64,000 bases of DNA, from NCBI RefSeq assembly GCF_021531055.1, contig NZ_JADYTL010000001.1, forward strand, positions 1 through 64,000, read 5' to 3'. Made by a program: the position numbers and the translations under genes. The DNA is from Collinsella tanakaei. Its GTDB lineage: Bacteria; Actinomycetota; Coriobacteriia; Coriobacteriales; Coriobacteriaceae. This document shows, piece by piece, positions 1 to 64,000 of this stretch. Position 1 is the stretch's first letter. Each line of letters starts with the position of its first letter. The notes under the pieces are model-generated. The model was not told where the DNA came from. It did no database searches and saw only the letters and a list, made by a program, of their open reading frames with translations.

Positions 1-897
1 GCCGGCGCCGCAGCCCCCGCGGGCGGTATCGATGCGGAATATCGGCGGTATCGAGCGGGAATATCGGCGGGGGCGCCGGGCGGTATCGATTCGCGCTACA
101 CCAGGTACCGAGAAGGACGATTACTCAATAACCATGGCGACAAGACGCAGGAGGAGCCGCAAGCCCAGGAAGACCTCGGGCAGCAGCAGGCGGCGCAAGA
201 CCAGCCGCAGGTGAGCGGCACCGATTGGGAGAAGGCCGTCGCGGAGCGTGACGAGAAGATCGCGGCGCTTGAGACGCGGGTGGCCGAAGCCGCCAAGAAC
301 GCAGAGACGGCAGAACAGCTACGTGGCGAGATCGCGGAGCTCAAGGCCCAGGGCGAGTCCGACCGGATTGACTTCAAGCTGCAGCTGGCAGGCGTGCGAA
401 ACGTGAAGGCCGCGCGTGCTGTCCTGGGCGACCACGCCGGTGACGTCGACGCGCTCAAGGAGGCCGAGCCGTGGCTGTTCGCCGACACCCCCGCAAAGCA
501 ACAGGGTGGCAAGACCGGCCTTCCCAACGCGGGGGCCGCATCAGACGAGGGCAAGACGATGAAGCGGTGGCGCGAGATTGCGGGCATCGCGGACGAGGAG
601 TGGCAGATGGCCAACAGCATCGCATCCACCAAGAACTACACGACCATCCTCGATGAGGTGTACCAGTGCACGGCGGTCTCCGCGTGCCTGAGCAGCCCGC
701 GCCGCGTGGTGCGCGCTGGCCGCAACGCCAAGGAGATCATGGTTCCGAAGATTCAGGTTTCGAGCCTCGGAGACTATACGCGCAGCGTGGGTTACAAGAC
801 CGGTAGCATCACTTACGAGTTCGAGACGAAGACATTCAACTACGACCGCGGCATCAAGCTGCTCGGGGCTAAGCAATCGTTCTGTGTCATTGAGTAG
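1..897 (+). pseudogene. Phage scaffold protein fused to a truncated major capsid protein (partial at the window edge)
   Basis: The frame is open from the first base, so the 5' end lies outside the window. Reading from base 1, the protein has two related segments (GGIDAEYRRYR and GGIDSRYTRYR), then a Gln/Glu-rich stretch. A coiled coil and a scaffold-type C-terminus follow (AARAVLGDHAGDVDALKEAE, then KRWREIAG). This resembles phage GP20/DUF4355 scaffolding proteins. At base 607 an ATG preceded by GAGGAG (595-600) would start a typical major capsid protein (ANSIASTKNYTTILDEVYQ, then DYTRSVGY and FNYDRG). Its homology stops after about 85 residues, near base 865, followed by a short unrelated tail. 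The codon before CAG-ATG is TGG (601-603), where a scaffold stop TAG would be expected, so the two genes are now one frame. Family assignment is from recognised motifs; the fusion and truncation are inferred. Confidence 0.7.
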
Positions 898-936
898 AAT
901 GGGCACATCTTTCACCTTGTCCCTTGGAGCCCAACT

Positions 937-2511
937 ATGAACGCCGGACCAAAGTCAATCGTCAGCCTGCTCACCTCCGCCAACCAGCGGATGGTCATCC
1001 CCGTTTACCAGCGTGCTTACTCGTGGGATGAGGAGCAATGCCGGCAGCTCTGGGATGACATTGTCGCCGTTGGGCGGCGAAGCTCTGGAACTCACTTCAC
1101 GGGCTCCGTGGTCATGGTGCTGGGCGGGGAGTTCAGCGCCTCGGGTGTGAACAAGCTCCTCATCATCGATGGCCAGCAGCGCATCACCACGCTCAGCCTT
1201 CTTATCGCTGCGATGGCGGAGTATGCCCGGGAGCACCCTGAGAAGCTGACGCATGTCTCCTACGAGGAGATCATCGATAGCGGCTACCTTGCCCTCAAGT
1301 ACAAGAAGGGGGAGGACCACTACCGTCTCACCCTTTCGCAAGGTGACGAGAAGACGCTCTGCTCCGTTGTCGACCATCTGGAGAACCCGGATGTCGAGGT
1401 TGTGAGTGAGTCCCACCGAATCGTCGACAACCTCGCTCTCTTCCGCACATGGCTGAGCAACATTGACGACCCCAATGTGGTTTGGGACGGCATTCAGCGC
1501 CTTGAGATCGTGGCCATCACGCTCTCGCAGGGCCAGGACAACCCGCAGCTTATCTTCGAGTCGATGAACTCTACGGGTAAGGACCTCTCCACGGCGGACC
1601 TCGTGCGTAACTTCGTGCTCATGGGGCTTCCCATGGACGAGCAGGAGGACATCTACGCCAACTACTGGCGCAAGATCGAGGAGACACTCGGTGCGGACAG
1701 CTACGATGAGGTCTTCGACGAGTTTCTGCGCAACTGGCTGACGGTCATCAACGCGCCGACCAGCATCGTCGCGCGTGACGTGTACCGACTGTTCAAGCGG
1801 CACGTCATGGACAATGGCTACGACAAGCCTGGGCAGATGGCGGACCTCCTCAAGGAGATTCGCCGCTATGGCGGGCACTACGCGTGCATCACGGCTGGTG
1901 CCTGTGAGGACAAGGTGCTCCGCGTTCTTCTCGCTCGCATCCACGCACTCGACGTCTCCGTTGTGAACCCGCTGCTCATGTCCTTCTTCGAGGACTATGT
2001 CGGCGATGCCCTCTCGCATGACGACTTCGCTTCCATGCTGAGGACCACGGAGAGCTACCTCTTCCGTCGCTCTGTGTGTGACGTTGCGACAAACAGCCTG
2101 AACAAGTTCTTCTTGTCCGTGATTGCGCGGCTAAACGCGGTGAGGGACGACGGCTGCAATATCCGCGAGGCCTATGAGGCGATTCTTCTGGGCGAGGAGG
2201 GGACGGCCCGACGCATGCCGAGCGACGCGGAGTTCGAGCGGGCGCTCAGGACGCGCGACTGCTACGCGTTCAAGCGCGGCTTCTACCTGCTTACTACGCT
2301 CGAGAACAGCTGGCACGCGAAGTCGCTGAATGCGCTTGCTAGTGCGGAGTGGCGCGAGATGCTTGGGGATGACTGCGAGCGCGTCTACGAAGAGCTCATC
2401 AACACGCTGGGCAACCTCACACTTACGGCTTATAACTCTGAGCTATCCGATGTGCCCTCGCGGGGAAGAAGGCGTACTTCAAGGGCAGCTTCGACAAGAG
2501 CTGCCTGGTAA
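937..2511 (+). pseudogene. Degenerate DUF262/DUF1524 (GmrSD/RloF-like) restriction protein
   Basis: The start has a TTGGAG site 7 bases upstream. The N-terminal DUF262 domain (about residues 8-235) is well kept: IPVYQRAYSWDEEQC, the nucleotide-binding DGQQRITTLSLL motif, and the ESMNSTGKDLSTADLVRNF region. These proteins are type IV-like restriction enzymes with an NTP-dependent GmrS part and a DUF1524 His-Me nuclease part. Here the expected nuclease motif (EHIMPQ-like) is absent between LENSWHAKS and AEWREMLGDD, as if lost by an in-frame deletion near base 2325. Near base 2452 the frame also shifts: the annotated frame ends in an Arg/Ser-rich tail, while the other frame reads GKKAYFKGSFDKSCLVIPKE and stops at 2549. 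Adding one base would restore homology. Both lesions suggest the nuclease is dead. The DUF262 call is secure; loss of function is inferred. Confidence 0.8.
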
Positions 2512-2690
2512 TCCCAAAAGAGCAGTGCGATTTGTATGTATGGGACTAGAGCGTCATCTGCGCTCACGCTTAACGGCATCCCGAGCGTGACTTCGAGGTC
2601 CTGTCACCCCCATAGTCGATTACCCTCTCAAGGCCCATAATTTTGATACTCTATTCAGAGACTGAAAATGTGACATGAATCGGGGTTTTC

Positions 2691-3308
2691 ATGATTAATA
2701 TGAAGAAGTCGAAGGTTGCTCTAAGCATTATTATTACTGCTCTATTTGTCGCCCTAGCGATTCTTCATGTAGTTTTCCCTAAGGCCAGCATTGACAGTAC
2801 TTTCATCATCCTAATTATATTTGCTCTTATGCCGTGGTTAATTCCCTATATAAAGACTTTGGAGATTAGCGGTATCGGAAAAGTTGAGTTAATTGACAGG
2901 GAAACACAGGTAAAAATGCAGGAAAATATACAAAATCTAAATCTTGAGGCAGTCGAAGTTGATAATCTAACTGCGCAGAGGATTGATGGATCATTGGATG
3001 ATATTGTCCAGGGCGATCCAAAGCTCGCCTTAGTTTCACTGCGCATAGAGCTTGAAAAAACGTTACGAGCAATTGCCGAAAAGAACAATGTTCAGTTTTA
3101 CAGGTGTGGATTGGGCAAACTTGCTAGTATCCTGCTCAATGACAAACTGATTAATTCAGACGAATATGCGCTCCTTCGAGACTTGATACCACCACTTAAC
3201 AGCGCTGCACATGGAGATATCGATAAATACACTTTTGACTCCATTATTTGGACGCTAGAGGTCGGCGTAGGACTGCTTAATTCCATGAAGACAAGGCACG
3301 AGGTGTAG
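2691..3308 (+). CDS. Two-TM membrane protein with a DUF4145/HEPN-like C-terminal domain
   Basis: The 205-residue protein has two hydrophobic helices (about residues 8-28 and 38-56). A short linker follows, then an alpha-helical domain (about 105-200) containing LALVSLRIELEKTLRAIAEK, LLNDKLINSDEY and LNSAAHGDI. This pattern resembles DUF4145 and other HEPN-like domains, which often act as RNases or helical partners in defence systems. No clear RxxxxH motif is visible, so activity is unknown. Base composition is strikingly AT-rich compared with all neighbours, a sign of recent transfer. No strong ribosome-binding site is seen, and an in-frame ATG at 2700 is an alternative start. It sits between two broken restriction-type genes, which makes a defence role plausible but unproven. 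Confidence 0.6.
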   Translation: MINMKKSKVALSIIITALFVALAILHVVFPKASIDSTFIILIIFALMPWLIPYIKTLEISGIGKVELIDRETQVKMQENIQNLNLEAVEVDNLTAQRIDGSLDDIVQGDPKLALVSLRIELEKTLRAIAEKNNVQFYRCGLGKLASILLNDKLINSDEYALLRDLIPPLNSAAHGDIDKYTFDSIIWTLEVGVGLLNSMKTRHEV

Positions 3309-3504
3309 TGCCGGCTTTTTGTCTGTCATATCAGATATTCAGAAACCAGCTTGCTGGATTAGACTATATCATGCGGCAGTATATGCTGGGGTATAGATGG
3401 CGTTTAGAAAACAACTGACGTGGTGTAGAACACGACGTTAATCAATCATCTTGAGCGTTGTCTTTGACTTAGCGGCTTTGCTAATGATGTAAATATGCAG
3501 TTAG

Positions 3505-3740
3505 ATCAAGGCGGCAGATTCGGTAAACCGTGAGATTTTGCTGTTCTGCTGGCAGTTGGGAAAAGACATTGCCGAGTTGCATGCTGAGAGTTGGTGGGGC
3601 TCGGGGTTCTTCGAGACGCCGAGCAGGGACCTTAAAAAGGAGATTCTGAACGCCAAGAGCTTCTCGCCGCGCAACCTTCGGTACATGAAGCGCTTCTACG
3701 AGCTGTTTCCTGTGGGCCCGGCAATTCTGCCACAACTGGT
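3505..3740 (+). pseudogene. DUF1016 (YhcG-like PDDEXK nuclease family) N-terminal fragment
   Basis: After a TAG at 3502 the frame reads VNREILLFCWQLGKDIAEL, then WWGSGFFETPSRDLKKE and FSPRNLRYMKRFYELFP, ending ILPQLV. This is the conserved N-terminal DUF1016 pattern. These are predicted PDDEXK-superfamily proteins that often sit beside restriction-modification genes. Only about 78 residues remain. There is no good start codon, and the C-terminal nuclease domain is missing because the IS256-type element begins at about 3738. The sequence to the right of that element does not continue the gene, so the remainder has been deleted rather than just interrupted. Confidence 0.7.
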
Positions 3741-5077
3741 ACCGTCAAGATTCTTGCGCACTTTCCGACAGCCCCTAGGCCCGCCGTCCGGTGCGGCTAC
3801 TCGTCCAGCAGCGTCACGTCCAGATAGCGCCTCGAGCCCCACTCGCTCTCGGCGACGTATTTGAGCCGGGCCGTCGCGAGCATGAGGGCCGACCTGCCGT
3901 CGGGGAAGGCGCCGACCACGCGGGTCCGCCTGCGGATCTCGCGGTTGAGCCGCTCGATGGCGTTGTTGCTGCGTATGCGCCGCCAGTGCTCGCGGGGGAA
4001 CCTGGTGTACGTCAGGGTCTCGGTGAAGCCCTCCCGCACGACCCTCGCGGCCTCCCCGAGCCTCATGCGCTCGAGCTCCCCGGCGACCTCGATGGCCTTG
4101 GCCTCGGAGGCCTCGCGCGACTCCATGGCGTGTATGGCCTTGAGCATGGCGGCGACCGTGGGGCGCCTGGAATTGGGGACCCTGGCCAGCACGTTGCGGT
4201 AGAAGTGCACGGTGCAGCGCTGGTAGGCGGCCCCCGGGAAGACCTCGGCGATCGCGCCGACCATCCCGGCGGCCTTGTCTCCGGTGAACATGCGCACGCC
4301 GCGCAGCCCCCGCGACCTCAGCCAAGAGAGGAACTCGCGCCAGCACTCGGCCGACTCCGTGAACCCCTCCGCGGCGCCGATGACCTCACGGTAGCCGTCG
4401 TCGTTGACGCCTATGGCGACCATCACGGCGACGTTCTCGTAGCTGCCGCCCCAGCTGCGCTTCAGGTAGATGCCGTCGACGCAGGCGTAGGGGTAGGCGC
4501 GCTCGAGCGGCCTGTTGCGCCACTCCTCGACGGCCTCGAAGGCCCTCTCGCTCAGGTTCGAGACGGTGGCGGCCGAGACGCTGGAGCCCCAGAGCATCTC
4601 GCTCACGTCCTCGATGCGCCTCGTCGAGACGCCCGCGAGGCACATCTCGATCATCGCCTCCTCGACGCTGGTCTCCCGCCTGCGGTAGCGCTCGATGATC
4701 GCCGTGGTGAAGCGCATGCCCTTGAGCTTGGGCATCCTGATCGTCACCTCGCCGGACGTCGTCGCGAGCTTCCGCTCGTAGTGGCCGGCGCGGTAGGCTT
4801 CCCGGTCGGCGGTGCGCTCGTGGCGCTCGGCGCCGACGAGGTCTCCGGCCTCCTCCCCGAGGAGGCCGTTCAGCGTGTCCTCGACGGTCCTCCTGACGAG
4901 CTCGCCGAGATCGGCCCTCAGGGATTCCTCGTTCAAAGATACAATGGGATCGGGCATGGTCCACCTCCAGCATGTTTCTTGTCTAGGCAACTCGAATCAT
5001 ACCGGGGCGGGCCGTGCCCTCCTCTCTGTCTGGACGCTATTCCGCTGTCAAAGTGCGCAAGAAATTGTACGTTACCG
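3738..5077. mobile_element. IS256-family insertion sequence
   Basis: Imperfect terminal inverted repeats flank the transposase. The left end at 3738-3771 and the right end at 5046-5077 (read in reverse complement) share GGTAnCGT followed by TTCTTGCGCACTTT. The eight bases outside each end (CCACAACT and GTCCCCTC) do not match, so no target-site duplication is visible. This fits a deletion or recombination next to the element after insertion. Confidence 0.75.
3797..4957 (-). CDS. IS256-family (Mutator-type) transposase
   Basis: The 386-residue protein is full length for the family (usually about 390-410). The start at 4957 is chosen because GGAGGTGG precedes it; an upstream in-frame ATG at 4990 lacks such a site. 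The DDE catalytic residues are visible: Asp in CVDGIYLKRSW, Asp in MFTGDKAAGMV, and Glu in SNNAIERLNREIRRR. The family's RCTVHFYRNVL and TRVVGAFPDG blocks are also intact. The frame has no interruptions, so the transposase could be active. The element truncates the DUF1016 gene to its left. Confidence 0.93.
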   Translation of the reverse strand: MPDPIVSLNEESLRADLGELVRRTVEDTLNGLLGEEAGDLVGAERHERTADREAYRAGHYERKLATTSGEVTIRMPKLKGMRFTTAIIERYRRRETSVEEAMIEMCLAGVSTRRIEDVSEMLWGSSVSAATVSNLSERAFEAVEEWRNRPLERAYPYACVDGIYLKRSWGGSYENVAVMVAIGVNDDGYREVIGAAEGFTESAECWREFLSWLRSRGLRGVRMFTGDKAAGMVGAIAEVFPGAAYQRCTVHFYRNVLARVPNSRRPTVAAMLKAIHAMESREASEAKAIEVAGELERMRLGEAARVVREGFTETLTYTRFPREHWRRIRSNNAIERLNREIRRRTRVVGAFPDGRSALMLATARLKYVAESEWGSRRYLDVTLLDE

Positions 5078-5179
5078 TCCCCTCAACGGCCATTTCTTGG
5101 TCCATTTCTATATGGAAGCGCCCCCGTTGCCTCTATCGTGACTTCAGGGCGCTCGTGGTTCCTTGCTCGTATTCTGCCG

Positions 5180-5485
5180 CTAGATTGTCGGGAACTCCCG
5201 GTGCACCGGGCCATCCATGAGCATCCGATACCACCAGTCGCGGTCCGTGCAGCTACTGATTCCCAGCATGTCGAGCAGCTGGGTCTGCTCAACTTCCCCG
5301 AGCGTTGTGAAGTGCTCTCGCACGCTGTCTTCCAGGGCGACCTTGCTCCTGATCATGTCATCGAGGATTTCCCTCAGCTCCTCAAGCGTAAAACTTTGGG
5401 GCGAGATCTCGACAAGCTCCGCGCGAAAGTGAGAGTAGTCCTCGAGTGCGCACATAGCTTCGATGTCTGCTGCGCTATGGATCAT
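5180..5485 (-). CDS. Small acidic protein of unknown function
   Basis: The 101-residue protein starts at 5485 behind an excellent GAAGGAG site; a longer reading from 5548 has no comparable site. The sequence is acidic and predicted helical (LEELREILDDMIRSKVALE), without membrane segments or cysteine motifs. It ends in a Trp/Met-rich C-terminus (DWWYRMLMDG). I do not recognise the family. It sits alone between an IS256-type and an IS3-type element, so its natural neighbours have been lost. It is probably a passenger gene of the integrated island. Confidence 0.55.
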   Translation of the reverse strand: MIHSAADIEAMCALEDYSHFRAELVEISPQSFTLEELREILDDMIRSKVALEDSVREHFTTLGEVEQTQLLDMLGISSCTDRDWWYRMLMDGPVHREFPTI

Positions 5486-5556
5486 GGTGTTCTCCTTCAA
5501 TAGGGCTTTGTCTGTGGCCCGGCTGAGAGCGGGACACAATCGGGACACAACAACGA

Positions 5557-6887
5557 CCGGGGGATGCGGACATTTTCTTGTACCGGCCTACGCGGCCAGC
5601 CCGAGCCGCCTCCTGCGGCCCCGGATCGTGTCGTACACCGTCCGCCCGCCCTCGCGGAACGCCTTGAGCCGCCCCTCGCGGTACCAGCGGATGTAGGCGG
5701 ACAGCTCGGCGATGAACGCCTCGGCGGTCCAGCCGCGCCAGTCGCGGCCGAAGAAGAACTCGACCTTGAGCCTGCCGAAGAACCCCTCGCAGGCCGCGTT
5801 GTCCGGCGAGTGGCCCCTGCGCGACATCGACCTGGTCACGCCGGCCGCCGCGCAGCCGGCGACCCAGTCGGGCGTGCGGCAGTGCCAGCCGCGGTCCGAG
5901 TGAAGGGTGAAGCCGCCGCCGGTGGCGGCGACGGCGAGCATCTCCCCGACGAGCGCCTTCGAGGGGCTCGTGCCGCAGGAGAACGCCGCGACGTCGCCGT
6001 CGAAGAGGACTATGCAGGGGCTGAGGTAGACCTTCCGGCGGTCATCGGGCAGCCTGAACTCGGTGACGTCGGTGACGAGCACCTCGCCCGGCGCGGTCGC
6101 GGAGAAGTCGTGCAGGTCGCGGGAGGCGTCGGCGAGCAGCAGGTTCGGCGCGGGCGCGCGGCCCTCCTCGCCGGCGTAGGAGCCGTAGCGGCGGGCGCGG
6201 GGGCGCGCGGCCTCGAGCCCCTCCTCGCGCATCACGCGCCGCACGCGCTTCTCCGAGACGCGGACCCCGCGGGCCCGGAGCGCCGCGTGGACGCGGCGGT
6301 AGCCGTAGGCGCCGCCGGACGCCTCGAAGAGCTCGACGACCCGCCGCCTTATGGCGGCGTCGCGGTCGACGCCGAGCCTCGCCCGGTGGTACTCATAGGA
6401 GCTCCTCGATATCCTCAAGAAACCGGTGATCGAGCGGAGGGGCAGGCCTGTCTCCCGCCTCAATCTCTCGCCGAGCTCGCACTTGCTCCTGCTCGAGATC
6501 GAACCCGGGTCCCACCCTCCCGCTTTTAGGTCGGCCAACACCGCCCTGAGCAGCAGGTTCTCTATCTGGGCCGGCTCGAGCCCCGCGAGGGGGCCGGTTG
6601 CCGGCGGGTCGTACAGCCCCCTGGTGGACATGCGCGCCGCCTTCCGCTCGCCCGACGTCGCGCCCATCTTACCCGAGCCCGGGGGCCTCCCGGCGCAGCT
6701 TCTCGGCAGCCGCCCCCCGGCCCATCGGTAGACCGACCTCTCGCTGGCCCCGACGAGCTCCGCGGCCTCGGCGTGCGTCATGCCCTCCCCGAGCGCCGCC
6801 AGCGCCAGCTCCACCGTCTCCCTGTCGTGCATGCGGACCTCCCGTCCGGACGCCTGGGCGTCCAACTTTTCGTCCGCATCCCCCCGG
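5557..6887. mobile_element. IS3-family insertion sequence
   Basis: The ends share an inverted repeat: CCGGGGGATGCGGAC at 5557-5571, matched in reverse complement by 6872-6886 (GTCCGCATCCCCCCG). The exact terminal base and the target duplication could not be fixed. A solo relic of the same left end occurs at 54687-54722, so this element family has moved elsewhere in this chromosome. Confidence 0.75.
5588..6832 (-). CDS. IS3-family transposase, single-frame
   Basis: The 414-residue protein starts at 6832, preceded by GGGAGGT at 5 bases; an in-frame ATG at 6865 is less well supported. The N-terminus has a helix-turn-helix (MTHAEAAELVGASERSVYRWA). A HTH_21-type region follows (YGYRRVHAALRARG with VRRVMREEGL), then an rve/DDE integrase core. 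The catalytic residues are Asp in VLVTDVTEFRL, Asp in LHSDRGWHC and Glu in NAACEGFFGRLK. In most IS3 members OrfA and OrfB are joined by a programmed frameshift; here the two parts lie in one continuous frame. The gene appears intact. Confidence 0.9.
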   Translation of the reverse strand: MHDRETVELALAALGEGMTHAEAAELVGASERSVYRWAGGRLPRSCAGRPPGSGKMGATSGERKAARMSTRGLYDPPATGPLAGLEPAQIENLLLRAVLADLKAGGWDPGSISSRSKCELGERLRRETGLPLRSITGFLRISRSSYEYHRARLGVDRDAAIRRRVVELFEASGGAYGYRRVHAALRARGVRVSEKRVRRVMREEGLEAARPRARRYGSYAGEEGRAPAPNLLLADASRDLHDFSATAPGEVLVTDVTEFRLPDDRRKVYLSPCIVLFDGDVAAFSCGTSPSKALVGEMLAVAATGGGFTLHSDRGWHCRTPDWVAGCAAAGVTRSMSRRGHSPDNAACEGFFGRLKVEFFFGRDWRGWTAEAFIAELSAYIRWYREGRLKAFREGGRTVYDTIRGRRRRLGLAA

Positions 6888-6995
6888 GACTCTGTTTTCG
6901 TCAGGTTCTGTCAGTCGCTGTCCGTTGCTGCACAAGACCTGCTCAGACGCTCTTTTGTGTATGTCAGTTGTCCTCAGTCGCTGCTGTGGGATAAC
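6888..6995. other. Island right end: candidate integrase arm sites
   Basis: Between the IS3 element and the tRNA fragment lie two copies of TCAGTCGCTG (6911-6920 and 6974-6983), 63 bp apart and in the same orientation, plus related GTCAGTTG sequence. Direct repeats next to an att core are typical of tyrosine-integrase arm-binding sites. This role is inferred only from position. No gene is seen in this stretch. Confidence 0.35.
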
Positions 6996-7041
6996 CCTCT
7001 CAAGGCGGAGATCACCAGTTCGAATCTGGTACGGGCTACCA
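6996..7041 (+). pseudogene. 3' half of tRNA-Glu (CTC), att junction of the integrated element
   Basis: The segment has a CTCTCAA anticodon loop (6997-7003, anticodon CTC) and the 3' anticodon stem GGCGG. The T arm is perfect (ACCAG-TTCGAAT-CTGGT, 7014-7030), followed by the acceptor strand ACGGGCT and an encoded ACCA. The upstream bases (GGGATAA) cannot form the D arm, the 5' anticodon stem or the acceptor strand, so the 5' half is absent. Integrative elements that insert into a tRNA 3' end leave such a partial copy at the far junction. The complete tRNA should lie left of the window, next to the element's other end. Confidence 0.75.
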
Positions 7042-7050
7042 CGTACGCTC

Positions 7051-7074
7051 AGGGCTCCCACGGGAGCCCTTTTT
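7051..7074 (+). terminator. tRNA terminator
   Basis: A perfect stem AGGGCTCCC/GGGAGCCCT is followed by TTTTT, immediately downstream of the tRNA-Glu fragment. It probably was the terminator of the intact tRNA gene before integration. Confidence 0.85.
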
Positions 7075-7132
7075 CATGCGCGGGCCCCGTTGGGTGCGCC
7101 GGCCACGCGGGAGAAGCCCCGCTCCGTCCCCG

Positions 7133-7163
7133 TGGGAAAATAGTGCCTGTCCCCATTTTCCCG
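7133..7163. repeat. Degenerate copy of the TGGGAAAATGGGGAC palindrome
   Basis: TGGGAAAATAGTGCC is followed by TGTCCCCATTTTCCC. This is an imperfect form of the perfect palindrome at 59535-59565. The 413-bp stretch between the IS3 end and the next gene otherwise holds the tRNA fragment, its terminator and a possible TACAAT -10 box at 7227-7232. Confidence 0.6.
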
Positions 7164-7301
7164 CGGCGTCGTGTCTGGAATTATTCCGTATGGCGATGCG
7201 CGCTTCGGCATATCGTCAATCGGCTTTACAATGGAATGGTTACGCGAATGGTGCGCTTTTCCGCTTCGGCGGTCGGCGTTTGCTATATCTGAGGTGGACC
7301 C

Positions 7302-8657
7302 ATGTCGGATTCTTCTCACAACCTGTCACATGCGCCCAAGGTGGCTGCCGAGCCCTCCGGCGGCGACGATCACAAGGGGGCCCGGCGCGGCGCGATCTTC
7401 ATCGGCATCGTGCTCGTCATCTACGTGGCGTATCTGGTCGTGACCGGTCAGGTCGCGCAGTTCTGGGAAGCCATGAGCACCGTGCAGGGTGGGTGGCTCG
7501 CCCTTGCCTGCCTGAGTATGTTGCTCTACCTGATCTTCGGCATCGCCGCCTACGCCATCGCCGTGTGGCTCGATCCCGCCTCGCCGGTGGGTATCCGCGA
7601 CCTGATCTCGGTCGAGGCGAGCGGCATCTTCTTCGGCAACCTCACGCCCATGATGATGGGCTCCACGCCGGCGCAGATCTACCGCCTCACCAAGGCGGGC
7701 CAAAACGTCGGCGAGGCAGGCGCCATCCAGTTCACGCGTTTCATCGTCTACCAGTTCGGCCTCGTGGCATGGGGCGCCATCCTGTTGCTCGCGCGCATGC
7801 CGTTTTTCGCCGAGCAGTACGGCGACATCACGCTGCTGTGCGTGTTCAGCTTCGGTGGGCATGTGTGCATCCTGCTCGGCATCTTCGCCGTGGCGCTCAT
7901 GCCGCGCATGGTCATGCACGTCGCGCATTGGATCATCCGCGTGATGGAGCGCGTGGGCGTCGCCCGCGAGAAGACCGCATCGTGGCATGCGTTCGTGGAT
8001 AACGAGGTCATGGCCTTTTCCGACAAGTTCAAGCTGGCTGCCGGCCACCTGAGCTCCATGGCGCTCACGGTCGTGATCACCATGCTCCAGCTTGCCTTCT
8101 TCTACCTGGTGCCGTATTTCCTCATGCTGTCGTTCGGCCACCACGACGTCGACTTCTTCTCGGTCATGGCGGCGAGCGCCTTTGTACAGCTACTGTCGTC
8201 CGCCGTGCCGCTGCCCGGCGGCACGGGTGGCGCCGAAGGCGGCTTCGCCCTGTTCCTGGGCCACTTCTACGGCAGCGCCGCCACGGCGGGCTACCTGCTG
8301 TGGCGTCTGATCACCTTCATCGCGCCGACGATTCTCGCCGCGCCGCTGCTCGGGCTCAAAAGCTCGCACAATGCGAGCATCCACGACCGCTGGGATCGCG
8401 CGATCGCCAAGCTCGGTCGCGGTCGGAAGCGCGGCTCGACGGCGGTGAGCTCCGCCGCGGTCGCCTCGAGCATCGAGACCGCCCAGGTCGAGCGTATGGA
8501 AGCCGCTGCAGTTCCCGCAGCCGAAGGGGGGAAGCCCGCTGTCGCTAAGCCGGCGCCCCGTGCACCCCGTCATCGCGGCACGCAGGTGAGGCGCACCGAG
8601 GGTGGCATCACGGTCTCGCCGTCCGCCCTCGCCAAAAAGCGTCCCCGTACCAAATAA
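7302..8657 (+). CDS. Lysylphosphatidylglycerol-flippase-like integral membrane protein (UPF0104)
   Basis: The 451-residue protein starts behind GAGGTGG. It has a short charged N-terminus, then about eight membrane segments of the LPG_synthase_TM/YbhN fold (from about residue 30 to 350). The family signature PLPGGTGGAEGG lies at about residues 304-315. Members are the flippase half of MprF or stand-alone membrane proteins thought to move lipids across the inner membrane. No catalytic synthase domain is attached here. The last 80-100 residues form a basic, Ala/Pro-rich cytoplasmic tail (ending KKRPRTK) that is not part of the family core. It is a single-gene unit closed by its own terminator. 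The substrate cannot be read from the sequence. Confidence 0.85.
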   Translation: MSDSSHNLSHAPKVAAEPSGGDDHKGARRGAIFIGIVLVIYVAYLVVTGQVAQFWEAMSTVQGGWLALACLSMLLYLIFGIAAYAIAVWLDPASPVGIRDLISVEASGIFFGNLTPMMMGSTPAQIYRLTKAGQNVGEAGAIQFTRFIVYQFGLVAWGAILLLARMPFFAEQYGDITLLCVFSFGGHVCILLGIFAVALMPRMVMHVAHWIIRVMERVGVAREKTASWHAFVDNEVMAFSDKFKLAAGHLSSMALTVVITMLQLAFFYLVPYFLMLSFGHHDVDFFSVMAASAFVQLLSSAVPLPGGTGGAEGGFALFLGHFYGSAATAGYLLWRLITFIAPTILAAPLLGLKSSHNASIHDRWDRAIAKLGRGRKRGSTAVSSAAVASSIETAQVERMEAAAVPAAEGGKPAVAKPAPRAPRHRGTQVRRTEGGITVSPSALAKKRPRTK

Positions 8658-8666
8658 CGAATCGCG

Positions 8667-8698
8667 AACGGCGCGTCCGCAGGCGGAGGCGCCGTTTT
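8667..8698 (+). terminator. Rho-independent terminator after the flippase-like gene
   Basis: AACGGCGC pairs with GCGCCGTT around a GC-rich loop, followed by TTTTCTT. The next gene starts within about 20 bp, so the two are separate transcripts or partly read through. Confidence 0.75.
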
Positions 8699-8714
8699 CT
8701 TGGAGCTGATGCAT

Positions 8715-9719
8715 ATGGTCCATGTTCTTGGGTCCATGGCCGCCGGAATCGCCATCGCCGGCGGCGCCGGGTTGGGGCTTGCCGGAAACGCCCTGTTCGA
8801 TATGGCGCTCAATCCGCGCGCCAAGCATTCCATCATGGCACGAATCAACTCCGGCGAGGCGACCGGGACCGATATGAGTATCTTTGCGAGCGATCCGTCG
8901 CGCTCCGCCGCGCGTGCGTGGTTCGACGAGGCGAAGCGCGACATTTCGATCGCGGCGCGCGACGGGGGAGTTCTGCATGGTTGGCGTGTGTGGGGGCACG
9001 GTGTCGTTCCGGCGCCGGACGGCCGCCGTTCGCCCGAGAGCGCCGATGTCGACCATAGATATCTGATCTTGTGCCATGGGTACAGCGGGCGACCGAGCGA
9101 TCTTGCTCGCGAGGCCCATGCGGCGCATCGCAGGGGCTTTTCCGTTCTGCTTCCCGCGGCGCGCGGTCACGAGCGCAACGCCGATCGCTACGTGGGCATG
9201 GGATGGCTCGATGCATATGACCTACTCGCATGGATCGACACGTTGGTCGATTTCGACCCGGATGCGCGTATCGCGCTGTACGGCGTCTCCATGGGTGGCG
9301 CCGAGGTGATGATGGCGTCGGGGCTGGATCTGCCGCCGCAGGTGCGCTGCATCATCGAGGACTGCGGCTTTACGAGTGTATGGGATGAGCTTGCCGTCCA
9401 GATGCGAGATCTGATGCACCTACCGGTGAGCCCGCTGCTCGACGCCGCCGAAGCGGTGTGCCGCGCGCGGGCGGGCTACGGGTTTCGCGAGGCGAGCGCG
9501 CAGGAACGGTTGCGCTCGGCACGCGTGCCGATGCTCTTCTTGCACGGCGCGGACGATTCGTTCGTGCCGCCCGCCATGCTCGATGCGGTGTACGAGGCCT
9601 GCGCGAGCCCTGTGAAGGAGCGCGTCCTGTTCGAGGGTGCGGGGCACGGGGCGAGCAGCTACGTTCATCCCGAGCGCTATGCCATGATCGTCGGGGACTT
9701 CCTTTCCCGCCATCTCTAA
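8715..9719 (+). CDS. Membrane-anchored alpha/beta hydrolase
   Basis: The protein has an N-terminal hydrophobic segment (SMAAGIAIAGGAGLGLAG) that could anchor or export it, followed by an alpha/beta-hydrolase domain. The nucleophile elbow is GVSMGG (Ser about residue 192), the acid is in HGADDSFVP (about 280), and the catalytic His in GAGHGAS (about 311). The oxyanion region is LCHGYSGRPSD. It resembles the FrsA/YqiA/BAAT-type hydrolases common in Firmicutes and Actinobacteria, whose substrates are mostly unknown esters. GGAG at 8702-8705 gives a 9-base spacing to ATG 8715; ATG 8709 and TTG 8700 are alternatives. Confidence 0.85.
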   Translation: MVHVLGSMAAGIAIAGGAGLGLAGNALFDMALNPRAKHSIMARINSGEATGTDMSIFASDPSRSAARAWFDEAKRDISIAARDGGVLHGWRVWGHGVVPAPDGRRSPESADVDHRYLILCHGYSGRPSDLAREAHAAHRRGFSVLLPAARGHERNADRYVGMGWLDAYDLLAWIDTLVDFDPDARIALYGVSMGGAEVMMASGLDLPPQVRCIIEDCGFTSVWDELAVQMRDLMHLPVSPLLDAAEAVCRARAGYGFREASAQERLRSARVPMLFLHGADDSFVPPAMLDAVYEACASPVKERVLFEGAGHGASSYVHPERYAMIVGDFLSRHL

Positions 9720-9786
9720 CCGCCTCAGCACCTGTCAAAGCCATGTAGGGGTGCGTCAGACACCGCCCCACATCACAGCATACGGA

Positions 9787-9824
9787 GAGGGGCAGGTTCA
9801 CCTGCGTGGATGAACCTGCCCCTC
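9787..9824. terminator. Bidirectional terminator between convergent genes
   Basis: A perfect 14-bp stem (GAGGGGCAGGTTCA/TGAACCTGCCCCTC) with a 10-base loop sits between the plus-strand hydrolase and the minus-strand permease. No long T tract is present, but position and stem strength fit a shared terminator. Confidence 0.6.
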
Positions 9825-9859
9825 GACGCTGTGAAAGAGCGACAGACGCTGCTTCGCAA

Positions 9860-12742
9860 TCAGATGGCGTCCTCGCGGAGCGCCTCGACGACATTGGCCG
9901 TGCGGCTCCGCATGAGCGCGTAGGCCACGCTTGCAAGTATCACCGCAAGGACGATCGCCACCGATGCGCCGATCTGCATCCACGGCAGCGCGGGCTCATA
10001 GGTCGAAAACGACAGGCGCATCGACTCGTGGAGTCCGAGCGTCGCGAGCGCGGCGAGCGCGAAGCCGATGACAAGCCCGCGCAGGGCGTAGCTCGCGCAT
10101 TCGTAGGCGATCATGCGACGGAAGGCTCGGTTGCCCATGCCGATGGACTTGAGCATCGCGAACTCGCGGCGGCGCAGGATGAGGGCGTTTGCGAGTGTAT
10201 TGAAGACGTTTGCTACCGCGATGAGCCCCGTGATGACGGCGAAGCAGTAGATGAAGGTGTTGACCGTGGTGGCCATGAGGCGCGCCTGCAGCTTGCCCTG
10301 AGCGACGTTCGTATAGGTGATGTCGAGCTCAGGGTAGTCGGCGGCGATTTTCTCGAGGGAATCCTGCAGCTCGGTGGCGCGCGCTGCGTCCCCGCCCGTG
10401 TCGAAGGACATACTCGCGCGCAGGTAACCGGAATTCTGTGCGAGATCGATGGCCGAGGCGGGCAGGATGAGCTGCAGCGTGCCAGAAGATGTTACGCAGG
10501 TCGGTCGGGTGTCCGCGAGCGCGCCCACCTCGATGCCCTGCTCGCTCGCGATGGCCTCGTCGTAGGGAAGATAGTGCGCCTCGCCCTCGTCGTCGTAGTA
10601 GAGCGCGCGCAGGCCGCCTGCCGGGTCGTCCTCGATGGTCGAGACGAAGCGCCCATCGAGATCTGCGAACTCAAGCGATTCGATGGTTCCCGTTCCGGTG
10701 AAGGGCTGGCAGTGGCCGTACGTCTCGCCGTTGTTGACGTCGTAGGAATTCACAGCGATGGCACGGGGATGTGCGGGGTCGCAGAACTCCTCGCGGGAAA
10801 GCCCTAGCTCATCCACGTACGCCTCCCAAGTCGCCTCGTCCAGGAAGTCGACGTAGGCGCTGCCGTACCAAGAGCCGTCGGAAAGTGGCGGCACGCCGGC
10901 GTTGAGGCTCGTGACGTCGTCGGAGAGCATGCCAGACGGAATGAGCGCGTCCGCGACGTAGCTCGTGGTGTAGCCGTTCGGCGTGGCGCCGTCGACGTCC
11001 TGCACGTCGGCATAGAAGCGCCCGAGCACCTGCTGCATGGCAGGACCATTCACCTTGCCGTCCGCGAGCGCGAGCGTCTGGTCCGCGCCGGCACCGGTCA
11101 CATCGATATAGAGCAGCAGGTCTTGACCTTCCATGGTGTCGACCGCGGTATCGCTCGCATAGCTCATGACGTCGGCGATGGAGCCGGAGGTGATGAGCAG
11201 GGCGACCGAGACGGCGAGGGCGGCCACGGTCACGCGCCCCTTGGAACTTGCGCGCGTGAGGTTCTTGTGGGCGATGAAGCCGGGGATGCCGAAGATCCGC
11301 CCCGCGAGGCCGAGTGGGCGCGCGAGCGAACCGCGCTCACCACGGCGGGCAGCCCGACGCTGCGAGCGCCGCGCGCGGCGGGAGAGGTGCACATCCTGCA
11401 CCTGGCGAATGGCATCGAGCGCCGAGACGTGGCTCGCGCGGACGGCAGGGATCCAAGCGCTCACGATGAGCGTGATGAGGCCGAGCAGTGCTGCGATGCC
11501 AAGCGCGATGGGGCTCACCACGACGCGAGCCTCCGCACCGCCAGCCATCATGGCGATGCCTTCACCTAAGATACCAAAGACCACGTAGCAGCCGATAAGA
11601 CCGAGTGCAAGGCCTACGGGGATGCCGATGCCGCCGATGATGAGCGCCTCGGTGAACACCGTGCAGCGGAGCTGCCGGCGGCTGGCGCCTAGGCTCGAAA
11701 GAAGGCCGAACTGCCGCGTACGCTCGGCCACCGATATGGCGAAGCTGTTGTACACGAGCGACACGCCCGCGATGACCACAACGGCGGCGAGGATGGCGGC
11801 GATCTGGTAGAGGGTGTTCCAGATGGCCGTGTCGGGCGTAACTCCCATCCAGCGGATGAGGGAGGAATGGACCGTTGATGCGCCGTCGGTGGTCCGTTCG
11901 TGTACATTGACGATCTCGTCGGCGAGGGGCTCTGCGTCTGCGGGATTCGCGGTGCGGAAGATTGCTCCCGCCCAGGTGGCGGCGGAATCGTCGGTGATTG
12001 CGCGGTCTACGGCGTTTCCATCGTCGTAGACGTAGGCGATGTTTCCTTGGAGCGAATAGATGGTCGAGTAACCGTAGGCGCGGTAGAAGCCCACGACGGT
12101 TCCTTCGATGTGTCCGAGGTCCGCCTCGTATGTCTCGGTCTGGGTGGCCTCGTCGATGTAATCGCCGCGTATCGCGGTCGTCGTGACGCTCGCTCCGTCT
12201 TCCCGGTTGGTGACCGTGCGCGTGCCCAAATCGAGCGTGATTCGGCTGCCGACCTCAATCGGGCCGCCATCTGCTGTGGTCAGGCCGCACGGGGCGAGCT
12301 CGGCGTTCTGAAGCGAGTGGGGGAGCAGGATCTCGCCCGGGGCCTCGGGTGCGCGGCCGGCAACGATCTCTGGCGTTGAGATGAGGGGCTCGCTCGCATC
12401 TAGGTCATGCGGCCACGTCTTTGCGTACAGGTATTTTCCGAAGATGTCCGAGTTATCCTCGCCGAGCGATATGGTGCCCATGTCGGTAATAACGGTGAGG
12501 TCGGTGACTTCCTGATCGTTCTGCAAGCGCTCGAGGTCTTCCGCTGTGATACCGGCGGCTTCCGCGTACCACCAGCCCTCATCGGAGGCGGTGCGCTCGA
12601 TGAGCATGTTCGTGAGCGACACGACGCTCGTGAGTACGGCGGTGATGAGTGCGACCGAAAGTGCGACACCGAAGATCGAGACAGCCGTCCGCGTGCGGTT
12701 CTGCTTGAGTGATTTCAGGGTAAAGCGCGTAAAGATGCCCAT
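9860..12742 (-). CDS. MacB/FtsX-type ABC transporter permease
   Basis: The 960-residue protein has a first membrane helix at about residues 17-38, then a large extracytoplasmic region. A first FtsX domain with three helices follows (about 310-460, with RTRQFGLLSSLGASRRQL). A second helix and a long extracytoplasmic part come next, and the second FtsX domain lies at about 840-960 (RRREFAMLKSIGMGNRAF). This doubled layout is typical of large MacB-like permeases of peptide export or cell-envelope-stress systems in Gram-positive bacteria. The start at 12742 (MGIFTRF) has GGGAGGT 8 bases upstream, inside the 3' end of the ATPase gene. The ATPase stop codon is one base away, so translation is coupled. 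The two-component genes upstream on the same strand suggest control by an envelope signal or antimicrobial. Confidence 0.88.
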   Translation of the reverse strand: MGIFTRFTLKSLKQNRTRTAVSIFGVALSVALITAVLTSVVSLTNMLIERTASDEGWWYAEAAGITAEDLERLQNDQEVTDLTVITDMGTISLGEDNSDIFGKYLYAKTWPHDLDASEPLISTPEIVAGRAPEAPGEILLPHSLQNAELAPCGLTTADGGPIEVGSRITLDLGTRTVTNREDGASVTTTAIRGDYIDEATQTETYEADLGHIEGTVVGFYRAYGYSTIYSLQGNIAYVYDDGNAVDRAITDDSAATWAGAIFRTANPADAEPLADEIVNVHERTTDGASTVHSSLIRWMGVTPDTAIWNTLYQIAAILAAVVVIAGVSLVYNSFAISVAERTRQFGLLSSLGASRRQLRCTVFTEALIIGGIGIPVGLALGLIGCYVVFGILGEGIAMMAGGAEARVVVSPIALGIAALLGLITLIVSAWIPAVRASHVSALDAIRQVQDVHLSRRARRSQRRAARRGERGSLARPLGLAGRIFGIPGFIAHKNLTRASSKGRVTVAALAVSVALLITSGSIADVMSYASDTAVDTMEGQDLLLYIDVTGAGADQTLALADGKVNGPAMQQVLGRFYADVQDVDGATPNGYTTSYVADALIPSGMLSDDVTSLNAGVPPLSDGSWYGSAYVDFLDEATWEAYVDELGLSREEFCDPAHPRAIAVNSYDVNNGETYGHCQPFTGTGTIESLEFADLDGRFVSTIEDDPAGGLRALYYDDEGEAHYLPYDEAIASEQGIEVGALADTRPTCVTSSGTLQLILPASAIDLAQNSGYLRASMSFDTGGDAARATELQDSLEKIAADYPELDITYTNVAQGKLQARLMATTVNTFIYCFAVITGLIAVANVFNTLANALILRRREFAMLKSIGMGNRAFRRMIAYECASYALRGLVIGFALAALATLGLHESMRLSFSTYEPALPWMQIGASVAIVLAVILASVAYALMRSRTANVVEALREDAI

Positions 12743-12743
12743 C

Positions 12744-13535
12744 CTAGCGCACCTCCCTGACATTGGGGACAGTCCCCAATGTCATGACGTTGGGGACAGG
12801 CGTGGCGGATGCCTGCGTGCTGCGCGCCGCGCCGCCCATGACGGCAGAGGGTGCGGGGCGGCGGCGTTCGTCGCGCACGAGGCGGCCGTCCTCGATAGCG
12901 ATGACGCGGTCGGCCATGAGGGCGATGTCCTCGTCGTGCGTGATGACGATGAGCGTCTGCTTGAGCTGGCGGTTCGAGTTCCTCAAGAGCGCCATGATCT
13001 CGGCCGAGTTCTTCGAGTCGAGATTGCCGGTGGGCTCGTCGGCAAGCACGATCGCCGGCGCGTTCATGAGGGCGCGACCGATGGCGACGCGCTGCTGCTG
13101 GCCGCCGGAGAGCTGGTTTGGCAGGTTGTGCTCGCGTCCGGTGAGACCGAGCACCTTGAGGAGCATCGCGAGCCGCTGCTCGTTCACCTTGCGCCCGTCC
13201 ATGAGCACGGGGAGCGTCATGTTCTCTACGACATCGAGCACGGGGATGAGGTTGTAGAACTGATAGACGAGGCCGACTTCGCGGCGGCGGAAGACGGCGA
13301 GCTGCTCGTCGGTGCGCTTGAAGATATCCTGCCCCTGCAGGCGAACGGTCCCCGAGGTGGGGCGGTCCACGCCGCCCATGAGGTGCAGCAACGTGGATTT
13401 GCCGGAGCCCGAGCTGCCGATGATGGCGACGAACTCACCGGCGTCGACCGTGAAGCTCACGTCGTCCAAGGCGCGCACGGCTGTGTCGCCCGTGCCGTAG
13501 ACCTTGGTCAGATGTTCAACCGAAAGGATGTTCAT
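12744..13535 (-). CDS. MacB/LolD-type ABC transporter ATP-binding protein
   Basis: The 263-residue ATPase has Walker A IIGSSGSGKSTLL, Q-loop VYQFYNLIP, signature LSGGQQQR, Walker B IVLADEPTGNLD and switch His VITHDED. The start at 13535 (MNILSVEHL) has AAGGAG 6 bases upstream; a frame extension to 13619 adds only unlikely sequence. It pairs with the FtsX-type permease directly downstream. The last 30 or so residues are atypical: the C-terminus VPNVMTLGTVPNVREVR is encoded by a perfect GACATTGGGGAC-A-GTCCCCAATGTC palindrome (12759-12783) and a half copy next to it. An intergenic repeat has become coding sequence. Confidence 0.92.
   Translation of the reverse strand: MNILSVEHLTKVYGTGDTAVRALDDVSFTVDAGEFVAIIGSSGSGKSTLLHLMGGVDRPTSGTVRLQGQDIFKRTDEQLAVFRRREVGLVYQFYNLIPVLDVVENMTLPVLMDGRKVNEQRLAMLLKVLGLTGREHNLPNQLSGGQQQRVAIGRALMNAPAIVLADEPTGNLDSKNSAEIMALLRNSNRQLKQTLIVITHDEDIALMADRVIAIEDGRLVRDERRRPAPSAVMGGAARSTQASATPVPNVMTLGTVPNVREVR
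12759..12783. repeat. GGGGACAGTCCCC palindrome inside the ATPase 3' end
   Basis: A perfect 12-bp inverted repeat around a central A, followed by a second half copy (ACGTTGGGGACAGG, 12787-12800). It has the same core as the palindrome at 59535-59565. Confidence 0.85.
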
Positions 13536-13662
13536 GGGTGCTCCTTGCTGATGCGCGGATACGTCACCAACCATACTGCACGAGCGTCCTTTCGCCCAGA
13601 TGACCGCCGCGTGACACATCCGTCACGGTAGCGGCTCCGGTGTAAGCTCGCTCCGGTTCGAT

Positions 13663-13764
13663 GCCGCTCCGGTGTAATTTCACCCCAGGGATTTTTCTAC
13701 ATCTCCGGCGCATTTGCGCCGGAGATGTAGAAAAATCCCTGGGGTGAAATTACACCGGAGCGGC
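13663..13764. repeat. Perfect 49-bp inverted repeat with a 4-base loop
   Basis: The left arm 13663-13711 and right arm 13716-13764 are exact reverse complements over 49 bases, separated by ATTT. The right arm touches the last base of the histidine-kinase stop codon. A partial direct copy of the outer arm (GCTCCGGTGTAA) lies at 13634-13645. In RNA from the minus strand this would form a very strong hairpin between the kinase and the ABC ATPase. It could terminate transcription, stabilise the two-component mRNA, or be a REP-like mobile palindrome. There is no T tract directly after it. Confidence 0.95.
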
Positions 13765-14819
13765 TAGACGATCGCGCGGAAGAAGGCGATGTCGAACTGC
13801 GCCCCGCATACATGGCCGGTATCGTCATGGGCGTTCTTCGCGGTCAGCGTGCCTCCCTGTGCGGTGATGAGGCTCTGTGCGAGGGAGAGGCCGATGCCGA
13901 CGCCCGCCGGATTGACGGCGGATTCCGCCTCGCCGCCATGGGTGCCGCGGTAGAAGCGCTCGAAGACGTGCGGGAGGTCCTCCTCGGCGATGCCGGGTCC
14001 GGTGTCCGTCACGCGGATGCGGCAGGCGAGCGCGTCCTCCCAGGCGACGATGTGTACCGTGCCGCCTGACGGTGTGTGCTCCATGCAGTTCTTCACGATG
14101 TTCCCGATCGCCTCGGCGGTCCACGCGGGGTCTCCGGTGAAGCCGCAGCCGTCTGCGATGTCAACCTGAAGCGCGACGTCGGCGATATCGAGGGCGATGG
14201 CGAGCGGTTGGACTGCCGAGCGGACCACGTCGTCCACGAGGACCTGATCGCTGGCAAGACGGATCGCGCCCGCATCGAGCCGCGCGAGCTTGAGCAGAGA
14301 TGCGACGAAATGCTCGACGCGGATCTCGAGCTGCTCGATACGGCGCATGCGCTCAAGATCCTCGGCGCATTCGGGCACCTCCGCAAGGTGTTTGCGCACA
14401 AGCTCGGTGGTGATGGAAAGCGAGGTGAGCGGCGTTTTGATCTGATGCGAGATGTCGGCGAGCGCGTCGGCGAGCGCCTGTTTCTCGCGTGCCAGCTCAT
14501 CGACCGTGAGGTTCAGGCGCATGACCATCTTGTCGAGCTCGCTGCCAAGGATCGCGAGCTCGCCTTCGGACATGGAGGAAAAGTCGAGCGTGCGGTCGCC
14601 GTGCAGGACGTCGTCGATGCGTGCGGAGAGCTGGGCGAGCTTGCGGTAGCGACGACGCGTGAGTGCGAGGAAGGGGAGGCAGGCGAGTACGGAGGCGGCG
14701 AGTGCCGATACGGCACCGGGCCAATCCGCGAGGCGGTAACCGACCGCCGTGGTGACCACGGTGAGCGCCGACCATGCCCAAAGTGCACGCATGACCTCAC
14801 GATTCCTCAGCATCGACAT
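13764..14819 (-). CDS. Sensor histidine kinase
   Basis: The 351-residue kinase has two membrane helices near the N-terminus (about residues 10-26 and 32-50) with almost no extracellular loop. A HAMP-like linker follows, then the H box DISHQIKTPLTSLSI, N box NIVKNCMEHTPSGG, G1 DTGPGIAEEDL and G2 GVGIGLSLAQ. Intramembrane-sensing kinases of this shape usually work with MacB/Bce-type ABC transporters in antimicrobial-peptide or envelope-stress responses. The start at 14819 lies 11 bases after the response-regulator stop on the same strand. The MacB-like ABC genes lie downstream, beyond the 49-bp inverted repeat. Confidence 0.9.
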   Translation of the reverse strand: MSMLRNREVMRALWAWSALTVVTTAVGYRLADWPGAVSALAASVLACLPFLALTRRRYRKLAQLSARIDDVLHGDRTLDFSSMSEGELAILGSELDKMVMRLNLTVDELAREKQALADALADISHQIKTPLTSLSITTELVRKHLAEVPECAEDLERMRRIEQLEIRVEHFVASLLKLARLDAGAIRLASDQVLVDDVVRSAVQPLAIALDIADVALQVDIADGCGFTGDPAWTAEAIGNIVKNCMEHTPSGGTVHIVAWEDALACRIRVTDTGPGIAEEDLPHVFERFYRGTHGGEAESAVNPAGVGIGLSLAQSLITAQGGTLTAKNAHDDTGHVCGAQFDIAFFRAIV

Positions 14820-14830
14820 GCCGTTCGCCC

Positions 14831-15514
14831 CTATCCGTGCGCCTTGTAGCCCATTCCGCGCACCGTCTGGATAAGCATCGGTCGCACGGGGTCGTCCTCG
14901 ATCTTGTCGCGAAGTCGCTTGATGTAGACCGACAGGGTGTTCTCCTCGATATACGTGCCCGCATCGTCCCACAGGGCACAGCGGATCTGCTCGCGCGTGA
15001 CGAGCTTGCCTTGGTTCGTGGCGAACAGCAGGAGCAGGCGGTACTCGAGGGCGGATAAGACGAGCTCGGAGCCGCCGCGCTCCACGTATGCACGGTCCGT
15101 GTCGATGGAAAGTGGACCGAACGCGATGACGCGCTTTGCCGGATGGGCGCGGCGGATGGTCGCGGCGATGCGGGCGAGCAGCTCGCGGGGACGGAAGGGT
15201 TTGGCGATGTAGTCGTCGGCTCCCATAGTGAGGCCGGTGACGGTGTCGAACTCGTCGTCGGAGGCCGTGAGGAAGATAACGGGGAGCTCGGGCGCGAGCT
15301 GCTTGATGGCAGAGCAGGTGGCGAACCCGTTACCTTGGGCGAGGGTGACGTCGAGCAGCACGAGGGCGTATGCGCCGCCGTTGCGCTCCACGCGGGCGAT
15401 CGCATCGTTTTGGCAGGCGACGTGGTCGACGGCGTAGCCTTCGCCGGCAAGCAGTTCGGTGAGGGACGTGACGATGAACGGATCGTCCTCCACGACGAGG
15501 ATCTTCAAGCTCAT
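14831..15514 (-). CDS. OmpR/PhoB-family response regulator
   Basis: The 227-residue regulator has a receiver domain (LKILVVEDDPFIV; phosphoacceptor Asp in VLLDVTLAQG; conserved Lys in IAKPFRPREL). A winged-helix DNA-binding domain follows (YRLLLLFATNQGKLVTREQI, then SVYIKRLRDKIEDD). The start at 15514 is preceded by AAAGGCGG. It is the first gene of the minus-strand set that continues with the sensor kinase and then the ABC ATPase and permease. The likely job is to switch on that transporter. Confidence 0.93.
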   Translation of the reverse strand: MSLKILVVEDDPFIVTSLTELLAGEGYAVDHVACQNDAIARVERNGGAYALVLLDVTLAQGNGFATCSAIKQLAPELPVIFLTASDDEFDTVTGLTMGADDYIAKPFRPRELLARIAATIRRAHPAKRVIAFGPLSIDTDRAYVERGGSELVLSALEYRLLLLFATNQGKLVTREQIRCALWDDAGTYIEENTLSVYIKRLRDKIEDDPVRPMLIQTVRGMGYKAHG

Positions 15515-15658
15515 GGACCGCCTTTCACGCGCAACGGGTAGCCGCCCCATCGTAGCATGACCGAGCGGGCGGGTCGGCGCATCCCGCATGACGGAATCGT
15601 CACATGTCGCATGCGAAACGGTGCCTGACGAAAAGAGTCGCCGTATCGTGCGCAACGA

Positions 15659-15682
15659 AAAACGGGGCCCATGGGCCCCGTT
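15659..15682 (-). terminator. Terminator of the L,D-transpeptidase gene
   Basis: AACGGGGCCC/GGGCCCCGTT with T residues following on the minus strand, 14 bases past the stop codon. Confidence 0.8.
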
Positions 15683-15695
15683 CGTGCGGATCGCA

Positions 15696-17630
15696 TCAGT
15701 AGTGCGAGATCACGCAGGTGCCGACCTCGATCATCTCCGAAAGCTTCTTGGCTTTCGCCGGCGGCAAGTTCACGCAGCCGTGGCTGCCGGTCCACGTGTA
15801 GGCATCCGGATCGGAGAAGCTCGACTCGGCCTGCCAGTCGGCGTCGTGCAGGCCTACGGCACCGCCGACGAAGGGCATCCAATAGTTGACGGGCGTCTCG
15901 TAATCGGGCTCGCCGTCGCCGTCCTCGTCCTTGCCGACGAGCGTCGCGCCACCGTCGTTGCTGTTGAGCATGTAGACGCCGGTTGGCGTGTAGTTGTTGT
16001 CCTCCGGGCTACCCGAGATGCAGCCGGATTCCCACAGCAGCTCATCGTCGGCGCTGTAGTAGCGTACGTGCTGCTCGGTGAGGTCGATGTCGACGTAGGC
16101 GCCCCAATCGCGGCCGCCCGCGCCGTTGAAGACGTCCGCGGACTGCTTGGTGGGAATTTCGATCTCGCCGGTCTTCTTCTCGGCGACTGCCTCCTGGATG
16201 AGGTCGGCGAGTTTGGCCTCGTCGCTGATCCAACCATAGGTGCCGCCGGAGACCTCGATCTCCTTGCCGTCGGCGCGCGTGTAGCGGCGCTCGGTGCCGA
16301 CGGTATCGAGCTGCGAGGTGGCGAGCTCGCGGATCCACCCGGTGAGCCCGTCGGACGCGAGGACGGGGTTGAGGTCGTCGTCGAAGGTGATCCACTGGGT
16401 CATGGTCTTGCCGTCGAGCGTGGCGACCGTCTTGCCGCCCATGGTGAGGTCGACGTCCACGCCGATGATCTCGTTGGCGGCATCGCAGGCCTTCTGGAGC
16501 TCCTCATCGGTGGCGCCGCCGGCGAACTCGACGTACATGGAGTCGTCGAGCTCCACGGAGGTCTCGGCGTGCGAGATTGCCTCCTGTGCGGCGGCGACGA
16601 TGGCCTCCGCATCGAGCTTCTGGCTCGAGCGCGCCTTCTCGACGGTGAACTTACCGGCCTCCTCGTCGTAGGCGCCCGCCGCGTCGAAGGTGCCGGGGCG
16701 GTTCTCGTTGATCTTGTCGACCTCGGCGGTCAGGGCCTTGGCGAAGCCGTCCTCGTCGTAGGTGACGACGAGACCGGTTGCCGGCTCCTCCTCATCCTTA
16801 TTGGAATCCATGAGGTTGGAGACGAGACGCACCGGCCATGCGAACGCCTCGTTGTCCATCAGGACCGCCTGGGCTTCGGCGCTGCCGTCGACGGCGAATG
16901 TCCCTTCCTCAGGGGTATAGGTCCAGTCCAGGCCGACGCCGGAGACATGCAGGGAGTACTCGCCGACCGAGGACTCGATGCGCTCCGCGGCGGTCGCGGC
17001 ATCGGTGAGCGAGACGTCGATGCCGGCGATGGAGGTTCCGGGGTAGTACAGGTTGGAGAAGGCGACGACACCGGCGGCGTAGCCGGCGACGAGCAGGCCG
17101 CCAACCACGCCGAGCGCGATCTTGGCACCGCGACCGGATCCGGACGGCTTATCCTCCTTGGCGCGCGCGGGGCCGGCGCCGTGGATGTCGGGCAGGGGCG
17201 CGAAGTGCGGGTCGGTACCGCCGCGGTCGTCGGCGACGTTCAGCCGCGCGTCGATGATCGTCTGGTCCATATCGGGGGCGGTGGCGAGCGTGGCCTTCGC
17301 AGCGACGGCATCGGCTTCGTCCCGCTCGCGGGCCGTATCGGCGGCCTGGGCACGCTCGAGGCGTTCGCGCTCGAGCGCCTGACCGTAGCGGCGCGGAGTC
17401 GGAGCGGGTGCGGGCGTGCTTGCGGGTTGCCGGGTCGCATCGGACGTCACGGCCTTTTCCGTCGCCTGCGCGGACTTTGCGGGCGCGGCGTGGGCGCCGA
17501 CGTGATTCGTGCGACGGGCGGGCATCTGTCCGGGCTTGACGGGCTCGAGGCTGTTGGGCCTCATGTGCAGGCCCCGGGCAGGGCGTTGGTTTAGAGGATC
17601 TGCGTGACCGTCACGTCGATCGTATGACAT
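15696..17630 (-). CDS. L,D-transpeptidase with YkuD catalytic domain and PG-binding-type repeats
   Basis: The 644-residue protein begins with about 165 cytoplasmic residues rich in Ala, Arg and Pro, then one membrane helix (GVVGGLLVAGYAAGVVAF). An extracytoplasmic region follows with PG_binding_4-like folds (about residues 190-480). The C-terminal YkuD domain contains SHGCVNLPPAKAKKL, whose Cys is the nucleophile, with upstream GAVGLHDADW. Such enzymes form 3-3 crosslinks in peptidoglycan or attach proteins to it. The start at 17630 is preceded by AAAGGG; a downstream ATG at 17564 has a weaker site. A minus-strand TATAAT lies at 17705-17710. The long N-terminal cytoplasmic part is unusual and could carry a regulatory interaction. 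Confidence 0.92.
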   Translation of the reverse strand: MSYDRRDGHADPLNQRPARGLHMRPNSLEPVKPGQMPARRTNHVGAHAAPAKSAQATEKAVTSDATRQPASTPAPAPTPRRYGQALERERLERAQAADTARERDEADAVAAKATLATAPDMDQTIIDARLNVADDRGGTDPHFAPLPDIHGAGPARAKEDKPSGSGRGAKIALGVVGGLLVAGYAAGVVAFSNLYYPGTSIAGIDVSLTDAATAAERIESSVGEYSLHVSGVGLDWTYTPEEGTFAVDGSAEAQAVLMDNEAFAWPVRLVSNLMDSNKDEEEPATGLVVTYDEDGFAKALTAEVDKINENRPGTFDAAGAYDEEAGKFTVEKARSSQKLDAEAIVAAAQEAISHAETSVELDDSMYVEFAGGATDEELQKACDAANEIIGVDVDLTMGGKTVATLDGKTMTQWITFDDDLNPVLASDGLTGWIRELATSQLDTVGTERRYTRADGKEIEVSGGTYGWISDEAKLADLIQEAVAEKKTGEIEIPTKQSADVFNGAGGRDWGAYVDIDLTEQHVRYYSADDELLWESGCISGSPEDNNYTPTGVYMLNSNDGGATLVGKDEDGDGEPDYETPVNYWMPFVGGAVGLHDADWQAESSFSDPDAYTWTGSHGCVNLPPAKAKKLSEMIEVGTCVISHY

Positions 17631-17663
17631 TGTTCCCTTTCGGTCTTCACGGTTATGGTCGAA

Positions 17664-17710
17664 TGGCCCGCGGTCCGCTGGGCCACTTTTGTTCGCGAAG
17701 TTGAATTATA
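17664..17710 (-). promoter_or_regulatory. Promoter and leader hairpin of the L,D-transpeptidase gene
   Basis: TATAAT on the minus strand at 17705-17710 is a good -10 box. A hairpin (TGGCCC/GGGCCA, 17664-17685) would lie in the leader. No convincing -35 element is seen. Confidence 0.45.
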
Positions 17711-17834
17711 TATGCCTACGTGGACATTCGCCCGATTCGATCGCCTGTTTCACAGGTATTTGAGGACATCTGCACGCGACGACCACGATAGGGGGTCGAA
17801 GCCCTGTCGTTCCGACGTTGCAGGACGGGTGTAC

Positions 17835-19442
17835 CTAACCGCAGATGCCGCAGCGACGACATGCCTCGCGCGCGCTCGGGGCGACGGCGATGCCGCCCTT
17901 CGCGGTCTCGCGCAGGCTTGCCGGCAGGGCGTGGCCGACGGCGAGCATGACCTTTGCCATCTCGTCGAACGGCACGAAGCTCCGCACGCCGGCGAGCGCG
18001 AGCTGCGCCGCCGAGAACGCGGCGGCGACGCCGATCGCGTTGCGGTTCTGGCAGGGCACCTCCACAAGACCGCCGACCGGATCGCACACGAGGCCGAGCA
18101 GGTTGGACAGCGCGATGGAGGCCGCATCGAGCGAGCATGCGGGCGAGCCGCCGAGCATCTGCACGAGCGCCGCGGCCGCCATTGCCGCCGCGCTGCCGAC
18201 CTCGGCCTGGCAGCCGCCTTCGGCGCCGGCGACGCAGGCGGAGGTGGAGAGGTTGAGTCCCACGGCGGCGGCGCAGAACAGGGCATCCATGATCTGGTGG
18301 TCGTCGAGTCCCAGGTGATCGGCGAGCGCGAGCACGCAGCCCGGGACGACGCCGGCCGAACCCGCGGTGGGGGCGGCGACGATCACGCCCATGCTCGCGC
18401 TGCGCTCGAGCACGGCCATGGCGCGGGCGACGGCGGCCGTCTGCACGGAGCCGAGCAGCGCGGCCGAGACGGGTCCATCCGCGGTCGCGTTCATGAGTTT
18501 CGCCTCGCCGCCGATAAAGCCGCCGAGCGAGCGCTGGGGGTCCGACAGGGGTGCGGTCGTCTCGTCGCGCATGACCTCGAGGACGCGCGCCATGGACGCC
18601 ACGCAGCGCTCCTCGCCGATCAGGTTCGCCTCGCGCACCGCCATGACGGCGCCGATCGTGAGGCCGAGCGATTCGCAGGCGTCGAGCAGCTGCTCGCCGT
18701 CGTCGAACAGCTCCGGTGTGGAGACGCCGGGCGCCAGCGTCGAGGCGGAACCCGGCACCTCGATGAAGGTGGCGTAATCGACCGCGTCGAGCGCGCGCAC
18801 GTGCGGCAGCACGTCGTCGCATGCCGCGCCGTCGGTCTCGAACACCGAGTAGGCCTGGCCGCCCGCCTCGGTGCGGTAGGTGCGGCAAAACGCGATGTTG
18901 ACCTGCTCTGCTGCGAGCAGGCTCGTGAGGGCCGCCAGCGCGCCGGGGGCGTCGCGATGGGCGACGAACAGCGTGCTGTACATGCCGGAGATGTCCACGC
19001 CCACGCCGTTGATGCGGCTGATGCGGATGCGGCCGCCACCGAGGCTCTCGCCGCGCACGGCGGCGGTGGCGCCCGTGTCGTTGGTCATGTCGATGTCGAC
19101 GGTGTTGGGATGCAGGGTCCCGTCGTCGCCCGCGACATCGAAGGTGAAGGTGAGCCCTCGTTCCTGTGCGATGGCGAACGAGTCGCGGATCCGCTCGTCG
19201 TCGGTGTCGAAACCCATGATGCCGGCGACGAGCGCGCGGTCGGTGCCGTGGCCGCGATAGGTGTGGGCGAAGCTGTTCCACAGCGTGAACCGGACCGATG
19301 CGATCGTTCCCTCGAGCAGCGAGGCGGCGACGGACGCGCAGCGCAGCGCGCCGGCGGTGTGGGACGAGGACGGTCCCACCATGATGGGGCCCAAGATCTC
19401 GAATGCCGAGGTGGTCGCCAGGGTTTGCGGTTTGCCTGCCAT
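17835..19442 (-). CDS. sdaA: L-serine ammonia-lyase, single-chain beta-ACT-alpha form
   Basis: The 535-residue enzyme converts L-serine to pyruvate and ammonia using a 4Fe-4S cluster. The N-terminal beta domain has the signature GPIMVGPSSSHTAGALRCA and is followed by an ACT-like segment (LFVAHRDAPGALAALTSLL, about residues 150-230). The alpha domain follows, with MGVIVAAPTAGSAGVVPG and conserved cysteines in ALFCAAAVG, SACVAGAEGGC and GLVCDPVGG. The C-terminus ends ACRRCGICG, cysteine-rich like the tails that occupy the active site in characterised relatives. Many iron-sulfur serine dehydratases have separate alpha and beta chains when an ACT domain is present; here all are fused. The start at 19442 has CAGGAG. 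The gene is monocistronic. Confidence 0.93.
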   Translation of the reverse strand: MAGKPQTLATTSAFEILGPIMVGPSSSHTAGALRCASVAASLLEGTIASVRFTLWNSFAHTYRGHGTDRALVAGIMGFDTDDERIRDSFAIAQERGLTFTFDVAGDDGTLHPNTVDIDMTNDTGATAAVRGESLGGGRIRISRINGVGVDISGMYSTLFVAHRDAPGALAALTSLLAAEQVNIAFCRTYRTEAGGQAYSVFETDGAACDDVLPHVRALDAVDYATFIEVPGSASTLAPGVSTPELFDDGEQLLDACESLGLTIGAVMAVREANLIGEERCVASMARVLEVMRDETTAPLSDPQRSLGGFIGGEAKLMNATADGPVSAALLGSVQTAAVARAMAVLERSASMGVIVAAPTAGSAGVVPGCVLALADHLGLDDHQIMDALFCAAAVGLNLSTSACVAGAEGGCQAEVGSAAAMAAAALVQMLGGSPACSLDAASIALSNLLGLVCDPVGGLVEVPCQNRNAIGVAAAFSAAQLALAGVRSFVPFDEMAKVMLAVGHALPASLRETAKGGIAVAPSAREACRRCGICG

Positions 19443-19605
19443 GGATGCTCCTGAATCGCGGTCGAGGTGTCCGGTCGCCTCCATTGTGGCACATCGCTTC
19501 TATCGCACAAGGCGCATTTCCCGGACCGTCGCCGCGCGTGGTCGTTTGACGTCGGAGGGCGGGGCATGATGCCTGCTCGCTTCGCACCATGTCTCTATTT
19601 CTCCC

Positions 19606-19642
19606 GGCCCTTTTTGGGACACAGGCCCTTTTTGTGACACGG
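19606..19642. repeat. Tandem GGCCCTTTTTGKGACAC repeat
   Basis: Two adjacent copies of an 18-19 base unit (19606-19623 and 19624-19642) lie in the gap between the divergent serine dehydratase and DUF969 genes. They differ at one or two bases. Their role is unknown; they could be slippage products or relics of an extragenic repeat. Confidence 0.7.
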
Positions 19643-19801
19643 CTCGCCGGTGGATGCGGCCGCTCCGCCATCCCGTGCGACCCTTGCCATCGGCGTTCTG
19701 GTAGGATGCCGTACTGCATAGGTGGCGTGCGGCGCAAGGTGACCGCACGGATCGGCGCCCCGCGCACGCTCGGGGCACATGTCAGGAAAGAAGGCGATCG
19801 A

Positions 19802-20527
19802 ATGGAGCTTATCAAGCTCATCGGCATCGTCATCGTCGTGATCGGGTTCGCGCTCAAGCTCGACTCGATCCTGGTCATCATGATCGCGGCGGTGGCGACG
19901 GCACTCGTGAGCGGGCTCGACCCCGTGGTGTTCCTCCAGACCCTCGGCGACAGCTTCGTGTCCAACCGCAGCATGCTCATCTTCATCATCGTGATGGTGG
20001 TGACGGGCACCCTCGAGCGCAACGGCCTCAAGCAGGCCGCCGCCGCGCTCATGCGGAAGGTCAAGAGCGCGAGCGCCGGTGTGGTGATCGGCATCTACGG
20101 TATCTTCCGCCTGGTCTTCGCCGCCTTCAACGTGAGCTTCGGCGGCGTCGCGGGATTCGTGCGGCCCATCGTCATGCCGATGGCGGTCGCCGCCGGCGAG
20201 AACCGCGCGGGCAAGGTCACCGATAGGTACCTCGAGCACATGAAGGGTATGGCCTCCGGCATGGAGAACGTCGCGTGGTTCTTCGGCCAGATGCTGTTCG
20301 TGGGTACCTCCGGCGCGCTGCTCGTGCAGGGCACGCTGCGCGATCTGGGCTATGAGACCGAGCTCATCGACCTCATGACGGTCCAGATACCCATCGCCGT
20401 CATCGCGACCGCGGTGACCATCGGGTTCTATCTGCTGCTCGACCGTGCCTACGCCAAGCAGTCCGCGCAGGCAGAGGGCCCCGGCGTGTCGGCCGAGTCC
20501 ATCGCCGACGATGCGAAGGGGGAGTGA
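19802..20527 (+). CDS. DUF969-family membrane protein, predicted 5-oxoproline transporter subunit
   Basis: The 241-residue protein has about six membrane helices (first at 5-25, last at 195-220) and the conserved block FRLVFAAFNVSFGGVAGFVRP, typical of DUF969. The start at 19802 has a GAAGG site. DUF969 and DUF979 proteins occur as a pair. From their genome links to 5-oxoproline metabolism they are taken to be two parts of a 5-oxoproline (pyroglutamate) transporter. The DUF979 gene follows 5 bases later, and pyroglutamyl peptidase lies next downstream, which fits that role. Confidence 0.88.
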   Translation: MELIKLIGIVIVVIGFALKLDSILVIMIAAVATALVSGLDPVVFLQTLGDSFVSNRSMLIFIIVMVVTGTLERNGLKQAAAALMRKVKSASAGVVIGIYGIFRLVFAAFNVSFGGVAGFVRPIVMPMAVAAGENRAGKVTDRYLEHMKGMASGMENVAWFFGQMLFVGTSGALLVQGTLRDLGYETELIDLMTVQIPIAVIATAVTIGFYLLLDRAYAKQSAQAEGPGVSAESIADDAKGE

Positions 20528-20532
20528 GCCGC

Positions 20533-21486
20533 ATGAATCCCATCGACTACCTCATGAGCGGCGACGTCACGCTCTCCGATAAGCTGCTCGAGATCTTCTA
20601 CGTGGTCAACGGCATCGTCGCGCTGTATACGGGCTGGAAGAACCTGAACGACGCGGGCAACGAGCACCGTGTCGGCTCGGCGGTGTTCTGGCTGCTGCTC
20701 GGCTTCCTGTTCATCGTCGGCCCCTGGATTCCCAGCGAGATCACCGGTGCGCTCGTGATCGTGATGGTCATTCCGGCTATCCTCAAGCGCGTCGCCCCCG
20801 GTTCGGGTAAGGACCCCGACGAGGGCGAGATGGTGGGCAACTATCGCAGCATCGGCATGAAGATCTTCGTGCCGGCGCTGTGCATCGGCGTGTTCGCGCT
20901 GGCGTTCGCCCTGTTCACACCCATCAGCTCGCTCGTGGGTATCGGCGTGGGCGTGCTGGCGGCGGCGTTCATCCTGCGCGCGTACTCCAAGAAGAACACC
21001 CCGACGGTCTTTTTGAACGACGCTCGCCGCATGCTCGATGCCGTGGGGCCGCTCTCGTTGCTGCCGATCCTGCTCGCCGGCCTGGGCGCGGTGTTCACCG
21101 CGGCGGGCGTGGGCGAGGTCATCTCCGGGCTCGTGTCGTCGGTCATCCCCGAGGGTAACCTCGTGGTCGGTATCGTCGTCTACGCGGTCGGCATGGCGGT
21201 GTTCACCATGGTCATGGGCAACGCCTTCGCGGCCATCACCGTCATGACCGTGGGCGTGGGCGCGCCGTTCGTGCTCGCACTCGGCGCCGATCCGGTCGTC
21301 GTCGGCAGCGTCGCTCTCACCTGCGGCTATTGCGGAACGCTGTGCACGCCCATGGCGGCGAACTTCAACATGGTGCCGGTGGCGATCCTCGATATGAAGG
21401 ACAGGAACGGCGTCATCAAAAAACAGATCCCCATCGCGCTCGTGATGCTCGCGGTGCAGATCGTCTACATGATCGTCATGGCGTAA
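20533..21486 (+). CDS. DUF979-family membrane protein, predicted 5-oxoproline transporter subunit
   Basis: The 317-residue protein has about eight to nine membrane helices and the family blocks MVMGNAFAAITVMTVGVGAPF and CGYCGTLCTPMAANFNMVP. The ATG at 20533 is preferred because GGGGGAG lies 8 bases upstream; an in-frame GTG at 20524 overlaps the DUF969 stop. It forms a two-gene unit with DUF969, ended by a strong terminator at 21516-21552. The assignment follows family knowledge and synteny with pcp. Confidence 0.88.
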   Translation: MNPIDYLMSGDVTLSDKLLEIFYVVNGIVALYTGWKNLNDAGNEHRVGSAVFWLLLGFLFIVGPWIPSEITGALVIVMVIPAILKRVAPGSGKDPDEGEMVGNYRSIGMKIFVPALCIGVFALAFALFTPISSLVGIGVGVLAAAFILRAYSKKNTPTVFLNDARRMLDAVGPLSLLPILLAGLGAVFTAAGVGEVISGLVSSVIPEGNLVVGIVVYAVGMAVFTMVMGNAFAAITVMTVGVGAPFVLALGADPVVVGSVALTCGYCGTLCTPMAANFNMVPVAILDMKDRNGVIKKQIPIALVMLAVQIVYMIVMA

Positions 21487-21515
21487 CCGCGCCCGCCACC
21501 ATCGCAGGGCGCGCG

Positions 21516-21552
21516 TCGGCCCCGCTGGAGCGCATGCGTGCAGCGGGGCCGA
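21516..21552 (+). terminator. Terminator of the DUF969-DUF979 unit
   Basis: An 11-bp stem (TCGGCCCCGCT/AGCGGGGCCGA) with a 15-base loop, followed by TTTGT. It separates the transporter pair from pcp, although some read-through is possible. Confidence 0.75.
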
Positions 21553-21632
21553 TTTGTATGGCAAGGCGATGGCGGGGGCTCTCCGTGGGTACACATCCGT
21601 CAGGTGAGGCGGATCTCGTGAAAGGACAGACG

Positions 21633-22283
21633 ATGAAGATCTTGGTTACCGGTTTCCAGCCGTTCGGCGGCGAGAGCATGAACCCTGCGCTCGAGGCGGT
21701 GCGCCGTCTTCCCGATACCATCGCCGGCGCGCAGGTGGTCACCGCCGAGCTGCCCGTGGTGTTCGGTCGCGACGGCGAGGTGCTGCGCGAGGCTGTTGCC
21801 GAGCACAAGCCAGACGTCTGCCTGTGCATCGGGCAGGCGGGTGGACGCACGCACATCACGCCGGAGTTCGTGGGTATCAACTACGCGCACGCTCGCATCC
21901 CCGACAACGACGGCAACCAGCCGCTCGCACAGCCGATCGTCGAGGGCGGTCCGGACGCGTACTTCACATTGCTGCCGGTCCATGCGATGGTCGATAAGAT
22001 GCGCGCCGCGGGCGTTCCCGCCGTCGTGTCGTACACCGCGGGAACCTATTGCTGCAACGAGATGCTCTACACGGTGCTGCATCTGTGCGCGACCGACTAC
22101 CCCGAGATGCGCGGCGGCTTCATCCACGTCCCGTATGCCACCGAGCAGGCCGCTCGCCTGGGCGACGGCACGCCCTCGATGCCGATTGACACCATGGTCG
22201 AGGGCCTGACGCTTGCGATCGAGGCCTGCGTGGAGGTCGAGCACGGCGACATCGTCGGCACCACCGGCGGCACCGAGCAGTAG
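21633..22283 (+). CDS. pcp: Pyroglutamyl-peptidase I (pyrrolidone-carboxylate peptidase)
   Basis: The 216-residue protein has normal family length (about 215). It removes N-terminal 5-oxoproline from peptides in the cytoplasm. The motif GFQPFGGESMNPA is present, and the catalytic triad is visible: Glu in ITPEFVGINYA, Cys in GTYCCNEMLY (about residue 142), and His in GGFIHVPY. The start at 21633 has AAAGGAC. Its place just after a predicted 5-oxoproline transporter suggests a shared role in taking up or salvaging pyroglutamate and pyroglutamyl peptides. Confidence 0.97.
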   Translation: MKILVTGFQPFGGESMNPALEAVRRLPDTIAGAQVVTAELPVVFGRDGEVLREAVAEHKPDVCLCIGQAGGRTHITPEFVGINYAHARIPDNDGNQPLAQPIVEGGPDAYFTLLPVHAMVDKMRAAGVPAVVSYTAGTYCCNEMLYTVLHLCATDYPEMRGGFIHVPYATEQAARLGDGTPSMPIDTMVEGLTLAIEACVEVEHGDIVGTTGGTEQ

Positions 22284-22331
22284 CTTCCCGCTTCGCGCGA
22301 CCGGGGCCGTCTATCGTACCGATGAAACGAC

Positions 22332-22365
22332 GAAGCCCGCCTTCGAATCCTCGAAGGCGGGCTTC
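22332..22365. terminator. Bidirectional terminator between pcp and gltX
   Basis: A perfect 15-bp stem (GAAGCCCGCCTTCGA/TCGAAGGCGGGCTTC) with an ATCC loop between convergent genes. Confidence 0.85.
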
Positions 22366-22380
22366 TGCATGTCGCATGTC

Positions 22381-22405
22381 GAAAAACCCCTGGGGTTATT
22401 TTACA
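22381..22405. repeat. AAAAACCCCTGGGGT repeat at the gltX 3' end
   Basis: Twenty-one of 25 bases match the inner arm of the 49-bp inverted repeat at 13730-13754 (GAAAAATCCCTGGGGT...TTACA). Both lie at the 3' end of a minus-strand gene. It overlaps the last codons of gltX. Confidence 0.65.
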
Positions 22406-23882
22406 TGGCGAGGTCGCGGGCGCGGTCGATGCGCGCCAGGCAGTCGTCGCGGCCGATAAGCTGCATCGTCTCGCCGAGCGGGGGGCTCACCATGTTGCCG
22501 CACTCCGCCACGCGGATCGCCTGGAACACGATGCGCTTCTTGAGCTCGAGCGCATCGGGAAGCGGCTCCAAGGCGGCGTCGATGTTGGCTGCCGTCCAGT
22601 CGTCGGCGGCCAGCGTGCCGAGCGCCACGCGCGCGGCGTCGAGCACGGTGCCCATGCCCTCCTTGGCAAGGCCCTTGGCGACGGACTTCTCGTCATAGGC
22701 GAGCGTCTTGGCGGAGGCGAAGATCGGCGCGGCGACCTGGGCGGCATCGGCCGGCATCTTGGTGCGGGGGCGCACGATGGAGGCGAGCAGGCTCCACCAG
22801 GCGTCGGTGTGCGAACCGCGCACGACCTCCTTGCCGGCGGCGGCGAGCTGCGGGATCACGATCTGCTCGACGAACGTATCGTCGTCCATCGCGTTGATGT
22901 ACTCGGCGTTCATCCAGTCGAGCTTGGCGGGGTCGAAGGTCGCGGGATTCTTGGAGATGCGGTCGAGCGAGAAGCGGCTCGCGAGCACGTCGCGCGGGAT
23001 GATCGTGGTCTCGCCGTCGAGCGACCAACCGAGCAGCGACAGGTAGTTCACGAATGCGTCGGACAGGTAGCCGGCATCGCGGTACTCCTCGACGCTCGTG
23101 GCGCCGTGGCGCTTGGAGAGCTTCTTGCCGTCGGCGCCCAAGATCATGGAGATATGCGCGAAGGTGGGGACGGGCGCGCCCAGCGCCTCGTAGACCATGA
23201 CCTGGCGCGGCGTGTTGGACAGGTGGTCGTCGCCGCGGATGACATGCGTGATACCCATGGCGGCGTCGTCGACCACGGTGGCGAAGTTGTAGGTGGGGGT
23301 GCCGTCGGAGCGGAAGATCACGAAGTCGTCGAGCTCCTTGGCATCGAAGACCACGCGGCCGTGCACCGCGTCGTCGATCACCACGTCGCCGCGATCCTCG
23401 GGAACCTTGATGCGGATCGTGTAGGGCTCGCCGGCCTCCATGCGGGCACGCGCCTCGTCGGCGGGGATGTTGCGGCAGCGGCGCTGGTAGCCCTGGAAGG
23501 GATCCTTGCGGGCGCGCGCCTCCTCGCGGTCGGCCTCGAGTTGGGCGGGTGTGCAGAAGCACGGATAGGCACGGCCCTCGGCGAGCAGGCGCTCGGCGGC
23601 CTCGCGGTACATATCCAGGCGCTCGGTCTGCGCATAGGGGCCGTATGCGCCGCCGACCTCGGGACCCTCGTCCCAATCGAGGCCGAGCCAGCGCATGGCG
23701 CGCAGGATGACCTGGGTGTTCTCCGCGGTGGAGCGGGTGGGGTCGGTATCGTCGATGCGCAGGATGAACGTGCCGTGGTTGGCGCGGGCGAACGCCCAGT
23801 TGTAGATGGCGGTGCGGGCGCCGCCGATGTGAAGCTTGCCGGTGGGCGAGGGCGCGAAACGCACGCGGACGTCAGAGGTCAT
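22401..23882 (-). CDS. gltX: Glutamate--tRNA ligase
   Basis: The 493-residue class I synthetase charges tRNA-Glu. It has the HIGH-type motif APSPTGKLHIGGARTA and the KMSKS-type motif KKLSKRHGATS. The SWIM-type insertion contains CFCTPAQLEADREE. The C-terminal anticodon-binding domain covers about residues 330-493. The start at 23882 has GAGGAG at 6 bases. A minus-strand extended -10 (TGGTATAAT, TATAAT at 23923-23928) gives a leader of about 35 bases. The gene stands alone and converges with pcp. Confidence 0.97.
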   Translation of the reverse strand: MTSDVRVRFAPSPTGKLHIGGARTAIYNWAFARANHGTFILRIDDTDPTRSTAENTQVILRAMRWLGLDWDEGPEVGGAYGPYAQTERLDMYREAAERLLAEGRAYPCFCTPAQLEADREEARARKDPFQGYQRRCRNIPADEARARMEAGEPYTIRIKVPEDRGDVVIDDAVHGRVVFDAKELDDFVIFRSDGTPTYNFATVVDDAAMGITHVIRGDDHLSNTPRQVMVYEALGAPVPTFAHISMILGADGKKLSKRHGATSVEEYRDAGYLSDAFVNYLSLLGWSLDGETTIIPRDVLASRFSLDRISKNPATFDPAKLDWMNAEYINAMDDDTFVEQIVIPQLAAAGKEVVRGSHTDAWWSLLASIVRPRTKMPADAAQVAAPIFASAKTLAYDEKSVAKGLAKEGMGTVLDAARVALGTLAADDWTAANIDAALEPLPDALELKKRIVFQAIRVAECGNMVSPPLGETMQLIGRDDCLARIDRARDLAM

Positions 23883-23922
23883 GAAATGCTCCTCATGGGT
23901 TCGGTTCGTATGGATCGATCGC

Positions 23923-23928
23923 ATTATA
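23923..23928 (-). promoter_or_regulatory. gltX -10 box
   Basis: TATAAT preceded by TGG on the minus strand, an extended -10, about 40 bases before the gltX start codon. The -35 region is weak. Confidence 0.55.
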
Positions 23929-24051
23929 CCAGTGTGCCGTGAGCGCACGATCCGTACGGCGCGACTTAGCCATTGATGCACATTTGCCGTTCGCGACGCG
24001 GAATTGGGTATATGGTGTTGAGCACACCGATTTCCATCCTTGGGAGGTTCC

Positions 24052-24828
24052 GTGCTTCCAAACGATATGTTCCATACCGACGAGCCTTCGCCGATCGTGG
24101 TCGCGCGTGACGCATCCTACGGGGCGGCGGGTTATCGCTCCTTCGAGTTCGCCTCCTTCGAGGTGTGTCCGGGCGATGTCGTGGCACTCGTCTCGGTCGA
24201 TACCGCCGCATCGCGCGATGCGGTACTTGCCTGCGCGGGGCTCGTCCATCCGACGTCAGGCTCGCTTGCGGTCGACGGTGTCGAGCTCGCGCGCCGCGCT
24301 CGGCGGTCGCTGCGGGCCCCCTCGCTGCCGCGCGGATTCGCGGGCGTGGGCGTCTTCACCGGTCTGTTCGACGTCGATGTCGCGCTGACCGTCGAACAGG
24401 CGGTCGCGCGGGAATGCGCCTATCGCGGCGATCGCTCGACGGATGTGCTCGACTATCTTTCGGCGTTCGGGCTGGCGACCCATGCCGACCGAACGCTCGC
24501 CGTGCTCGATCCGGCGGCGCGCGCGCGTCTTTCGGCGGCGCTTGCGTGTGCGGGCGGCGTCCGGCTCGCTACGTTCGACCTGAACGACCCCTTCCTCGAC
24601 GGCGCGTCGCTCGCCGATATCCGTGAGACCATGGGGCTGCTGCGCGCATATTGCGCCGAACGCGGGGCCTGTGCGGTCGTGGCGACGGGCGAGACCGATG
24701 CGTGCGACGCGTTCACGCGGGTCTATCCCCTCGATATCGACGCGGCCGAACGGCTGCGACGGTCGCGTGCGCCGCGTCCGGCGCATCTGAAGATGGCAAG
24801 CACGGATGAGGGGGAGGTCGACGCATGA
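24052..24828 (+). CDS. Degenerate ABC-ATPase-like protein lacking a P-loop
   Basis: The 258-residue protein follows the layout of an ABC ATPase, but all nucleotide-binding motifs are lost. CPGDVVALVSVDTAASRDAV stands where Walker A should be, followed by LVHPTSGSLAVDG as in active ATPases. LDPAARARLSAALA replaces the LSGGQ helix, and ATFDLNDPFLDGASLADIRE replaces Walker B. A Q-loop-like GVFTGLFDVDVALTVEQAV also remains. It therefore cannot bind ATP in the usual way. The GTG at 24052 follows GGGAGG. Its stop overlaps the start of the YhgE/Pip gene by ATGA, so they are co-translated. It may be a structural or regulatory partner of that membrane protein. Confidence 0.75.
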   Translation: MLPNDMFHTDEPSPIVVARDASYGAAGYRSFEFASFEVCPGDVVALVSVDTAASRDAVLACAGLVHPTSGSLAVDGVELARRARRSLRAPSLPRGFAGVGVFTGLFDVDVALTVEQAVARECAYRGDRSTDVLDYLSAFGLATHADRTLAVLDPAARARLSAALACAGGVRLATFDLNDPFLDGASLADIRETMGLLRAYCAERGACAVVATGETDACDAFTRVYPLDIDAAERLRRSRAPRPAHLKMASTDEGEVDA

Positions 24829-27395
24829 ACCGGATAGCATTTTCGATCCGCACGCTGGTCGCCTCGATCAGCGGCTCGCGCTCGTCGCGTCGGCTGCTGC
24901 TCGCGCTCTTCGTGCCCGCGGTGCTCGCCGTCGTCCTGATCGCCGGCCTCGCCCCGGCGCTCGAGGGTTCGGAGCGCATCCCCGTCGCGGTGGTGAACCT
25001 CGACGAGGGTGCCGCCGGCAGCAACGGCGGCACGGTGCGCGAAGGCGAGCGCCTGGTCGACGAGCTGACGGATACCGATACGCTGACGTGGGACGTCGTC
25101 GACGAGCAGACGGCCGACGCCGGCCTTGAGGACGGCACCTACGCGCTCGTGCTCAAGGTGCCCGCCGACTACTCCGAGAAGGTCATGAGCCTGGAGGGCG
25201 ACGACCCGCAGAAGGCGACCGTCGAGCTCGTCTCGACCGGGAGCGAGAACGTGCTGGCGACGACCGCGGGTAGCGCCGTCTTGCGCCAGGCGCAGGCCCG
25301 GCTGCGCGCCTCGCTGGGGGAGGATTACCTCATCTCGGTCCTATCCGACGTACAGGGAAAGGCGACCACGCTCACCTTGACCAGCGATGGCGCCGTGATG
25401 CTCGACGAGGGCTACGACGCCCTCACACAGGGGTCGGATGCGATCGCCGAGGGGCTGGAGCAGACGGCGTCCGGTGCCGACCAGCTCGGCAGCGGTCTTG
25501 GACAGATAGCGGATGGCGTCGAGGCGACAGGTGCCGGTACCGCGGCGCTCGGCGCGGGCCTCACCCAGATCCAGCAGCAGGCGCTGACGCCGCTCGGCGA
25601 GGGTGCCGAGACGCTCGGCGAAGGGCTCGATGCCGTCGCCGACCAGCTGGTCGGCATGGGAGACGGCGTGGGCGCCATGGGCGAGCAGTTGACCGCGCTC
25701 GCCGAACAGCTGGCGCTCGACGACGAGGACCTTGCCGCCCTGGGGAGCCTGGGTGTGTCGATGGCGGAGCCGGCCGAGTCGCTTGCCGGCGCCTTGCAGA
25801 CGATGTCCGACGCTTCCGCTGATGCGCTTGCCGCCGCGCAGGCGGTGGGATCGTCGGTCGAGGGCTCGCGCGATTCGATCGATGCCGTGCAGACGGGTGC
25901 CGACGAGCTCGCGACCTCGCTTTCGAGCGACGACGCGGCCGCTCCCGGGCTCGCCCAAAGCGCTGCCGGCGTCGCGCAGACGGCCGCGACGTGGGCCGAT
26001 CCCGCCATGCAGCAGCAGCTCGCGCAGGCCTACGCGGCGGGCGAGGAGGCGACTGCCGAGCAGCTCCAGCTCATCGAGTCGTTCACGAGCGATATGACCC
26101 GGCTTGCCGACGGTACGGCGGCGCTGTCCGAGCAGGCGTCCTCGGCCGCCGAGAGCGCTCGCGGGCTCAGCGAGGCTGCGGGGAGCGCTTCCGACCAGCT
26201 CGCCGCGTCCGATGATGCCCGCGGGCAGCTGCAGGATGCCGTCGATACGTATGAGCACGCGTCGGAGCAGGCGACTTCGGCGGCCGACGATCTGTCCGAT
26301 CTTGCCGTGCAGGCGGTGGAGCCCGCATCCGATGCGGTCATGGGCATCTACGCCGCACAGGCCGCGCTCGAGCAGATGGGTCCGGCGCTCCAGGCGAGCG
26401 GGCAGGGCGTGAGCCTGCTCGCGTCGCAGCTTTCCGCGGACGGCGCCATCGGGCAGGGCGTCTCCGGCATCGCCACGGGCATCGGTGCGCTCGATGCCGC
26501 CATGTCACCGGTCGCGAGCGGGGCGGACCAGCTCGCCGCGGTGAACACCACCCTTGCCGCGGCGCTCGACGGGGTCGCATCCGGCACATCCGGTCTCGGC
26601 TCGGGACTCGGTGCCATGGCGCAGGCGACAACACAGCTCGGCGAGGGCGCTCAGCAGCTCAAAGAGGCCTCCTCGCAGATCAACGAGGCGACCGCCGATG
26701 CGGCTGAGGAGCTATCCGACCTTGCCGACCAGCGCGAGGACCGCGCCGAAGTCGCCGCGAGTCCCGTCTCCATCACCTCGACGCGCATCCACGAGACGTC
26801 TTCGGCCGCGGCCGTGGCCGCCGCGTTCGCCGCCGCGACGTTGTGGGTCGGGGCATGCCTGACCGGTTGCTCGCTACCGGCGTGCGACATGCGCGCGGTG
26901 GCGGCGGGGTCGGGGGCGCGCAGTGCGGTCGCCAAGCTCGCCACCTACCTGGTCGTGGGAGTCATCCAGGCGATCATCGTCGCGGTCGTGTCGGTCGCGG
27001 TCGGCGTATCGCCGTCCGAGCCCATCGCGTTCGCCGGGATGCTGTTGGCGACCGGCGCGTCGTTTGCCCTGCTCGCCTGCGCGTTGCGCCTGATATGCGG
27101 CCGTTGGCTCGCGTGGGTGTTCGCCGCGCTGCTCGTCGTGCAGCTGCTCTGCGCCGGCGCGGTGCTTCCCGTGCCGTTGTCCGGCGGCATCTTCGCCGCG
27201 TTGGGTGACGTGTTGCCCATTCCCGTCGTCTCGCAGGCGCTTCGTTCGCTCATCGCGGGTACGGGCCGTGGCGTGGACGTGGCATGGATGCTGCTAGCCG
27301 CGCTCTCCATCGTGGCGATCGTCGTCGCCGTCGCGCGCACCGTGGCACGCCGCACCGTGCACCCTGAGCGTGCGTTCTCGTCGGACGTTTCCTAG
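24825..27395 (+). CDS. YhgE/Pip-domain membrane protein
   Basis: The 856-residue protein has one N-terminal helix (about residues 24-46). A long extracytoplasmic region follows, rich in Ala, Gly and Gln heptad-like repeats (about 50-640, coiled coil). Five or six C-terminal helices (about 655-845) resemble an ABC-2-type permease half. The segment IPVAVVNLDEGAAGSNGG is the YhgE/Pip hallmark. Relatives include Lactococcus phage-infection protein Pip, B. subtilis YueB (phage SPP1 receptor, type VII secretion) and YhgE. It overlaps the pseudo-ATPase gene upstream by 4 bases. Function here could be export across the envelope or phage reception; the sequence does not decide. Confidence 0.87.
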   Translation: MNRIAFSIRTLVASISGSRSSRRLLLALFVPAVLAVVLIAGLAPALEGSERIPVAVVNLDEGAAGSNGGTVREGERLVDELTDTDTLTWDVVDEQTADAGLEDGTYALVLKVPADYSEKVMSLEGDDPQKATVELVSTGSENVLATTAGSAVLRQAQARLRASLGEDYLISVLSDVQGKATTLTLTSDGAVMLDEGYDALTQGSDAIAEGLEQTASGADQLGSGLGQIADGVEATGAGTAALGAGLTQIQQQALTPLGEGAETLGEGLDAVADQLVGMGDGVGAMGEQLTALAEQLALDDEDLAALGSLGVSMAEPAESLAGALQTMSDASADALAAAQAVGSSVEGSRDSIDAVQTGADELATSLSSDDAAAPGLAQSAAGVAQTAATWADPAMQQQLAQAYAAGEEATAEQLQLIESFTSDMTRLADGTAALSEQASSAAESARGLSEAAGSASDQLAASDDARGQLQDAVDTYEHASEQATSAADDLSDLAVQAVEPASDAVMGIYAAQAALEQMGPALQASGQGVSLLASQLSADGAIGQGVSGIATGIGALDAAMSPVASGADQLAAVNTTLAAALDGVASGTSGLGSGLGAMAQATTQLGEGAQQLKEASSQINEATADAAEELSDLADQREDRAEVAASPVSITSTRIHETSSAAAVAAAFAAATLWVGACLTGCSLPACDMRAVAAGSGARSAVAKLATYLVVGVIQAIIVAVVSVAVGVSPSEPIAFAGMLLATGASFALLACALRLICGRWLAWVFAALLVVQLLCAGAVLPVPLSGGIFAALGDVLPIPVVSQALRSLIAGTGRGVDVAWMLLAALSIVAIVVAVARTVARRTVHPERAFSSDVS

Positions 27396-27500
27396 CGCGC
27401 GGCTCGTCCCATCACGGATTCGATAACCGAGGATGCAATATCTTATATTGCATTCTCGGCCTGCGCATATGTCGGCTCCGTCGCCGGAATCAGGTTTTGG

Positions 27501-27625
27501 GTTTACGGTTCGGTTTTACGGGGGTTGTCCGAGTAGACAAGCGTTTCTCTTCATGAAACCTGCAGGTAGCGAAGGTGTCCGTAGGTGGCATACTCGAAGT
27601 GTGCCGTCAAAACCGAACCGTGAAC
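27501..27625. repeat. Structured palindromic element, copy 1
   Basis: Terminal arms GTTTACGGTTCGGTTTT (27501-27517) and AAAACCGAACCGTGAAC (27609-27625) pair over 17 bases with one wobble. An inner stem CGAGTA/TACTCG follows. The apical part contains GCAGGTAGCGAAGG. It is homologous to copy 2 at 48652-48780, which keeps the same two stems with different inner bases. Confidence 0.85.
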
Positions 27626-27817
27626 ACGTTTCGGTTTTTCCTTCCACATTCGGTACGCGTCATACAGGGGATGGATGGGATTCATCCCCATCTGCACCCC
27701 AAAGTTGAGCCACATGGGTTGGAGCGAACACGTCCCCAACCAACCCATCTGCACCATGGGATCCTGTGCTGCTTTGGCAGAGGAGCGGTCGCGTGCGGCG
27801 GCGTGCGTCCCACGGGG

Positions 27818-27825
27818 TATACAAT
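27818..27825 (+). promoter_or_regulatory. metK promoter -10 (TATACAAT)
   Basis: TATACAAT stands about 67 bases before the metK start. The same GATACAAT pattern precedes def (31728-31733) and the amino-acid-binding lipoprotein gene (59613-59618). No consensus -35 is seen. Confidence 0.5.
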
Positions 27826-27891
27826 GTCGAAACGTTTGCGGTCCGACGGAATGGTAACGGTCGTCGGGCCATGGATCACGAAAGGGGCATC

Positions 27892-29169
27892 ATGCCAGAT
27901 CAGACTCGTTCCACGCGCGATACGCGCATCTATGTGTTCACGTCCGAATCGGTCACCGAGGGCCATCCCGATAAGATCGCCGACCAGATCTCGGATGCCG
28001 TCCTCGACGCTATCCTCGCCAAGGAGGCCAAGCTCGAGGCCCAGGGTTACACCGATCACAAGGGCGTTCCCGCCAAGCTCGAAAACGTCCGTTGCGCCTG
28101 CGAGACGCTCGTCACCACCGGTTCGGTGATCGTGTCCGGCGAGATCCGCTGCCAGGCCTACGTCGACGTCCAGAAGATCGCCCGTCGCGTCATCGAGCGC
28201 ATCGGCTATACGCGCGCGAAGTTCGGCTTCGACTCCGAGACCTGCGGCGTCATCAACATGATCCACGAGCAGAGCCCCGATATCGCACAGGGTGTCGACG
28301 AGTCCTACGACGCGCAGCGCGGCGCGGTCGATCCGCTCGACCTGATCGGCGCGGGCGACCAGGGCATGATGTTCGGCTATGCGTCGAACGAGACCTCGAC
28401 GCTCATGCCCATGCCCCATTACCTTGCGAGCCGCCTGGCCGAGCGCTTGGCCGAGGTGCGCCATGACGGGACCTTGCCCTACCTGCGGCCCGACGGCAAG
28501 ACGCAGGTGACGGTGCGCTATGAGGACGATCGTCCCGTCGCCGTCGAGACCATCGTCATCTCCACGCAACATGCGCCCGAGGTCGAGTCCATGGAGCACA
28601 TCTCCGCCGACCTCATCGAGCATGTCATCGCCCCGGTGATGGACGCCGAGGGCATCGCCTGGCGCGACGCGACCATCTACGTCAACCCGACCGGGCGCTT
28701 CGTCGTGGGCGGCCCGATGGGTGATACCGGCCTGACCGGCAGGAAGATCATCGTCGACACCTACGGCGGCATGGGCCGTCACGGTGGCGGCGCCTTCTCC
28801 GGCAAGGATTGCACCAAGGTCGACCGTTCCGCCGCCTATGCGGCGCGCTGGGTCGCCAAAAACGTGGTCGCCGCCGGTCTTGCCGATCGCTGCGAGGTGC
28901 AGTTCGCCTACGCCATCGGCGTGGCCCATCCGCTGTCGCTCATGGTCGACACGTTCGGTACCGAGCACGTGCCGGTCGAGCGGATCGAGCAGGCGATCGA
29001 GCAGGTCTTCGACCTGCGTCCCGGCGCGATCATCCGCGATCTGGACCTGCGTCGCCCCATCTTCGAGAAGACGGCCGCCTACGGGCATTTCGGCCGCGAG
29101 GACGAGGATTTCACCTGGGAGCGCACCGACCGTACCGACGAGCTGCGCGCCGCCTGCGGCATCGCGTAG
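27892..29169 (+). CDS. metK: S-adenosylmethionine synthase
   Basis: The 425-residue enzyme makes S-adenosylmethionine from methionine and ATP in the cytoplasm. It has the ATP-binding motif [19 protein letters not shown] near the N-terminus, the methionine-binding region [15 protein letters not shown] and the phosphate loop [16 protein letters not shown]. It is slightly longer than the usual 380-400 residues because of an extended loop around 30-55. The start at 27892 has AAAGGGG. It is followed after 87 bases by priA and may be cotranscribed with it. Confidence 0.97.
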
Positions 29170-29256
29170 CGCCGTCTGGAAAACGACCACGGCTGCTCGG
29201 GCGAGCGATCCGGTGCGGTCGAGCATCATATGAATTCAACCTGAGGGGGTGCCAGC

Positions 29257-31647
29257 GTGGCTGCCGAAACGTCTCCGCTCGATGACGCCGGTGTCGCCCT
29301 GGCACCCGCTTCGTTTGCCTCCGTCATCGTCGATATCCCCGCCCGCGCGCTGTCCGAGCCGTTCGCCTATGCCATCCCGTCGTCGCTTGCCGACGACATG
29401 GCGGTCGGCTGCACGGTGCTCGTCGCCTTCGGCCATCGGCCCGCGCTGGGATACGTGGTGGCGCTCGCGGATACGCTGGCCGCGCTGCCCGGCACCGAGA
29501 GCCTCGAGGCGTCCCGCGTCCGTCCGATCGATGCGGTGCTCGCGCCGCCGTCGTGTTCGGACCTGTTCGGGCCCATCTCGTTTTGGATGAGCCGCGAGTA
29601 CGTGGCCCCGCTCGCCGAGTGTGTCCGTCTGTTCCTGCCACCCGGTGGAACGCCGCGGCTGCTCAAAGGTGAGGACGGCTCCTATCGGCTTGAGCGCGCC
29701 GCGACGCCCGAGGTCCACGAGCGCGTGGTGTCGCTCACGCCCGCGGCGGCCGATTTCGAGCCGTCGGCCCGGGCGACGCGGCAGCGGCAGCTCATCGAGG
29801 CGCTGTCGTACGGTCCGGTGACGACGCGCGAACTCAACCTGCTCTACACCGATATGTCGGCGGCTGTCCGCGCGCTCGAGCGCAAGGGTGTCGTCCGCGT
29901 CGATGAACGGCGTGCGTGGCGCGGGTGCGATGAGGACACGACGCTGTCCTCGGCCCGTGCCTCGGCTCCGCGACAGCTCACCGCGGGACAGCGTGCGGCG
30001 CTCGACGCCATCGGGCGCGCGCTCGACGATAACGCCGGTGACGTCATTCTCGTCGACGGCGTGACGGGCTCGGGCAAGACCGAGGTCTACCTCGCCGCCA
30101 TCGAGCGCGTGCTGGCGCAGGGGAAGAGCGCGTGCGTGCTCGTTCCCGAGATCTCGCTCACCGCTCAGACGGTCGGTCGCTTCCGCAGCCGCTTCGGCGC
30201 CTCGGTCGCGGTGTTCCATTCGCGCCTTTCGGCAGGTGAGCGGCTCGACCAGTGGGATATGGTCCGTAGCGGTGCCGCGCGCGTCGTCGTGGGCGCGCGC
30301 TCGGCGCTGTTCTGCCCGCTGTCGAACCTCGGTCTCATCGTGATCGACGAGGAACACGAGCAGTCCTACAAGCAGGGGTCCAGTCCGCGCTACCACGCGC
30401 GCGAGGTCGCGGCGCAGATGACCCGGGTGGGTGGGTTCCCGCTCGTGCTTGGGACCGCCACGCCCTCGGCTGAATCGCTGTCGCGCTGCCGGGCGGGGGA
30501 GTACCTCGGCCAGCGATGGAGTCGCGTCGAGATGCCCGAGCGTCCCGGCCATGCGACGCTGCCCACGATCATCGTGGCGGATCTTAGGCGCGAGTTCTCG
30601 AGCGGGGCACGCTCCATATTCTCCCGCCCGTTGCACGATGCCCTCATGGAGGTCGTCGAGCGCCGCGAGAAAGCGGTCCTGCTGCACAACCGGCGCGGGT
30701 TCGCCCCCTTCCTCATGTGCCGCGAGTGCGGCTGCGTGCCCACCTGCAAACACTGCTCGACGGCGCTGACCTACCACGAGCGCACGCATACGCTCGAGTG
30801 CCATACCTGCGGTGCCGTCTACCATGTGCGGCCCTATCCGGCCCCCGGCAGCGCCTGTCCCAAATGCGGCAGCCGCTATCTGGCCAAGATGGGCATGGGC
30901 ACGCAGCAGATCGAGGATGCGCTTCTCGCCATGCTGCCCGACGACGTCGCCGTCATCCGCATGGATGCCGACTCCACGCGCGGAAAGGACGCGCACAAGC
31001 GCCTGCTCGAGGAGTTCGACGCGGCGGATTGCGCCGTGCTGCTGGGCACGCAGATGATCGCGAAGGGCCTGGATTTCCCCGAGGTCACGCTCGTGGGCGT
31101 CGTGTTGGCCGACTACGCGCTCAAGATGCCCGATTTCCGAGCTCAGGAGCGCGCCTACGACTTGCTGGAGCAGGTCGCCGGACGTGCCGGCCGTGGCAAG
31201 GACCCGGGTCGCGTCATCATCCAGACCTACCTGCCCGACGACCCGGTGATCCGCGCGGTGGCGGCCCACGATCGTTCGATCTTCACCGAGCACGATGCCG
31301 TCCAGCGCCTCGATGCCTGCTATCCGCCGTATGTCCGCCTGACCAACGTGCTGGTGCGCGGTGCGCGCGCCGATCGCGTCCAGGCGTATATCGGTGCGCT
31401 CGCGCGCCGTGTGGGCGAGGGGCTCGACGCATCCTGCGCCGCGCTGCCCGAATCGGAGCGGCCGCAGATCCTTGGCCCCACCGCCTGCGTCATCGAGCGC
31501 GCCAAGGATCGGTTCCGGCACCACTTCATCATCAAGACGCCGCTCGGCTTCGACGTGTCCTCGATCGTGTCGAGGGCGCTTTCCGACATCGGTTCACAGC
31601 AGGGCATCAGCGTCAGCGTCGACGTCGACGCCTATGACCTCATGTGA
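29257..31647 (+). CDS. priA: Primosomal protein N' (replication restart helicase PriA)
   Basis: The 796-residue helicase restarts stalled replication forks. It has an N-terminal DNA-binding domain and the SF2 helicase core with Walker A GVTGSGKTEVYLA (about residue 268) and Walker B VIDEEHEQSYK. A zinc-binding insertion at about 487-545 has four CxxC pairs (CRECGC, CKHC, CHTC, CPKC). Helicase motif V/VI lies around LLGTQMIAKGLDFPEV and EQVAGRAGRG. The start is GTG at 29257 behind GAGGGGG. The order priA-def-fmt-rsmB is a conserved housekeeping run. Confidence 0.95.
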   Translation: MAAETSPLDDAGVALAPASFASVIVDIPARALSEPFAYAIPSSLADDMAVGCTVLVAFGHRPALGYVVALADTLAALPGTESLEASRVRPIDAVLAPPSCSDLFGPISFWMSREYVAPLAECVRLFLPPGGTPRLLKGEDGSYRLERAATPEVHERVVSLTPAAADFEPSARATRQRQLIEALSYGPVTTRELNLLYTDMSAAVRALERKGVVRVDERRAWRGCDEDTTLSSARASAPRQLTAGQRAALDAIGRALDDNAGDVILVDGVTGSGKTEVYLAAIERVLAQGKSACVLVPEISLTAQTVGRFRSRFGASVAVFHSRLSAGERLDQWDMVRSGAARVVVGARSALFCPLSNLGLIVIDEEHEQSYKQGSSPRYHAREVAAQMTRVGGFPLVLGTATPSAESLSRCRAGEYLGQRWSRVEMPERPGHATLPTIIVADLRREFSSGARSIFSRPLHDALMEVVERREKAVLLHNRRGFAPFLMCRECGCVPTCKHCSTALTYHERTHTLECHTCGAVYHVRPYPAPGSACPKCGSRYLAKMGMGTQQIEDALLAMLPDDVAVIRMDADSTRGKDAHKRLLEEFDAADCAVLLGTQMIAKGLDFPEVTLVGVVLADYALKMPDFRAQERAYDLLEQVAGRAGRGKDPGRVIIQTYLPDDPVIRAVAAHDRSIFTEHDAVQRLDACYPPYVRLTNVLVRGARADRVQAYIGALARRVGEGLDASCAALPESERPQILGPTACVIERAKDRFRHHFIIKTPLGFDVSSIVSRALSDIGSQQGISVSVDVDAYDLM

Positions 31648-31772
31648 GATCGCGTCGCGTCATGCGCGATGGGTGCGCTGGGCAGGCTCACCCCCACATC
31701 TCGCGCATGAAAGCATCCGTGGGCGGATACAATAGATGGGATTGAGCAACGAGAAGATTCGAAAGGATAACC

Positions 31773-32309
31773 ATGGAACTCAACGGCATCGTGCTTTCGC
31801 CCGATCCGCGGCTGCGTCAGGAGTGCGCCGAGATCGAGGAGATCGACGGCCATATCGTCAAGCTCGCCGAGCGCATGAAGCGCCAGATGATCGAGAACGG
31901 CGGATGCGGCTTGGCGGCGCCGCAGGTCGGCGAGCTGATCCAGCTCGTCGTGATCGACACCGATTACACGAGCGAGAAGGATTACGATCCCTACGTGCTC
32001 ATCAACCCGCGGATCGTGGAGACCTCCGACACCCTCGTCCCGTATAACGAGGGCTGCCTGTCCATCCCCGGCATCAACGTCGAGATCGAGCGTCCGGACC
32101 ACGTGGTCGTCGAGGCGTACGACCTGAACGCCGACCTCATCCGCTACGAGGCGAGCGGCGATCTGATGTGCGTGTGCCTCCAGCACGAGATCGACCATCT
32201 CCACGGCATCACGATGTTCGAGCGCCTGGAGCCCTCCGCACGCATGCATGCCATGCGCGAGTACCAGCAGGCGCGTGCCCGCGGAGCGAAGCCCGGCGAT
32301 ACCGAGTAG
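31773..32309 (+). CDS. def: Peptide deformylase
   Basis: The 178-residue metalloenzyme removes the formyl group from nascent proteins. The three motifs are present: GCGLAAPQVG, EGCLSIPG (metal-binding Cys) and QHEIDHLHG (two metal-binding His and catalytic Glu). The start has GAAAGGA. A GATACAAT -10 box at 31726-31733 suggests an internal promoter after priA. It works with fmt downstream, which adds the formyl group to the initiator. Confidence 0.97.
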   Translation: MELNGIVLSPDPRLRQECAEIEEIDGHIVKLAERMKRQMIENGGCGLAAPQVGELIQLVVIDTDYTSEKDYDPYVLINPRIVETSDTLVPYNEGCLSIPGINVEIERPDHVVVEAYDLNADLIRYEASGDLMCVCLQHEIDHLHGITMFERLEPSARMHAMREYQQARARGAKPGDTE

Positions 32310-32401
32310 TCGCGTCCGCCGCCTGGTTGTCCCGTCGGATGCACGATCGCTCCGACGGAGCTGCCGAAGAATCCGGCCCCACCAAAGGAGAGGAGCGCGC
32401 C

Positions 32402-33322
32402 ATGCGCGTCGTGTTTATGGGAACGCCCGCCTTCGCGGTGCCGTCGTTAAAGCACCTTGCCGCCGAGCACGAGGTCGCACTCGTGCTCACGCGCCCGGAT
32501 GCGGTGCGCAGCCGCGGCAGGAAGCTCGAGCCGTCGCCCGTCAAGGTCGCCGCGCTCGAGCTCGGTCTGCCGGTGCTCGAGGCCAAGCGCATCACGCCCG
32601 AGGTGCTCGACGCGCTCGCCGCGGCGCATGCCGACGTGTTCTGCGTCGCGGCCTACGGGTGCATCCTGCCCGACGAGGTGCTGACCATGGCGCCTCTGGG
32701 GTGCGTGAACGTCCACGCCTCGCTGCTGCCGCGCTGGCGCGGTGCCGCCCCGATCCAGCGCTGCATCCTCGCCGGCGACGAGCGTACCGGCGTCTCCATC
32801 ATGCGGATCGGGCACGGCGTCGATACCGGTGCCTTCTGCGCGCAGGCGAGCTGTTCGGTGCCCGGTAAGACCGCCGACGAGCTGACCGCCGAGCTCGCGG
32901 AGCTAGGCGGCTCGCTGCTCGTCTCCGTGCTGCCGACGCTCGCCGACGGATCCGCCGTGTGGACCGAGCAGGACGAGCGCCTGGTGACCCATGCGGCCAA
33001 GATCGAGAAGAGCGAGATGAGGCTCGACCCCGCCATGCCGGCGACGGATAACGCTCGACGTGTGCTCGCCTCCTCGGATGCGGCGCCGGCGCGCTGCGCG
33101 GTCGCCGACAAGCCCGTGCGCATCCTTTCGACCGAGGTCCTCGACGACGTCGCGGTCGAGCAGGGCACCTATAGCGTATCGGGTCGCCGCGTGCTGCTGG
33201 GCTGCGCGGAGGGCGTCCTGGAGGTCGTCTCCCTCAAGCCCGACGGCAAGCGCGCCATGGATGCGAGCGCATGGGCTGCCGGCCTGCGCGATAAACAGGG
33301 TACGTGGGGATTGCTCTCGTGA
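32402..33322 (+). CDS. fmt: Methionyl-tRNA formyltransferase
   Basis: The 306-residue enzyme formylates initiator Met-tRNA using 10-formyl-tetrahydrofolate. Motifs are VFMGTPAFAVPSL at the N-terminus, NVHASLLPRWRGAAPIQ (catalytic region) and GVDTGAF. A C-terminal OB-like tRNA-binding domain covers about residues 200-306. The start has GGAGAGGAG. Its stop overlaps the GTG start of rsmB by GTGA. Confidence 0.96.
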   Translation: MRVVFMGTPAFAVPSLKHLAAEHEVALVLTRPDAVRSRGRKLEPSPVKVAALELGLPVLEAKRITPEVLDALAAAHADVFCVAAYGCILPDEVLTMAPLGCVNVHASLLPRWRGAAPIQRCILAGDERTGVSIMRIGHGVDTGAFCAQASCSVPGKTADELTAELAELGGSLLVSVLPTLADGSAVWTEQDERLVTHAAKIEKSEMRLDPAMPATDNARRVLASSDAAPARCAVADKPVRILSTEVLDDVAVEQGTYSVSGRRVLLGCAEGVLEVVSLKPDGKRAMDASAWAAGLRDKQGTWGLLS

Positions 33323-34698
33323 GTACCCTGTCGTGTGCCCGCGCGGCTGCGCTGAGCGTTCTCGCGGATTCCGATGCCGCGGCGTATGCGCGTGAGCGGC
33401 TCGATCGTCTTGACGCCACCGCACACCTCGATTCCCGTGACCGTGCACTTGCCTTGCGGCTCGTGCTCGGGGTGACGTCTGCGGTCGGCGTGCTCGATGA
33501 TGCGCTCAACGCACAGCTGGACCAGCCGAAGAAGGTGGCGCCTCGTGTCCGATGGGCACTGCGCGTCGCGGCGTTCGAGATCCTCTACCTGGATACGCCG
33601 ACCGAGGTCGCCGTAAGCCAAGGTGTCGAGCTCGTGCGCTCCGTCGCTCGTCGTGCCGCCGGCTTGGCCAACGCCGTGCTGCGGCGCGTCGCAGAAGGCC
33701 GCGAGGCGTTTCTTGCGGCGGAAGATGCCAATGTCGAACACCGTGAGGTCGTCGCGTGCGCACGTCGGTCCGGTCTGCCGGTCTGGCTCGTGCTCGAGCT
33801 GCGGGCGTCACTCGGTCCGCGCGCCGACGGCCTGCTCGCCTCGGCGCTCGAGCCTGCGCCGCTCGCCCTGCACCTCAATCCTCGCGTGGAGGGCGCTGCC
33901 GATGCCGTTTCGGGTGCCGCCGACGTGCTGCCGGGTTGCCGTATCGGCGTCGAGGGCGCCTCGATCGGCCGCGACGACGTGCTCGCGCGGGCGGACGCCG
34001 TCGTGTCGGACCGTCATGCGCAGCTGATCGCGACCGCGGCGACGCGTCCGGGCACCTGCCTCGAGATCGGTGCGGGTCGCGGCACCAAGAGCTTCGTGAT
34101 GTGCTCGCAGGCCGTTCGCGCGGGGTATCGTCGCGCTCATGTCGCCCTCGATCTTTCGGAGCGCCGATGCCGGGCGAATGCCGACCGCCTTGCGCGCGCG
34201 GGCTTCGTCGGTATCGACACGGTCCATGGCGACGGCTGCGACCTCGATGCCGTGTTCGGCGATGCGGACGATCACCGCCGGTTCGATACGGTGTTCGTCG
34301 ACGCTCCGTGTTCGGGTACGGGCACGATGCGCCGCCACGCCGAGATCGCCTGGCGTCTCACGACCGAGGATGTGCGGCATGCGCTGCCTGCCTTGCAGTT
34401 GGCGTTGCTGCGTCAGGCGGCGTCGCGCGTGGGCGAGGGCGGCGAGCTGCTCTATGCGACCTGTTCGGTGCTTTCGTCCGAAAACAAGGCGGTCGTCGAG
34501 GCGTTTTTGAATACCGCCGAAGGATCGGCTTTCCGGCTCGTCCCGGTTTCCGATGCCGCTATATTCCAGCTCGCCGGCTTCGCGGGGGCGGCGGGATGCC
34601 TCCAAACGAATGAAGACGCAGATGGATGTTTCCAATCTGCGCCTTCGTCGGGGTCGTTCGACGGGCATTTTTGTGCCCGTCTCGTGCGCGTCCGATAG
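33319..34698 (+). CDS. rsmB: 16S rRNA (cytosine-967-C5)-methyltransferase
   Basis: The protein has an N-terminal NusB-like RNA-binding domain (about residues 1-140) and a Rossmann methyltransferase. The SAM-binding motif is CLEIGAGRGTKSF, motif IV is VDAPCSGTGTMRRH, and motif VI is LYATCSVLS with the catalytic Cys. It modifies 16S rRNA in the cytoplasm. GTG 33319 overlaps the fmt stop and is the likely coupled start; an in-frame GTG at 33304 is possible. Confidence 0.93.
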   Translation: MSTLSCARAAALSVLADSDAAAYARERLDRLDATAHLDSRDRALALRLVLGVTSAVGVLDDALNAQLDQPKKVAPRVRWALRVAAFEILYLDTPTEVAVSQGVELVRSVARRAAGLANAVLRRVAEGREAFLAAEDANVEHREVVACARRSGLPVWLVLELRASLGPRADGLLASALEPAPLALHLNPRVEGAADAVSGAADVLPGCRIGVEGASIGRDDVLARADAVVSDRHAQLIATAATRPGTCLEIGAGRGTKSFVMCSQAVRAGYRRAHVALDLSERRCRANADRLARAGFVGIDTVHGDGCDLDAVFGDADDHRRFDTVFVDAPCSGTGTMRRHAEIAWRLTTEDVRHALPALQLALLRQAASRVGEGGELLYATCSVLSSENKAVVEAFLNTAEGSAFRLVPVSDAAIFQLAGFAGAAGCLQTNEDADGCFQSAPSSGSFDGHFCARLVRVR

Positions 34699-34735
34699 GG
34701 TCGTCACAGCCCGTTGCGGCGCGCGTTCGAATCCT

Positions 34736-35002
34736 CTAATTGTCCTTATGCGGGCAGTTCTCGCAGGAGTGCGGGGCGTCCGTGGACGCGGAGCTGCCGG
34801 AGGTCGCCGCGGTGCTGGAGCTTCCGCCGCGCTGGTCGGTGTTGTAGAAGCCCGATCCCTTGAACTCGATGCCGCTCGGGCTGAAGACCTTTTCCGCGGG
34901 GCTGCCGCAGTCGGGACAGGTGACGTCGGGGCGCTCGAGCATGCCGTGCTCGACCTCGAAGACGGAGCCGCACGACGTGCAGCGGTAATCGTAACGTGCC
35001 AT
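34736..35002 (-). CDS. FmdB-family zinc-ribbon protein
   Basis: The 88-residue protein begins MARYDYRCTSCGSVFEVEH with a partner CPDCGS, the FmdB zinc ribbon. A short Ser/Thr-rich linker follows, then an extra CENCPH motif at the C-terminus. GAGGTATCCG precedes the start. Members are presumed regulators or zinc-binding accessory proteins; no target is evident. It converges with rsmB. Confidence 0.88.
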   Translation of the reverse strand: MARYDYRCTSCGSVFEVEHGMLERPDVTCPDCGSPAEKVFSPSGIEFKGSGFYNTDQRGGSSSTAATSGSSASTDAPHSCENCPHKDN

Positions 35003-35031
35003 CGGATACCTCGAATTCCACTTTGCTCAGA

Positions 35032-35055
35032 CCCCCGCCGGGCGAGCGGCGGGGG
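35032..35055. terminator. GC-rich hairpin in the fmdB leader / end of the amylase gene
   Basis: A 9-bp stem CCCCCGCCG/CGGCGGGGG with a 6-base loop. It lies downstream of the GH13-GH77 gene and inside the likely leader of the FmdB gene, both on the minus strand. There is no T tract, so it may be a weak terminator or leader structure. Confidence 0.45.
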
Positions 35056-35072
35056 ATTGTTCAACCTTGCAT

Positions 35073-35100
35073 ACTGTACCCGAAACCCCCTGCGATGCAA
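35073..35100 (-). promoter_or_regulatory. Promoter of the FmdB-family gene
   Basis: On the minus strand TTGCAT and TACAGT are spaced by 16 bases, about 70 bases before the start codon. Confidence 0.5.
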
Positions 35101-35165
35101 ACGCATCCGCACGCGTTTCCACATGAGGCCCCGAGTCGCGCGCCGTGATCGCGCTGCGACGGATC

Positions 35166-38100
35166 TTACGCCTTGCCCGCGCTTCGTCCCGTCGCATTTC
35201 CGAGTTCGCGGATCCAGGCGCAGGAGCGCTCGATGGCCTCCTCGTCGGCCTGCCACGACCAGTTGCCCTCGGTCGTGCCGGGGACGTTCATGCGCGCGTC
35301 GTCATCGAGCAGCAGCACGTCCTGCAGCGGCATCATGACCACATCGGCGGCGCTTTCGAAGGCGAGCTTGGCGATGTCCTTCGCGAGCTCGATCTGCTCG
35401 TCGGTCGTCTTGTCGGCCGCCCAGCGCGCCGACGTCCAGCCGACGAGCGTCGAGGTGTCGTGCGTCGAGGTGTAGACGATCTTCTCGGCACCGGGACGCA
35501 CGCCGTCGCGGATGTCGTAGTCCTCGAACTCGAGCACGTCCATGCCCGGGAAGCCGCAAGACGCCGTCAGGGCGCGTACCGCGGGCGTGAGGTAGCCCAG
35601 GTCCTCGGCGATGAAGGGGAGGGGTCCGAACTCGCGCTTGGCGCGCTCGAACAGCTCGATACCCGGTCCGGGCAGCCAGCGCCCGGCGCTGCCGTCCTTG
35701 CCGGCGGGGATGCTGAAGTACGACTGGAAGCCCAGGAAATGATCGAGGCGCACGCGGTCGTAGAGCGCCAACGACCGGCGGAGCCGTTCGATCCACCAGG
35801 TATAGCCGTCGGCGCGCATATGGTCCCACCGATAGGTGGGGTTGCCCCACACCTGGCCGGTCTCGGAGAACCGATCGGGCGGCGTGCCGGCGATCTCGGT
35901 CGGCATGCCGTATGCCGACAGCGAGAACATCTCAGGCTCGCTCCAGGCGTCGGCGGAGTCGTCGGAGACGTAGATGGGGATGTCGCCGATGATCTCGATG
36001 CCACGCTCGTGGGCATAGGCGAGCAGCTCGCGCCATTCGATATCGAAGCGGTACTGCGTGAACGCATGGAAGCGTCCGTTCTCGATGAAGCGGGCGTCAT
36101 CGAGGATGCGCACGTCGTAGTGGGCGTAGGCGCGCGGCCACCGGTGACGGCTGGCACCGCGGGAGGCGTCCTTGACGGCCATGAAGGCGCAGTACGGGTC
36201 GAGCCAGACCTCGTTGCGTTCGAGGAACGCGAGGTAGTCGGGGTCGTCTTCGCCGCCGCCGGCGAAGAAGTCCGCGAACTCGCCTCGCAGCTGGTCGGCA
36301 TCCTCCTCGAGCAGCGCCATGTTGCCGGCGAAGGCCGAGGGGCCCGCGTAGGGCGAGCCGTATGCGTCGGTCGGGTTGACCGGCAGGACCTGCCAGTAAC
36401 GGGCGCCCATGTCGACGAGGTGGTCGATGAAGCGCTTGGCGGGCTCACCGAGCGTGCCGGGACGATCCCCGTTGGGGACCGAGGTGATGTGGCATACGAC
36501 GCCCCAGCCGCGGTCGAGCGGCTTTTGGAGCCGTTCGACATCGTGGAAGTAGGCGACGGCGCTGCCGAGCGGCCATAGCGCCACCTCGGCCGTACCGTCA
36601 TCACGTCTGACCAGGTCGGCGCCGCCGATCACGTCGATACCCATCTCGCCCTCGAAGGGGATGGACACCACATGTCGCTTATCCAGGCTGCGGTTCACGA
36701 CGATGCTCGCACGCTGTCCGTCTTCGCCGCGCCTCGTGTACATGAGGACGTCGTCGTTCAAAGCGCGCGCCTCGATATCGCCGGTGACGAACAGCGGGAG
36801 CGTGCGACGCAGCGCCACCGTGTCGCGGACCATGTTGAAGAAGTCGGTGTCCTCGTGACCCCACGGATAGGTGGCGCGGTTGCCGGGGTCGGTCAGCCCC
36901 TGCACGCCGGCCTCGTCGCCGTAGTAGATGGACGGCACGCCGGCGAAGGTCATCTGGATGAGGGAGGCGAGCCAAAAGCGGCTCTTGGCGAGGCCGAGCG
37001 CATCGTCGGACAGGCGCCAGGACCCGCGCTGGTTCTCGGGGAGCGCGTCGATATCGGGAAGTCCGCCCAGCACCGAGACGATACGGGGACGATCGTGGCT
37101 GCCCAGCAGGTTGAGGGCGCAGAAGAGGGCCTCGCGCGGGTAGTTCTCGCGCAGCGACTCGATCGCCTCGGCGGCATGGTAGGCGGTGTAGCCGTCGTTC
37201 TCGCCGGTGAGCAGTCCGAGCACCATATCGCGGAAGGGATAGTTCATGGCCGAATCGAGCTGGTCGCCGAGCAGGTAGTGACGGAGCTTGCCGTAGGCGA
37301 TCTTGTTGGAGGCGTCCTCCCAGACCTCGCCGAGCACGAGCGCGTCGCTTTTCTCCGCGGTCGCGGCGGCCTTGATGCCGTCGAGCATCTCGTCGGAAAG
37401 CTCGTCGGCCACGTCGAGGCGCCAGCCGCGGGCACCGGCGCGCAGCCAGTAGCGGATCACGCCGTTGGGGCCCAAAATAAGGTCGTGGATCGCCTGGGAC
37501 TGCTGGTTCACCGCGGGCATGTTGCCCACACCCCACCAGCAATCGTAGGTGCCGTCGTCGTTGATGCGGAAGGCGTCGCGCCACTCGGAATCCTTGTCGC
37601 CCGACCAGGCGCCGGGCTCGGGATAGTTGCCGTACGCGTTGAAGTAGATCGAATCGCTGCCGGTGTGGTTGAACACGCCGTCGAGGATGATCGAGATGCC
37701 ATGCGCACGCGCGGTCGCGCAGAGCCTGCGGAAATCCTCCTCGGTGCCGAGGAGCTGATCGATCTTCATGTAATCGGCGGTGTCGTAGCGATGGTTGCTC
37801 GCCGCCTCGAAGATCGGGTTGAGGTAGATCGAGGTGATGCCCATCTCGGCGAGATGGGGGAGGTGCTCTTCGATGCCGCGGAGGGACCCGCCGTAGAAGT
37901 CCCAGCTTCGGATATCGCCGGTCTCGTCGCGGTCGTAGACGGGAGGTGTGCTCCAGTCCTCCACGATATGCTGGTTGCAGCCACGCCGCGGGTGCGCGAG
38001 GCGCTCGAGCGCGCGGGCTTTCCAATCCTCGTCGCGGGCGTAGCGGTCCGGGAAGATCTGGTAGACGATGCCGCGCTCGTACCACGTCGGGCGCTGGGCG

Positions 38101-38468
38101 CGATGCTTGTAGACCGAGATCTGGAACGACGGTACGTTGTCGTAATCGTAGGTGACGCCTTCGCCGCCCGTGGCGCCCTGGGGTGCGCCGACGCGGAGCT
38201 CGAAGCCGTCGTTCGTGCGGACGATGAAGTGGTACCAGACGATCTGGGGCTCGTCGAGGGAGATCTGTGCGGAGTACATGCCCTCGCCGTCACCGATCAG
38301 GGGGTAGAGCGTCTCACCGACGCCGTCTACCCACGTGCGGACCGTGCAGGTGATGCCGGCGGCATCCTCTTTGTAGACCTCGAGGGAAAGCGTCACGGTC
38401 GTTCCGACTTCGACCGCACCGAAGGGGGAGCGGAATCGGGGAAGCCTGCTGTTGTGACGAAGTTTCAT
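35166..38468 (-). CDS. Fused alpha-amylase/neopullulanase (GH13) and 4-alpha-glucanotransferase (GH77)
   Basis: The 1,100-residue protein joins two complete enzymes. Residues 1-115 resemble a CBM34-type starch-binding domain. Residues about 125-600 are a GH13 domain with catalytic Asp in RGWRLDVADE (about 349), Glu in VLGEVWED (about 380) and Asp in LLGSHDRPR (about 455). Residues about 650-1,090 are a GH77 amylomaltase with RLDHFLGF (Asp about 909), FIAEDLGYL (Glu about 953) and STHDTSTLVGW (Asp about 1,003). It has no signal peptide, so it acts in the cytoplasm, probably debranching or trimming maltodextrins and disproportionating the products for glycogen phosphorylase. The start has AAGGAAC. 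It is adjacent to the glycogen cluster but behind its own gap and the glgA terminator. Confidence 0.93.
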   Translation of the reverse strand: MKLRHNSRLPRFRSPFGAVEVGTTVTLSLEVYKEDAAGITCTVRTWVDGVGETLYPLIGDGEGMYSAQISLDEPQIVWYHFIVRTNDGFELRVGAPQGATGGEGVTYDYDNVPSFQISVYKHRAQRPTWYERGIVYQIFPDRYARDEDWKARALERLAHPRRGCNQHIVEDWSTPPVYDRDETGDIRSWDFYGGSLRGIEEHLPHLAEMGITSIYLNPIFEAASNHRYDTADYMKIDQLLGTEEDFRRLCATARAHGISIILDGVFNHTGSDSIYFNAYGNYPEPGAWSGDKDSEWRDAFRINDDGTYDCWWGVGNMPAVNQQSQAIHDLILGPNGVIRYWLRAGARGWRLDVADELSDEMLDGIKAAATAEKSDALVLGEVWEDASNKIAYGKLRHYLLGDQLDSAMNYPFRDMVLGLLTGENDGYTAYHAAEAIESLRENYPREALFCALNLLGSHDRPRIVSVLGGLPDIDALPENQRGSWRLSDDALGLAKSRFWLASLIQMTFAGVPSIYYGDEAGVQGLTDPGNRATYPWGHEDTDFFNMVRDTVALRRTLPLFVTGDIEARALNDDVLMYTRRGEDGQRASIVVNRSLDKRHVVSIPFEGEMGIDVIGGADLVRRDDGTAEVALWPLGSAVAYFHDVERLQKPLDRGWGVVCHITSVPNGDRPGTLGEPAKRFIDHLVDMGARYWQVLPVNPTDAYGSPYAGPSAFAGNMALLEEDADQLRGEFADFFAGGGEDDPDYLAFLERNEVWLDPYCAFMAVKDASRGASRHRWPRAYAHYDVRILDDARFIENGRFHAFTQYRFDIEWRELLAYAHERGIEIIGDIPIYVSDDSADAWSEPEMFSLSAYGMPTEIAGTPPDRFSETGQVWGNPTYRWDHMRADGYTWWIERLRRSLALYDRVRLDHFLGFQSYFSIPAGKDGSAGRWLPGPGIELFERAKREFGPLPFIAEDLGYLTPAVRALTASCGFPGMDVLEFEDYDIRDGVRPGAEKIVYTSTHDTSTLVGWTSARWAADKTTDEQIELAKDIAKLAFESAADVVMMPLQDVLLLDDDARMNVPGTTEGNWSWQADEEAIERSCAWIRELGNATGRSAGKA

Positions 38469-38681
38469 AGCGTGTTCCTTGCGTTATCGATACGCCCATC
38501 TCGGGGATGCACCCGAGTCGTCTGGGCGAAAGAGTCACATATCGGTGCAATTTTATCGTACTTGCGGGAACGATTACGGACCGTTGCCGACCAATTGCCG
38601 ATTTTTCGGATGGTATGAGGCTGTAATGGCAGCTCAAGAGCTGTTTGCAGGAAGCCTGTACGGGTTTTGGCCACCAAGAAA

Positions 38682-38711
38682 AACGGGGCGAGCCGTGAAG
38701 CTCGCCCCGTT
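38682..38711 (-). terminator. Terminator after glgA
   Basis: A 12-bp stem (AACGGGGCGAGC/GCTCGCCCCGTT) with a CGTGAA loop. On the minus strand it is followed by TTTTTCTTGG, 30 bases past the glgA stop. Confidence 0.85.
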
Positions 38712-38741
38712 TCGGACGTACTGTTTGCGAAGATGCGCGGC

Positions 38742-41087
38742 TTAGCGCTTCTTGCGCGTCGTCGTCTTGCGGGCGGCGGAGACGGTGGTCGCCTTCGGGG
38801 CGGCGGGCTTCTCCTCGGTCTCGGTCGCCTTGGCAGCGGTCGCCGGCTTGGCTGCCGTCGTCTTCGCGGTCGAGGCGGTCGCCTTGGCCGTCGTCTTCTT
38901 GGCGGCAGTCGCCTTCGTCGCCGTGGTCTTGGCGGCAGCGGTCTTGGTCGCGGTCGCCGTGGCTGCCGTCGTCTTCTCGGCGACTGCGGTCTCCTTCGCG
39001 GCGGCAGTCGCCTTGGTCGCGGTCGTCTTCGTCGCCGTGGTCTTGGTGGCAGCGGCCTTCGCGGAGGTCGTCTTGGTCGCGGTCGTCTTCGTCGCCTTGG
39101 CGGTCTTGGTCGCGGTCGCCTTGGCGGTCGCGGTCTTCGCCGCAGCCGTCTTGGTTGTCGTGGTTGCCTTCGTGGTCGTCTCGGCCTTCGCTGCAGTCGT
39201 CTCGGTAGCCGTTGCGGCCTTGGTCGAAGCGGCCTTGGCCGTCGTCTTGGAAGCGGCGGTCTTCGTAGCCGCGGCGGCCTTGGTGGCAGTCGACTTCGCA
39301 GCCGTGGTCTTCGCGGTCGTCGCCTTGGCGGCCGTGGACTTGGCGGTCGCGGTCTTGGCAGTCGCGGTCTTGGTCGCGGTCGTCTTCTTGGCTGCGGGCT
39401 TCTTGGCCGTGGCGGTCTTGGTCGCCTTGGTCGCGGCCTTCTTCGCCGCGGACTCGGCAGGTGCCGGCTCGGCCTTCGCGGGCGCGTCGTCAGCGGTCTT
39501 CACCGCGGCATCGGCAGCCTTGTCCTCATCGGCAGCGGCGGGCTTCTCCTCCGCCTTGGCGGGCTCGGCCTTGGGCTCGTCGTCGGTCGCCGGGGTCTCC
39601 GGCTCAGCCGCAAAAGGGACGTAGCGCTCGAGCTCGGGATGCAAGCCGTAGTAGAGGTCCATGTACTGGTCGGCGGAACGCGTCCAGCTGAAGTCCGCGG
39701 TCATCGCGTTGTCCACGAGCTTGTTCCACGCGTCCTTGTCGTCCCAGAAGGTGCGGGCCGCGCGGAAGACGGCATCGCCCATCTCGTCGCCGTTGAAGTG
39801 GGTGAAGGTGAAGCCCGTGCCCTCGCCGGTGAACATGTTGTAGGGGATGACGGTGTCCTTGAGGCCGCCGGTCTCGCGGACGATGGGCAGGGTGCCGTAG
39901 CGCATGGCGATCATCTGGGACAGACCGCAGGGCTCGAACAGCGACGGCATGAGGAACATGTCGGCGCCGGAGTACATGCGCTGCGAGAGGAACGGGTCGA
40001 ACTCGATGCGCGCGGCCATGCTGCCCGGATAGGTGCGCTCGAAGTAGCGCAGCGCCTCCTCGTACTCGGCATCGCCGGTGCCGAGCACGGCCACCTGGAC
40101 GCCGCCGGACAGGATGCGGTCGAGCGAGTAGGTGACGAGGTCCATACCCTTCTGGCGGGTGAGACGCGTGACCATGACCATGAGGGGACGGTCATCGCGG
40201 ACCTCGAGGCCCAGCTCGGCCTGAAGGGCGGCTTTGCACGCAGCCTTGCCGGAGCGGTCCTCGACCGTGTAGTTGGCGTGGATGCGGTCATCGGTCGCCG
40301 GGTCGTTGCGCTTGGTGTCCAGACCGTTCAGGATACCGGACAGGATGTTCTCGCGGCGACGGAGCACGCCGTCGAGGCCCTCGCCGAACTCCGGCGTGCG
40401 GATCTCCCACGCGTAGGTGGGGGAGACGGTCGTGATGGCGTCGGTGTAGTTCAGCGCGCCCTGCATGTAGTTGATGGAGCGCTCGTCGCAGCGCAGCTGA
40501 CGGACGGCCGGCTCGATGTGGGACAGGCCGAGCACGTCGCCGAGCAGCATGTCGGTGAACTGGCCCTGGAAGGCGATGTTGTGGATCGAGAAGACGGTCT
40601 TGACGTTCTGGTAGATCGGGTTGGCCATGTAGAACTCGCGCAGGAACACGGGGGCCATGGCGGTGTGCCAATCGTTGCAGTGGAGCACGTCGCACATAAA
40701 GCCGTCGGGCAGGTACTGCAGGCTCTCGCAGATGGCCTTGGAGAAGAAGGCGAAGCGCTCGCCGTCATCGAAGAAGCCGTACGGATAGCTGCGGTCGAAG
40801 TAGTGCTCGTTGTCCAGGAACAGGTAGGTGACGCCATCGTAGACCAGGCGCTCGAGGCCGCAGTACTCGTTGCGCCAACCCAGCGGCACGTAGAACTGGC
40901 CGACGTGCTCCATCTGGTCCTTATGGGTCTGCGCGATGGTGGAGTACTTCGGAACCATGACGATGACGTTGGCACCGGCGGCGACAAGGTAGGCGGGCAG
41001 CGAACCCGCGACGTCGCCCAGACCACCCGTCTTGACGAAGGGGGCCGCCTCGGCGCTCGCGAACACGACGTTAAGCTTTCTTGCCAT
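38742..41087 (-). CDS. glgA: Glycogen synthase with a histone-H1-like C-terminal tail
   Basis: Residues 1 to about 490 are a complete GT5 glycogen synthase that adds glucose from ADP-glucose. The ADP-glucose motif KTGGLGDVAGSLP lies at 19-31, and the C-terminal catalytic motif SLFEPCGLSQMIAMRYGTLP at about 382-401. The remaining 290 residues are low-complexity. About 60 acidic Ala/Glu/Asp-rich residues come first, then about 230 residues almost only of Ala, Thr and Lys (for example AAKKTTAKATASTAKTTAAK) ending RKTTTRKKR. This part is intrinsically disordered, strongly basic and resembles eukaryotic histone H1 or bacterial Hc1-like tails. Typical GlgA proteins have about 480 residues and no such tail. 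The frame is uninterrupted, so this is not a misread fusion. Start at ATG 41087 with AGGAGAG. Confidence 0.95.
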   Translation of the reverse strand: MARKLNVVFASAEAAPFVKTGGLGDVAGSLPAYLVAAGANVIVMVPKYSTIAQTHKDQMEHVGQFYVPLGWRNEYCGLERLVYDGVTYLFLDNEHYFDRSYPYGFFDDGERFAFFSKAICESLQYLPDGFMCDVLHCNDWHTAMAPVFLREFYMANPIYQNVKTVFSIHNIAFQGQFTDMLLGDVLGLSHIEPAVRQLRCDERSINYMQGALNYTDAITTVSPTYAWEIRTPEFGEGLDGVLRRRENILSGILNGLDTKRNDPATDDRIHANYTVEDRSGKAACKAALQAELGLEVRDDRPLMVMVTRLTRQKGMDLVTYSLDRILSGGVQVAVLGTGDAEYEEALRYFERTYPGSMAARIEFDPFLSQRMYSGADMFLMPSLFEPCGLSQMIAMRYGTLPIVRETGGLKDTVIPYNMFTGEGTGFTFTHFNGDEMGDAVFRAARTFWDDKDAWNKLVDNAMTADFSWTRSADQYMDLYYGLHPELERYVPFAAEPETPATDDEPKAEPAKAEEKPAAADEDKAADAAVKTADDAPAKAEPAPAESAAKKAATKATKTATAKKPAAKKTTATKTATAKTATAKSTAAKATTAKTTAAKSTATKAAAATKTAASKTTAKAASTKAATATETTAAKAETTTKATTTTKTAAAKTATAKATATKTAKATKTTATKTTSAKAAATKTTATKTTATKATAAAKETAVAEKTTAATATATKTAAAKTTATKATAAKKTTAKATASTAKTTAAKPATAAKATETEEKPAAPKATTVSAARKTTTRKKR
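38745..39440. repeat. Low-complexity coding repeat encoding the glgA basic tail
   Basis: The DNA is built of variants of GTCTTGGTCGCGGTCGCC and GTCGTCTTCGTCGCCG on the plus strand (Lys/Thr/Ala codons on the coding strand). Units are not exact, which suggests repeated slippage and drift. Length variation between strains is likely. Confidence 0.8.
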
Positions 41088-41127
41088 GGAAAATCTCTCC
41101 TGTTACTTCAGCGTTCAGTGGCAAAAT

Positions 41128-41153
41128 CGCCGCCCGGCGCGGGCCGGACGGCG
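41128..41153 (-). terminator. Terminator or attenuator between glgD and glgA
   Basis: An 11-bp stem with one mismatch (CGCCGCCCGGC/GCCGGACGGCG), followed on the minus strand by ATTTTGCC. It lies between the glgD stop and the glgA start, so it could reduce glgA expression relative to glgCD. Confidence 0.65.
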
Positions 41154-41212
41154 ATTCAATGATACCTCGAAATGCGCGAATGCGTGGCCGAGGGGTCATT
41201 TCGTAACGTTCG

Positions 41213-42322
41213 TTACGCGGTGATGGGCGCCTTTCCCACGGAGAGGATCGCATCGGGCGTACCGCGCAGCTCGGTGTTGGCGGGCACGACGTTGTTCTTG
41301 TCGATGATGGCGTTCTCGACGCGGGCGCCGGTCTTGATGTGGACGCCCTGCATGATGATGCTGTTCACGACGTTCGCGCCGGACTCGACGATGACGCCGC
41401 GGGACAGGATCGAGTTGCGGACCGTGCCCATGATCTCGCAGCCCGCGGAGATGCGCGAGTTGCAGGCGACCGAGCCGGCGGCGTACTTGGCCGGCGGCGC
41501 GTCGTGGGCCTTGGTGAGGATCGGGCGATCCTTATCGAAGAGCTGCTTGTTGATGACCGGATCGAGCATCTCCATGCTGCGCTGGTAGTAGGTGACCTCG
41601 TCGAACATGCCGACGGCGAGGCCCTTGAACTCGTAGCTGCACACATCGATACGCGCGAAGTCGCCGGCGATGGCCTCGAAGATGTCGAGGTAGTCGGCCG
41701 ACGCGTAGCGGTCGATGATCTTGAGGAGCAGCTCACGGTTGATGACGAAGCAGTCGACGAACTTGTTGTCGCCGTACTTGCAGCCCTCGCGGACCTGCTG
41801 GACGCGGCCGGCGTCGCCGATGACGAGCGAGCAGGCGTCCTCATGGTCGCGCTCGGCCTTGACGTAGACCATGGTGATGCCCACGCCGCTGGCCTCGTGC
41901 GCGTCGATGATGGCGTTCAGGTCCATGTTGAAGATGATGTTGGACCCCATGAGCACGACGTAGGGCTCCTTGGCACGCTGGAAGAGCGTCTTGTTGGAGA
42001 TGATGTCGCGCAGCAGGAAGCGCATGCCGGCCTTGGTGGTGCCGTAGGGGTTGCCGGGCAGCGGGAACAGGCCGCCGCGCTTGCGGTCGAGGCCCCAGTC
42101 CTTGCCGTGGCCGACGTGGTCGATGATGGAGCGGTAGTTACCCGGCATGACCAGACCGACCGTCTTGATGCCCGCGTTGGCCATGTTGGACAGCGGGAAG
42201 TCGATCAGGCGGTAGCGTCCCATGACGGGAACCGACGCGATGGGGCGGCTCTGCAGGAGGGTCTCCTGCTTGAGCGCCGTGTAGTTGGCTGTTATGTAAC
42301 CGATGGCCTTGTTGTTGATCAT
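41213..42322 (-). CDS. glgD: Glucose-1-phosphate adenylyltransferase subunit GlgD
   Basis: The 369-residue protein is homologous to GlgC but lacks the N-terminal Gly-rich pyrophosphorylase loop; it starts AIGYITANYTALKQETLLQ. It keeps PVMGRYRLIDFPLSNMANAG and the C-terminal left-handed beta-helix repeats. In Gram-positive bacteria GlgD is a non-catalytic partner that activates GlgC. The start lies 4 bases after the glgC stop with a GGGAAGGGGG site inside glgC, so the pair is translationally coupled. Confidence 0.93.
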   Translation of the reverse strand: MINNKAIGYITANYTALKQETLLQSRPIASVPVMGRYRLIDFPLSNMANAGIKTVGLVMPGNYRSIIDHVGHGKDWGLDRKRGGLFPLPGNPYGTTKAGMRFLLRDIISNKTLFQRAKEPYVVLMGSNIIFNMDLNAIIDAHEASGVGITMVYVKAERDHEDACSLVIGDAGRVQQVREGCKYGDNKFVDCFVINRELLLKIIDRYASADYLDIFEAIAGDFARIDVCSYEFKGLAVGMFDEVTYYQRSMEMLDPVINKQLFDKDRPILTKAHDAPPAKYAAGSVACNSRISAGCEIMGTVRNSILSRGVIVESGANVVNSIIMQGVHIKTGARVENAIIDKNNVVPANTELRGTPDAILSVGKAPITA

Positions 42323-42326
42323 CGGA

Positions 42327-43472
42327 TCATTCCCCCTTCCCGATGACGACGTCGTTTCCGACGACGGCGGTGTCCTTCTGCGTGTCGACGCTACCGAGCT
42401 TCACGCCCTCCTCGACGATGGCGTTTTCACCCAGGATGGCGCGGACCACATGGGCACCGCTCTTGACGACGGCGCCGGGAAGCAGGACGGAATCCTCGAC
42501 GACGGCACGCTCCTCGATCACGGCGTCCGTGGACAGGATGGAGTGGCGCGCGGTGCCGAAGATCTCGCAGCCGTTGGAGACCAGGCAGTCGTCGACGCGG
42601 CCGTTGGGGCCGATGTAGTGCGGCGGGCGCGTCGTGTCGTTGCTCATGATGGGCGCCGAGTTGTCGTAGATGTCGAACTCGGGGTTCTGGCCGAGCAGGC
42701 CCATGCTGGTCTCGTGGTAGCTCGCGATGGTGCCGACGTCCTTCCAGTACCCGTGGAACTTGTGGACGAACAGGCGCTTGCCGTCGGCGAGGGCCTTGGG
42801 GATGATGTCGCCGCCGAAGTCGTGGCTGGAGCGCTGATCGAGCGCGTCCTCCTCGAGCGCCTGGATCAGGAAGTCGGCGGTGAAGATGTAGATGCCCATG
42901 GACGCGAGGTTCGAATCGGGCTTCTCGGGCTTCTCGGTGAACTTGGTGATGCGGTCGTTGTCATCCGTGGTCAGGATGCCGAAGCGGCTCGCGTCCTCCC
43001 AAGGCACGGGCATGACGGCGATGGTGAGGTCCGCCCCGTTCTTGATGTGGTTGTCGAGCATCTCGCGGTAGTCCATGCGGTACAGCGCGTCACCGGACAG
43101 GATCAAGACGTACTCGGGGTCGTGCGACTTGATGTAGTCGAGGTTCTGCGTCACCGCGTCGGCGGTGCCGTTGTACCAGGCGCCGCCTTCCTGCGTGGCG
43201 TACGGCGGAAGGATGGACACGCCGCCACCGCGCTCGTCGAGATCCCACGAGGAACCCGATCCAAGGTACGCGTGCAGACGGTAGGGACGGTACTGCGTCA
43301 GAACGCCCACCGTGTCGATACCGGAGTTCGCGCAGTTCGACAGCGTAAAGTCGATGATCCTGTACTTGCCGCCGAACGAAACCGCCGGCTTGGCGATCTT
43401 GGATGTGAGCGCCCCCAATCTGCTTCCCTGTCCTCCTGCGAGGAGCATAGCGATGCATTCTTTTTTACTCAT
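42327..43472 (-). CDS. glgC: Glucose-1-phosphate adenylyltransferase catalytic subunit
   Basis: The 381-residue enzyme makes ADP-glucose, the donor for GlgA. The N-terminal motif [21 protein letters not shown] is complete up to its catalytic Arg/Lys region, followed by [15 protein letters not shown]. The glucose-1-phosphate site is near [12 protein letters not shown]-terminal hexapeptide repeats form a beta-helix. The start at 43472 (MSKKECIAM) has GAAGGAG; an upstream in-frame ATG at 43487 is less likely. It is coupled to glgD downstream. Confidence 0.95.
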
Positions 43473-43585
43473 CGAATTCTCCTTCATTGCCGTGCCGTTG
43501 CTAAAACCTTGCCTATCTATGCGATCGTCGGGCCGCGCACCCGTATGCCCCGAGACGCGCGGCCCGCTAAGGCCATCGGTGCGCG

Positions 43586-46015
43586 CTAGGCGTGCCAGAT
43601 CTCGTCGCGGTACTCGCGGATGGTGCGGTCGGACGAGAAGTGGCCGGAGTTGGCGATGTTCATGAGCGCCATCTTCTGCCAGGTGCGCGTGTCGTCGTAG
43701 ACCGCCGTGAGCTCGTCCCAGGCCTGGACGTAGCTCGCGAAGTCCGCGAGGACGAAGTCGTAGTCGTTGTTGTTCATGAGCTCTGCCTGGATGGACTCGA
43801 AGTTGCCGGACAGGCGGGCGAAGGTGCCGTCGACCAGCTGATCGACGCAGCGGCCCACGCCGTTGCGGTCGTTGTTGTAGACGTCCCAGGCGAAGTAGTT
43901 GCCGTGGCGCAGCGCCTCGACCTCGCTCTCCTTGAGACCGAAGATCTTCTCGTTCTCGAGGCCCGCGAGCTCGGCGATCTCGATGTTGGCGCCGTCGAGG
44001 GTGCCGAGGGTGATGGCGCCGTTCATCATAAGCTTCATGTTCGAGGTGCCCGACGCCTCCTTGCCGGCCGTCGAGATCTGCTCGGAGATATCGGTGGCGG
44101 GGTAGATGAGCTGGGCGTTGGAGACCGCGAAGTTGGGGATGAACGCGACCTTGATGTAGTCGTTCACGCGGTCGTCGTTGTTGATGACATCGGCCACGGA
44201 GTTGATGAGGCGGATGACCTCCTTGGCGAAGGTGTAGGCGCTCGCCGCCTTGCCCGAGAAGATGAACGAGGCCTTGTGGGGCTTGTAGTTGGGATCGTCA
44301 AGCATGCGGTTGTAGATGTGCATGACCTTGAAGATGTTGAGCAGCTGGCGCTTGTAGGCGTGGAAACGCTTCACCTGGACGTCGAAGATGGAGTCGACGT
44401 CGAGCTCGACGCCGCAGGTGCGCGAGACGTAGGCGGCCAGGCGCTTCTTGTTCTCCTGCTTGGCGGCGGCCAGGCCGTCCAAAAACTCGTTGTCGTCGAT
44501 GAAAGCCTCGAGGCGCTTGAGCTGCGAGGCGTCGCGGTACCACTCGTCGCCGATCTTGGATGTGATCAGGCGGGACAGCCAGGGGTTGGCGTTGCCCAGG
44601 AAGCGGCGGGGCGAGATGCCGTTGGTCTTGTTGTTGAACTTCTCGGGGGTGAGCTCGTAGAAGTCGTGGAGCGTGTCGCGCTTCAGGATGTCGGTGTGCA
44701 GCTGGGCCACGCCGTTGACGGAGTGCGAGCAGATGACCGAGAGGTTCGCCATGCGCACCTGGCCGTCCCATAGGATGGCGGTGTTGCGCAGCTTATCCTG
44801 CCAGTGGTCGATATCGCGCGGGAAGGACTCCATGAAGCGACGGTTGATCTCGTCGATGATCATGTAGACGCGCGGCAGCAGGCGACGGAACGTGTCGATG
44901 GGCCATTTCTCGAGCGCCTCGGGCAGGACGGTGTGGTTGGTGTAGGAGACCGAACGCGTGACGATGTCCCACGCGGTATCCCAATCCAGGCCCTCCTGGT
45001 CCATGAGCAGGCGCATGAGCTCGGCGCCGCACATGGCGGGATGGGTGTCGTTGGTGTGGATGGCGACGAGCTCGGGGAAGCGGTCCCACGCGTCGGTGCC
45101 GTAGTCGGCCTTGTAGGTGCGCAGGATCGAGGCCAGACCCGCGGCGACGAACAGGTACTCCTGCTTGAGGCGCAGGATACGGCCGTGCTCGCCGGCGTCG
45201 TTGGGGTACAGGATCTCCGAGATGGCCTCGGCGTCGGTGCGGAACTTGTTGGCCTTGGCGTAATCGCCCGCGTTGAACGCGTCGAGGTCGAAGTCGGCCG
45301 CCGCCGGCTCGGCGCTCCACAGGCGCAGGCGGTTCACGGTCTTGCCGCCGTAGCCGATGATGGGCACGTCGTAGGGGACCGCCTCGATGAGGTCGCCGCC
45401 CTCGACGTCGAAGCTGAAGGTGCCGTCCTCGTTGCCGTGGCGCACGACCTCGCCGCCGAAGCGTACGATCACGCGGCTCTCGGGATGCTTGGTCTCCCAC
45501 GGATAGCCCTTGGCGAGCCAGTTGTCGGTCACCTCGACCTGACGGCCGTCGCGGATCTCCTGCTTGAACAGGCCGTAGCGGTAACGCATGCCGTTGCCGA
45601 AGCCGAGGATCCCCTCGGCGGCCATGGAGTCGAGGAAGCACGCGGCGAGACGGCCGAGACCGCCGTTGCCCAGACCCGGGTCGCCCTCCTCCTGGAGCAG
45701 GTCGTCAAGATCGATGCCCATCTCGTCGAGGCCTTCCTCGACGATGTCGCGGATGCCGTAGTTGAGCAAGTAGTTGTCGAGCAGCGGACCCATGAGGAAC
45801 TCGAGCGAGAAATAGTAGACCTTCTTCTGGTCGCTCTTGCCGTTCTCGCTGTCCGACAGCGCGAACTGGCGATTGGCGCGCGAGGCGATCAGCTTGGCGA
45901 GGGCGCGGTAGCGCTCGCCGGATTTGGCGGCGTCGATGTCCTTTCCGACCTCGGCCATCAGCATCGCGCGGTAGTCGCGCTTGAAGTCCTCGGTCGTTTC
46001 GAAAATCTTCGTCAT
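43586..46015 (-). CDS. glgP: Glycogen phosphorylase
   Basis: The 809-residue enzyme releases glucose-1-phosphate from glycogen. The PLP-binding region [20 protein letters not shown] contains the conserved Lys (about residue 655). The N-terminal half has [16 protein letters not shown] and GMRYRYGLF. Length is normal (about 800-840). The start has AAAGGGGAG, and it follows glgB by 18 bases on the minus strand. Having degradation and synthesis genes in one cluster is common for glycogen operons. Confidence 0.96.
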
Positions 46016-46033
46016 ACGGTGTTCTTCTCCCCT

Positions 46034-48463
46034 TTAATCGGTTTGCTTCTTCGAGGTTGCCGTGCGCTTCGAGGAAGCCTTTCTGGTGGAAGCCGTCGTG
46101 GACTTCCGAGTGCCTTTCGGCGTCTTCGCGGCTTTGGCCGTGGAAGATGAGGTGGATGCCGTCGCCTTGGTCTTCTTGGCGGCAGCCGAGGTAGTCTTGG
46201 CGGTCTTCGATGTGGAGGACGAGGCCTTCTTGGCGGTCGTCTTCTTGGTCGTGGTCGCCGTGCCCGTGCCCGTCTTCTTGGCGCTCGCCGTGCGGCGCGT
46301 CGTCTTCTTGGGCTTGGGCGGCTTGTAGGAGCTCGGGCCCTGGCGCTTGAGGACGATGCCCGCAAGCGGAGGCACGAGGAGCTCGATGGAGTTGTCGAAC
46401 CCGTGCTTGGGTTCGGGATGGCTCGAAAGGACGTGGTCGTTGTGCTTGCCCGACCCGCCGAACGCCGGATCGTCGGTGTTGAAGATCTCGATGTAATCGC
46501 CCTCGCGCGGGACGCCCATCTCGAACGTCTCGTAGTACGCGGGGTCGAAGTTGATCAAGATCACGACGTCCTCGTCGGGGTTATCGCCGTGGCGCACGAA
46601 CGAGATGATGGACTGGTCGGAATCGTTAGGGTCGATCCACTCGAAGCCCTCGGGAACGTAGGCGCGCTCCCAGAAGGCGGGTTGATCGGTGTAGAGATGG
46701 TTGAGCGCCTCGATGAAGTGCTGGTGCTTGGCGTGCGTCTCGTACTGCTCGGTTAGGAACCACTGCACCGACTCGTAGTAGCGCCACTCGATGAACTGGG
46801 CGATCTCGTTGCCCATGAAGTTGAGCTTGGCGCCGGGATGCGTCATCTGGTAGAAGGCCAGCGTGCGCAGGCCCGCGAACTGACGCCACCAGTCGCCCGG
46901 CATGCGGCCGATCAGCGAGCACTTGCCGTGGACGACCTCGTCGTGCGACAGCGGCAGGATGAAGTTCTCCGAGAAGGCGTACATGATCGAGAACGTGAGC
47001 AGGTTGTGGTTGCCCGGACGCCAAGGGAAGTCGGTCTGCATGTAATGCAGGGTGTCGTTCATCCAGCCCATGTCCCACTTGTAGTTGAAGCCCAGGCCGC
47101 CGTCCTCGGGCGGATAGGTCACGAGCGGCCAGGCGGTGGACTCCTCGGCCATCATCATGACGTCGGGGAAGGCCTGCGCGACCGTGGTGTTGACGCGGCG
47201 GATGAAGTCGATGGCGTCGAGATCGCCCTCGTCACCGTACTTGTTGAACTTCTTCTGCGACGGATCGTCGACGCCGAAGTTGAGGTAGAGCATGCTCGAG
47301 ACGCCGTCCATACGGATGCCGTCGGCGTGGAACAGCTCGATCCAGAACAGCACGTTGGAGATCAGGAAGCTGCGGACCTCACCGCGGCCGAAGTCGAACT
47401 TGTGCGTGCCCCAGTTGGGATGGATCTCGCGCTCGTAGAGCATGTGTCCGTTGAAGGTGGCAAGCCCCTGGGCGTCGGCGCAAAAGCCGCCGGGCACCCA
47501 GTCGAGGATGACGCCGATGCCGGCGGCATGGCAGGCGTCGACGAAGTGCATGAACTGCTTGGGCTCACCGTAGCGCGACGTCACGGCGTAGTAGCCGGTG
47601 CCCTGGTAGCCCCACGAGCCGTCGAAGGGATGCTCCTGGACCGGCAGCACCTCGATGTGGGTGTAGCCCATCTTCTTGACGTAGTCGACCAGCTCGACGG
47701 ACAGATCGTCGTAGGTGTAGTAGCGGCCGCGCTGCGCGGGGAAGGGGTCCATCGGTCCAGGGTAGTTGCCGTTCTCGTCGGGGTCGCCCTGCGGTTCATC
47801 GCCGTGGCGGTTCCACGAGCCTAGATGGACCTCGTAGATGTTCAGGGGCTGCTTCATGTGGTCGCGACCCTTGCGCTCGCGCATGTAGTCGCCGTCGGCC
47901 CACTCGTAACCCGCGATGTCCATGAGGCGCGATGCGGTTCCCGGGACCTGCTCGCTGTAGAAGCCGTAGGGGTCGGCCTTATAGAGTAGCTTGCCCTCAT
48001 CGGTCTCGATGACGTACTTGTACAGATCGCCTTGAGAAAGACCCGGCACGAAGCCATGCCACAGGCCACCGGTGGGAAGCGGGCTCAGCGGGTTCGCATG
48101 CTCATCCCAGCCGTTGAAGTCGCCGACCACGTGGACGCTCTTGACGTCCGGGGCCCATACGCAGAAACGCCACCCCTCGACACCGTCTTGCGTGTCGGGG
48201 TGGGCGCCCATCTTCTCCCAGCTTCGGTTCCATGATCCCTGAGCGAAAAGATGGATGTCGTCTTCGGTGATGATCAGGCAGGGAGCCTCGGTCTCGGTCG
48301 AAGATGCCGCCTTCGTTGCGTCGAGCTCAGCACGTGTACGGTCCATCGCGTCCGTCCAATCGACATGGATGGTTTCGAGCCATCCGGAGTGGATATGCGG
48401 TTGCGGAACCGATTCCACCGGTGCCATGGCGCATCGGTGGGTCGAGAATACCGCAACATCCAT
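46034..48463 (-). CDS. glgB: 1,4-alpha-glucan branching enzyme with a basic low-complexity C-terminal tail
   Basis: The protein has an N-terminal extension, a CBM48 domain (about residues 85-200, with VVGDFNGWDEHANPL) and a GH13 branching core. Catalytic residues lie in GIRMDGVSSMLYLNFG, MMAEESTAWPLV and PLSHDEVVHGKCSL. The alpha-amylase C-domain ends at about residue 708 (AGIVLKRQ). The last 100 or so residues are rich in Lys, Thr, Ser and Ala (for example TKKTTAKKASSSTSKTAK), much like the GlgA tail. It creates alpha-1,6 branches. The start at 48463 lacks a clear ribosome site; ATG 48427 (MAPVESVPQ) is an alternative. It is the first gene of the glycogen cluster. Confidence 0.93.
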   Translation of the reverse strand: MDVAVFSTHRCAMAPVESVPQPHIHSGWLETIHVDWTDAMDRTRAELDATKAASSTETEAPCLIITEDDIHLFAQGSWNRSWEKMGAHPDTQDGVEGWRFCVWAPDVKSVHVVGDFNGWDEHANPLSPLPTGGLWHGFVPGLSQGDLYKYVIETDEGKLLYKADPYGFYSEQVPGTASRLMDIAGYEWADGDYMRERKGRDHMKQPLNIYEVHLGSWNRHGDEPQGDPDENGNYPGPMDPFPAQRGRYYTYDDLSVELVDYVKKMGYTHIEVLPVQEHPFDGSWGYQGTGYYAVTSRYGEPKQFMHFVDACHAAGIGVILDWVPGGFCADAQGLATFNGHMLYEREIHPNWGTHKFDFGRGEVRSFLISNVLFWIELFHADGIRMDGVSSMLYLNFGVDDPSQKKFNKYGDEGDLDAIDFIRRVNTTVAQAFPDVMMMAEESTAWPLVTYPPEDGGLGFNYKWDMGWMNDTLHYMQTDFPWRPGNHNLLTFSIMYAFSENFILPLSHDEVVHGKCSLIGRMPGDWWRQFAGLRTLAFYQMTHPGAKLNFMGNEIAQFIEWRYYESVQWFLTEQYETHAKHQHFIEALNHLYTDQPAFWERAYVPEGFEWIDPNDSDQSIISFVRHGDNPDEDVVILINFDPAYYETFEMGVPREGDYIEIFNTDDPAFGGSGKHNDHVLSSHPEPKHGFDNSIELLVPPLAGIVLKRQGPSSYKPPKPKKTTRRTASAKKTGTGTATTTKKTTAKKASSSTSKTAKTTSAAAKKTKATASTSSSTAKAAKTPKGTRKSTTASTRKASSKRTATSKKQTD

Positions 48464-48925
48464 AATTTAACACTTGAAGGCAGGCGACGTGAGGACGAGC
48501 CGAGGGACGGTCGATTTCGTCACATGGACGTTTTGGCCCTTTTTCTTTTGGATCACTGTGGTAGGGGATCGGTCGTCGAGGGCGGAGTCGCCGGGTCGCT
48601 TCGTCTCCACGGGGTGTGTGGTCCGCCTGTTCTGTCCGGGAACACCTTTTCGCGTTTACGGTTCGGTTTTGCGAGAGGTGTCCGAGTAGACGCGCATGCG
48701 AATGAAGAAAAACCGCAGGTAGCAAGAGGGTCTCTTTTCCGTCTACTCGATGGGTGCCGTTAAAACCGAACCGTAAACGCATCGAGAGGTGGCGGATCGG
48801 CCATTCCATCCCGTATGCGCGGTTTCCGATTCAGGTCGTCGTCGAGAAGGCGCATCGCGGAGCCGTCCATCTGGTACGATACGTTCGGTTTCTGTCGAGG
48901 TTTCCGAGTGCGGGGAGTGGTATCC
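48464..48925. other. Intergenic region between glgB and the HAD gene
   Basis: No gene is convincing in these 462 bases, which separate divergent genes. They contain GGCCCTTTTTCTTTTGGATCA (48536-48556; compare the GGCCCTTTTT repeats at 19606) and the 129-bp structured repeat at 48652-48780. Weak promoter-like sequences include GGTACGATACG near 48873-48883. The glgB promoter was not identified with certainty. Confidence 0.55.
48652..48780. repeat. Structured palindromic element, copy 2
   Basis: Perfect 19-bp terminal arms (48652-48670 with 48762-48780) enclose an internal loop. A perfect 10-bp inner stem CGAGTAGACG/CGTCTACTCG (48683-48692 with 48740-48749) follows, then a 47-base apical part with CGCATGCG and CCGCAGGTAGCAAGAGG. 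Homologous to copy 1 at 27501-27625. Confidence 0.9.
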
Positions 48926-49645
48926 GTGAACGACGTTTCGCGCGGGCGTCCGCAGGCGTTCATCTTCGATTGCGACGGTACGCTCGTGAGGTCCATGGGC
49001 ATGTGGCTGTCGTTCTATCCCGAGTTGGTCGCGCGCTACGGCATCAGCATGACGCCGGAGGATTTCGCGGCGACCGAGAGCCTTGCCATGCCCGAGGAGA
49101 TCGCGTACTACCATCGCATGCTCGGTATCGGCGAGAGCGCGGAAGCCCTGATCGACGAGGCACGCGAGATGCTGCGCGAGAAGTACGCGCACGACGTCCT
49201 GCTCCGTCCCGGGGTACGCGCGTTTTTGGAGGCGGCGCACGCCGTGGGCATCCCCGTGGCGATCGCGACCTCGACGGACGAGGACCTCGTCCGTCTCGCG
49301 CTCGCCCATAACGGGATCGACGGCTTTTTCTCGGCGCTCGTGACCACCGAGCAGGCGGGTGCGTCCAAGGAGCATCCCGATGTGTACGATCTCGCGCTCG
49401 AGTGCCTGTGCGAGGCACGTGGGATCGCGGTGCCCGATCACGCCGACGTCTGGGTGTTCGAGGACGCCCTGTTCGGTCTTATGAGTTCGGGGTCGGCGGG
49501 GTATCGCCGGGTGGGCGTCTACGACTACGAAGGCCGTGCGGCTCGCGATGACGTGCAGCGGACCTGCGAGGTGTTCGTCGACGAGTTCACCGAGCTCGCC
49601 CTTGATGCCGACGGTGCACCGACGTGCGAGGTGGATCGTGGCTGA
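48926..49645 (+). CDS. HAD-superfamily hydrolase, beta-phosphoglucomutase-like
   Basis: The 239-residue protein has motif I FDCDGTLV (nucleophile and acid Asp), a helical cap domain (about residues 25-90) with LAMPEEIAYYHRMLGI, motif II AIATST and motif III/IV VFEDALFG. It resembles phosphatases or mutases of the beta-PGM subgroup; the substrate cannot be assigned. GTG 48926 follows GGGGAG by 8 bases; GTG 48917 is an alternative. It overlaps the thiamine pyrophosphokinase gene by 8 bases, so the two are cotranslated. Confidence 0.87.
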   Translation: MNDVSRGRPQAFIFDCDGTLVRSMGMWLSFYPELVARYGISMTPEDFAATESLAMPEEIAYYHRMLGIGESAEALIDEAREMLREKYAHDVLLRPGVRAFLEAAHAVGIPVAIATSTDEDLVRLALAHNGIDGFFSALVTTEQAGASKEHPDVYDLALECLCEARGIAVPDHADVWVFEDALFGLMSSGSAGYRRVGVYDYEGRAARDDVQRTCEVFVDEFTELALDADGAPTCEVDRG

Positions 49646-50300
49646 GGTCGAGCGCGTCTGTGTGATCGGCGGATCTCCCGAGCCGTCGTCTGCCGCGACG
49701 ATCCGTGCCGCCGCATCGGGGTGCGATGTCGTGGTCGCGATCGACCGCGGCCTGGATGCGGCGTTGGCGGCCGGCGTGAACATCGACCTGTTCTGCGGCG
49801 ATGCCGATTCGGTGAGCGCCGAGGGGGCGAGCCTCGTGCGCGCCGCCGAGGGCGACGACGCGTCTTTGTTCGCCGTCGAGCGCTACAACCCGCATAAGGA
49901 TTTCACCGACCTGTCCCTGGTGTTGCGCGCCGTGAGCGAGCGGTGGGGCACGCCGGGCCTCGTGTGCACGTGTCTTGCCGGTGGCAACCCCGATCACCTG
50001 CTGGGCGTCTTCGGGCGTCTTGGCGGCTGGGACGGTTCGGTCGAGCTGGTCGAGGATTCGTTCGCGGGACGTGTCCTGCGCGACGGGGGAGCGTGGACGA
50101 TATCGTCGCATGTGGGCTCCCGCTTCTCGTTTATCCCGTTGTCGAGCGAGGTCACGGTATCCGAAGCCGGCATGCGTTGGGAGCTCGACCATCATCGCGT
50201 CGAGCTGCTGAGCGATCTTGGCATCTCCAACGTCATCGAGCGCGACGGTGCGACCATCACCTGCCACACCGGCACCCTCATCTGCTGGCTCTTTAACTAA
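49638..50300 (+). CDS. thiN: Thiamine pyrophosphokinase
   Basis: The 220-residue enzyme transfers pyrophosphate from ATP to thiamine to make thiamine diphosphate. Motifs are VVVAIDRGLDAAL, LFCGDADSVSAEG, NPHKDFTDLSLVL and GGNPDHLLGVFGRL, as in the TPK catalytic domain. The C-terminal thiamine-binding domain ends RDGATITCHTGTLICW. The GTG at 49638 follows GAGGTGG. It partly overlaps the HAD gene. The cofactor serves enzymes such as pyruvate-converting or transketolase-type enzymes elsewhere in the cell. Confidence 0.9.
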   Translation: MAEVERVCVIGGSPEPSSAATIRAAASGCDVVVAIDRGLDAALAAGVNIDLFCGDADSVSAEGASLVRAAEGDDASLFAVERYNPHKDFTDLSLVLRAVSERWGTPGLVCTCLAGGNPDHLLGVFGRLGGWDGSVELVEDSFAGRVLRDGGAWTISSHVGSRFSFIPLSSEVTVSEAGMRWELDHHRVELLSDLGISNVIERDGATITCHTGTLICWLFN

Positions 50301-50303
50301 AAA

Positions 50304-50324
50304 GAGCGCCGCAAAGCGGCGCTC
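50304..50324 (-). terminator. Terminator of the choline-kinase-like gene
   Basis: GAGCGCCGC-AAA-GCGGCGCTC. On the minus strand it is followed by TTTTTAG, so it faces the minus-strand gene. It may also help stop the plus-strand unit. Confidence 0.75.
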
Positions 50325-50368
50325 ACCGATTGTGCTTACCGCAGATTACCCGCAGTAAGGTAAACGCA

Positions 50369-50452
50369 GGAACCCCGCCAAGGTATTCCTGGACGAACAT
50401 TCCGCAGGCCGAAGGCCGAGGACGTTCGCTCGGGAAACCTTGGCGGGGTTCC
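50369..50452. repeat. 16-bp inverted repeat enclosing a structured 52-base spacer
   Basis: GGAACCCCGCCAAGGT (50369-50384) and ACCTTGGCGGGGTTCC (50437-50452) are perfect complements. The spacer contains GAAC...GTTC and AGGCCGAAGGCC. Its place between convergent genes suggests a long bidirectional terminator or an extragenic palindrome. Confidence 0.85.
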
Positions 50453-50469
50453 GCCGGGAGTTTTACCCC

Positions 50470-51234
50470 TTACTGATAATCGAACACGTCGATGCAGCTC
50501 ATGAGGAACTCATCGTTGGCTCCGCCGCGCTTGCGGGCAAGCTCGGAGGCGGCGACGATGGACAGGTAGCTGCGAACGATCTGAACCGGCTCGTCGGCGC
50601 GGTTGCAGTACAGCTCGAGGTAGGCGTCGGCCTGCTGCTTGTCCTGCAGGGCGAACAGCAGGTAGGTCATCGCGGCGTCGGCGGCGGGAGCACCCTGGGT
50701 GGCATGCGCCCAGTCGCAGACGTAGAGCTGACCGTCGTCACCGACGATGACGTTGGTGGGATTGAAGTCGCCGTGGCAGACGTTGGTCTCGAGCTTCATG
50801 CCGTCAAGACGCTGCAGCAGGTCGTAGCGCGTGGACGCGTTGAGTTCCTCGAGGGAGTTGATCATACGCGCGTACTTGTCACGCTGACGGGGAAGCAGCG
50901 GGGAACGGAAGGAGTGGATCTCGATCTGAAGGTCCACGAACTGCTCCAGGTACTCGTAGAAACGACCGGGCTCGGCAGCCATCTTCTCGGCGAGGGTGGT
51001 GCCGGGGACCTTGCTGGTCACGAGCGCCCAGCCGCCGTCCTCGACCTGGGCGACCTCGAGGGCACGGGGGCTGCGGATGCCGCACTCGTTGATGCGGGCG
51101 AGATTCAGGGCCTCGTTGAACACGTCCGAGACGGGTTTGGTCTCGTTGAAGACCTTGACGATCTTGTCGCCGAGGTCGTAGACGACCTTGTTGCCGCGGC
51201 GGGCGAGCTCGACCTTGGTATCGGGAAGAATCAT
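50470..51234 (-). CDS. Choline/aminoglycoside-kinase-like phosphotransferase
   Basis: The 254-residue protein has the Brenner motif CHGDFNPTNVIVGDDGQ with catalytic Asp, and the metal-binding DWAHATQG. The N-terminal lobe KVVYDLGDKIVKVFNE holds the ATP-binding Lys. Such enzymes phosphorylate small hydroxyl substrates such as choline, ethanolamine, homoserine or antibiotics. No resistance context is present, so a metabolic role is likelier. AAAGGACGG precedes the start. It stands alone upstream of the minus-strand terminators. Confidence 0.82.
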   Translation of the reverse strand: MILPDTKVELARRGNKVVYDLGDKIVKVFNETKPVSDVFNEALNLARINECGIRSPRALEVAQVEDGGWALVTSKVPGTTLAEKMAAEPGRFYEYLEQFVDLQIEIHSFRSPLLPRQRDKYARMINSLEELNASTRYDLLQRLDGMKLETNVCHGDFNPTNVIVGDDGQLYVCDWAHATQGAPAADAAMTYLLFALQDKQQADAYLELYCNRADEPVQIVRSYLSIVAASELARKRGGANDEFLMSCIDVFDYQ

Positions 51235-51335
51235 GGCGCTACCGTCCTTTCTGTGGTTTGCACCATCTACTTATACCCGGGACACGCGCGTGCGTGCCCC
51301 GGGCGACACGCGGATTCGAGGAACGGTTCCCTCGA

Positions 51336-53981
51336 TTAGGCCTCGTAGCTCTGGGGCTCGCGGCCGTAGTAGGCGTCGAGGTACAGCTCCTTGATCTCGC
51401 TGATGAGCGGGTAGCGCGGGTTGGCGCCGGTGCACTGGTCGTTGAAGGCCTGCTCGCTCATCTCGTCGAGGGTCTCGAGGAAGTACTTCTCGTCGACACC
51501 GTACTCGGCGATGGTCTTCTTGATGCCGATGGACTCCATGAGCTCCTCGAGCTTGGCGATGAAGTTCTCGAACACCTCATGGTCGTCCTTGCCGGTGCAG
51601 CCGCAGTAGCGGCCGAGGTCGGCGTAGTCCTTGAGCGCGTGCGGGTACTGGTACTGGGAGAAGGTGCCCATCTTGACGGGCTTCTCCGCGGCGTTGTAGC
51701 GCATGACGCGGGTGAGGATGACGGCGTTGGCCAGACCGTGGGGCAGGTGGTGGAAGGCGCCGAGCTTGTGGGCCATGGAGTGGTTCACGCCGAGGAAGGC
51801 GTTGGCGAAGGCCATACCGGCGAGGCAAGAGGCGTTGTGCATCTCCTCGCGGGCGTGCGGATCGGCGGCGCCCTTCTCGTAGGCCGCGGGCAGGTTCTCG
51901 AACACGAGCTTGGCGGCGCGCATGGACAGGCCGCGCGTGTAGTCGGAGCTCATGATCGAGACGTAGGACTCGATGGCGTGGGTCATGACGTCGATGCCGG
52001 AGGCGCAGGTGAGGCCCTTCGGGGCGGTCATGGCGTTGTCGACGTCGACGATGGCCATGTTCGGCAGCAGCGCGTAGTCGGTGATCGGCCACTTGATGCC
52101 GGTCTCGGCGTCGGTGATGATGGCGAACGGGGTCACCTCGGAGCCGGTGCCCGAGGAGGTCGGGACGGCGACGAAGTAGGCCTTCTCACCGAGCTTGGGG
52201 AAGGTGAAGACGCGCTTGCGGATATCCATGAAGTCCATGGCGGCGTCCTCGAAGTTGACCTCGGGGTGCTCGTACATGAGCCACATGATCTTGCCGGCGT
52301 CCATCGCGGAGCCGCCGCCGACGGCGATGATGAGGTCGGGCTCGAACAGGCGCATGCGCTCGGCGCCCTTCTGGGCGTCCTGCAGGCGCGGGTCGGGGCA
52401 GATGTCGTAGAACGCATCGTGCGCGACGCCCATCTCATCGAGCTTGGCCTCGATGGCGCGGCAGTTGCCGTTCTTGTAGAGGAAGGAGTCGGTCACGATG
52501 AAGGCGCGCTTCTTGCCCATGACGCGGCCGAGCTCGTCGAGGGCGACGGGCGTGCAGCCCTTCTTGAAGTAGATCTTCTCGGGAGCCCTGAACCAGAGCA
52601 TGTTCTCGCGGCGCTCGGCCACGGTCTTGATGTTGAGCAAGTGCTTCACCCCAACGTTCTCGGAGACGGAGTTGCCACCCCAGGAGCCGCAGCCCAGCGT
52701 GAGGGACGGCTTCATGCCGAAGTTGTACAGGTCGCCGATGCCGCCCTGGGAGGACGGGGTGTTGATCACGATGCGGCACGCCTTCATGGTGTCCTCGAAC
52801 AGCGCGATCTTCTCCTTCTCGGCAGGGTGCACGTACAGGGACGCGGTGTGGCCCGGGCCGCCGGCGAGCACGAGGTGCTCGGCCTTGTCCACGGCCTCCT
52901 GGAAGGTCTTGGCGTGGTACATGGCCAGGACGGGGGAGAGCTTCTCGTGGCTGAACTCCTCGGTCGCGGGGTCGGTGGAGGTGACCTCGGCGATCAGGAT
53001 CTTGGTCTTGGGCGGCACGGAGATGCCGGCGAGCTCGGCGATCTTGGCGGCGGGCATGCCGGGGATGCGGTGGTCGAGCGCGCCGTTCTTGAACATGGTC
53101 TCGCGCAGGGCCTCGAGCTCCTTGCCCTTCTTGACGAAGTAGCAACCACGGTGCTCGAACTCGGCCTTGACCTGGTCGTAGACGGAGTCAAGCGCGGTCA
53201 CGGACTGCTCCGAGGCGCAGATCATGCCGTTGTCGAAGGTCTTGGAGTGGATGATGGAGTTGACGGCGTTCAGGATGTCGGCCGTCTCGTCGATGACGAC
53301 GGGGGTGTTGCCGGCGCCGACGCCCAGGGCGGGCTTGCCGCTCGAGTAGGCGGACTTGACCATGCCGGGGCCGCCGGTGGCCAGGATGATGTCGACGTCG
53401 CTCATGAGCTTGCTGGTGAGCTCGAGGGTGGGCTGGTCGATCCAGCCGATGATGCCCTCGGGGGCGCCGGCCTTGACGGCGGCGTCGAGCACGACCTTGG
53501 CGGCGGCGATGGTGCACTTGGCCGCGGCGGGGTGCGGGGAGATGATGATGGCGTTGCGGGTCTTCAGGCAGATGAGGCACTTGAAGATCGCGGTCGAGGT
53601 CGGGTTGGTGGTCGGGATGACCGCGCCGACGACGCCGATGGGCTCGGCGACCTTGGTGATGCCGTAGGCCTCATCGCGCTCGATCACGCCACAGGTCTTG
53701 GTGTTCTTGTACGCGTTGTAGATGTACTCGGCCGCGTAGTGGTTCTTGATGACCTTGTCCTCGAGAACACCGCGCTTGGTCTCCTCGACGGCCATCTTGG
53801 CCAGGGGGATACGGGCCTTGTTGGCCGCCATGGCAGCCTCGTAGAAAATCTTGTCCACCTGCTCCTGGGTGTAGGTGGCGAAGACCTTCTGGGCCTCTCG
53901 CATGCTCGCGAGTTTGGCCTCGAAGGCCTCAATCGAATCTACGATTGCGGGGGCGGCTTCGACCGTTGGCTTTTTTGCCAT
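51336..53981 (-). CDS. adhE: Bifunctional acetaldehyde-CoA/alcohol dehydrogenase AdhE
   Basis: The 881-residue enzyme turns acetyl-CoA into ethanol in two NADH-using steps, regenerating NAD under anaerobic growth. Residues about 1-440 are the aldehyde dehydrogenase part, with nucleophile Cys in NGMICASEQSV (about residue 253) and the NAD region GNTPVVIDETADI. Residues about 455-870 are the iron-dependent alcohol dehydrogenase, with GGGSAMDAGKIMW and metal-binding His in MAHKLGAFHHLPHG. Length matches the family, which forms spirosomes. The start has AAAAGGAG. The long upstream region holds operator-like repeats. Confidence 0.97.
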   Translation of the reverse strand: MAKKPTVEAAPAIVDSIEAFEAKLASMREAQKVFATYTQEQVDKIFYEAAMAANKARIPLAKMAVEETKRGVLEDKVIKNHYAAEYIYNAYKNTKTCGVIERDEAYGITKVAEPIGVVGAVIPTTNPTSTAIFKCLICLKTRNAIIISPHPAAAKCTIAAAKVVLDAAVKAGAPEGIIGWIDQPTLELTSKLMSDVDIILATGGPGMVKSAYSSGKPALGVGAGNTPVVIDETADILNAVNSIIHSKTFDNGMICASEQSVTALDSVYDQVKAEFEHRGCYFVKKGKELEALRETMFKNGALDHRIPGMPAAKIAELAGISVPPKTKILIAEVTSTDPATEEFSHEKLSPVLAMYHAKTFQEAVDKAEHLVLAGGPGHTASLYVHPAEKEKIALFEDTMKACRIVINTPSSQGGIGDLYNFGMKPSLTLGCGSWGGNSVSENVGVKHLLNIKTVAERRENMLWFRAPEKIYFKKGCTPVALDELGRVMGKKRAFIVTDSFLYKNGNCRAIEAKLDEMGVAHDAFYDICPDPRLQDAQKGAERMRLFEPDLIIAVGGGSAMDAGKIMWLMYEHPEVNFEDAAMDFMDIRKRVFTFPKLGEKAYFVAVPTSSGTGSEVTPFAIITDAETGIKWPITDYALLPNMAIVDVDNAMTAPKGLTCASGIDVMTHAIESYVSIMSSDYTRGLSMRAAKLVFENLPAAYEKGAADPHAREEMHNASCLAGMAFANAFLGVNHSMAHKLGAFHHLPHGLANAVILTRVMRYNAAEKPVKMGTFSQYQYPHALKDYADLGRYCGCTGKDDHEVFENFIAKLEELMESIGIKKTIAEYGVDEKYFLETLDEMSEQAFNDQCTGANPRYPLISEIKELYLDAYYGREPQSYEA

Positions 53982-54083
53982 GCTGAGCTCCTTTTCATCG
54001 GTGCCTGCCTATGGCCTATATTCTATATAAGGTTCGGGGGGTCATATGGCGTCGTTGGCGATTCTTTACCGTAAACGGTCGAA

Positions 54084-54240
54084 TGAAACGCTTCAACATG
54101 CGAATCCTGACCGATATATGACAAAGATATGTAGAAGTCCTGAGATACCATCGCGCAAATCCACCTAAAACGACCTCGCAAAACCGTCAAATCGTTCAAA
54201 ATGAGTCCGTTCTGACCACATGAATAGTGAAACGCTTCAA
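54084..54240. promoter_or_regulatory. Two LacI-family-type operator-like sites upstream of adhE
   Basis: TGAAACGCTTCA occurs at 54084-54095 and 54229-54240 with flanking A residues. Each is nearly palindromic around a central CG, the pattern read by LacI/GalR-family regulators. Both lie within 260 bases of the adhE start. The regulator and its effect are unknown. Confidence 0.5.
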
Positions 54241-54419
54241 TCTTTAGTAGGTGGATATCGAAATCGGGCTGACGGCGCGAGGAACCGCGCGCCGTCGAAC
54301 ACTTCGCGTATATGCGCATCGAAATGACGCTATCGGCGAACGGCGCCTCATTGGAGATACGGCGTCTGACGTTTTTCACACCTCACATTACGACCTGAAC
54401 TCACCTCTCGCCTGAGGGA

Positions 54420-54539
54420 CTCGGCACTGGCACTCCGAGCTCAGTACTGACAGTCCAAACTCAGTACTGACAGTCCAAACTCAGTACTGACAGTCCAAAC
54501 TCAGTACTGACAGGAGGAGCTCCGTGCTGACAACATTTG
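54420..54539. repeat. Six 20-bp tandem units, forward array
   Basis: Units begin at 54420, 54440, 54460, 54480, 54500 and 54520. Three are identical (CTCAGTACTGACAGTCCAAA). The core TCAGTACTGA is a perfect palindrome, and the first and last units are diverged. Units join directly with no spacers. A seventh, poor unit may start at 54400. Confidence 0.9.
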
Positions 54540-54558
54540 ATCCAAACGCATTCTTTAT

Positions 54559-54618
54559 GTCAGTAGGGAGTTCCAACTGTCAGTAGGGAGTCCGGAGTGT
54601 CAGTAGGGAGTTCCGATG
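54559..54618. repeat. Three 20-bp units, reverse array
   Basis: GTCAGTAGGGAG recurs at 54559, 54579 and 54599, exactly 20 bases apart, followed by TTCCAAC, TCCGGAG or TTCCGAT. Read on the minus strand it is ACTCCCTACTGAC, related to the forward unit CTCAGTACTGAC. The two arrays face each other across 19 bases. Confidence 0.85.
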
Positions 54619-54686
54619 CGGATGTGAAGCGGTGTCTTGCGAAACGGCGCCTGACGTTTTCACGCCCCAACTGCCGATGGGGAACT

Positions 54687-54722
54687 GGGGATGCGGACAT
54701 ATTCTCGGACCGGCCAACGCGA
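54687..54722. mobile_element. Relic end of the IS3-family element
   Basis: GGGGATGCGGACAT is identical to the left end of the IS3 element, and about 34 of 41 bases match bases 5557-5597 there, including ACCGGCC and ACGCG. Only this end remains, so it is a solo scar of an old insertion. Confidence 0.7.
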
Positions 54723-54930
54723 AATCGTGTCTGTCGGCTCGCCTGACGTCTCTTCGCATCGGGGCGATCGATCCAGCATCTTGCATATGGCGCGGGTGCG
54801 GGTTACTCTGTCTCCACTGCACGGAATCGCTCGCTTATGTAGATTCCGCACATGTCCCGTGTTCTGTGCTATAGTGCAATGCTGTTTGTTCATGCGGCTG
54901 TCCGTTTGCCGTCCAAGGAGGTTACCTGAT

Positions 54931-55119
54931 ATGTCCAAGGTTTGTGAGATCTGCGGTAAGCACCCTGTTGCTGGTCGCTCCATCAGCCACTCGCACCGCG
55001 TCGCCATCCGTAAGTTCCGTCCCAACATCCAGCGCGTGTATGTTGTCGTCGACGGTCATCGTCGCAAGATGAACGTTTGCACCAACTGCCTCAAGTCCGG
55101 CAAGGTTGCCCGTTCCTAA
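54931..55119 (+). CDS. rpmB: Large ribosomal subunit protein bL28
   Basis: The 62-residue ribosomal protein begins MSKVCEICGKHPVAGRSISH and has a second CTNC pair, the zinc-binding (C+) form. Length is normal. The start has an ideal AAGGAGG. It is a single-gene unit closed by the terminator at 55173-55196. Confidence 0.98.
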   Translation: MSKVCEICGKHPVAGRSISHSHRVAIRKFRPNIQRVYVVVDGHRRKMNVCTNCLKSGKVARS

Positions 55120-55172
55120 GAGCCTTAACGGCAGACAGCGCGTGAACCGAGCAATCGGATAGCAAATGTTAC

Positions 55173-55196
55173 AGGCACCCCGCGGGGTGCCTTTTT
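55173..55196 (+). terminator. rpmB terminator
   Basis: The perfect stem AGGCACCCCGCGGGGTGCCT is followed by TTTT. Confidence 0.9.
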
Positions 55197-55388
55197 CATG
55201 CCTGTTACAAGTGCGCATTTCTGCTGCAGGTATGCGGGCGATCCCGACGCGGCCGTACGATCCCGATGGGCCCATATCGCCCGGCGGGACCGACGAAACT
55301 TCTGTGAATCGGCGTACCGGGCGCATCGCCGAATGTAATTCGGAAAGAATAACCGGCATCTGTGAATCCACGGGATGGAGAGCGGACC

Positions 55389-57704
55389 GTGAAGATCTTC
55401 AGCTTCCTCAAAGACCATAAGGTCAGTTTCCTGATCGCGCTCGTGCTGCTGTTCGCACAGGCGAACTGCGAGCTCACGCTGCCGGGGCTCATGAGCGATA
55501 TCGTCGACGTCGGTATCGGGCAGGATGGCATCGCGAGCGTCGTGCCCGATACGATCCGCGCCGACGACCTTGCGGATCTCGAGCTTTTCCTCACGCAGGA
55601 AGAGGCCGAACATGTCGATGCATCCTACAGTCCCGTCGCCGATGGCGTAAGGACGTTCACTGGAGACGATACCGCCCGAAAAGACCTCGAGGGTTTCTTG
55701 GGTCAGGCGGAGATGGTGGCTTATCGGTTCGAGCAGGGCATCTCGACCGATACGCTGCTCGACGCGATGGCCCCGTTGTTCTCGACCGGCACTTCTCCCG
55801 AGGCTGTGGAAGGGGCGCGCCGTCAAGCCGAGGAGCTTTTGGGCGCCACCGTCGACATGGACGACATCGCGGCGCTGGCAGCATCCGGCGCGATGTCGCG
55901 CGACGACCTCGTCCAGATGCGCGAGGCGCTCGTCGACAAGCTGGACGATACGGGGGAGTCACTCGTCGAATCCCGCGCCATCGCCTATGTGGAGGGCGCC
56001 TACGAGCGCGCCGGCGTCGACCTTCACGCCGTCCAGTCTGGCTATCTGATCCGTCAAGGTGCGACCATGCTCGGCTTCGCGCTGTTGTCCGCGCTTTGCG
56101 CCATCCTGTCGGCCCTGAACGCGAGCCGTACCTCCGCTGCGATCGGTCGCGACCTGCGTCATCGCCTCTACGAGCGCGTGCTCGACTATTCGCCGGCCGA
56201 GATGAACCGCTTCTCGGCCGCCTCGCTCATCACGCGGGCCACGAACGACATCCAGCAGATCCAGATGATCACGGTGATGTGCCTGCGCATCGTGTTGTTC
56301 GCCCCCTGCATGGGTATCGGCGCGGTGGTGCGCGTGCTCTCGACCCCGACCGGCATGGAATGGATCCTGGTCGTCGCGATCGTCGTCATCGCCATCGCGA
56401 TCGGCGTGCTCATGGGCGTCACGCTACCCAAGTTCAAGATCATGCAGTCGCTGGTCGACCGCAACAACCTCATCGCGCGCGAGATCCTCACCGGCATCAT
56501 GCCGATTCGCGCCTTCGGTCGTCAGCGTCATGAGGAGGAGCGCTACGACGAGGCGAACCGCGAGCTCACGCGTACCTATATCTTCACCAACCGCTGCATG
56601 GTGCTGCTCATGCCGGTCATGATGATCGTCATGAACGCGACCACCGTCGGCATCGTGTGGTTCGGCGCCCAGGGTGTCGATACGGGCAGCCTGCAGGTCG
56701 GCACGCTCATGGCCTACATCAACTACGTCATGCAGGTCATCATGAGTTTCATGATCCTCACCATGATCTCGGTCATGCTGCCGCGCGCCGGCGTGGCCGC
56801 CGATCGCGTTCAGGAGGTGCTCGAGACCCCGACGTCCATCTGCGATCCCGATCCCGCACGCCGCGTCACGCGCGAGGACGGCGCGGGATGGCGCGGCGTC
56901 GTGTCCTTCCGCGATGTGACGTTTTCCTATCCGGGTGCCGATGCGCCCACGCTCGAGCACGTGAGCTTTACCGTCGAGCCCGGCAAGACGCTCGCCATCA
57001 TCGGTTCGACCGGCTGCGGCAAGTCGACGCTCGTCCAGCTCATCCCACGCCTGTACGACGTCACGCGCGGGTCGGTCACGCTTGACGGCGTCGACATCCG
57101 CGACATCGATCTGGCGGAGCTCCGGCGCGTGATCGGTTACGTCCCGCAGCAGCGCATGCTGTTCTCGGGAACCATCGAGAGCAATATCAAGTTCGGCGAC
57201 GAGGCCATGGACGATGCCGACATGGTCCGCGCCGCACGGATCGCGCAGGCCGAGGAGTTCATCGACACCGAGCCCGATGGATACGAGAGTCCCATCAGCC
57301 AAGGTGGCTCCAACGTGTCGGGTGGTCAGAACCAGCGTATCTCCATCGCTCGCGCGCTCGCCATCCGCCCGAAGGTCCTCGTGTTCGACGATTCGTTCTC
57401 GGCGCTCGACTACAAGACCGATGCCGCCCTGCGTGCGGAGCTCGAGCGCTCGTGCTCCGATGCCGCCGTCATCATCGTCGCACAGCGCATCGCCACCATC
57501 ATGCACGCCGACGAGATCCTTGTGCTCGACGACGGGCGGATCGTGGGCAGGGGCACCCATGGCGAGCTGCTGCGCACCTGTCCGGAATACCTGGAGATCG
57601 CCAAAAGCCAGCTGTCCACCTCAGAGCTCGGCCTTGTCGAGACGTCGTCGTCCGTCGAAGGCGCCGCGACGGATGGCGTGGCACGGGAAGGAGGTGAGCG
57701 CTGA
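55389..57704 (+). CDS. Heterodimeric ABC exporter subunit with a large extracytoplasmic insert (degenerate ATPase site)
   Basis: The 771-residue protein has TM1 at about residues 15-37. An extracytoplasmic insert of about 170 residues (about 45-215) follows, then five further membrane helices and an ATPase domain. The insert is rich in acidic and Ala residues and resembles those of some Gram-positive MdlB/LmrC-like exporters. ATPase motifs are Walker A IIGSTGCGKSTLV (about 537), signature VSGGQNQR and Walker B VLVFDDSFSALD, where Asp replaces the catalytic Glu. This is the typical non-hydrolysing half of a heterodimer. The GTG at 55389 follows GGAGAG. Its stop overlaps the partner start by one base. 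Substrate unknown. Confidence 0.88.
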   Translation: MKIFSFLKDHKVSFLIALVLLFAQANCELTLPGLMSDIVDVGIGQDGIASVVPDTIRADDLADLELFLTQEEAEHVDASYSPVADGVRTFTGDDTARKDLEGFLGQAEMVAYRFEQGISTDTLLDAMAPLFSTGTSPEAVEGARRQAEELLGATVDMDDIAALAASGAMSRDDLVQMREALVDKLDDTGESLVESRAIAYVEGAYERAGVDLHAVQSGYLIRQGATMLGFALLSALCAILSALNASRTSAAIGRDLRHRLYERVLDYSPAEMNRFSAASLITRATNDIQQIQMITVMCLRIVLFAPCMGIGAVVRVLSTPTGMEWILVVAIVVIAIAIGVLMGVTLPKFKIMQSLVDRNNLIAREILTGIMPIRAFGRQRHEEERYDEANRELTRTYIFTNRCMVLLMPVMMIVMNATTVGIVWFGAQGVDTGSLQVGTLMAYINYVMQVIMSFMILTMISVMLPRAGVAADRVQEVLETPTSICDPDPARRVTREDGAGWRGVVSFRDVTFSYPGADAPTLEHVSFTVEPGKTLAIIGSTGCGKSTLVQLIPRLYDVTRGSVTLDGVDIRDIDLAELRRVIGYVPQQRMLFSGTIESNIKFGDEAMDDADMVRAARIAQAEEFIDTEPDGYESPISQGGSNVSGGQNQRISIARALAIRPKVLVFDDSFSALDYKTDAALRAELERSCSDAAVIIVAQRIATIMHADEILVLDDGRIVGRGTHGELLRTCPEYLEIAKSQLSTSELGLVETSSSVEGAATDGVAREGGER

Positions 57705-59509
57705 TGCCGGGACATGGTCGTCGCGGTCCCGCCTCCGAGCGCGCTCGCGATTTCAAAGGGACCCTCAAGCATCTCGTCATCTATCTTTCGCATGAGCGCG
57801 TTCCGGTGCTCATCGCGTTGACGTGCGCGATCGCCTCGGTCGTCTTCAACGTCATCGGGCCGCGTATCCTCGGCTCCGCGACCACGATGCTGTTCCAAGG
57901 GCTCGCCGCCAAGGTCGCGGGTACGGGCTCGATCGACTTTTCCGGCATCGGGCGCGTCCTGGCGACGCTGCTGTGCCTCTATATCACCTCGGCGGCGTTC
58001 AACTTCTGCCAGGGGTGGCTCATGACCGGCGTCACGCAGCGCGTGTGCTACCGCATGCGCCGCGAGATCGTCGAGAAGATCGATCGCATGCCGCTTTCCT
58101 ACTTCGAGAGCAACGCGGTGGGCGACGTGCTGTCGCGCATCACCAACGACGTCGACACCGTCGGGCAGTCGCTCAATCAGTGCGTGACGCAGCTCATCAC
58201 GTCGATCACGCAGATCGTCGGCGTCACGGTGATGATGCTGTCGGTGTCCGTCGCGCTGGCCGGCGTGACCTTCCTCACGATCCCCGTGTCGCTTGTCCTG
58301 GTCGTGCTCGTCGTGCGTACGTCGCAACGCTACTTCCGCCAGCAGCAGGCCCTGCTCGGACGCGTCGACGGCATCATCGAGGAGAGCTTCTCGGGGCAAA
58401 ACGTCATCAAGGTGTTCAATCGCGAGCAGCGCGCCGTGACCGATTTCGACGGGGCGAACACGTTGCTCTACGACGCCGGGTGGCGCTCCCAGTTCCTGTC
58501 GGGTCTCATGCAGCCCATCATGAACCTCGTCGCGAACCTCGCATATGTGGGCGTCGTGGCGTTCGGTGCGTTTTTGGCGATAGGCGGCGCGATCACCGTG
58601 GGCGACATCCAGGCGTTCATGCAGTACGTGCGCAACTTCACGCAGCCGATCACGCAGCTCACGCAGGTGTCCAACATGCTGCAGATGTTGTCGGCGGCGG
58701 CCGAGCGCATCTTCGAGTTCCTCGACGAGGCCGAGGAGACCCCCGACGCCGAGACACCCGCGCGCCGTGCCCGCACCGAGGGCGCGGTGCGCTTCGAGCA
58801 CGTGCGGTTCGGCTACGTGCCCGGCAAGACCATCATCCACGATTTCTCCTGCGATATCCGGCCCGGTCAGACCGTGGCGATCGTCGGTCCCACCGGTGCC
58901 GGCAAGACGACCCTCATGAAGCTGCTCATGCGCTTCTACGATGTCGATGCGGGCGCGATCCTCGTGGATGGCGTCGATGTGCGCGACGTCGCGCGGGACG
59001 ATCTGCGTGCCGACTTCGCGATGGTCCTTCAGGATACCTGGCTGTTCAGCGGTTCGGTGATGGAGAACATCCGCTACGGCCGCGCCGATGCGACCGACGA
59101 CGAGGTGCGCGCTGCCGCGAGGGCGGCCCTCGCGGACCACTTCATCCGCACGCTGCCGGGTGGCTACGGGTTCGAACTCAATGAAGATGCGTCGAACGTG
59201 AGCCAAGGCCAGCGTCAGCTGCTCACCATCGCGCGCGCCTTCATCGCCGACCGTCCGATCCTCATCCTGGACGAGGCGACCTCGAACGTCGACACACGCA
59301 CCGAGGAGCGCATCCAGCGCGCCATGGACGCCCTCATGCAGGGGAGGACGAGCTTCGTGATCGCGCATCGCCTGTCGACGATCCGCAACGCCGACGTGAT
59401 CCTCGTGCTGCGAGACGGCGATATCGTCGAATCGGGCACCCATGAGGAGCTGCTCGCCGCGGACGGATTCTACGCCGAGCTCTACAATTCGCAGTTCAAC
59501 GAGGCGTGA
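57704..59509 (+). CDS. Heterodimeric ABC exporter subunit (active ATPase site)
   Basis: The 601-residue partner has six membrane helices (about residues 30-310) and an ATPase domain. Motifs are Walker A IVGPTGAGKTTLMK, Walker B ILILDEATSNVD with the catalytic Glu, and signature VSQGQRQLL with Ser-Gln instead of Ser-Gly-Gly. The altered signature would form the degenerate site with the first subunit, while its own Walker motifs with the partner's normal signature form the active site. A GGAAGGAGGTG site and the TGATG overlap couple it to the first gene. The pair likely exports lipids, peptides or drugs. Confidence 0.92.
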   Translation: MPGHGRRGPASERARDFKGTLKHLVIYLSHERVPVLIALTCAIASVVFNVIGPRILGSATTMLFQGLAAKVAGTGSIDFSGIGRVLATLLCLYITSAAFNFCQGWLMTGVTQRVCYRMRREIVEKIDRMPLSYFESNAVGDVLSRITNDVDTVGQSLNQCVTQLITSITQIVGVTVMMLSVSVALAGVTFLTIPVSLVLVVLVVRTSQRYFRQQQALLGRVDGIIEESFSGQNVIKVFNREQRAVTDFDGANTLLYDAGWRSQFLSGLMQPIMNLVANLAYVGVVAFGAFLAIGGAITVGDIQAFMQYVRNFTQPITQLTQVSNMLQMLSAAAERIFEFLDEAEETPDAETPARRARTEGAVRFEHVRFGYVPGKTIIHDFSCDIRPGQTVAIVGPTGAGKTTLMKLLMRFYDVDAGAILVDGVDVRDVARDDLRADFAMVLQDTWLFSGSVMENIRYGRADATDDEVRAAARAALADHFIRTLPGGYGFELNEDASNVSQGQRQLLTIARAFIADRPILILDEATSNVDTRTEERIQRAMDALMQGRTSFVIAHRLSTIRNADVILVLRDGDIVESGTHEELLAADGFYAELYNSQFNEA

Positions 59510-59534
59510 GGGGGGGGGCACTCCGCACGCGTAG

Positions 59535-59565
59535 TGGGAAAATGGGGACAGTCCCCATTTTCCCA
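59535..59565. repeat. Perfect TGGGAAAATGGGGAC palindrome
   Basis: TGGGAAAATGGGGAC-A-GTCCCCATTTTCCCA, two 15-bp arms around one A. It shares the GGGGACAGTCCCC core with 12759-12783 and a degenerate copy at 7133-7163. Confidence 0.9.
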
Positions 59566-59612
59566 GGGCGTGTTACGTTTTCAATTTCGAGTATATGGGT
59601 ATGATTTTCGGA

Positions 59613-59618
59613 TACAAT
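59613..59618 (+). promoter_or_regulatory. -10 box of the amino-acid ABC operon
   Basis: GGATACAATG lies about 67 bases before the binding-protein start. Between them is GTGCACTGGTGCAC (59653-59666), two palindromic half-sites that may be an operator. Confidence 0.4.
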
Positions 59619-59684
59619 GCCCCTACGCGGCCTATCGCAGGTCACACTTTAGTGCACTGGTGCACACGACCGAAAGGATCATCT

Positions 59685-60686
59685 ATGTCTAAGCTCTCCT
59701 TGGGCAATCGTCTCGTTCTCAACCGTCGTCAAGCGCTTGCCGGTCTCGGCGCCCTGACGGGTGTCGCCGCGTTCGGTCTGGCCGGCTGCTCCGATGAGGA
59801 GGCTCCCGCGCCGGAGGGCTCGTCTGCCGGCTCCACGACCGACGAGGAGTCCGAGGGCGCGCAGATCGATGCCGCCGCCTACGACGAGCTTGTCGCGTCC
59901 GGCCCGGTCGCCGATGCCGCCGCCATCGAGGCAAGCGAGTGGGCGACCAAGATCAAGGAGGCCGGCACGCTGCGCGTGGGCGGCGTCCAGACCTCCATGC
60001 TGTTCTGCCTCATGAACGAGAAGGACAACAAGGTCCGTGGCTTCGATGCCGGCCTGTTCCAGATGCTCGCCAACTACATCCTGGGCGATCCGGACGCCTA
60101 CGAGCTCACGCAGGTGACGTCGGACACGCGCGAGTCAGTGCTGACCAACGACCAGGTCGACGCGGTGTTCGCCACCTATTCGATCACCGATGAGCGCAAG
60201 GAGATCATCTCCTTCGCCGGTCCGTACTACACCACCCAGCAGGGTATCCTGGTCATGGCCGACAACGCCGACATCAACGGTGTCGACGACCTCGCCGGCA
60301 AGAACGTCGCCGCCCAGTCCGGCTCGACCGGTCCGTCGGTGCTCGAGGAGTACGCGCCCGAGGCGAAGGTCCAGGAGTTCACCACCGACGAGGAGGCGCG
60401 CACCGCGCTCGAGCAGGGTCGCGTCGACGCCTACGTCATCGACGCCACGATGCAGATGGGTGCCATGACGCGCAACCCCGGCAAGTACCGTCTCGCCGGC
60501 GAGGAGTTCGGCCCGGTCGATCCCTACGGCATCGGCCTTCCGCACGACTCCGACGGCGTCGCGTTCGTCAACGAGTTCCTCACCACGATCGAGGAGGACG
60601 GCACCTGGTCCGAGCTGTGGCAGGTCTGCATCGGCGACCGCGCCGAGATCGAAGAGGCTCCGGAGCCGCCCGCGATCGGCGCGTAG
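59685..60686 (+). CDS. Polar amino-acid ABC transporter binding lipoprotein, Tat-type signal
   Basis: The 333-residue protein has the signal NRRQALAGLGALTGVAAFG followed by lipobox LAGC, so it is probably exported folded by Tat and lipidated. A Ser/Glu-rich linker follows, then a type-3 periplasmic-binding fold (about residues 95-330) with AGTLRVGGVQ, SFAGPYYTTQQGILVM and DLAGKNVAAQSGSTGPSV. This family binds glutamate, glutamine or similar polar amino acids. The start at 59685 has GAAAGGA. A terminator-like hairpin follows it, which would keep this subunit in excess over the permeases. Confidence 0.92.
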   Translation: MSKLSLGNRLVLNRRQALAGLGALTGVAAFGLAGCSDEEAPAPEGSSAGSTTDEESEGAQIDAAAYDELVASGPVADAAAIEASEWATKIKEAGTLRVGGVQTSMLFCLMNEKDNKVRGFDAGLFQMLANYILGDPDAYELTQVTSDTRESVLTNDQVDAVFATYSITDERKEIISFAGPYYTTQQGILVMADNADINGVDDLAGKNVAAQSGSTGPSVLEEYAPEAKVQEFTTDEEARTALEQGRVDAYVIDATMQMGAMTRNPGKYRLAGEEFGPVDPYGIGLPHDSDGVAFVNEFLTTIEEDGTWSELWQVCIGDRAEIEEAPEPPAIGA

Positions 60687-60733
60687 CGCATCATCATGCG
60701 CCTGCAGGCGCATTGCATGCGAATCGGGATGCG

Positions 60734-60761
60734 GGGGCCGGCGAAACGCTTCGTCGGCCCC
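60734..60761 (+). terminator. Attenuating hairpin between the binding protein and permease genes
   Basis: A 12-bp stem (GGGGCCGGCGAA/TTCGTCGGCCCC, one wobble) with an ACGC loop, followed by TGTCTTTAG. It probably lets part of transcription continue into the permeases. Confidence 0.7.
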
Positions 60762-60821
60762 TGTCTTTAGGTCGCCGCGGCCAGGTGCGCGCGGCGGGGG
60801 AGTAAGGGTAAGGAGGCTGCA

Positions 60822-61481
60822 TTGGGACTGACCGAGCTTCTGTCCATCTACGGACAGGACTACCTCACGGCGCTGCTCACCACCTGGTGGATGACGGCCG
60901 TCTCGTTCGCGTTCGTGATGGTGCTGTCGGTGCTCGTCACGGTCATGCGCATCTCGCCGCTCAAGCCGCTGCGCATCGTCGGCGACCTGTACGTCCAGGT
61001 GTTCCGCAACATTCCCGGCGTCGCGCTGCTCGTGATCATCGTGTACGCGTTGCCCAACCTTCGCGTGGTGCTCGACTACACCACCTGCGTGATCGTCACG
61101 ACGATCCTCATGGGTTCCGCCTTCGGTTCCGAGAACTTCATGAGCGGCATCAACACCATCGGCGTCGGGCAGATCGAGGCCGCGCGCTCGCTGGGTCTCA
61201 CCTTCCGTCAGATCATCACGCAGATCGTGATCCCGCAGGCGTTGCGCTCGGCCGTGCTGCCCATGACCAACCTGCTGATCGCCGTGATGCTCACCACCGC
61301 GCTCGGCTCCCAGGTGCCCATGAGCCCCGAGGAGCTCACCGGCGTGGTGTCCTATATCAACACCCGGTCCACCGGCGGCATCCTTGCCTTCCTCATCGCG
61401 GCGCTCGGCTACGTGGGAACGGCGCTCGCCATCGGCTTTATCGGCAACCGCCTGGATAGGAAAGTGAGGATCTTGCGATGA
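60822..61481 (+). CDS. Amino-acid ABC transporter permease, first subunit
   Basis: The 219-residue inner-membrane protein has about five helices and the EAA loop GQIEAARSLGLTFRQIITQI that contacts the ATPase. It belongs to the HisM/GlnP group. TTG at 60822 is the start, 5 bases after AGGAGG. It overlaps the second permease by ATGA. Confidence 0.9.
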   Translation: MGLTELLSIYGQDYLTALLTTWWMTAVSFAFVMVLSVLVTVMRISPLKPLRIVGDLYVQVFRNIPGVALLVIIVYALPNLRVVLDYTTCVIVTTILMGSAFGSENFMSGINTIGVGQIEAARSLGLTFRQIITQIVIPQALRSAVLPMTNLLIAVMLTTALGSQVPMSPEELTGVVSYINTRSTGGILAFLIAALGYVGTALAIGFIGNRLDRKVRILR

Positions 61482-62308
61482 GTGCGCACGCGAAGCCCCT
61501 GAGCATCCGCGATGCCCTCTACGAGGCCCCCGGCCCCCGCACGAAGCGGCGCATGGTCATCGGCACCGCCGTCTCGCTCGTGCTCGTCGCCATCGGCATC
61601 GCGCTCATCATCCGTCAGTTCTACATCACCGGGCAGCTCGCGCCGCGCTACTGGACGTTTCTGGCGCAGCCGACCACCTGGCGCTACCTGCTACAGGGTT
61701 TCCGCGGCACGGTTTCGGTCGCGCTCACCGCGGGCGCGATGTCGCTCGTGCTCGGTCTGGTGCTCATGCTCGGTCGCACGAGCGGCATCCGCCCGCTGTC
61801 CGCGCTCTGCCGCATCGTCACCGATTTCTTCCGCGGCGTGCCGAGCCTGCTGCTCATCTACTTCTTCTTCCTCGTGGTTCCGCAGTACGGCATCAAGCTC
61901 TCGGCGTTCTGGATGATCACGCTGCCGGTCATGCTCGCCGCCTCCGGCGTGCTCGCCGAGGTCATGCGCGCCGGCGTGAACGCCGTCCCCAAAGGCCAGG
62001 TCGAGGCGGCGATGTCGCTCGGCATGCGTCGGGGCCGCATCATGTTCAAGATCGTGCTGCCGCAGGCGATCCGGTTCGTGATCCCCTCGCTCATCTCACA
62101 GCTCGTCGTGGTGGTCAAGGACACGACCGTCGCCTACGTGGTGAGCTATCCCGACCTCATGCAAAACGCCCGCGTGCTCATCACGAACTACGACGCCCTC
62201 GTGTCGATGTACTTCACGATCGCGATCGTCTACATCCTGCTCAACTACGCCATCAACAAGCTGTCCGCCGTCGTCGCCGAGCGTATGGGCGTCAAGATCA
62301 TCCGCTAG
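61478..62308 (+). CDS. Amino-acid ABC transporter permease, second subunit
   Basis: The 276-residue permease has a basic N-terminus, about six helices and EAA loop [20 protein letters not shown]. It forms a heterodimer with the first permease, and the overlap of four bases implies coupled translation. Confidence 0.92.
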
Positions 62309-62333
62309 GCCGGCCAACAGAACGGAAGGTACC

Positions 62334-63092
62334 ATGTCTTTGGATCACACCGACGAGATGCCCGTCATCGAGCTTCGCCACGTCGACAAGCATTACGGCG
62401 ACCTGCACGTCCTGCGCGACATCAACCTCAAGGTCTCGCGCGGCGAGGTGCTCGTGGTCATCGGCCCTTCGGGGTCGGGCAAGTCCACCATGTGCCGGAC
62501 CATCAACCGGCTCGAGACCATCGATTCGGGCGAGGTGCTCATCGAGGGCAAGCCGCTTCCGCGCGAGGGGCGCGAGCTTGCCGCCATGCGCGCCGAGCTC
62601 GGCATGGTGTTCCAGAGCTTCAACCTGTTCGCGCACAAGACGATTCTGGAGAACGTCACCCTCGGCCCGATCGACGTGCTCGGCATGAAGCGCGAGGAGG
62701 CGGAGCGTCGCGCCATGGAGCTGCTCGCGCGCGTCGGTGTCGCCGAGCAGGCCGACAAGGTCCCCGCGCAGCTTTCCGGCGGCCAGCAACAGCGCGTGGC
62801 CATCGCGCGGTCGCTCGCGATGAACCCCAAGGCGATGATGTTCGACGAGCCCACGAGCGCGCTCGATCCCGAGATGATCAACGAGGTGCTCGATGTCATG
62901 GTCGAGCTCGCCCGCGGAGGCATGACGATGGTCGTCATCACGCACGAGATGAATTTCGCCCGTCGCGTGGCCGACCGCGTCGTGTTCATGGCGGATGGCC
63001 AGATCGTCGAGGAGGGCTCGCCCGACGAGTTCTTCGATCATCCCAAGACGCAGCGCGCCCGCGACTTCCTCGATTCCATCAAGGGTCACTGA
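62334..63092 (+). CDS. Amino-acid ABC transporter ATP-binding protein (GlnQ-like)
   Basis: The 252-residue ATPase has Walker [21 protein letters not shown]-loop VFQSFNLF, signature [15 protein letters not shown], Walker [15 protein letters not shown] and switch VITHEMNFA. The RTINRLE sequence after Walker A and the [11 protein letters not shown] block are typical of polar amino-acid importers. It energises the two permeases upstream. Confidence 0.95.
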
Positions 63093-63151
63093 GGGGCGAC
63101 GCGCACGTCGCGATACGCGGTATTCGCACGACGATGAGGAGTTTGAACAGT

Positions 63152-63940
63152 ATGGACGGAATCGACGTCACACCCACGGATACGGCAGCGGGCGCCCGCC
63201 CGCTCATTTTGGTGTCGCCGCGCTTGGAGCATTGCCAGCCCTGCCTCAAGATGCCCGAGGCGCTCGCGCCGGAGGAAACCGCGGCGACCGTCTTCCTCGA
63301 CGCGATACTTGCCGCCGGCGGCCTGCCGCTCGTCATGCCGCTCACCGAAGACGACGAGGTGCTCGCCTCGATGGTCGCCATGGCCGACGGCATCGCGCTG
63401 CCGGGCGGACAGGACGTGGACCCCGCGCTGTGGGGCGATGCCGAGCCGTACGATCCCGCGCTGCTGTGCCCTGAGCGCGACGCCTTCGAGGTGCGGCTCA
63501 TCAAGATGGCCCTGACGGCCCATAAGCCCCTGTTCGCCACCTGCCGTGGCGCCCAGGTGCTCAACGTCGCCCTCGGCGGCACCCTGTGCATGGACGTGCC
63601 GAGTTTCGAGCCGATCGACGGCATGGCGCTGTGGCGGCACCGCCCCATCCTGAGTGACCCCGCGCATCCCGTCGAGGTCCGTGCGGGTTCCCTGCTGGAG
63701 CGCGCCCTCGGCGGCTTCACGTCGATCCAGGCCAACTCGAGCCATCATTGCTGCGTGGATCGCCTGGGCGAGGGCGTGGAGCTCGTCGCGCGCGCGACCG
63801 ACGGCGTACCCGAGGCGATCGAGGTTCCCTCCGAGCGTTTTTGCCTCGGGGTCCAATGGCATCCCGAGTACACCTGGCGCACGATGCCGACCGATTTCAA
63901 TCTGTGGAAGGCGTTCGTCGCCGCCGCGGCCGGCCGCTGA
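63152..63940 (+). CDS. Class I glutamine-amidotransferase-like hydrolase (gamma-glutamyl-GABA hydrolase/PuuD type)
   Basis: The 262-residue peptidase C26 protein has the nucleophile in PLFATCRGAQVLNVA and the His-Glu pair in GVQWHPEYTW. The family motif GIALPGGQDVDPALWGD is present. PuuD-type enzymes split gamma-glutamyl amide bonds. ATG 63152 follows GAGGAG by 10 bases; ATG 63134 is possible. Its place after an amino-acid importer suggests that the imported compound or its gamma-glutamyl derivative is processed here, perhaps glutamine or a gamma-glutamyl peptide. Confidence 0.9.
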   Translation: MDGIDVTPTDTAAGARPLILVSPRLEHCQPCLKMPEALAPEETAATVFLDAILAAGGLPLVMPLTEDDEVLASMVAMADGIALPGGQDVDPALWGDAEPYDPALLCPERDAFEVRLIKMALTAHKPLFATCRGAQVLNVALGGTLCMDVPSFEPIDGMALWRHRPILSDPAHPVEVRAGSLLERALGGFTSIQANSSHHCCVDRLGEGVELVARATDGVPEAIEVPSERFCLGVQWHPEYTWRTMPTDFNLWKAFVAAAAGR

Positions 63941-63943
63941 TCG

Positions 63944-64000
63944 CTATCCGCGATCGAGGGTGCCGAGATACGCATCGACCGAGCGGAACACGGCGACACC
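63944..64000 (-). CDS. C-terminal end of a minus-strand gene, cut by the window edge
   Basis: Reading the minus strand from the window end gives GVAVFRSVDAYLGTLDRG and a TAG stop at 63944-63946. The short sequence resembles the end of acyl-CoA synthetase (NDP-forming)-type or CoA-binding proteins, but 18 residues are too few to assign a family. Its convergence with the hydrolase supports a real gene end. Confidence 0.35.
   Translation of the reverse strand, partial: GVAVFRSVDAYLGTLDRG

Follow-up and report, generated by a model that had tools for sequence, protein, structure and literature searches.

Both polymer-building enzymes of the glycogen cluster in this Collinsella tanakaei genome, the branching enzyme GlgB and the glycogen synthase GlgA, end in a basic tail that is predicted to be disordered and is nearly exclusive to these two proteins, and the tails are actively preserved rather than neutral debris. 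We tentatively propose that they are polycation arms that may tie glycogen synthesis to a cellular polyanion, for which the DNA of the nucleoid is the most likely candidate. The window analysed here is a stretch of 64,000 bases, positions 1-64000 of contig C8, and the genome reconstructed from stretches comprises 2,231,183 bases (2.23 Mb).

Tails of GlgB and GlgA in the glycogen cluster

The window contains a minus-strand run, glgB-glgP-glgC-glgD-glgA together with a GH13-GH77 protein, recognised with Pfam and NCBIfam. The features considered below are as follows.

46034..48463, minus strand: glgB, 1,4-alpha-glucan branching enzyme, 809 aa, with CBM48, GH13 and alpha-amylase C domains and then the tail (Pfam)
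46037..46339, minus strand: C-terminal tail of GlgB, residues 709-809 (101 aa), net charge +27, predicted to be disordered (composition and AlphaFold)
46310..46333, minus strand: conserved SSYKPPKP motif opening the GlgB tail, residues 711-718 (family GlgB tails)
43586..46015, minus strand: glgP, glycogen phosphorylase, without tail, control (Pfam, NCBIfam, comparison with relatives)
42327..43487, minus strand: glgC, ADP-glucose pyrophosphorylase, without tail, control (NCBIfam, comparison with relatives)
41213..42322, minus strand: glgD, ADP-glucose pyrophosphorylase subunit, without tail, control (NCBIfam, comparison with relatives)
38742..41087, minus strand: glgA, glycogen synthase (ADP-glucose type), 781 aa (PRK00654 equivalog over its cut-off, residues 5-481)
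39453..39635, minus strand: first part of the GlgA tail, acidic to neutral, about residues 485-545 (sequence)
38745..39452, minus strand: basic Lys/Ala/Thr part of the GlgA tail, residues 546-781, with a five-residue Lys period (composition and pLDDT)
38745..38786, minus strand: conserved basic C-terminal end TVSAARKTTTRKKR of GlgA, residues 768-781 (family GlgA tails)

In GlgB, which was assigned by Pfam and by NCBIfam PRK12313/PRK05402 over cut-off, the Pfam Alpha-amylase_C domain stops at residue 707 and the stop codon lies at 46034-46036, confirming the tail of about 100 Lys, Thr, Ser and Ala residues that the initial annotation had placed after this domain. The tail contains 23 Lys, 27 Thr, 17 Ser, 17 Ala, 5 Arg and 5 Pro residues, with one Asp and no Glu. 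AlphaFold assigns no secondary structure to residues 721-809, at a pLDDT of 25-43, and gives a pLDDT of 76 for the block 711-720 around SSYKPPKP, a motif that occurs once in the host proteome and whose SSYxPP-type form opens the majority of the 59 family GlgB tails. That the tails are self-glucosylated primers in the manner of glycogenin, or other modification sites, is exceedingly improbable: in the window, Thr and Ser do account for 44% of residues in the GlgB tail and for 30% in that of GlgA, but the fraction falls to about 15% in many family GlgB tails with the charge retained, and among the Ala/Lys-rich GlgB tails of Atopobiaceae several are poor in Thr.

Atopobiaceae-type GlgB tails terminate in a helix-like repeat that is well conserved, K[AK][RK]RSAAAKKAAATR[RK]ANAAKKAAE-like, and unlike the remaining tail (loci L213, L217, L219-L221, L226, L227, L229 and L237). 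In-frame TGA codons were seen in otherwise good GlgB frames at G089:C21:39873-41882 (two codons) and G111:C1:154596-156653 (one codon), and may stem from errors of assembly, from gene decay or from an effect of the start site.

The glycogen synthase domain of GlgA ends at about residue 482 and is followed by a tail of 297 residues (485-781) with a net charge of +33, containing 104 Ala, 82 Thr and 54 Lys residues along with 18 Glu and 7 Asp. Its first third is negative or neutral and the sequence is positive thereafter; across 47 family GlgA tails the first third has a median net charge of -2. Intervals of five residues account for 24 of the 57 Lys/Arg spacings. For residues 501-781 AlphaFold predicts no secondary structure, and pLDDT is below 50 for all residues but one. 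The majority of tailed GlgA proteins finish in a [ST]VSAARKTTxRKxR-type or KKTSVRKATATRKRR ending, and the last 20 residues carry a net charge of at least +5 in 47 of 47 family tails. The GlgB tail shows neither the five-residue Lys/Arg period nor the acidic first part, so that the two tails, described initially as matching, belong to the same basic and disordered class and differ in sequence.

GlgP, GlgC and GlgD end where the homology of their relatives ends, with extensions of only 0-7 aa in the Collinsella relatives, which bears out the earlier statement that they are untailed. The accompanying proposal, that the tails separate polymer-touching enzymes from those acting on soluble substrates, stands insofar as both polymer-building enzymes are tailed; GlgP touches the polymer yet lacks a tail, and the division is therefore one between synthesis and the rest.

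A protein of 1100 aa (35166-38468, minus strand) combines a GH13 domain of the amylase type with a GH77 4-alpha-glucanotransferase and is a good match to the PRK14510-type bifunctional model, at a score below that model's cut-off. On the opposite strand a spurious antisense frame of 831 aa (38667-41162, plus strand) runs across glgA and exceeds it in length; it is favoured by the GC-rich repetitive tail, and gene callers may choose the wrong strand here.

Rarity of the tails and selection on their charge

A greedy ORF census made without regard to Lys was flooded by spurious GC-rich frames, with glgA displaced by its antisense ORF, and was replaced by a Lys-based census covering the proteome of the host genome; relatives were covered as about 80 glg loci. 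Under a strict criterion (a 50-residue window with at least 8 Lys and at least 37 Lys, Ala, Thr, Ser and Pro residues combined) the whole reconstructed genome yields four proteins: GlgA, GlgB, topoisomerase I (TopA) at its C-terminus and SecE at its N-terminus. A looser criterion adds four weaker cases, namely YgiQ-like radical-SAM, bL31-like, ferredoxin-type and ATPase-like proteins; these four, SecE and TopA were identified by eye from sequence. The Lys-rich disordered ends lie in the following host genes.

G000 C11:136878-139457: TopA
G000 C10:77694-78110: SecE
G000 C9:234380-234808: bL31-like protein
G000 C9:196186-198333: YgiQ-like radical-SAM protein
G000 C12:77161-77661: ferredoxin-type protein

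The codon signature for KK[ATS]3K is found in the host genome only in TopA, GlgA, SecE and GlgB, and searches with the same codon pattern in relatives return few places per genome. In 80 glg loci of relatives, with up to 10 kb of flanking sequence at either end, no such basic segments were found outside GlgB and GlgA, unlabelled rows in that search being GlgB frames as judged by sequence. Tails of this kind on many unrelated proteins had been named at the outset as a sign of neutral expansion; in the host proteome only TopA and SecE are comparable. The segments most similar to the Glg tails are those of TopA, which bears a KKTAAKKTTKK tail.

The host genome also encodes the polyphosphate kinase PPK1, which makes polyphosphate another possible polyanion and counts against DNA as the partner. 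Polyphosphate, or RNA and ribosomes, might thus be what the tails meet, by co-assembly with polyphosphate granules or condensation with RNA. AlgP, whose tail is similar, localises to polyphosphate granules and spaces them, and the bL31-like protein and SecE are among the other Lys-rich low-complexity proteins here. We nevertheless consider this unlikely, as no PPK2 was found in the host genome and the most similar segments belong to TopA, in which the lysine tail has an established action on DNA.

Selection was examined in a C. aerofaciens-like group of 17 GlgB and 18 GlgA sequences. The dN/dS ratio is 0.34 for the GlgB tail and 0.24 for the GlgA tail, as against 0.03-0.04 for the cores. Identity reaches 96.0% (GlgB) and 97.9% (GlgA) in columns with a Lys/Arg majority, compared with 82.5% and 85.1% in Ala/Thr/Ser/Pro columns. 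Since about 7.6 of the 9 neighbours of a Lys/Arg codon are non-synonymous, against about 6.0 of 9 for Ala/Thr/Ser/Pro codons, the Lys/Arg columns are better kept despite a greater opportunity for replacement, and the charge is under selection. Throughout the family, net charge is positive in 59 of 59 GlgB tails (+3 to +31) and in 47 of 47 GlgA tails (+5 to +46), over lengths of 16-140 and 100-464 residues, respectively. In one genome (G058) most Lys residues of the tail have been replaced and the charge is still positive, and in G001 and G003 the basic tail is of ordinary rather than low complexity, so that the conserved trait is positive charge and not lysine or repeats.

Two explanations that dispense with a specific partner bear on these data. 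Repeat expansion in a GC-rich genome, whether neutral or driven by slippage, could account for the imperfect tandem repeats in the DNA of the GlgA tail and for the differences in its length among close species (about 219-308 aa within a single group). It should leave the tails without constraint and place them on many unrelated proteins, and neither is found: nearly all other proteins are without a tail, synonymous codons are mixed within both tails, and a dN/dS well below 1 together with near-invariant Lys/Arg columns led us to reject an explanation that is now largely refuted and very unlikely. Alternatively, the tails may act by colloidal stabilisation, as a charged brush by which glycogen particles or the enzymes stay in solution and separate. 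Charge and disorder are kept while sequence and length drift, as such a brush would have it, and surface charge has been named as an alternative for AlgP as well; either sign would serve, yet every GlgB tail is positive, and the conserved end of GlgA and the SSYxPP start of GlgB suggest more than bulk charge. On balance a brush does not seem likely. The near-exclusivity to GlgA and GlgB, combined with selection for charge, makes a shared function of the basic tails likely.

Distribution and order of appearance

Distribution was followed on a tree built on GlgP and GlgC with 77 rows, of which 34 carry both tails, 27 the GlgB tail only and 13 neither, with 3 having a GlgA tail and a short GlgB end. 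A basic GlgB end is present in every family genome in which that end is readable, and a GlgA tail in all readable family genomes except those of genus g2 (G001-G004). In Atopobiaceae GlgB is tailed and the GlgA open frames are mostly of about 500 aa. Among the glycogen-making Coriobacteriales examined, the GlgB tail is nearly universal; clostridial relatives are mostly untailed, one row (L245) having a short GlgA tail. The tree requires four changes for the GlgA tail and seven for the GlgB tail, counts that do not by themselves separate gain from loss, which was judged from the tree pattern. Read in this way, the GlgA tail is a later addition than the GlgB tail and was gained at least twice, once in Coriobacteriaceae (where g2 lacks it) and separately in the lineage of L214 and L218.

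The rows with a GlgB tail alone show that the tails are nested and not obligatorily paired, and the Atopobiaceae and genus g2 show that the GlgB tail is independent of a GlgA partner. An obligate GlgA-GlgB module, with tails always together, was rejected on these 27 of 77 rows. Of the co-recruitment proposed in the initial annotation, which was to be refuted by tails occurring independently, a likely shared function survives; obligate pairing does not, and independence holds in part, for GlgB in the two groups just named. It is quite unlikely that the tails gather GlgA and GlgB on one protein scaffold, as first suggested, or on each other, with the acidic part of GlgA set against basic GlgB. 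A basic GlgB tail does accompany the basic GlgA tail in 34 of 37 rows, and the lengths of the two tails show a weak correlation (Spearman 0.38-0.40, p about 0.008-0.009, uncorrected for relatedness); set against this are the rows lacking a GlgA tail and a search of the glg loci, for basic segments only, that found no tailed scaffold gene. A comparison of co-occurrence over independent pairs comprised only 4 pairs.

Away from the locus examined, Atopobiaceae genomes such as G150, G200, G204, G208 and G181 encode a second GlgA (about 44% identical) and a second GlgB (about 42%), which suggests a second glycogen operon.

A possible link to the nucleoid and comparison with known systems

Two features of a nucleoid tether are found here, a polymer-binding domain (CBM48 and GH13 in GlgB, GT5 in GlgA; Pfam/NCBIfam) and a strongly basic, disordered, Lys/Ala-rich arm (composition, AlphaFold). 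The enzyme cores would hold the glucan, a binding that we take to be theirs from what is known of the families. Charge cannot hold a neutral glucan, and the tail must therefore have some other, anionic partner. We infer that the arm would bind, irrespective of sequence, to a polyanion of the cell, with nucleoid DNA as the likeliest one, and that glycogen particles held in this way could stay dispersed along the chromosome and be shared between daughter cells, much as PhaF, PhaM and AlgP act on PHB and polyphosphate granules. GlgB would carry the older, basic arm; the arm acquired later by GlgA would be longer, include an acidic spacer and increase the valency.

Through Lys-rich domains that are disordered or histone-like, PhaF and PhaM anchor PHB granules, and AlgP polyphosphate granules, to the nucleoid. 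The lysine repeats of actinobacterial TopA stabilise DNA binding (PMC7398561), and prokaryotic Lys-rich low-complexity regions are enriched in DNA-binding proteins (PMC6821194). In E. coli an untailed GlgA, seen as GlgA-GFP, collects at the old poles, as does glycogen, which when over-accumulated excludes the chromosome there and shortens replicative lifespan (PMC4836754); a tether would remedy this. These parallels place the nucleoid tether first among the readings considered. Weighing against it are the separability of the tails in evolution, the differences between GlgA and GlgB tails in composition and spacing, including the acidic first part of GlgA, and the hydrophilic nature and small size of glycogen particles, for which a PHB-type partition may be unneeded.

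It is possible, though doubtful, that glycogen partition in Coriobacteriia is built into the biosynthetic enzymes themselves, with histone-like arms of GlgB and later GlgA holding particles on the nucleoid; the glycogen store would then be distributed and passed on together with the chromosome. PHB, polyphosphate, carboxysomes and magnetosomes all have known positioning systems, and glycogen goes unmentioned in a 2025 review of how bacteria position their organelles. A 2024 review states that bacterial glycogen contains no protein by which its particles would be clustered, and the accessible text of a large review of prokaryotic alpha-glucan enzymes mentions neither the nucleoid, nor Coriobacteria, nor disorder. 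A literature search, with most subscription papers outside it, found no report of a tailed bacterial GlgA or GlgB or of nucleoid-bound glycogen. With selected polycation arms present in much of a bacterial order, the way in which bacteria place and share out glycogen becomes directly testable.

Arms of this type are known, but not from enzymes that synthesise a hydrophilic storage polymer. PhaF of Pseudomonas, a phasin of PHB/PHA granules whose C-terminal domain resembles histone H1, is likewise bound to a storage granule and has a disordered, Lys-rich tail made up of repeats four and five residues long; it is the phasin of a hydrophobic polyester, whereas the Coriobacterial arm sits on the enzymes that build a hydrophilic glucan and would bind DNA only by inference. 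No Pfam PF05597 phasin domain was found in GlgA or GlgB, and the rest of the genome gave only a sub-cut-off match. PhaM of Ralstonia/Cupriavidus similarly links the biosynthesis of a carbon store, through PhaC, to the nucleoid by a histone-like domain, but is a separate protein, whereas the arm here belongs to GlgB and GlgA. AlgP of P. aeruginosa, which acts in the spacing of polyphosphate granules, has a long, disordered and strongly positive KPAA/KTAAA tail whose repeats the Lys spacing of 4-5 in GlgA resembles; it differs in its proline-rich exact repeats, its helical N-terminal domain and its target. Actinobacterial TopA carries an H1-like Lys-rich C-terminal tail, present in the host genome in a Lys/Ala/Thr version, but there the arm sits on a DNA enzyme and raises its processivity on DNA.
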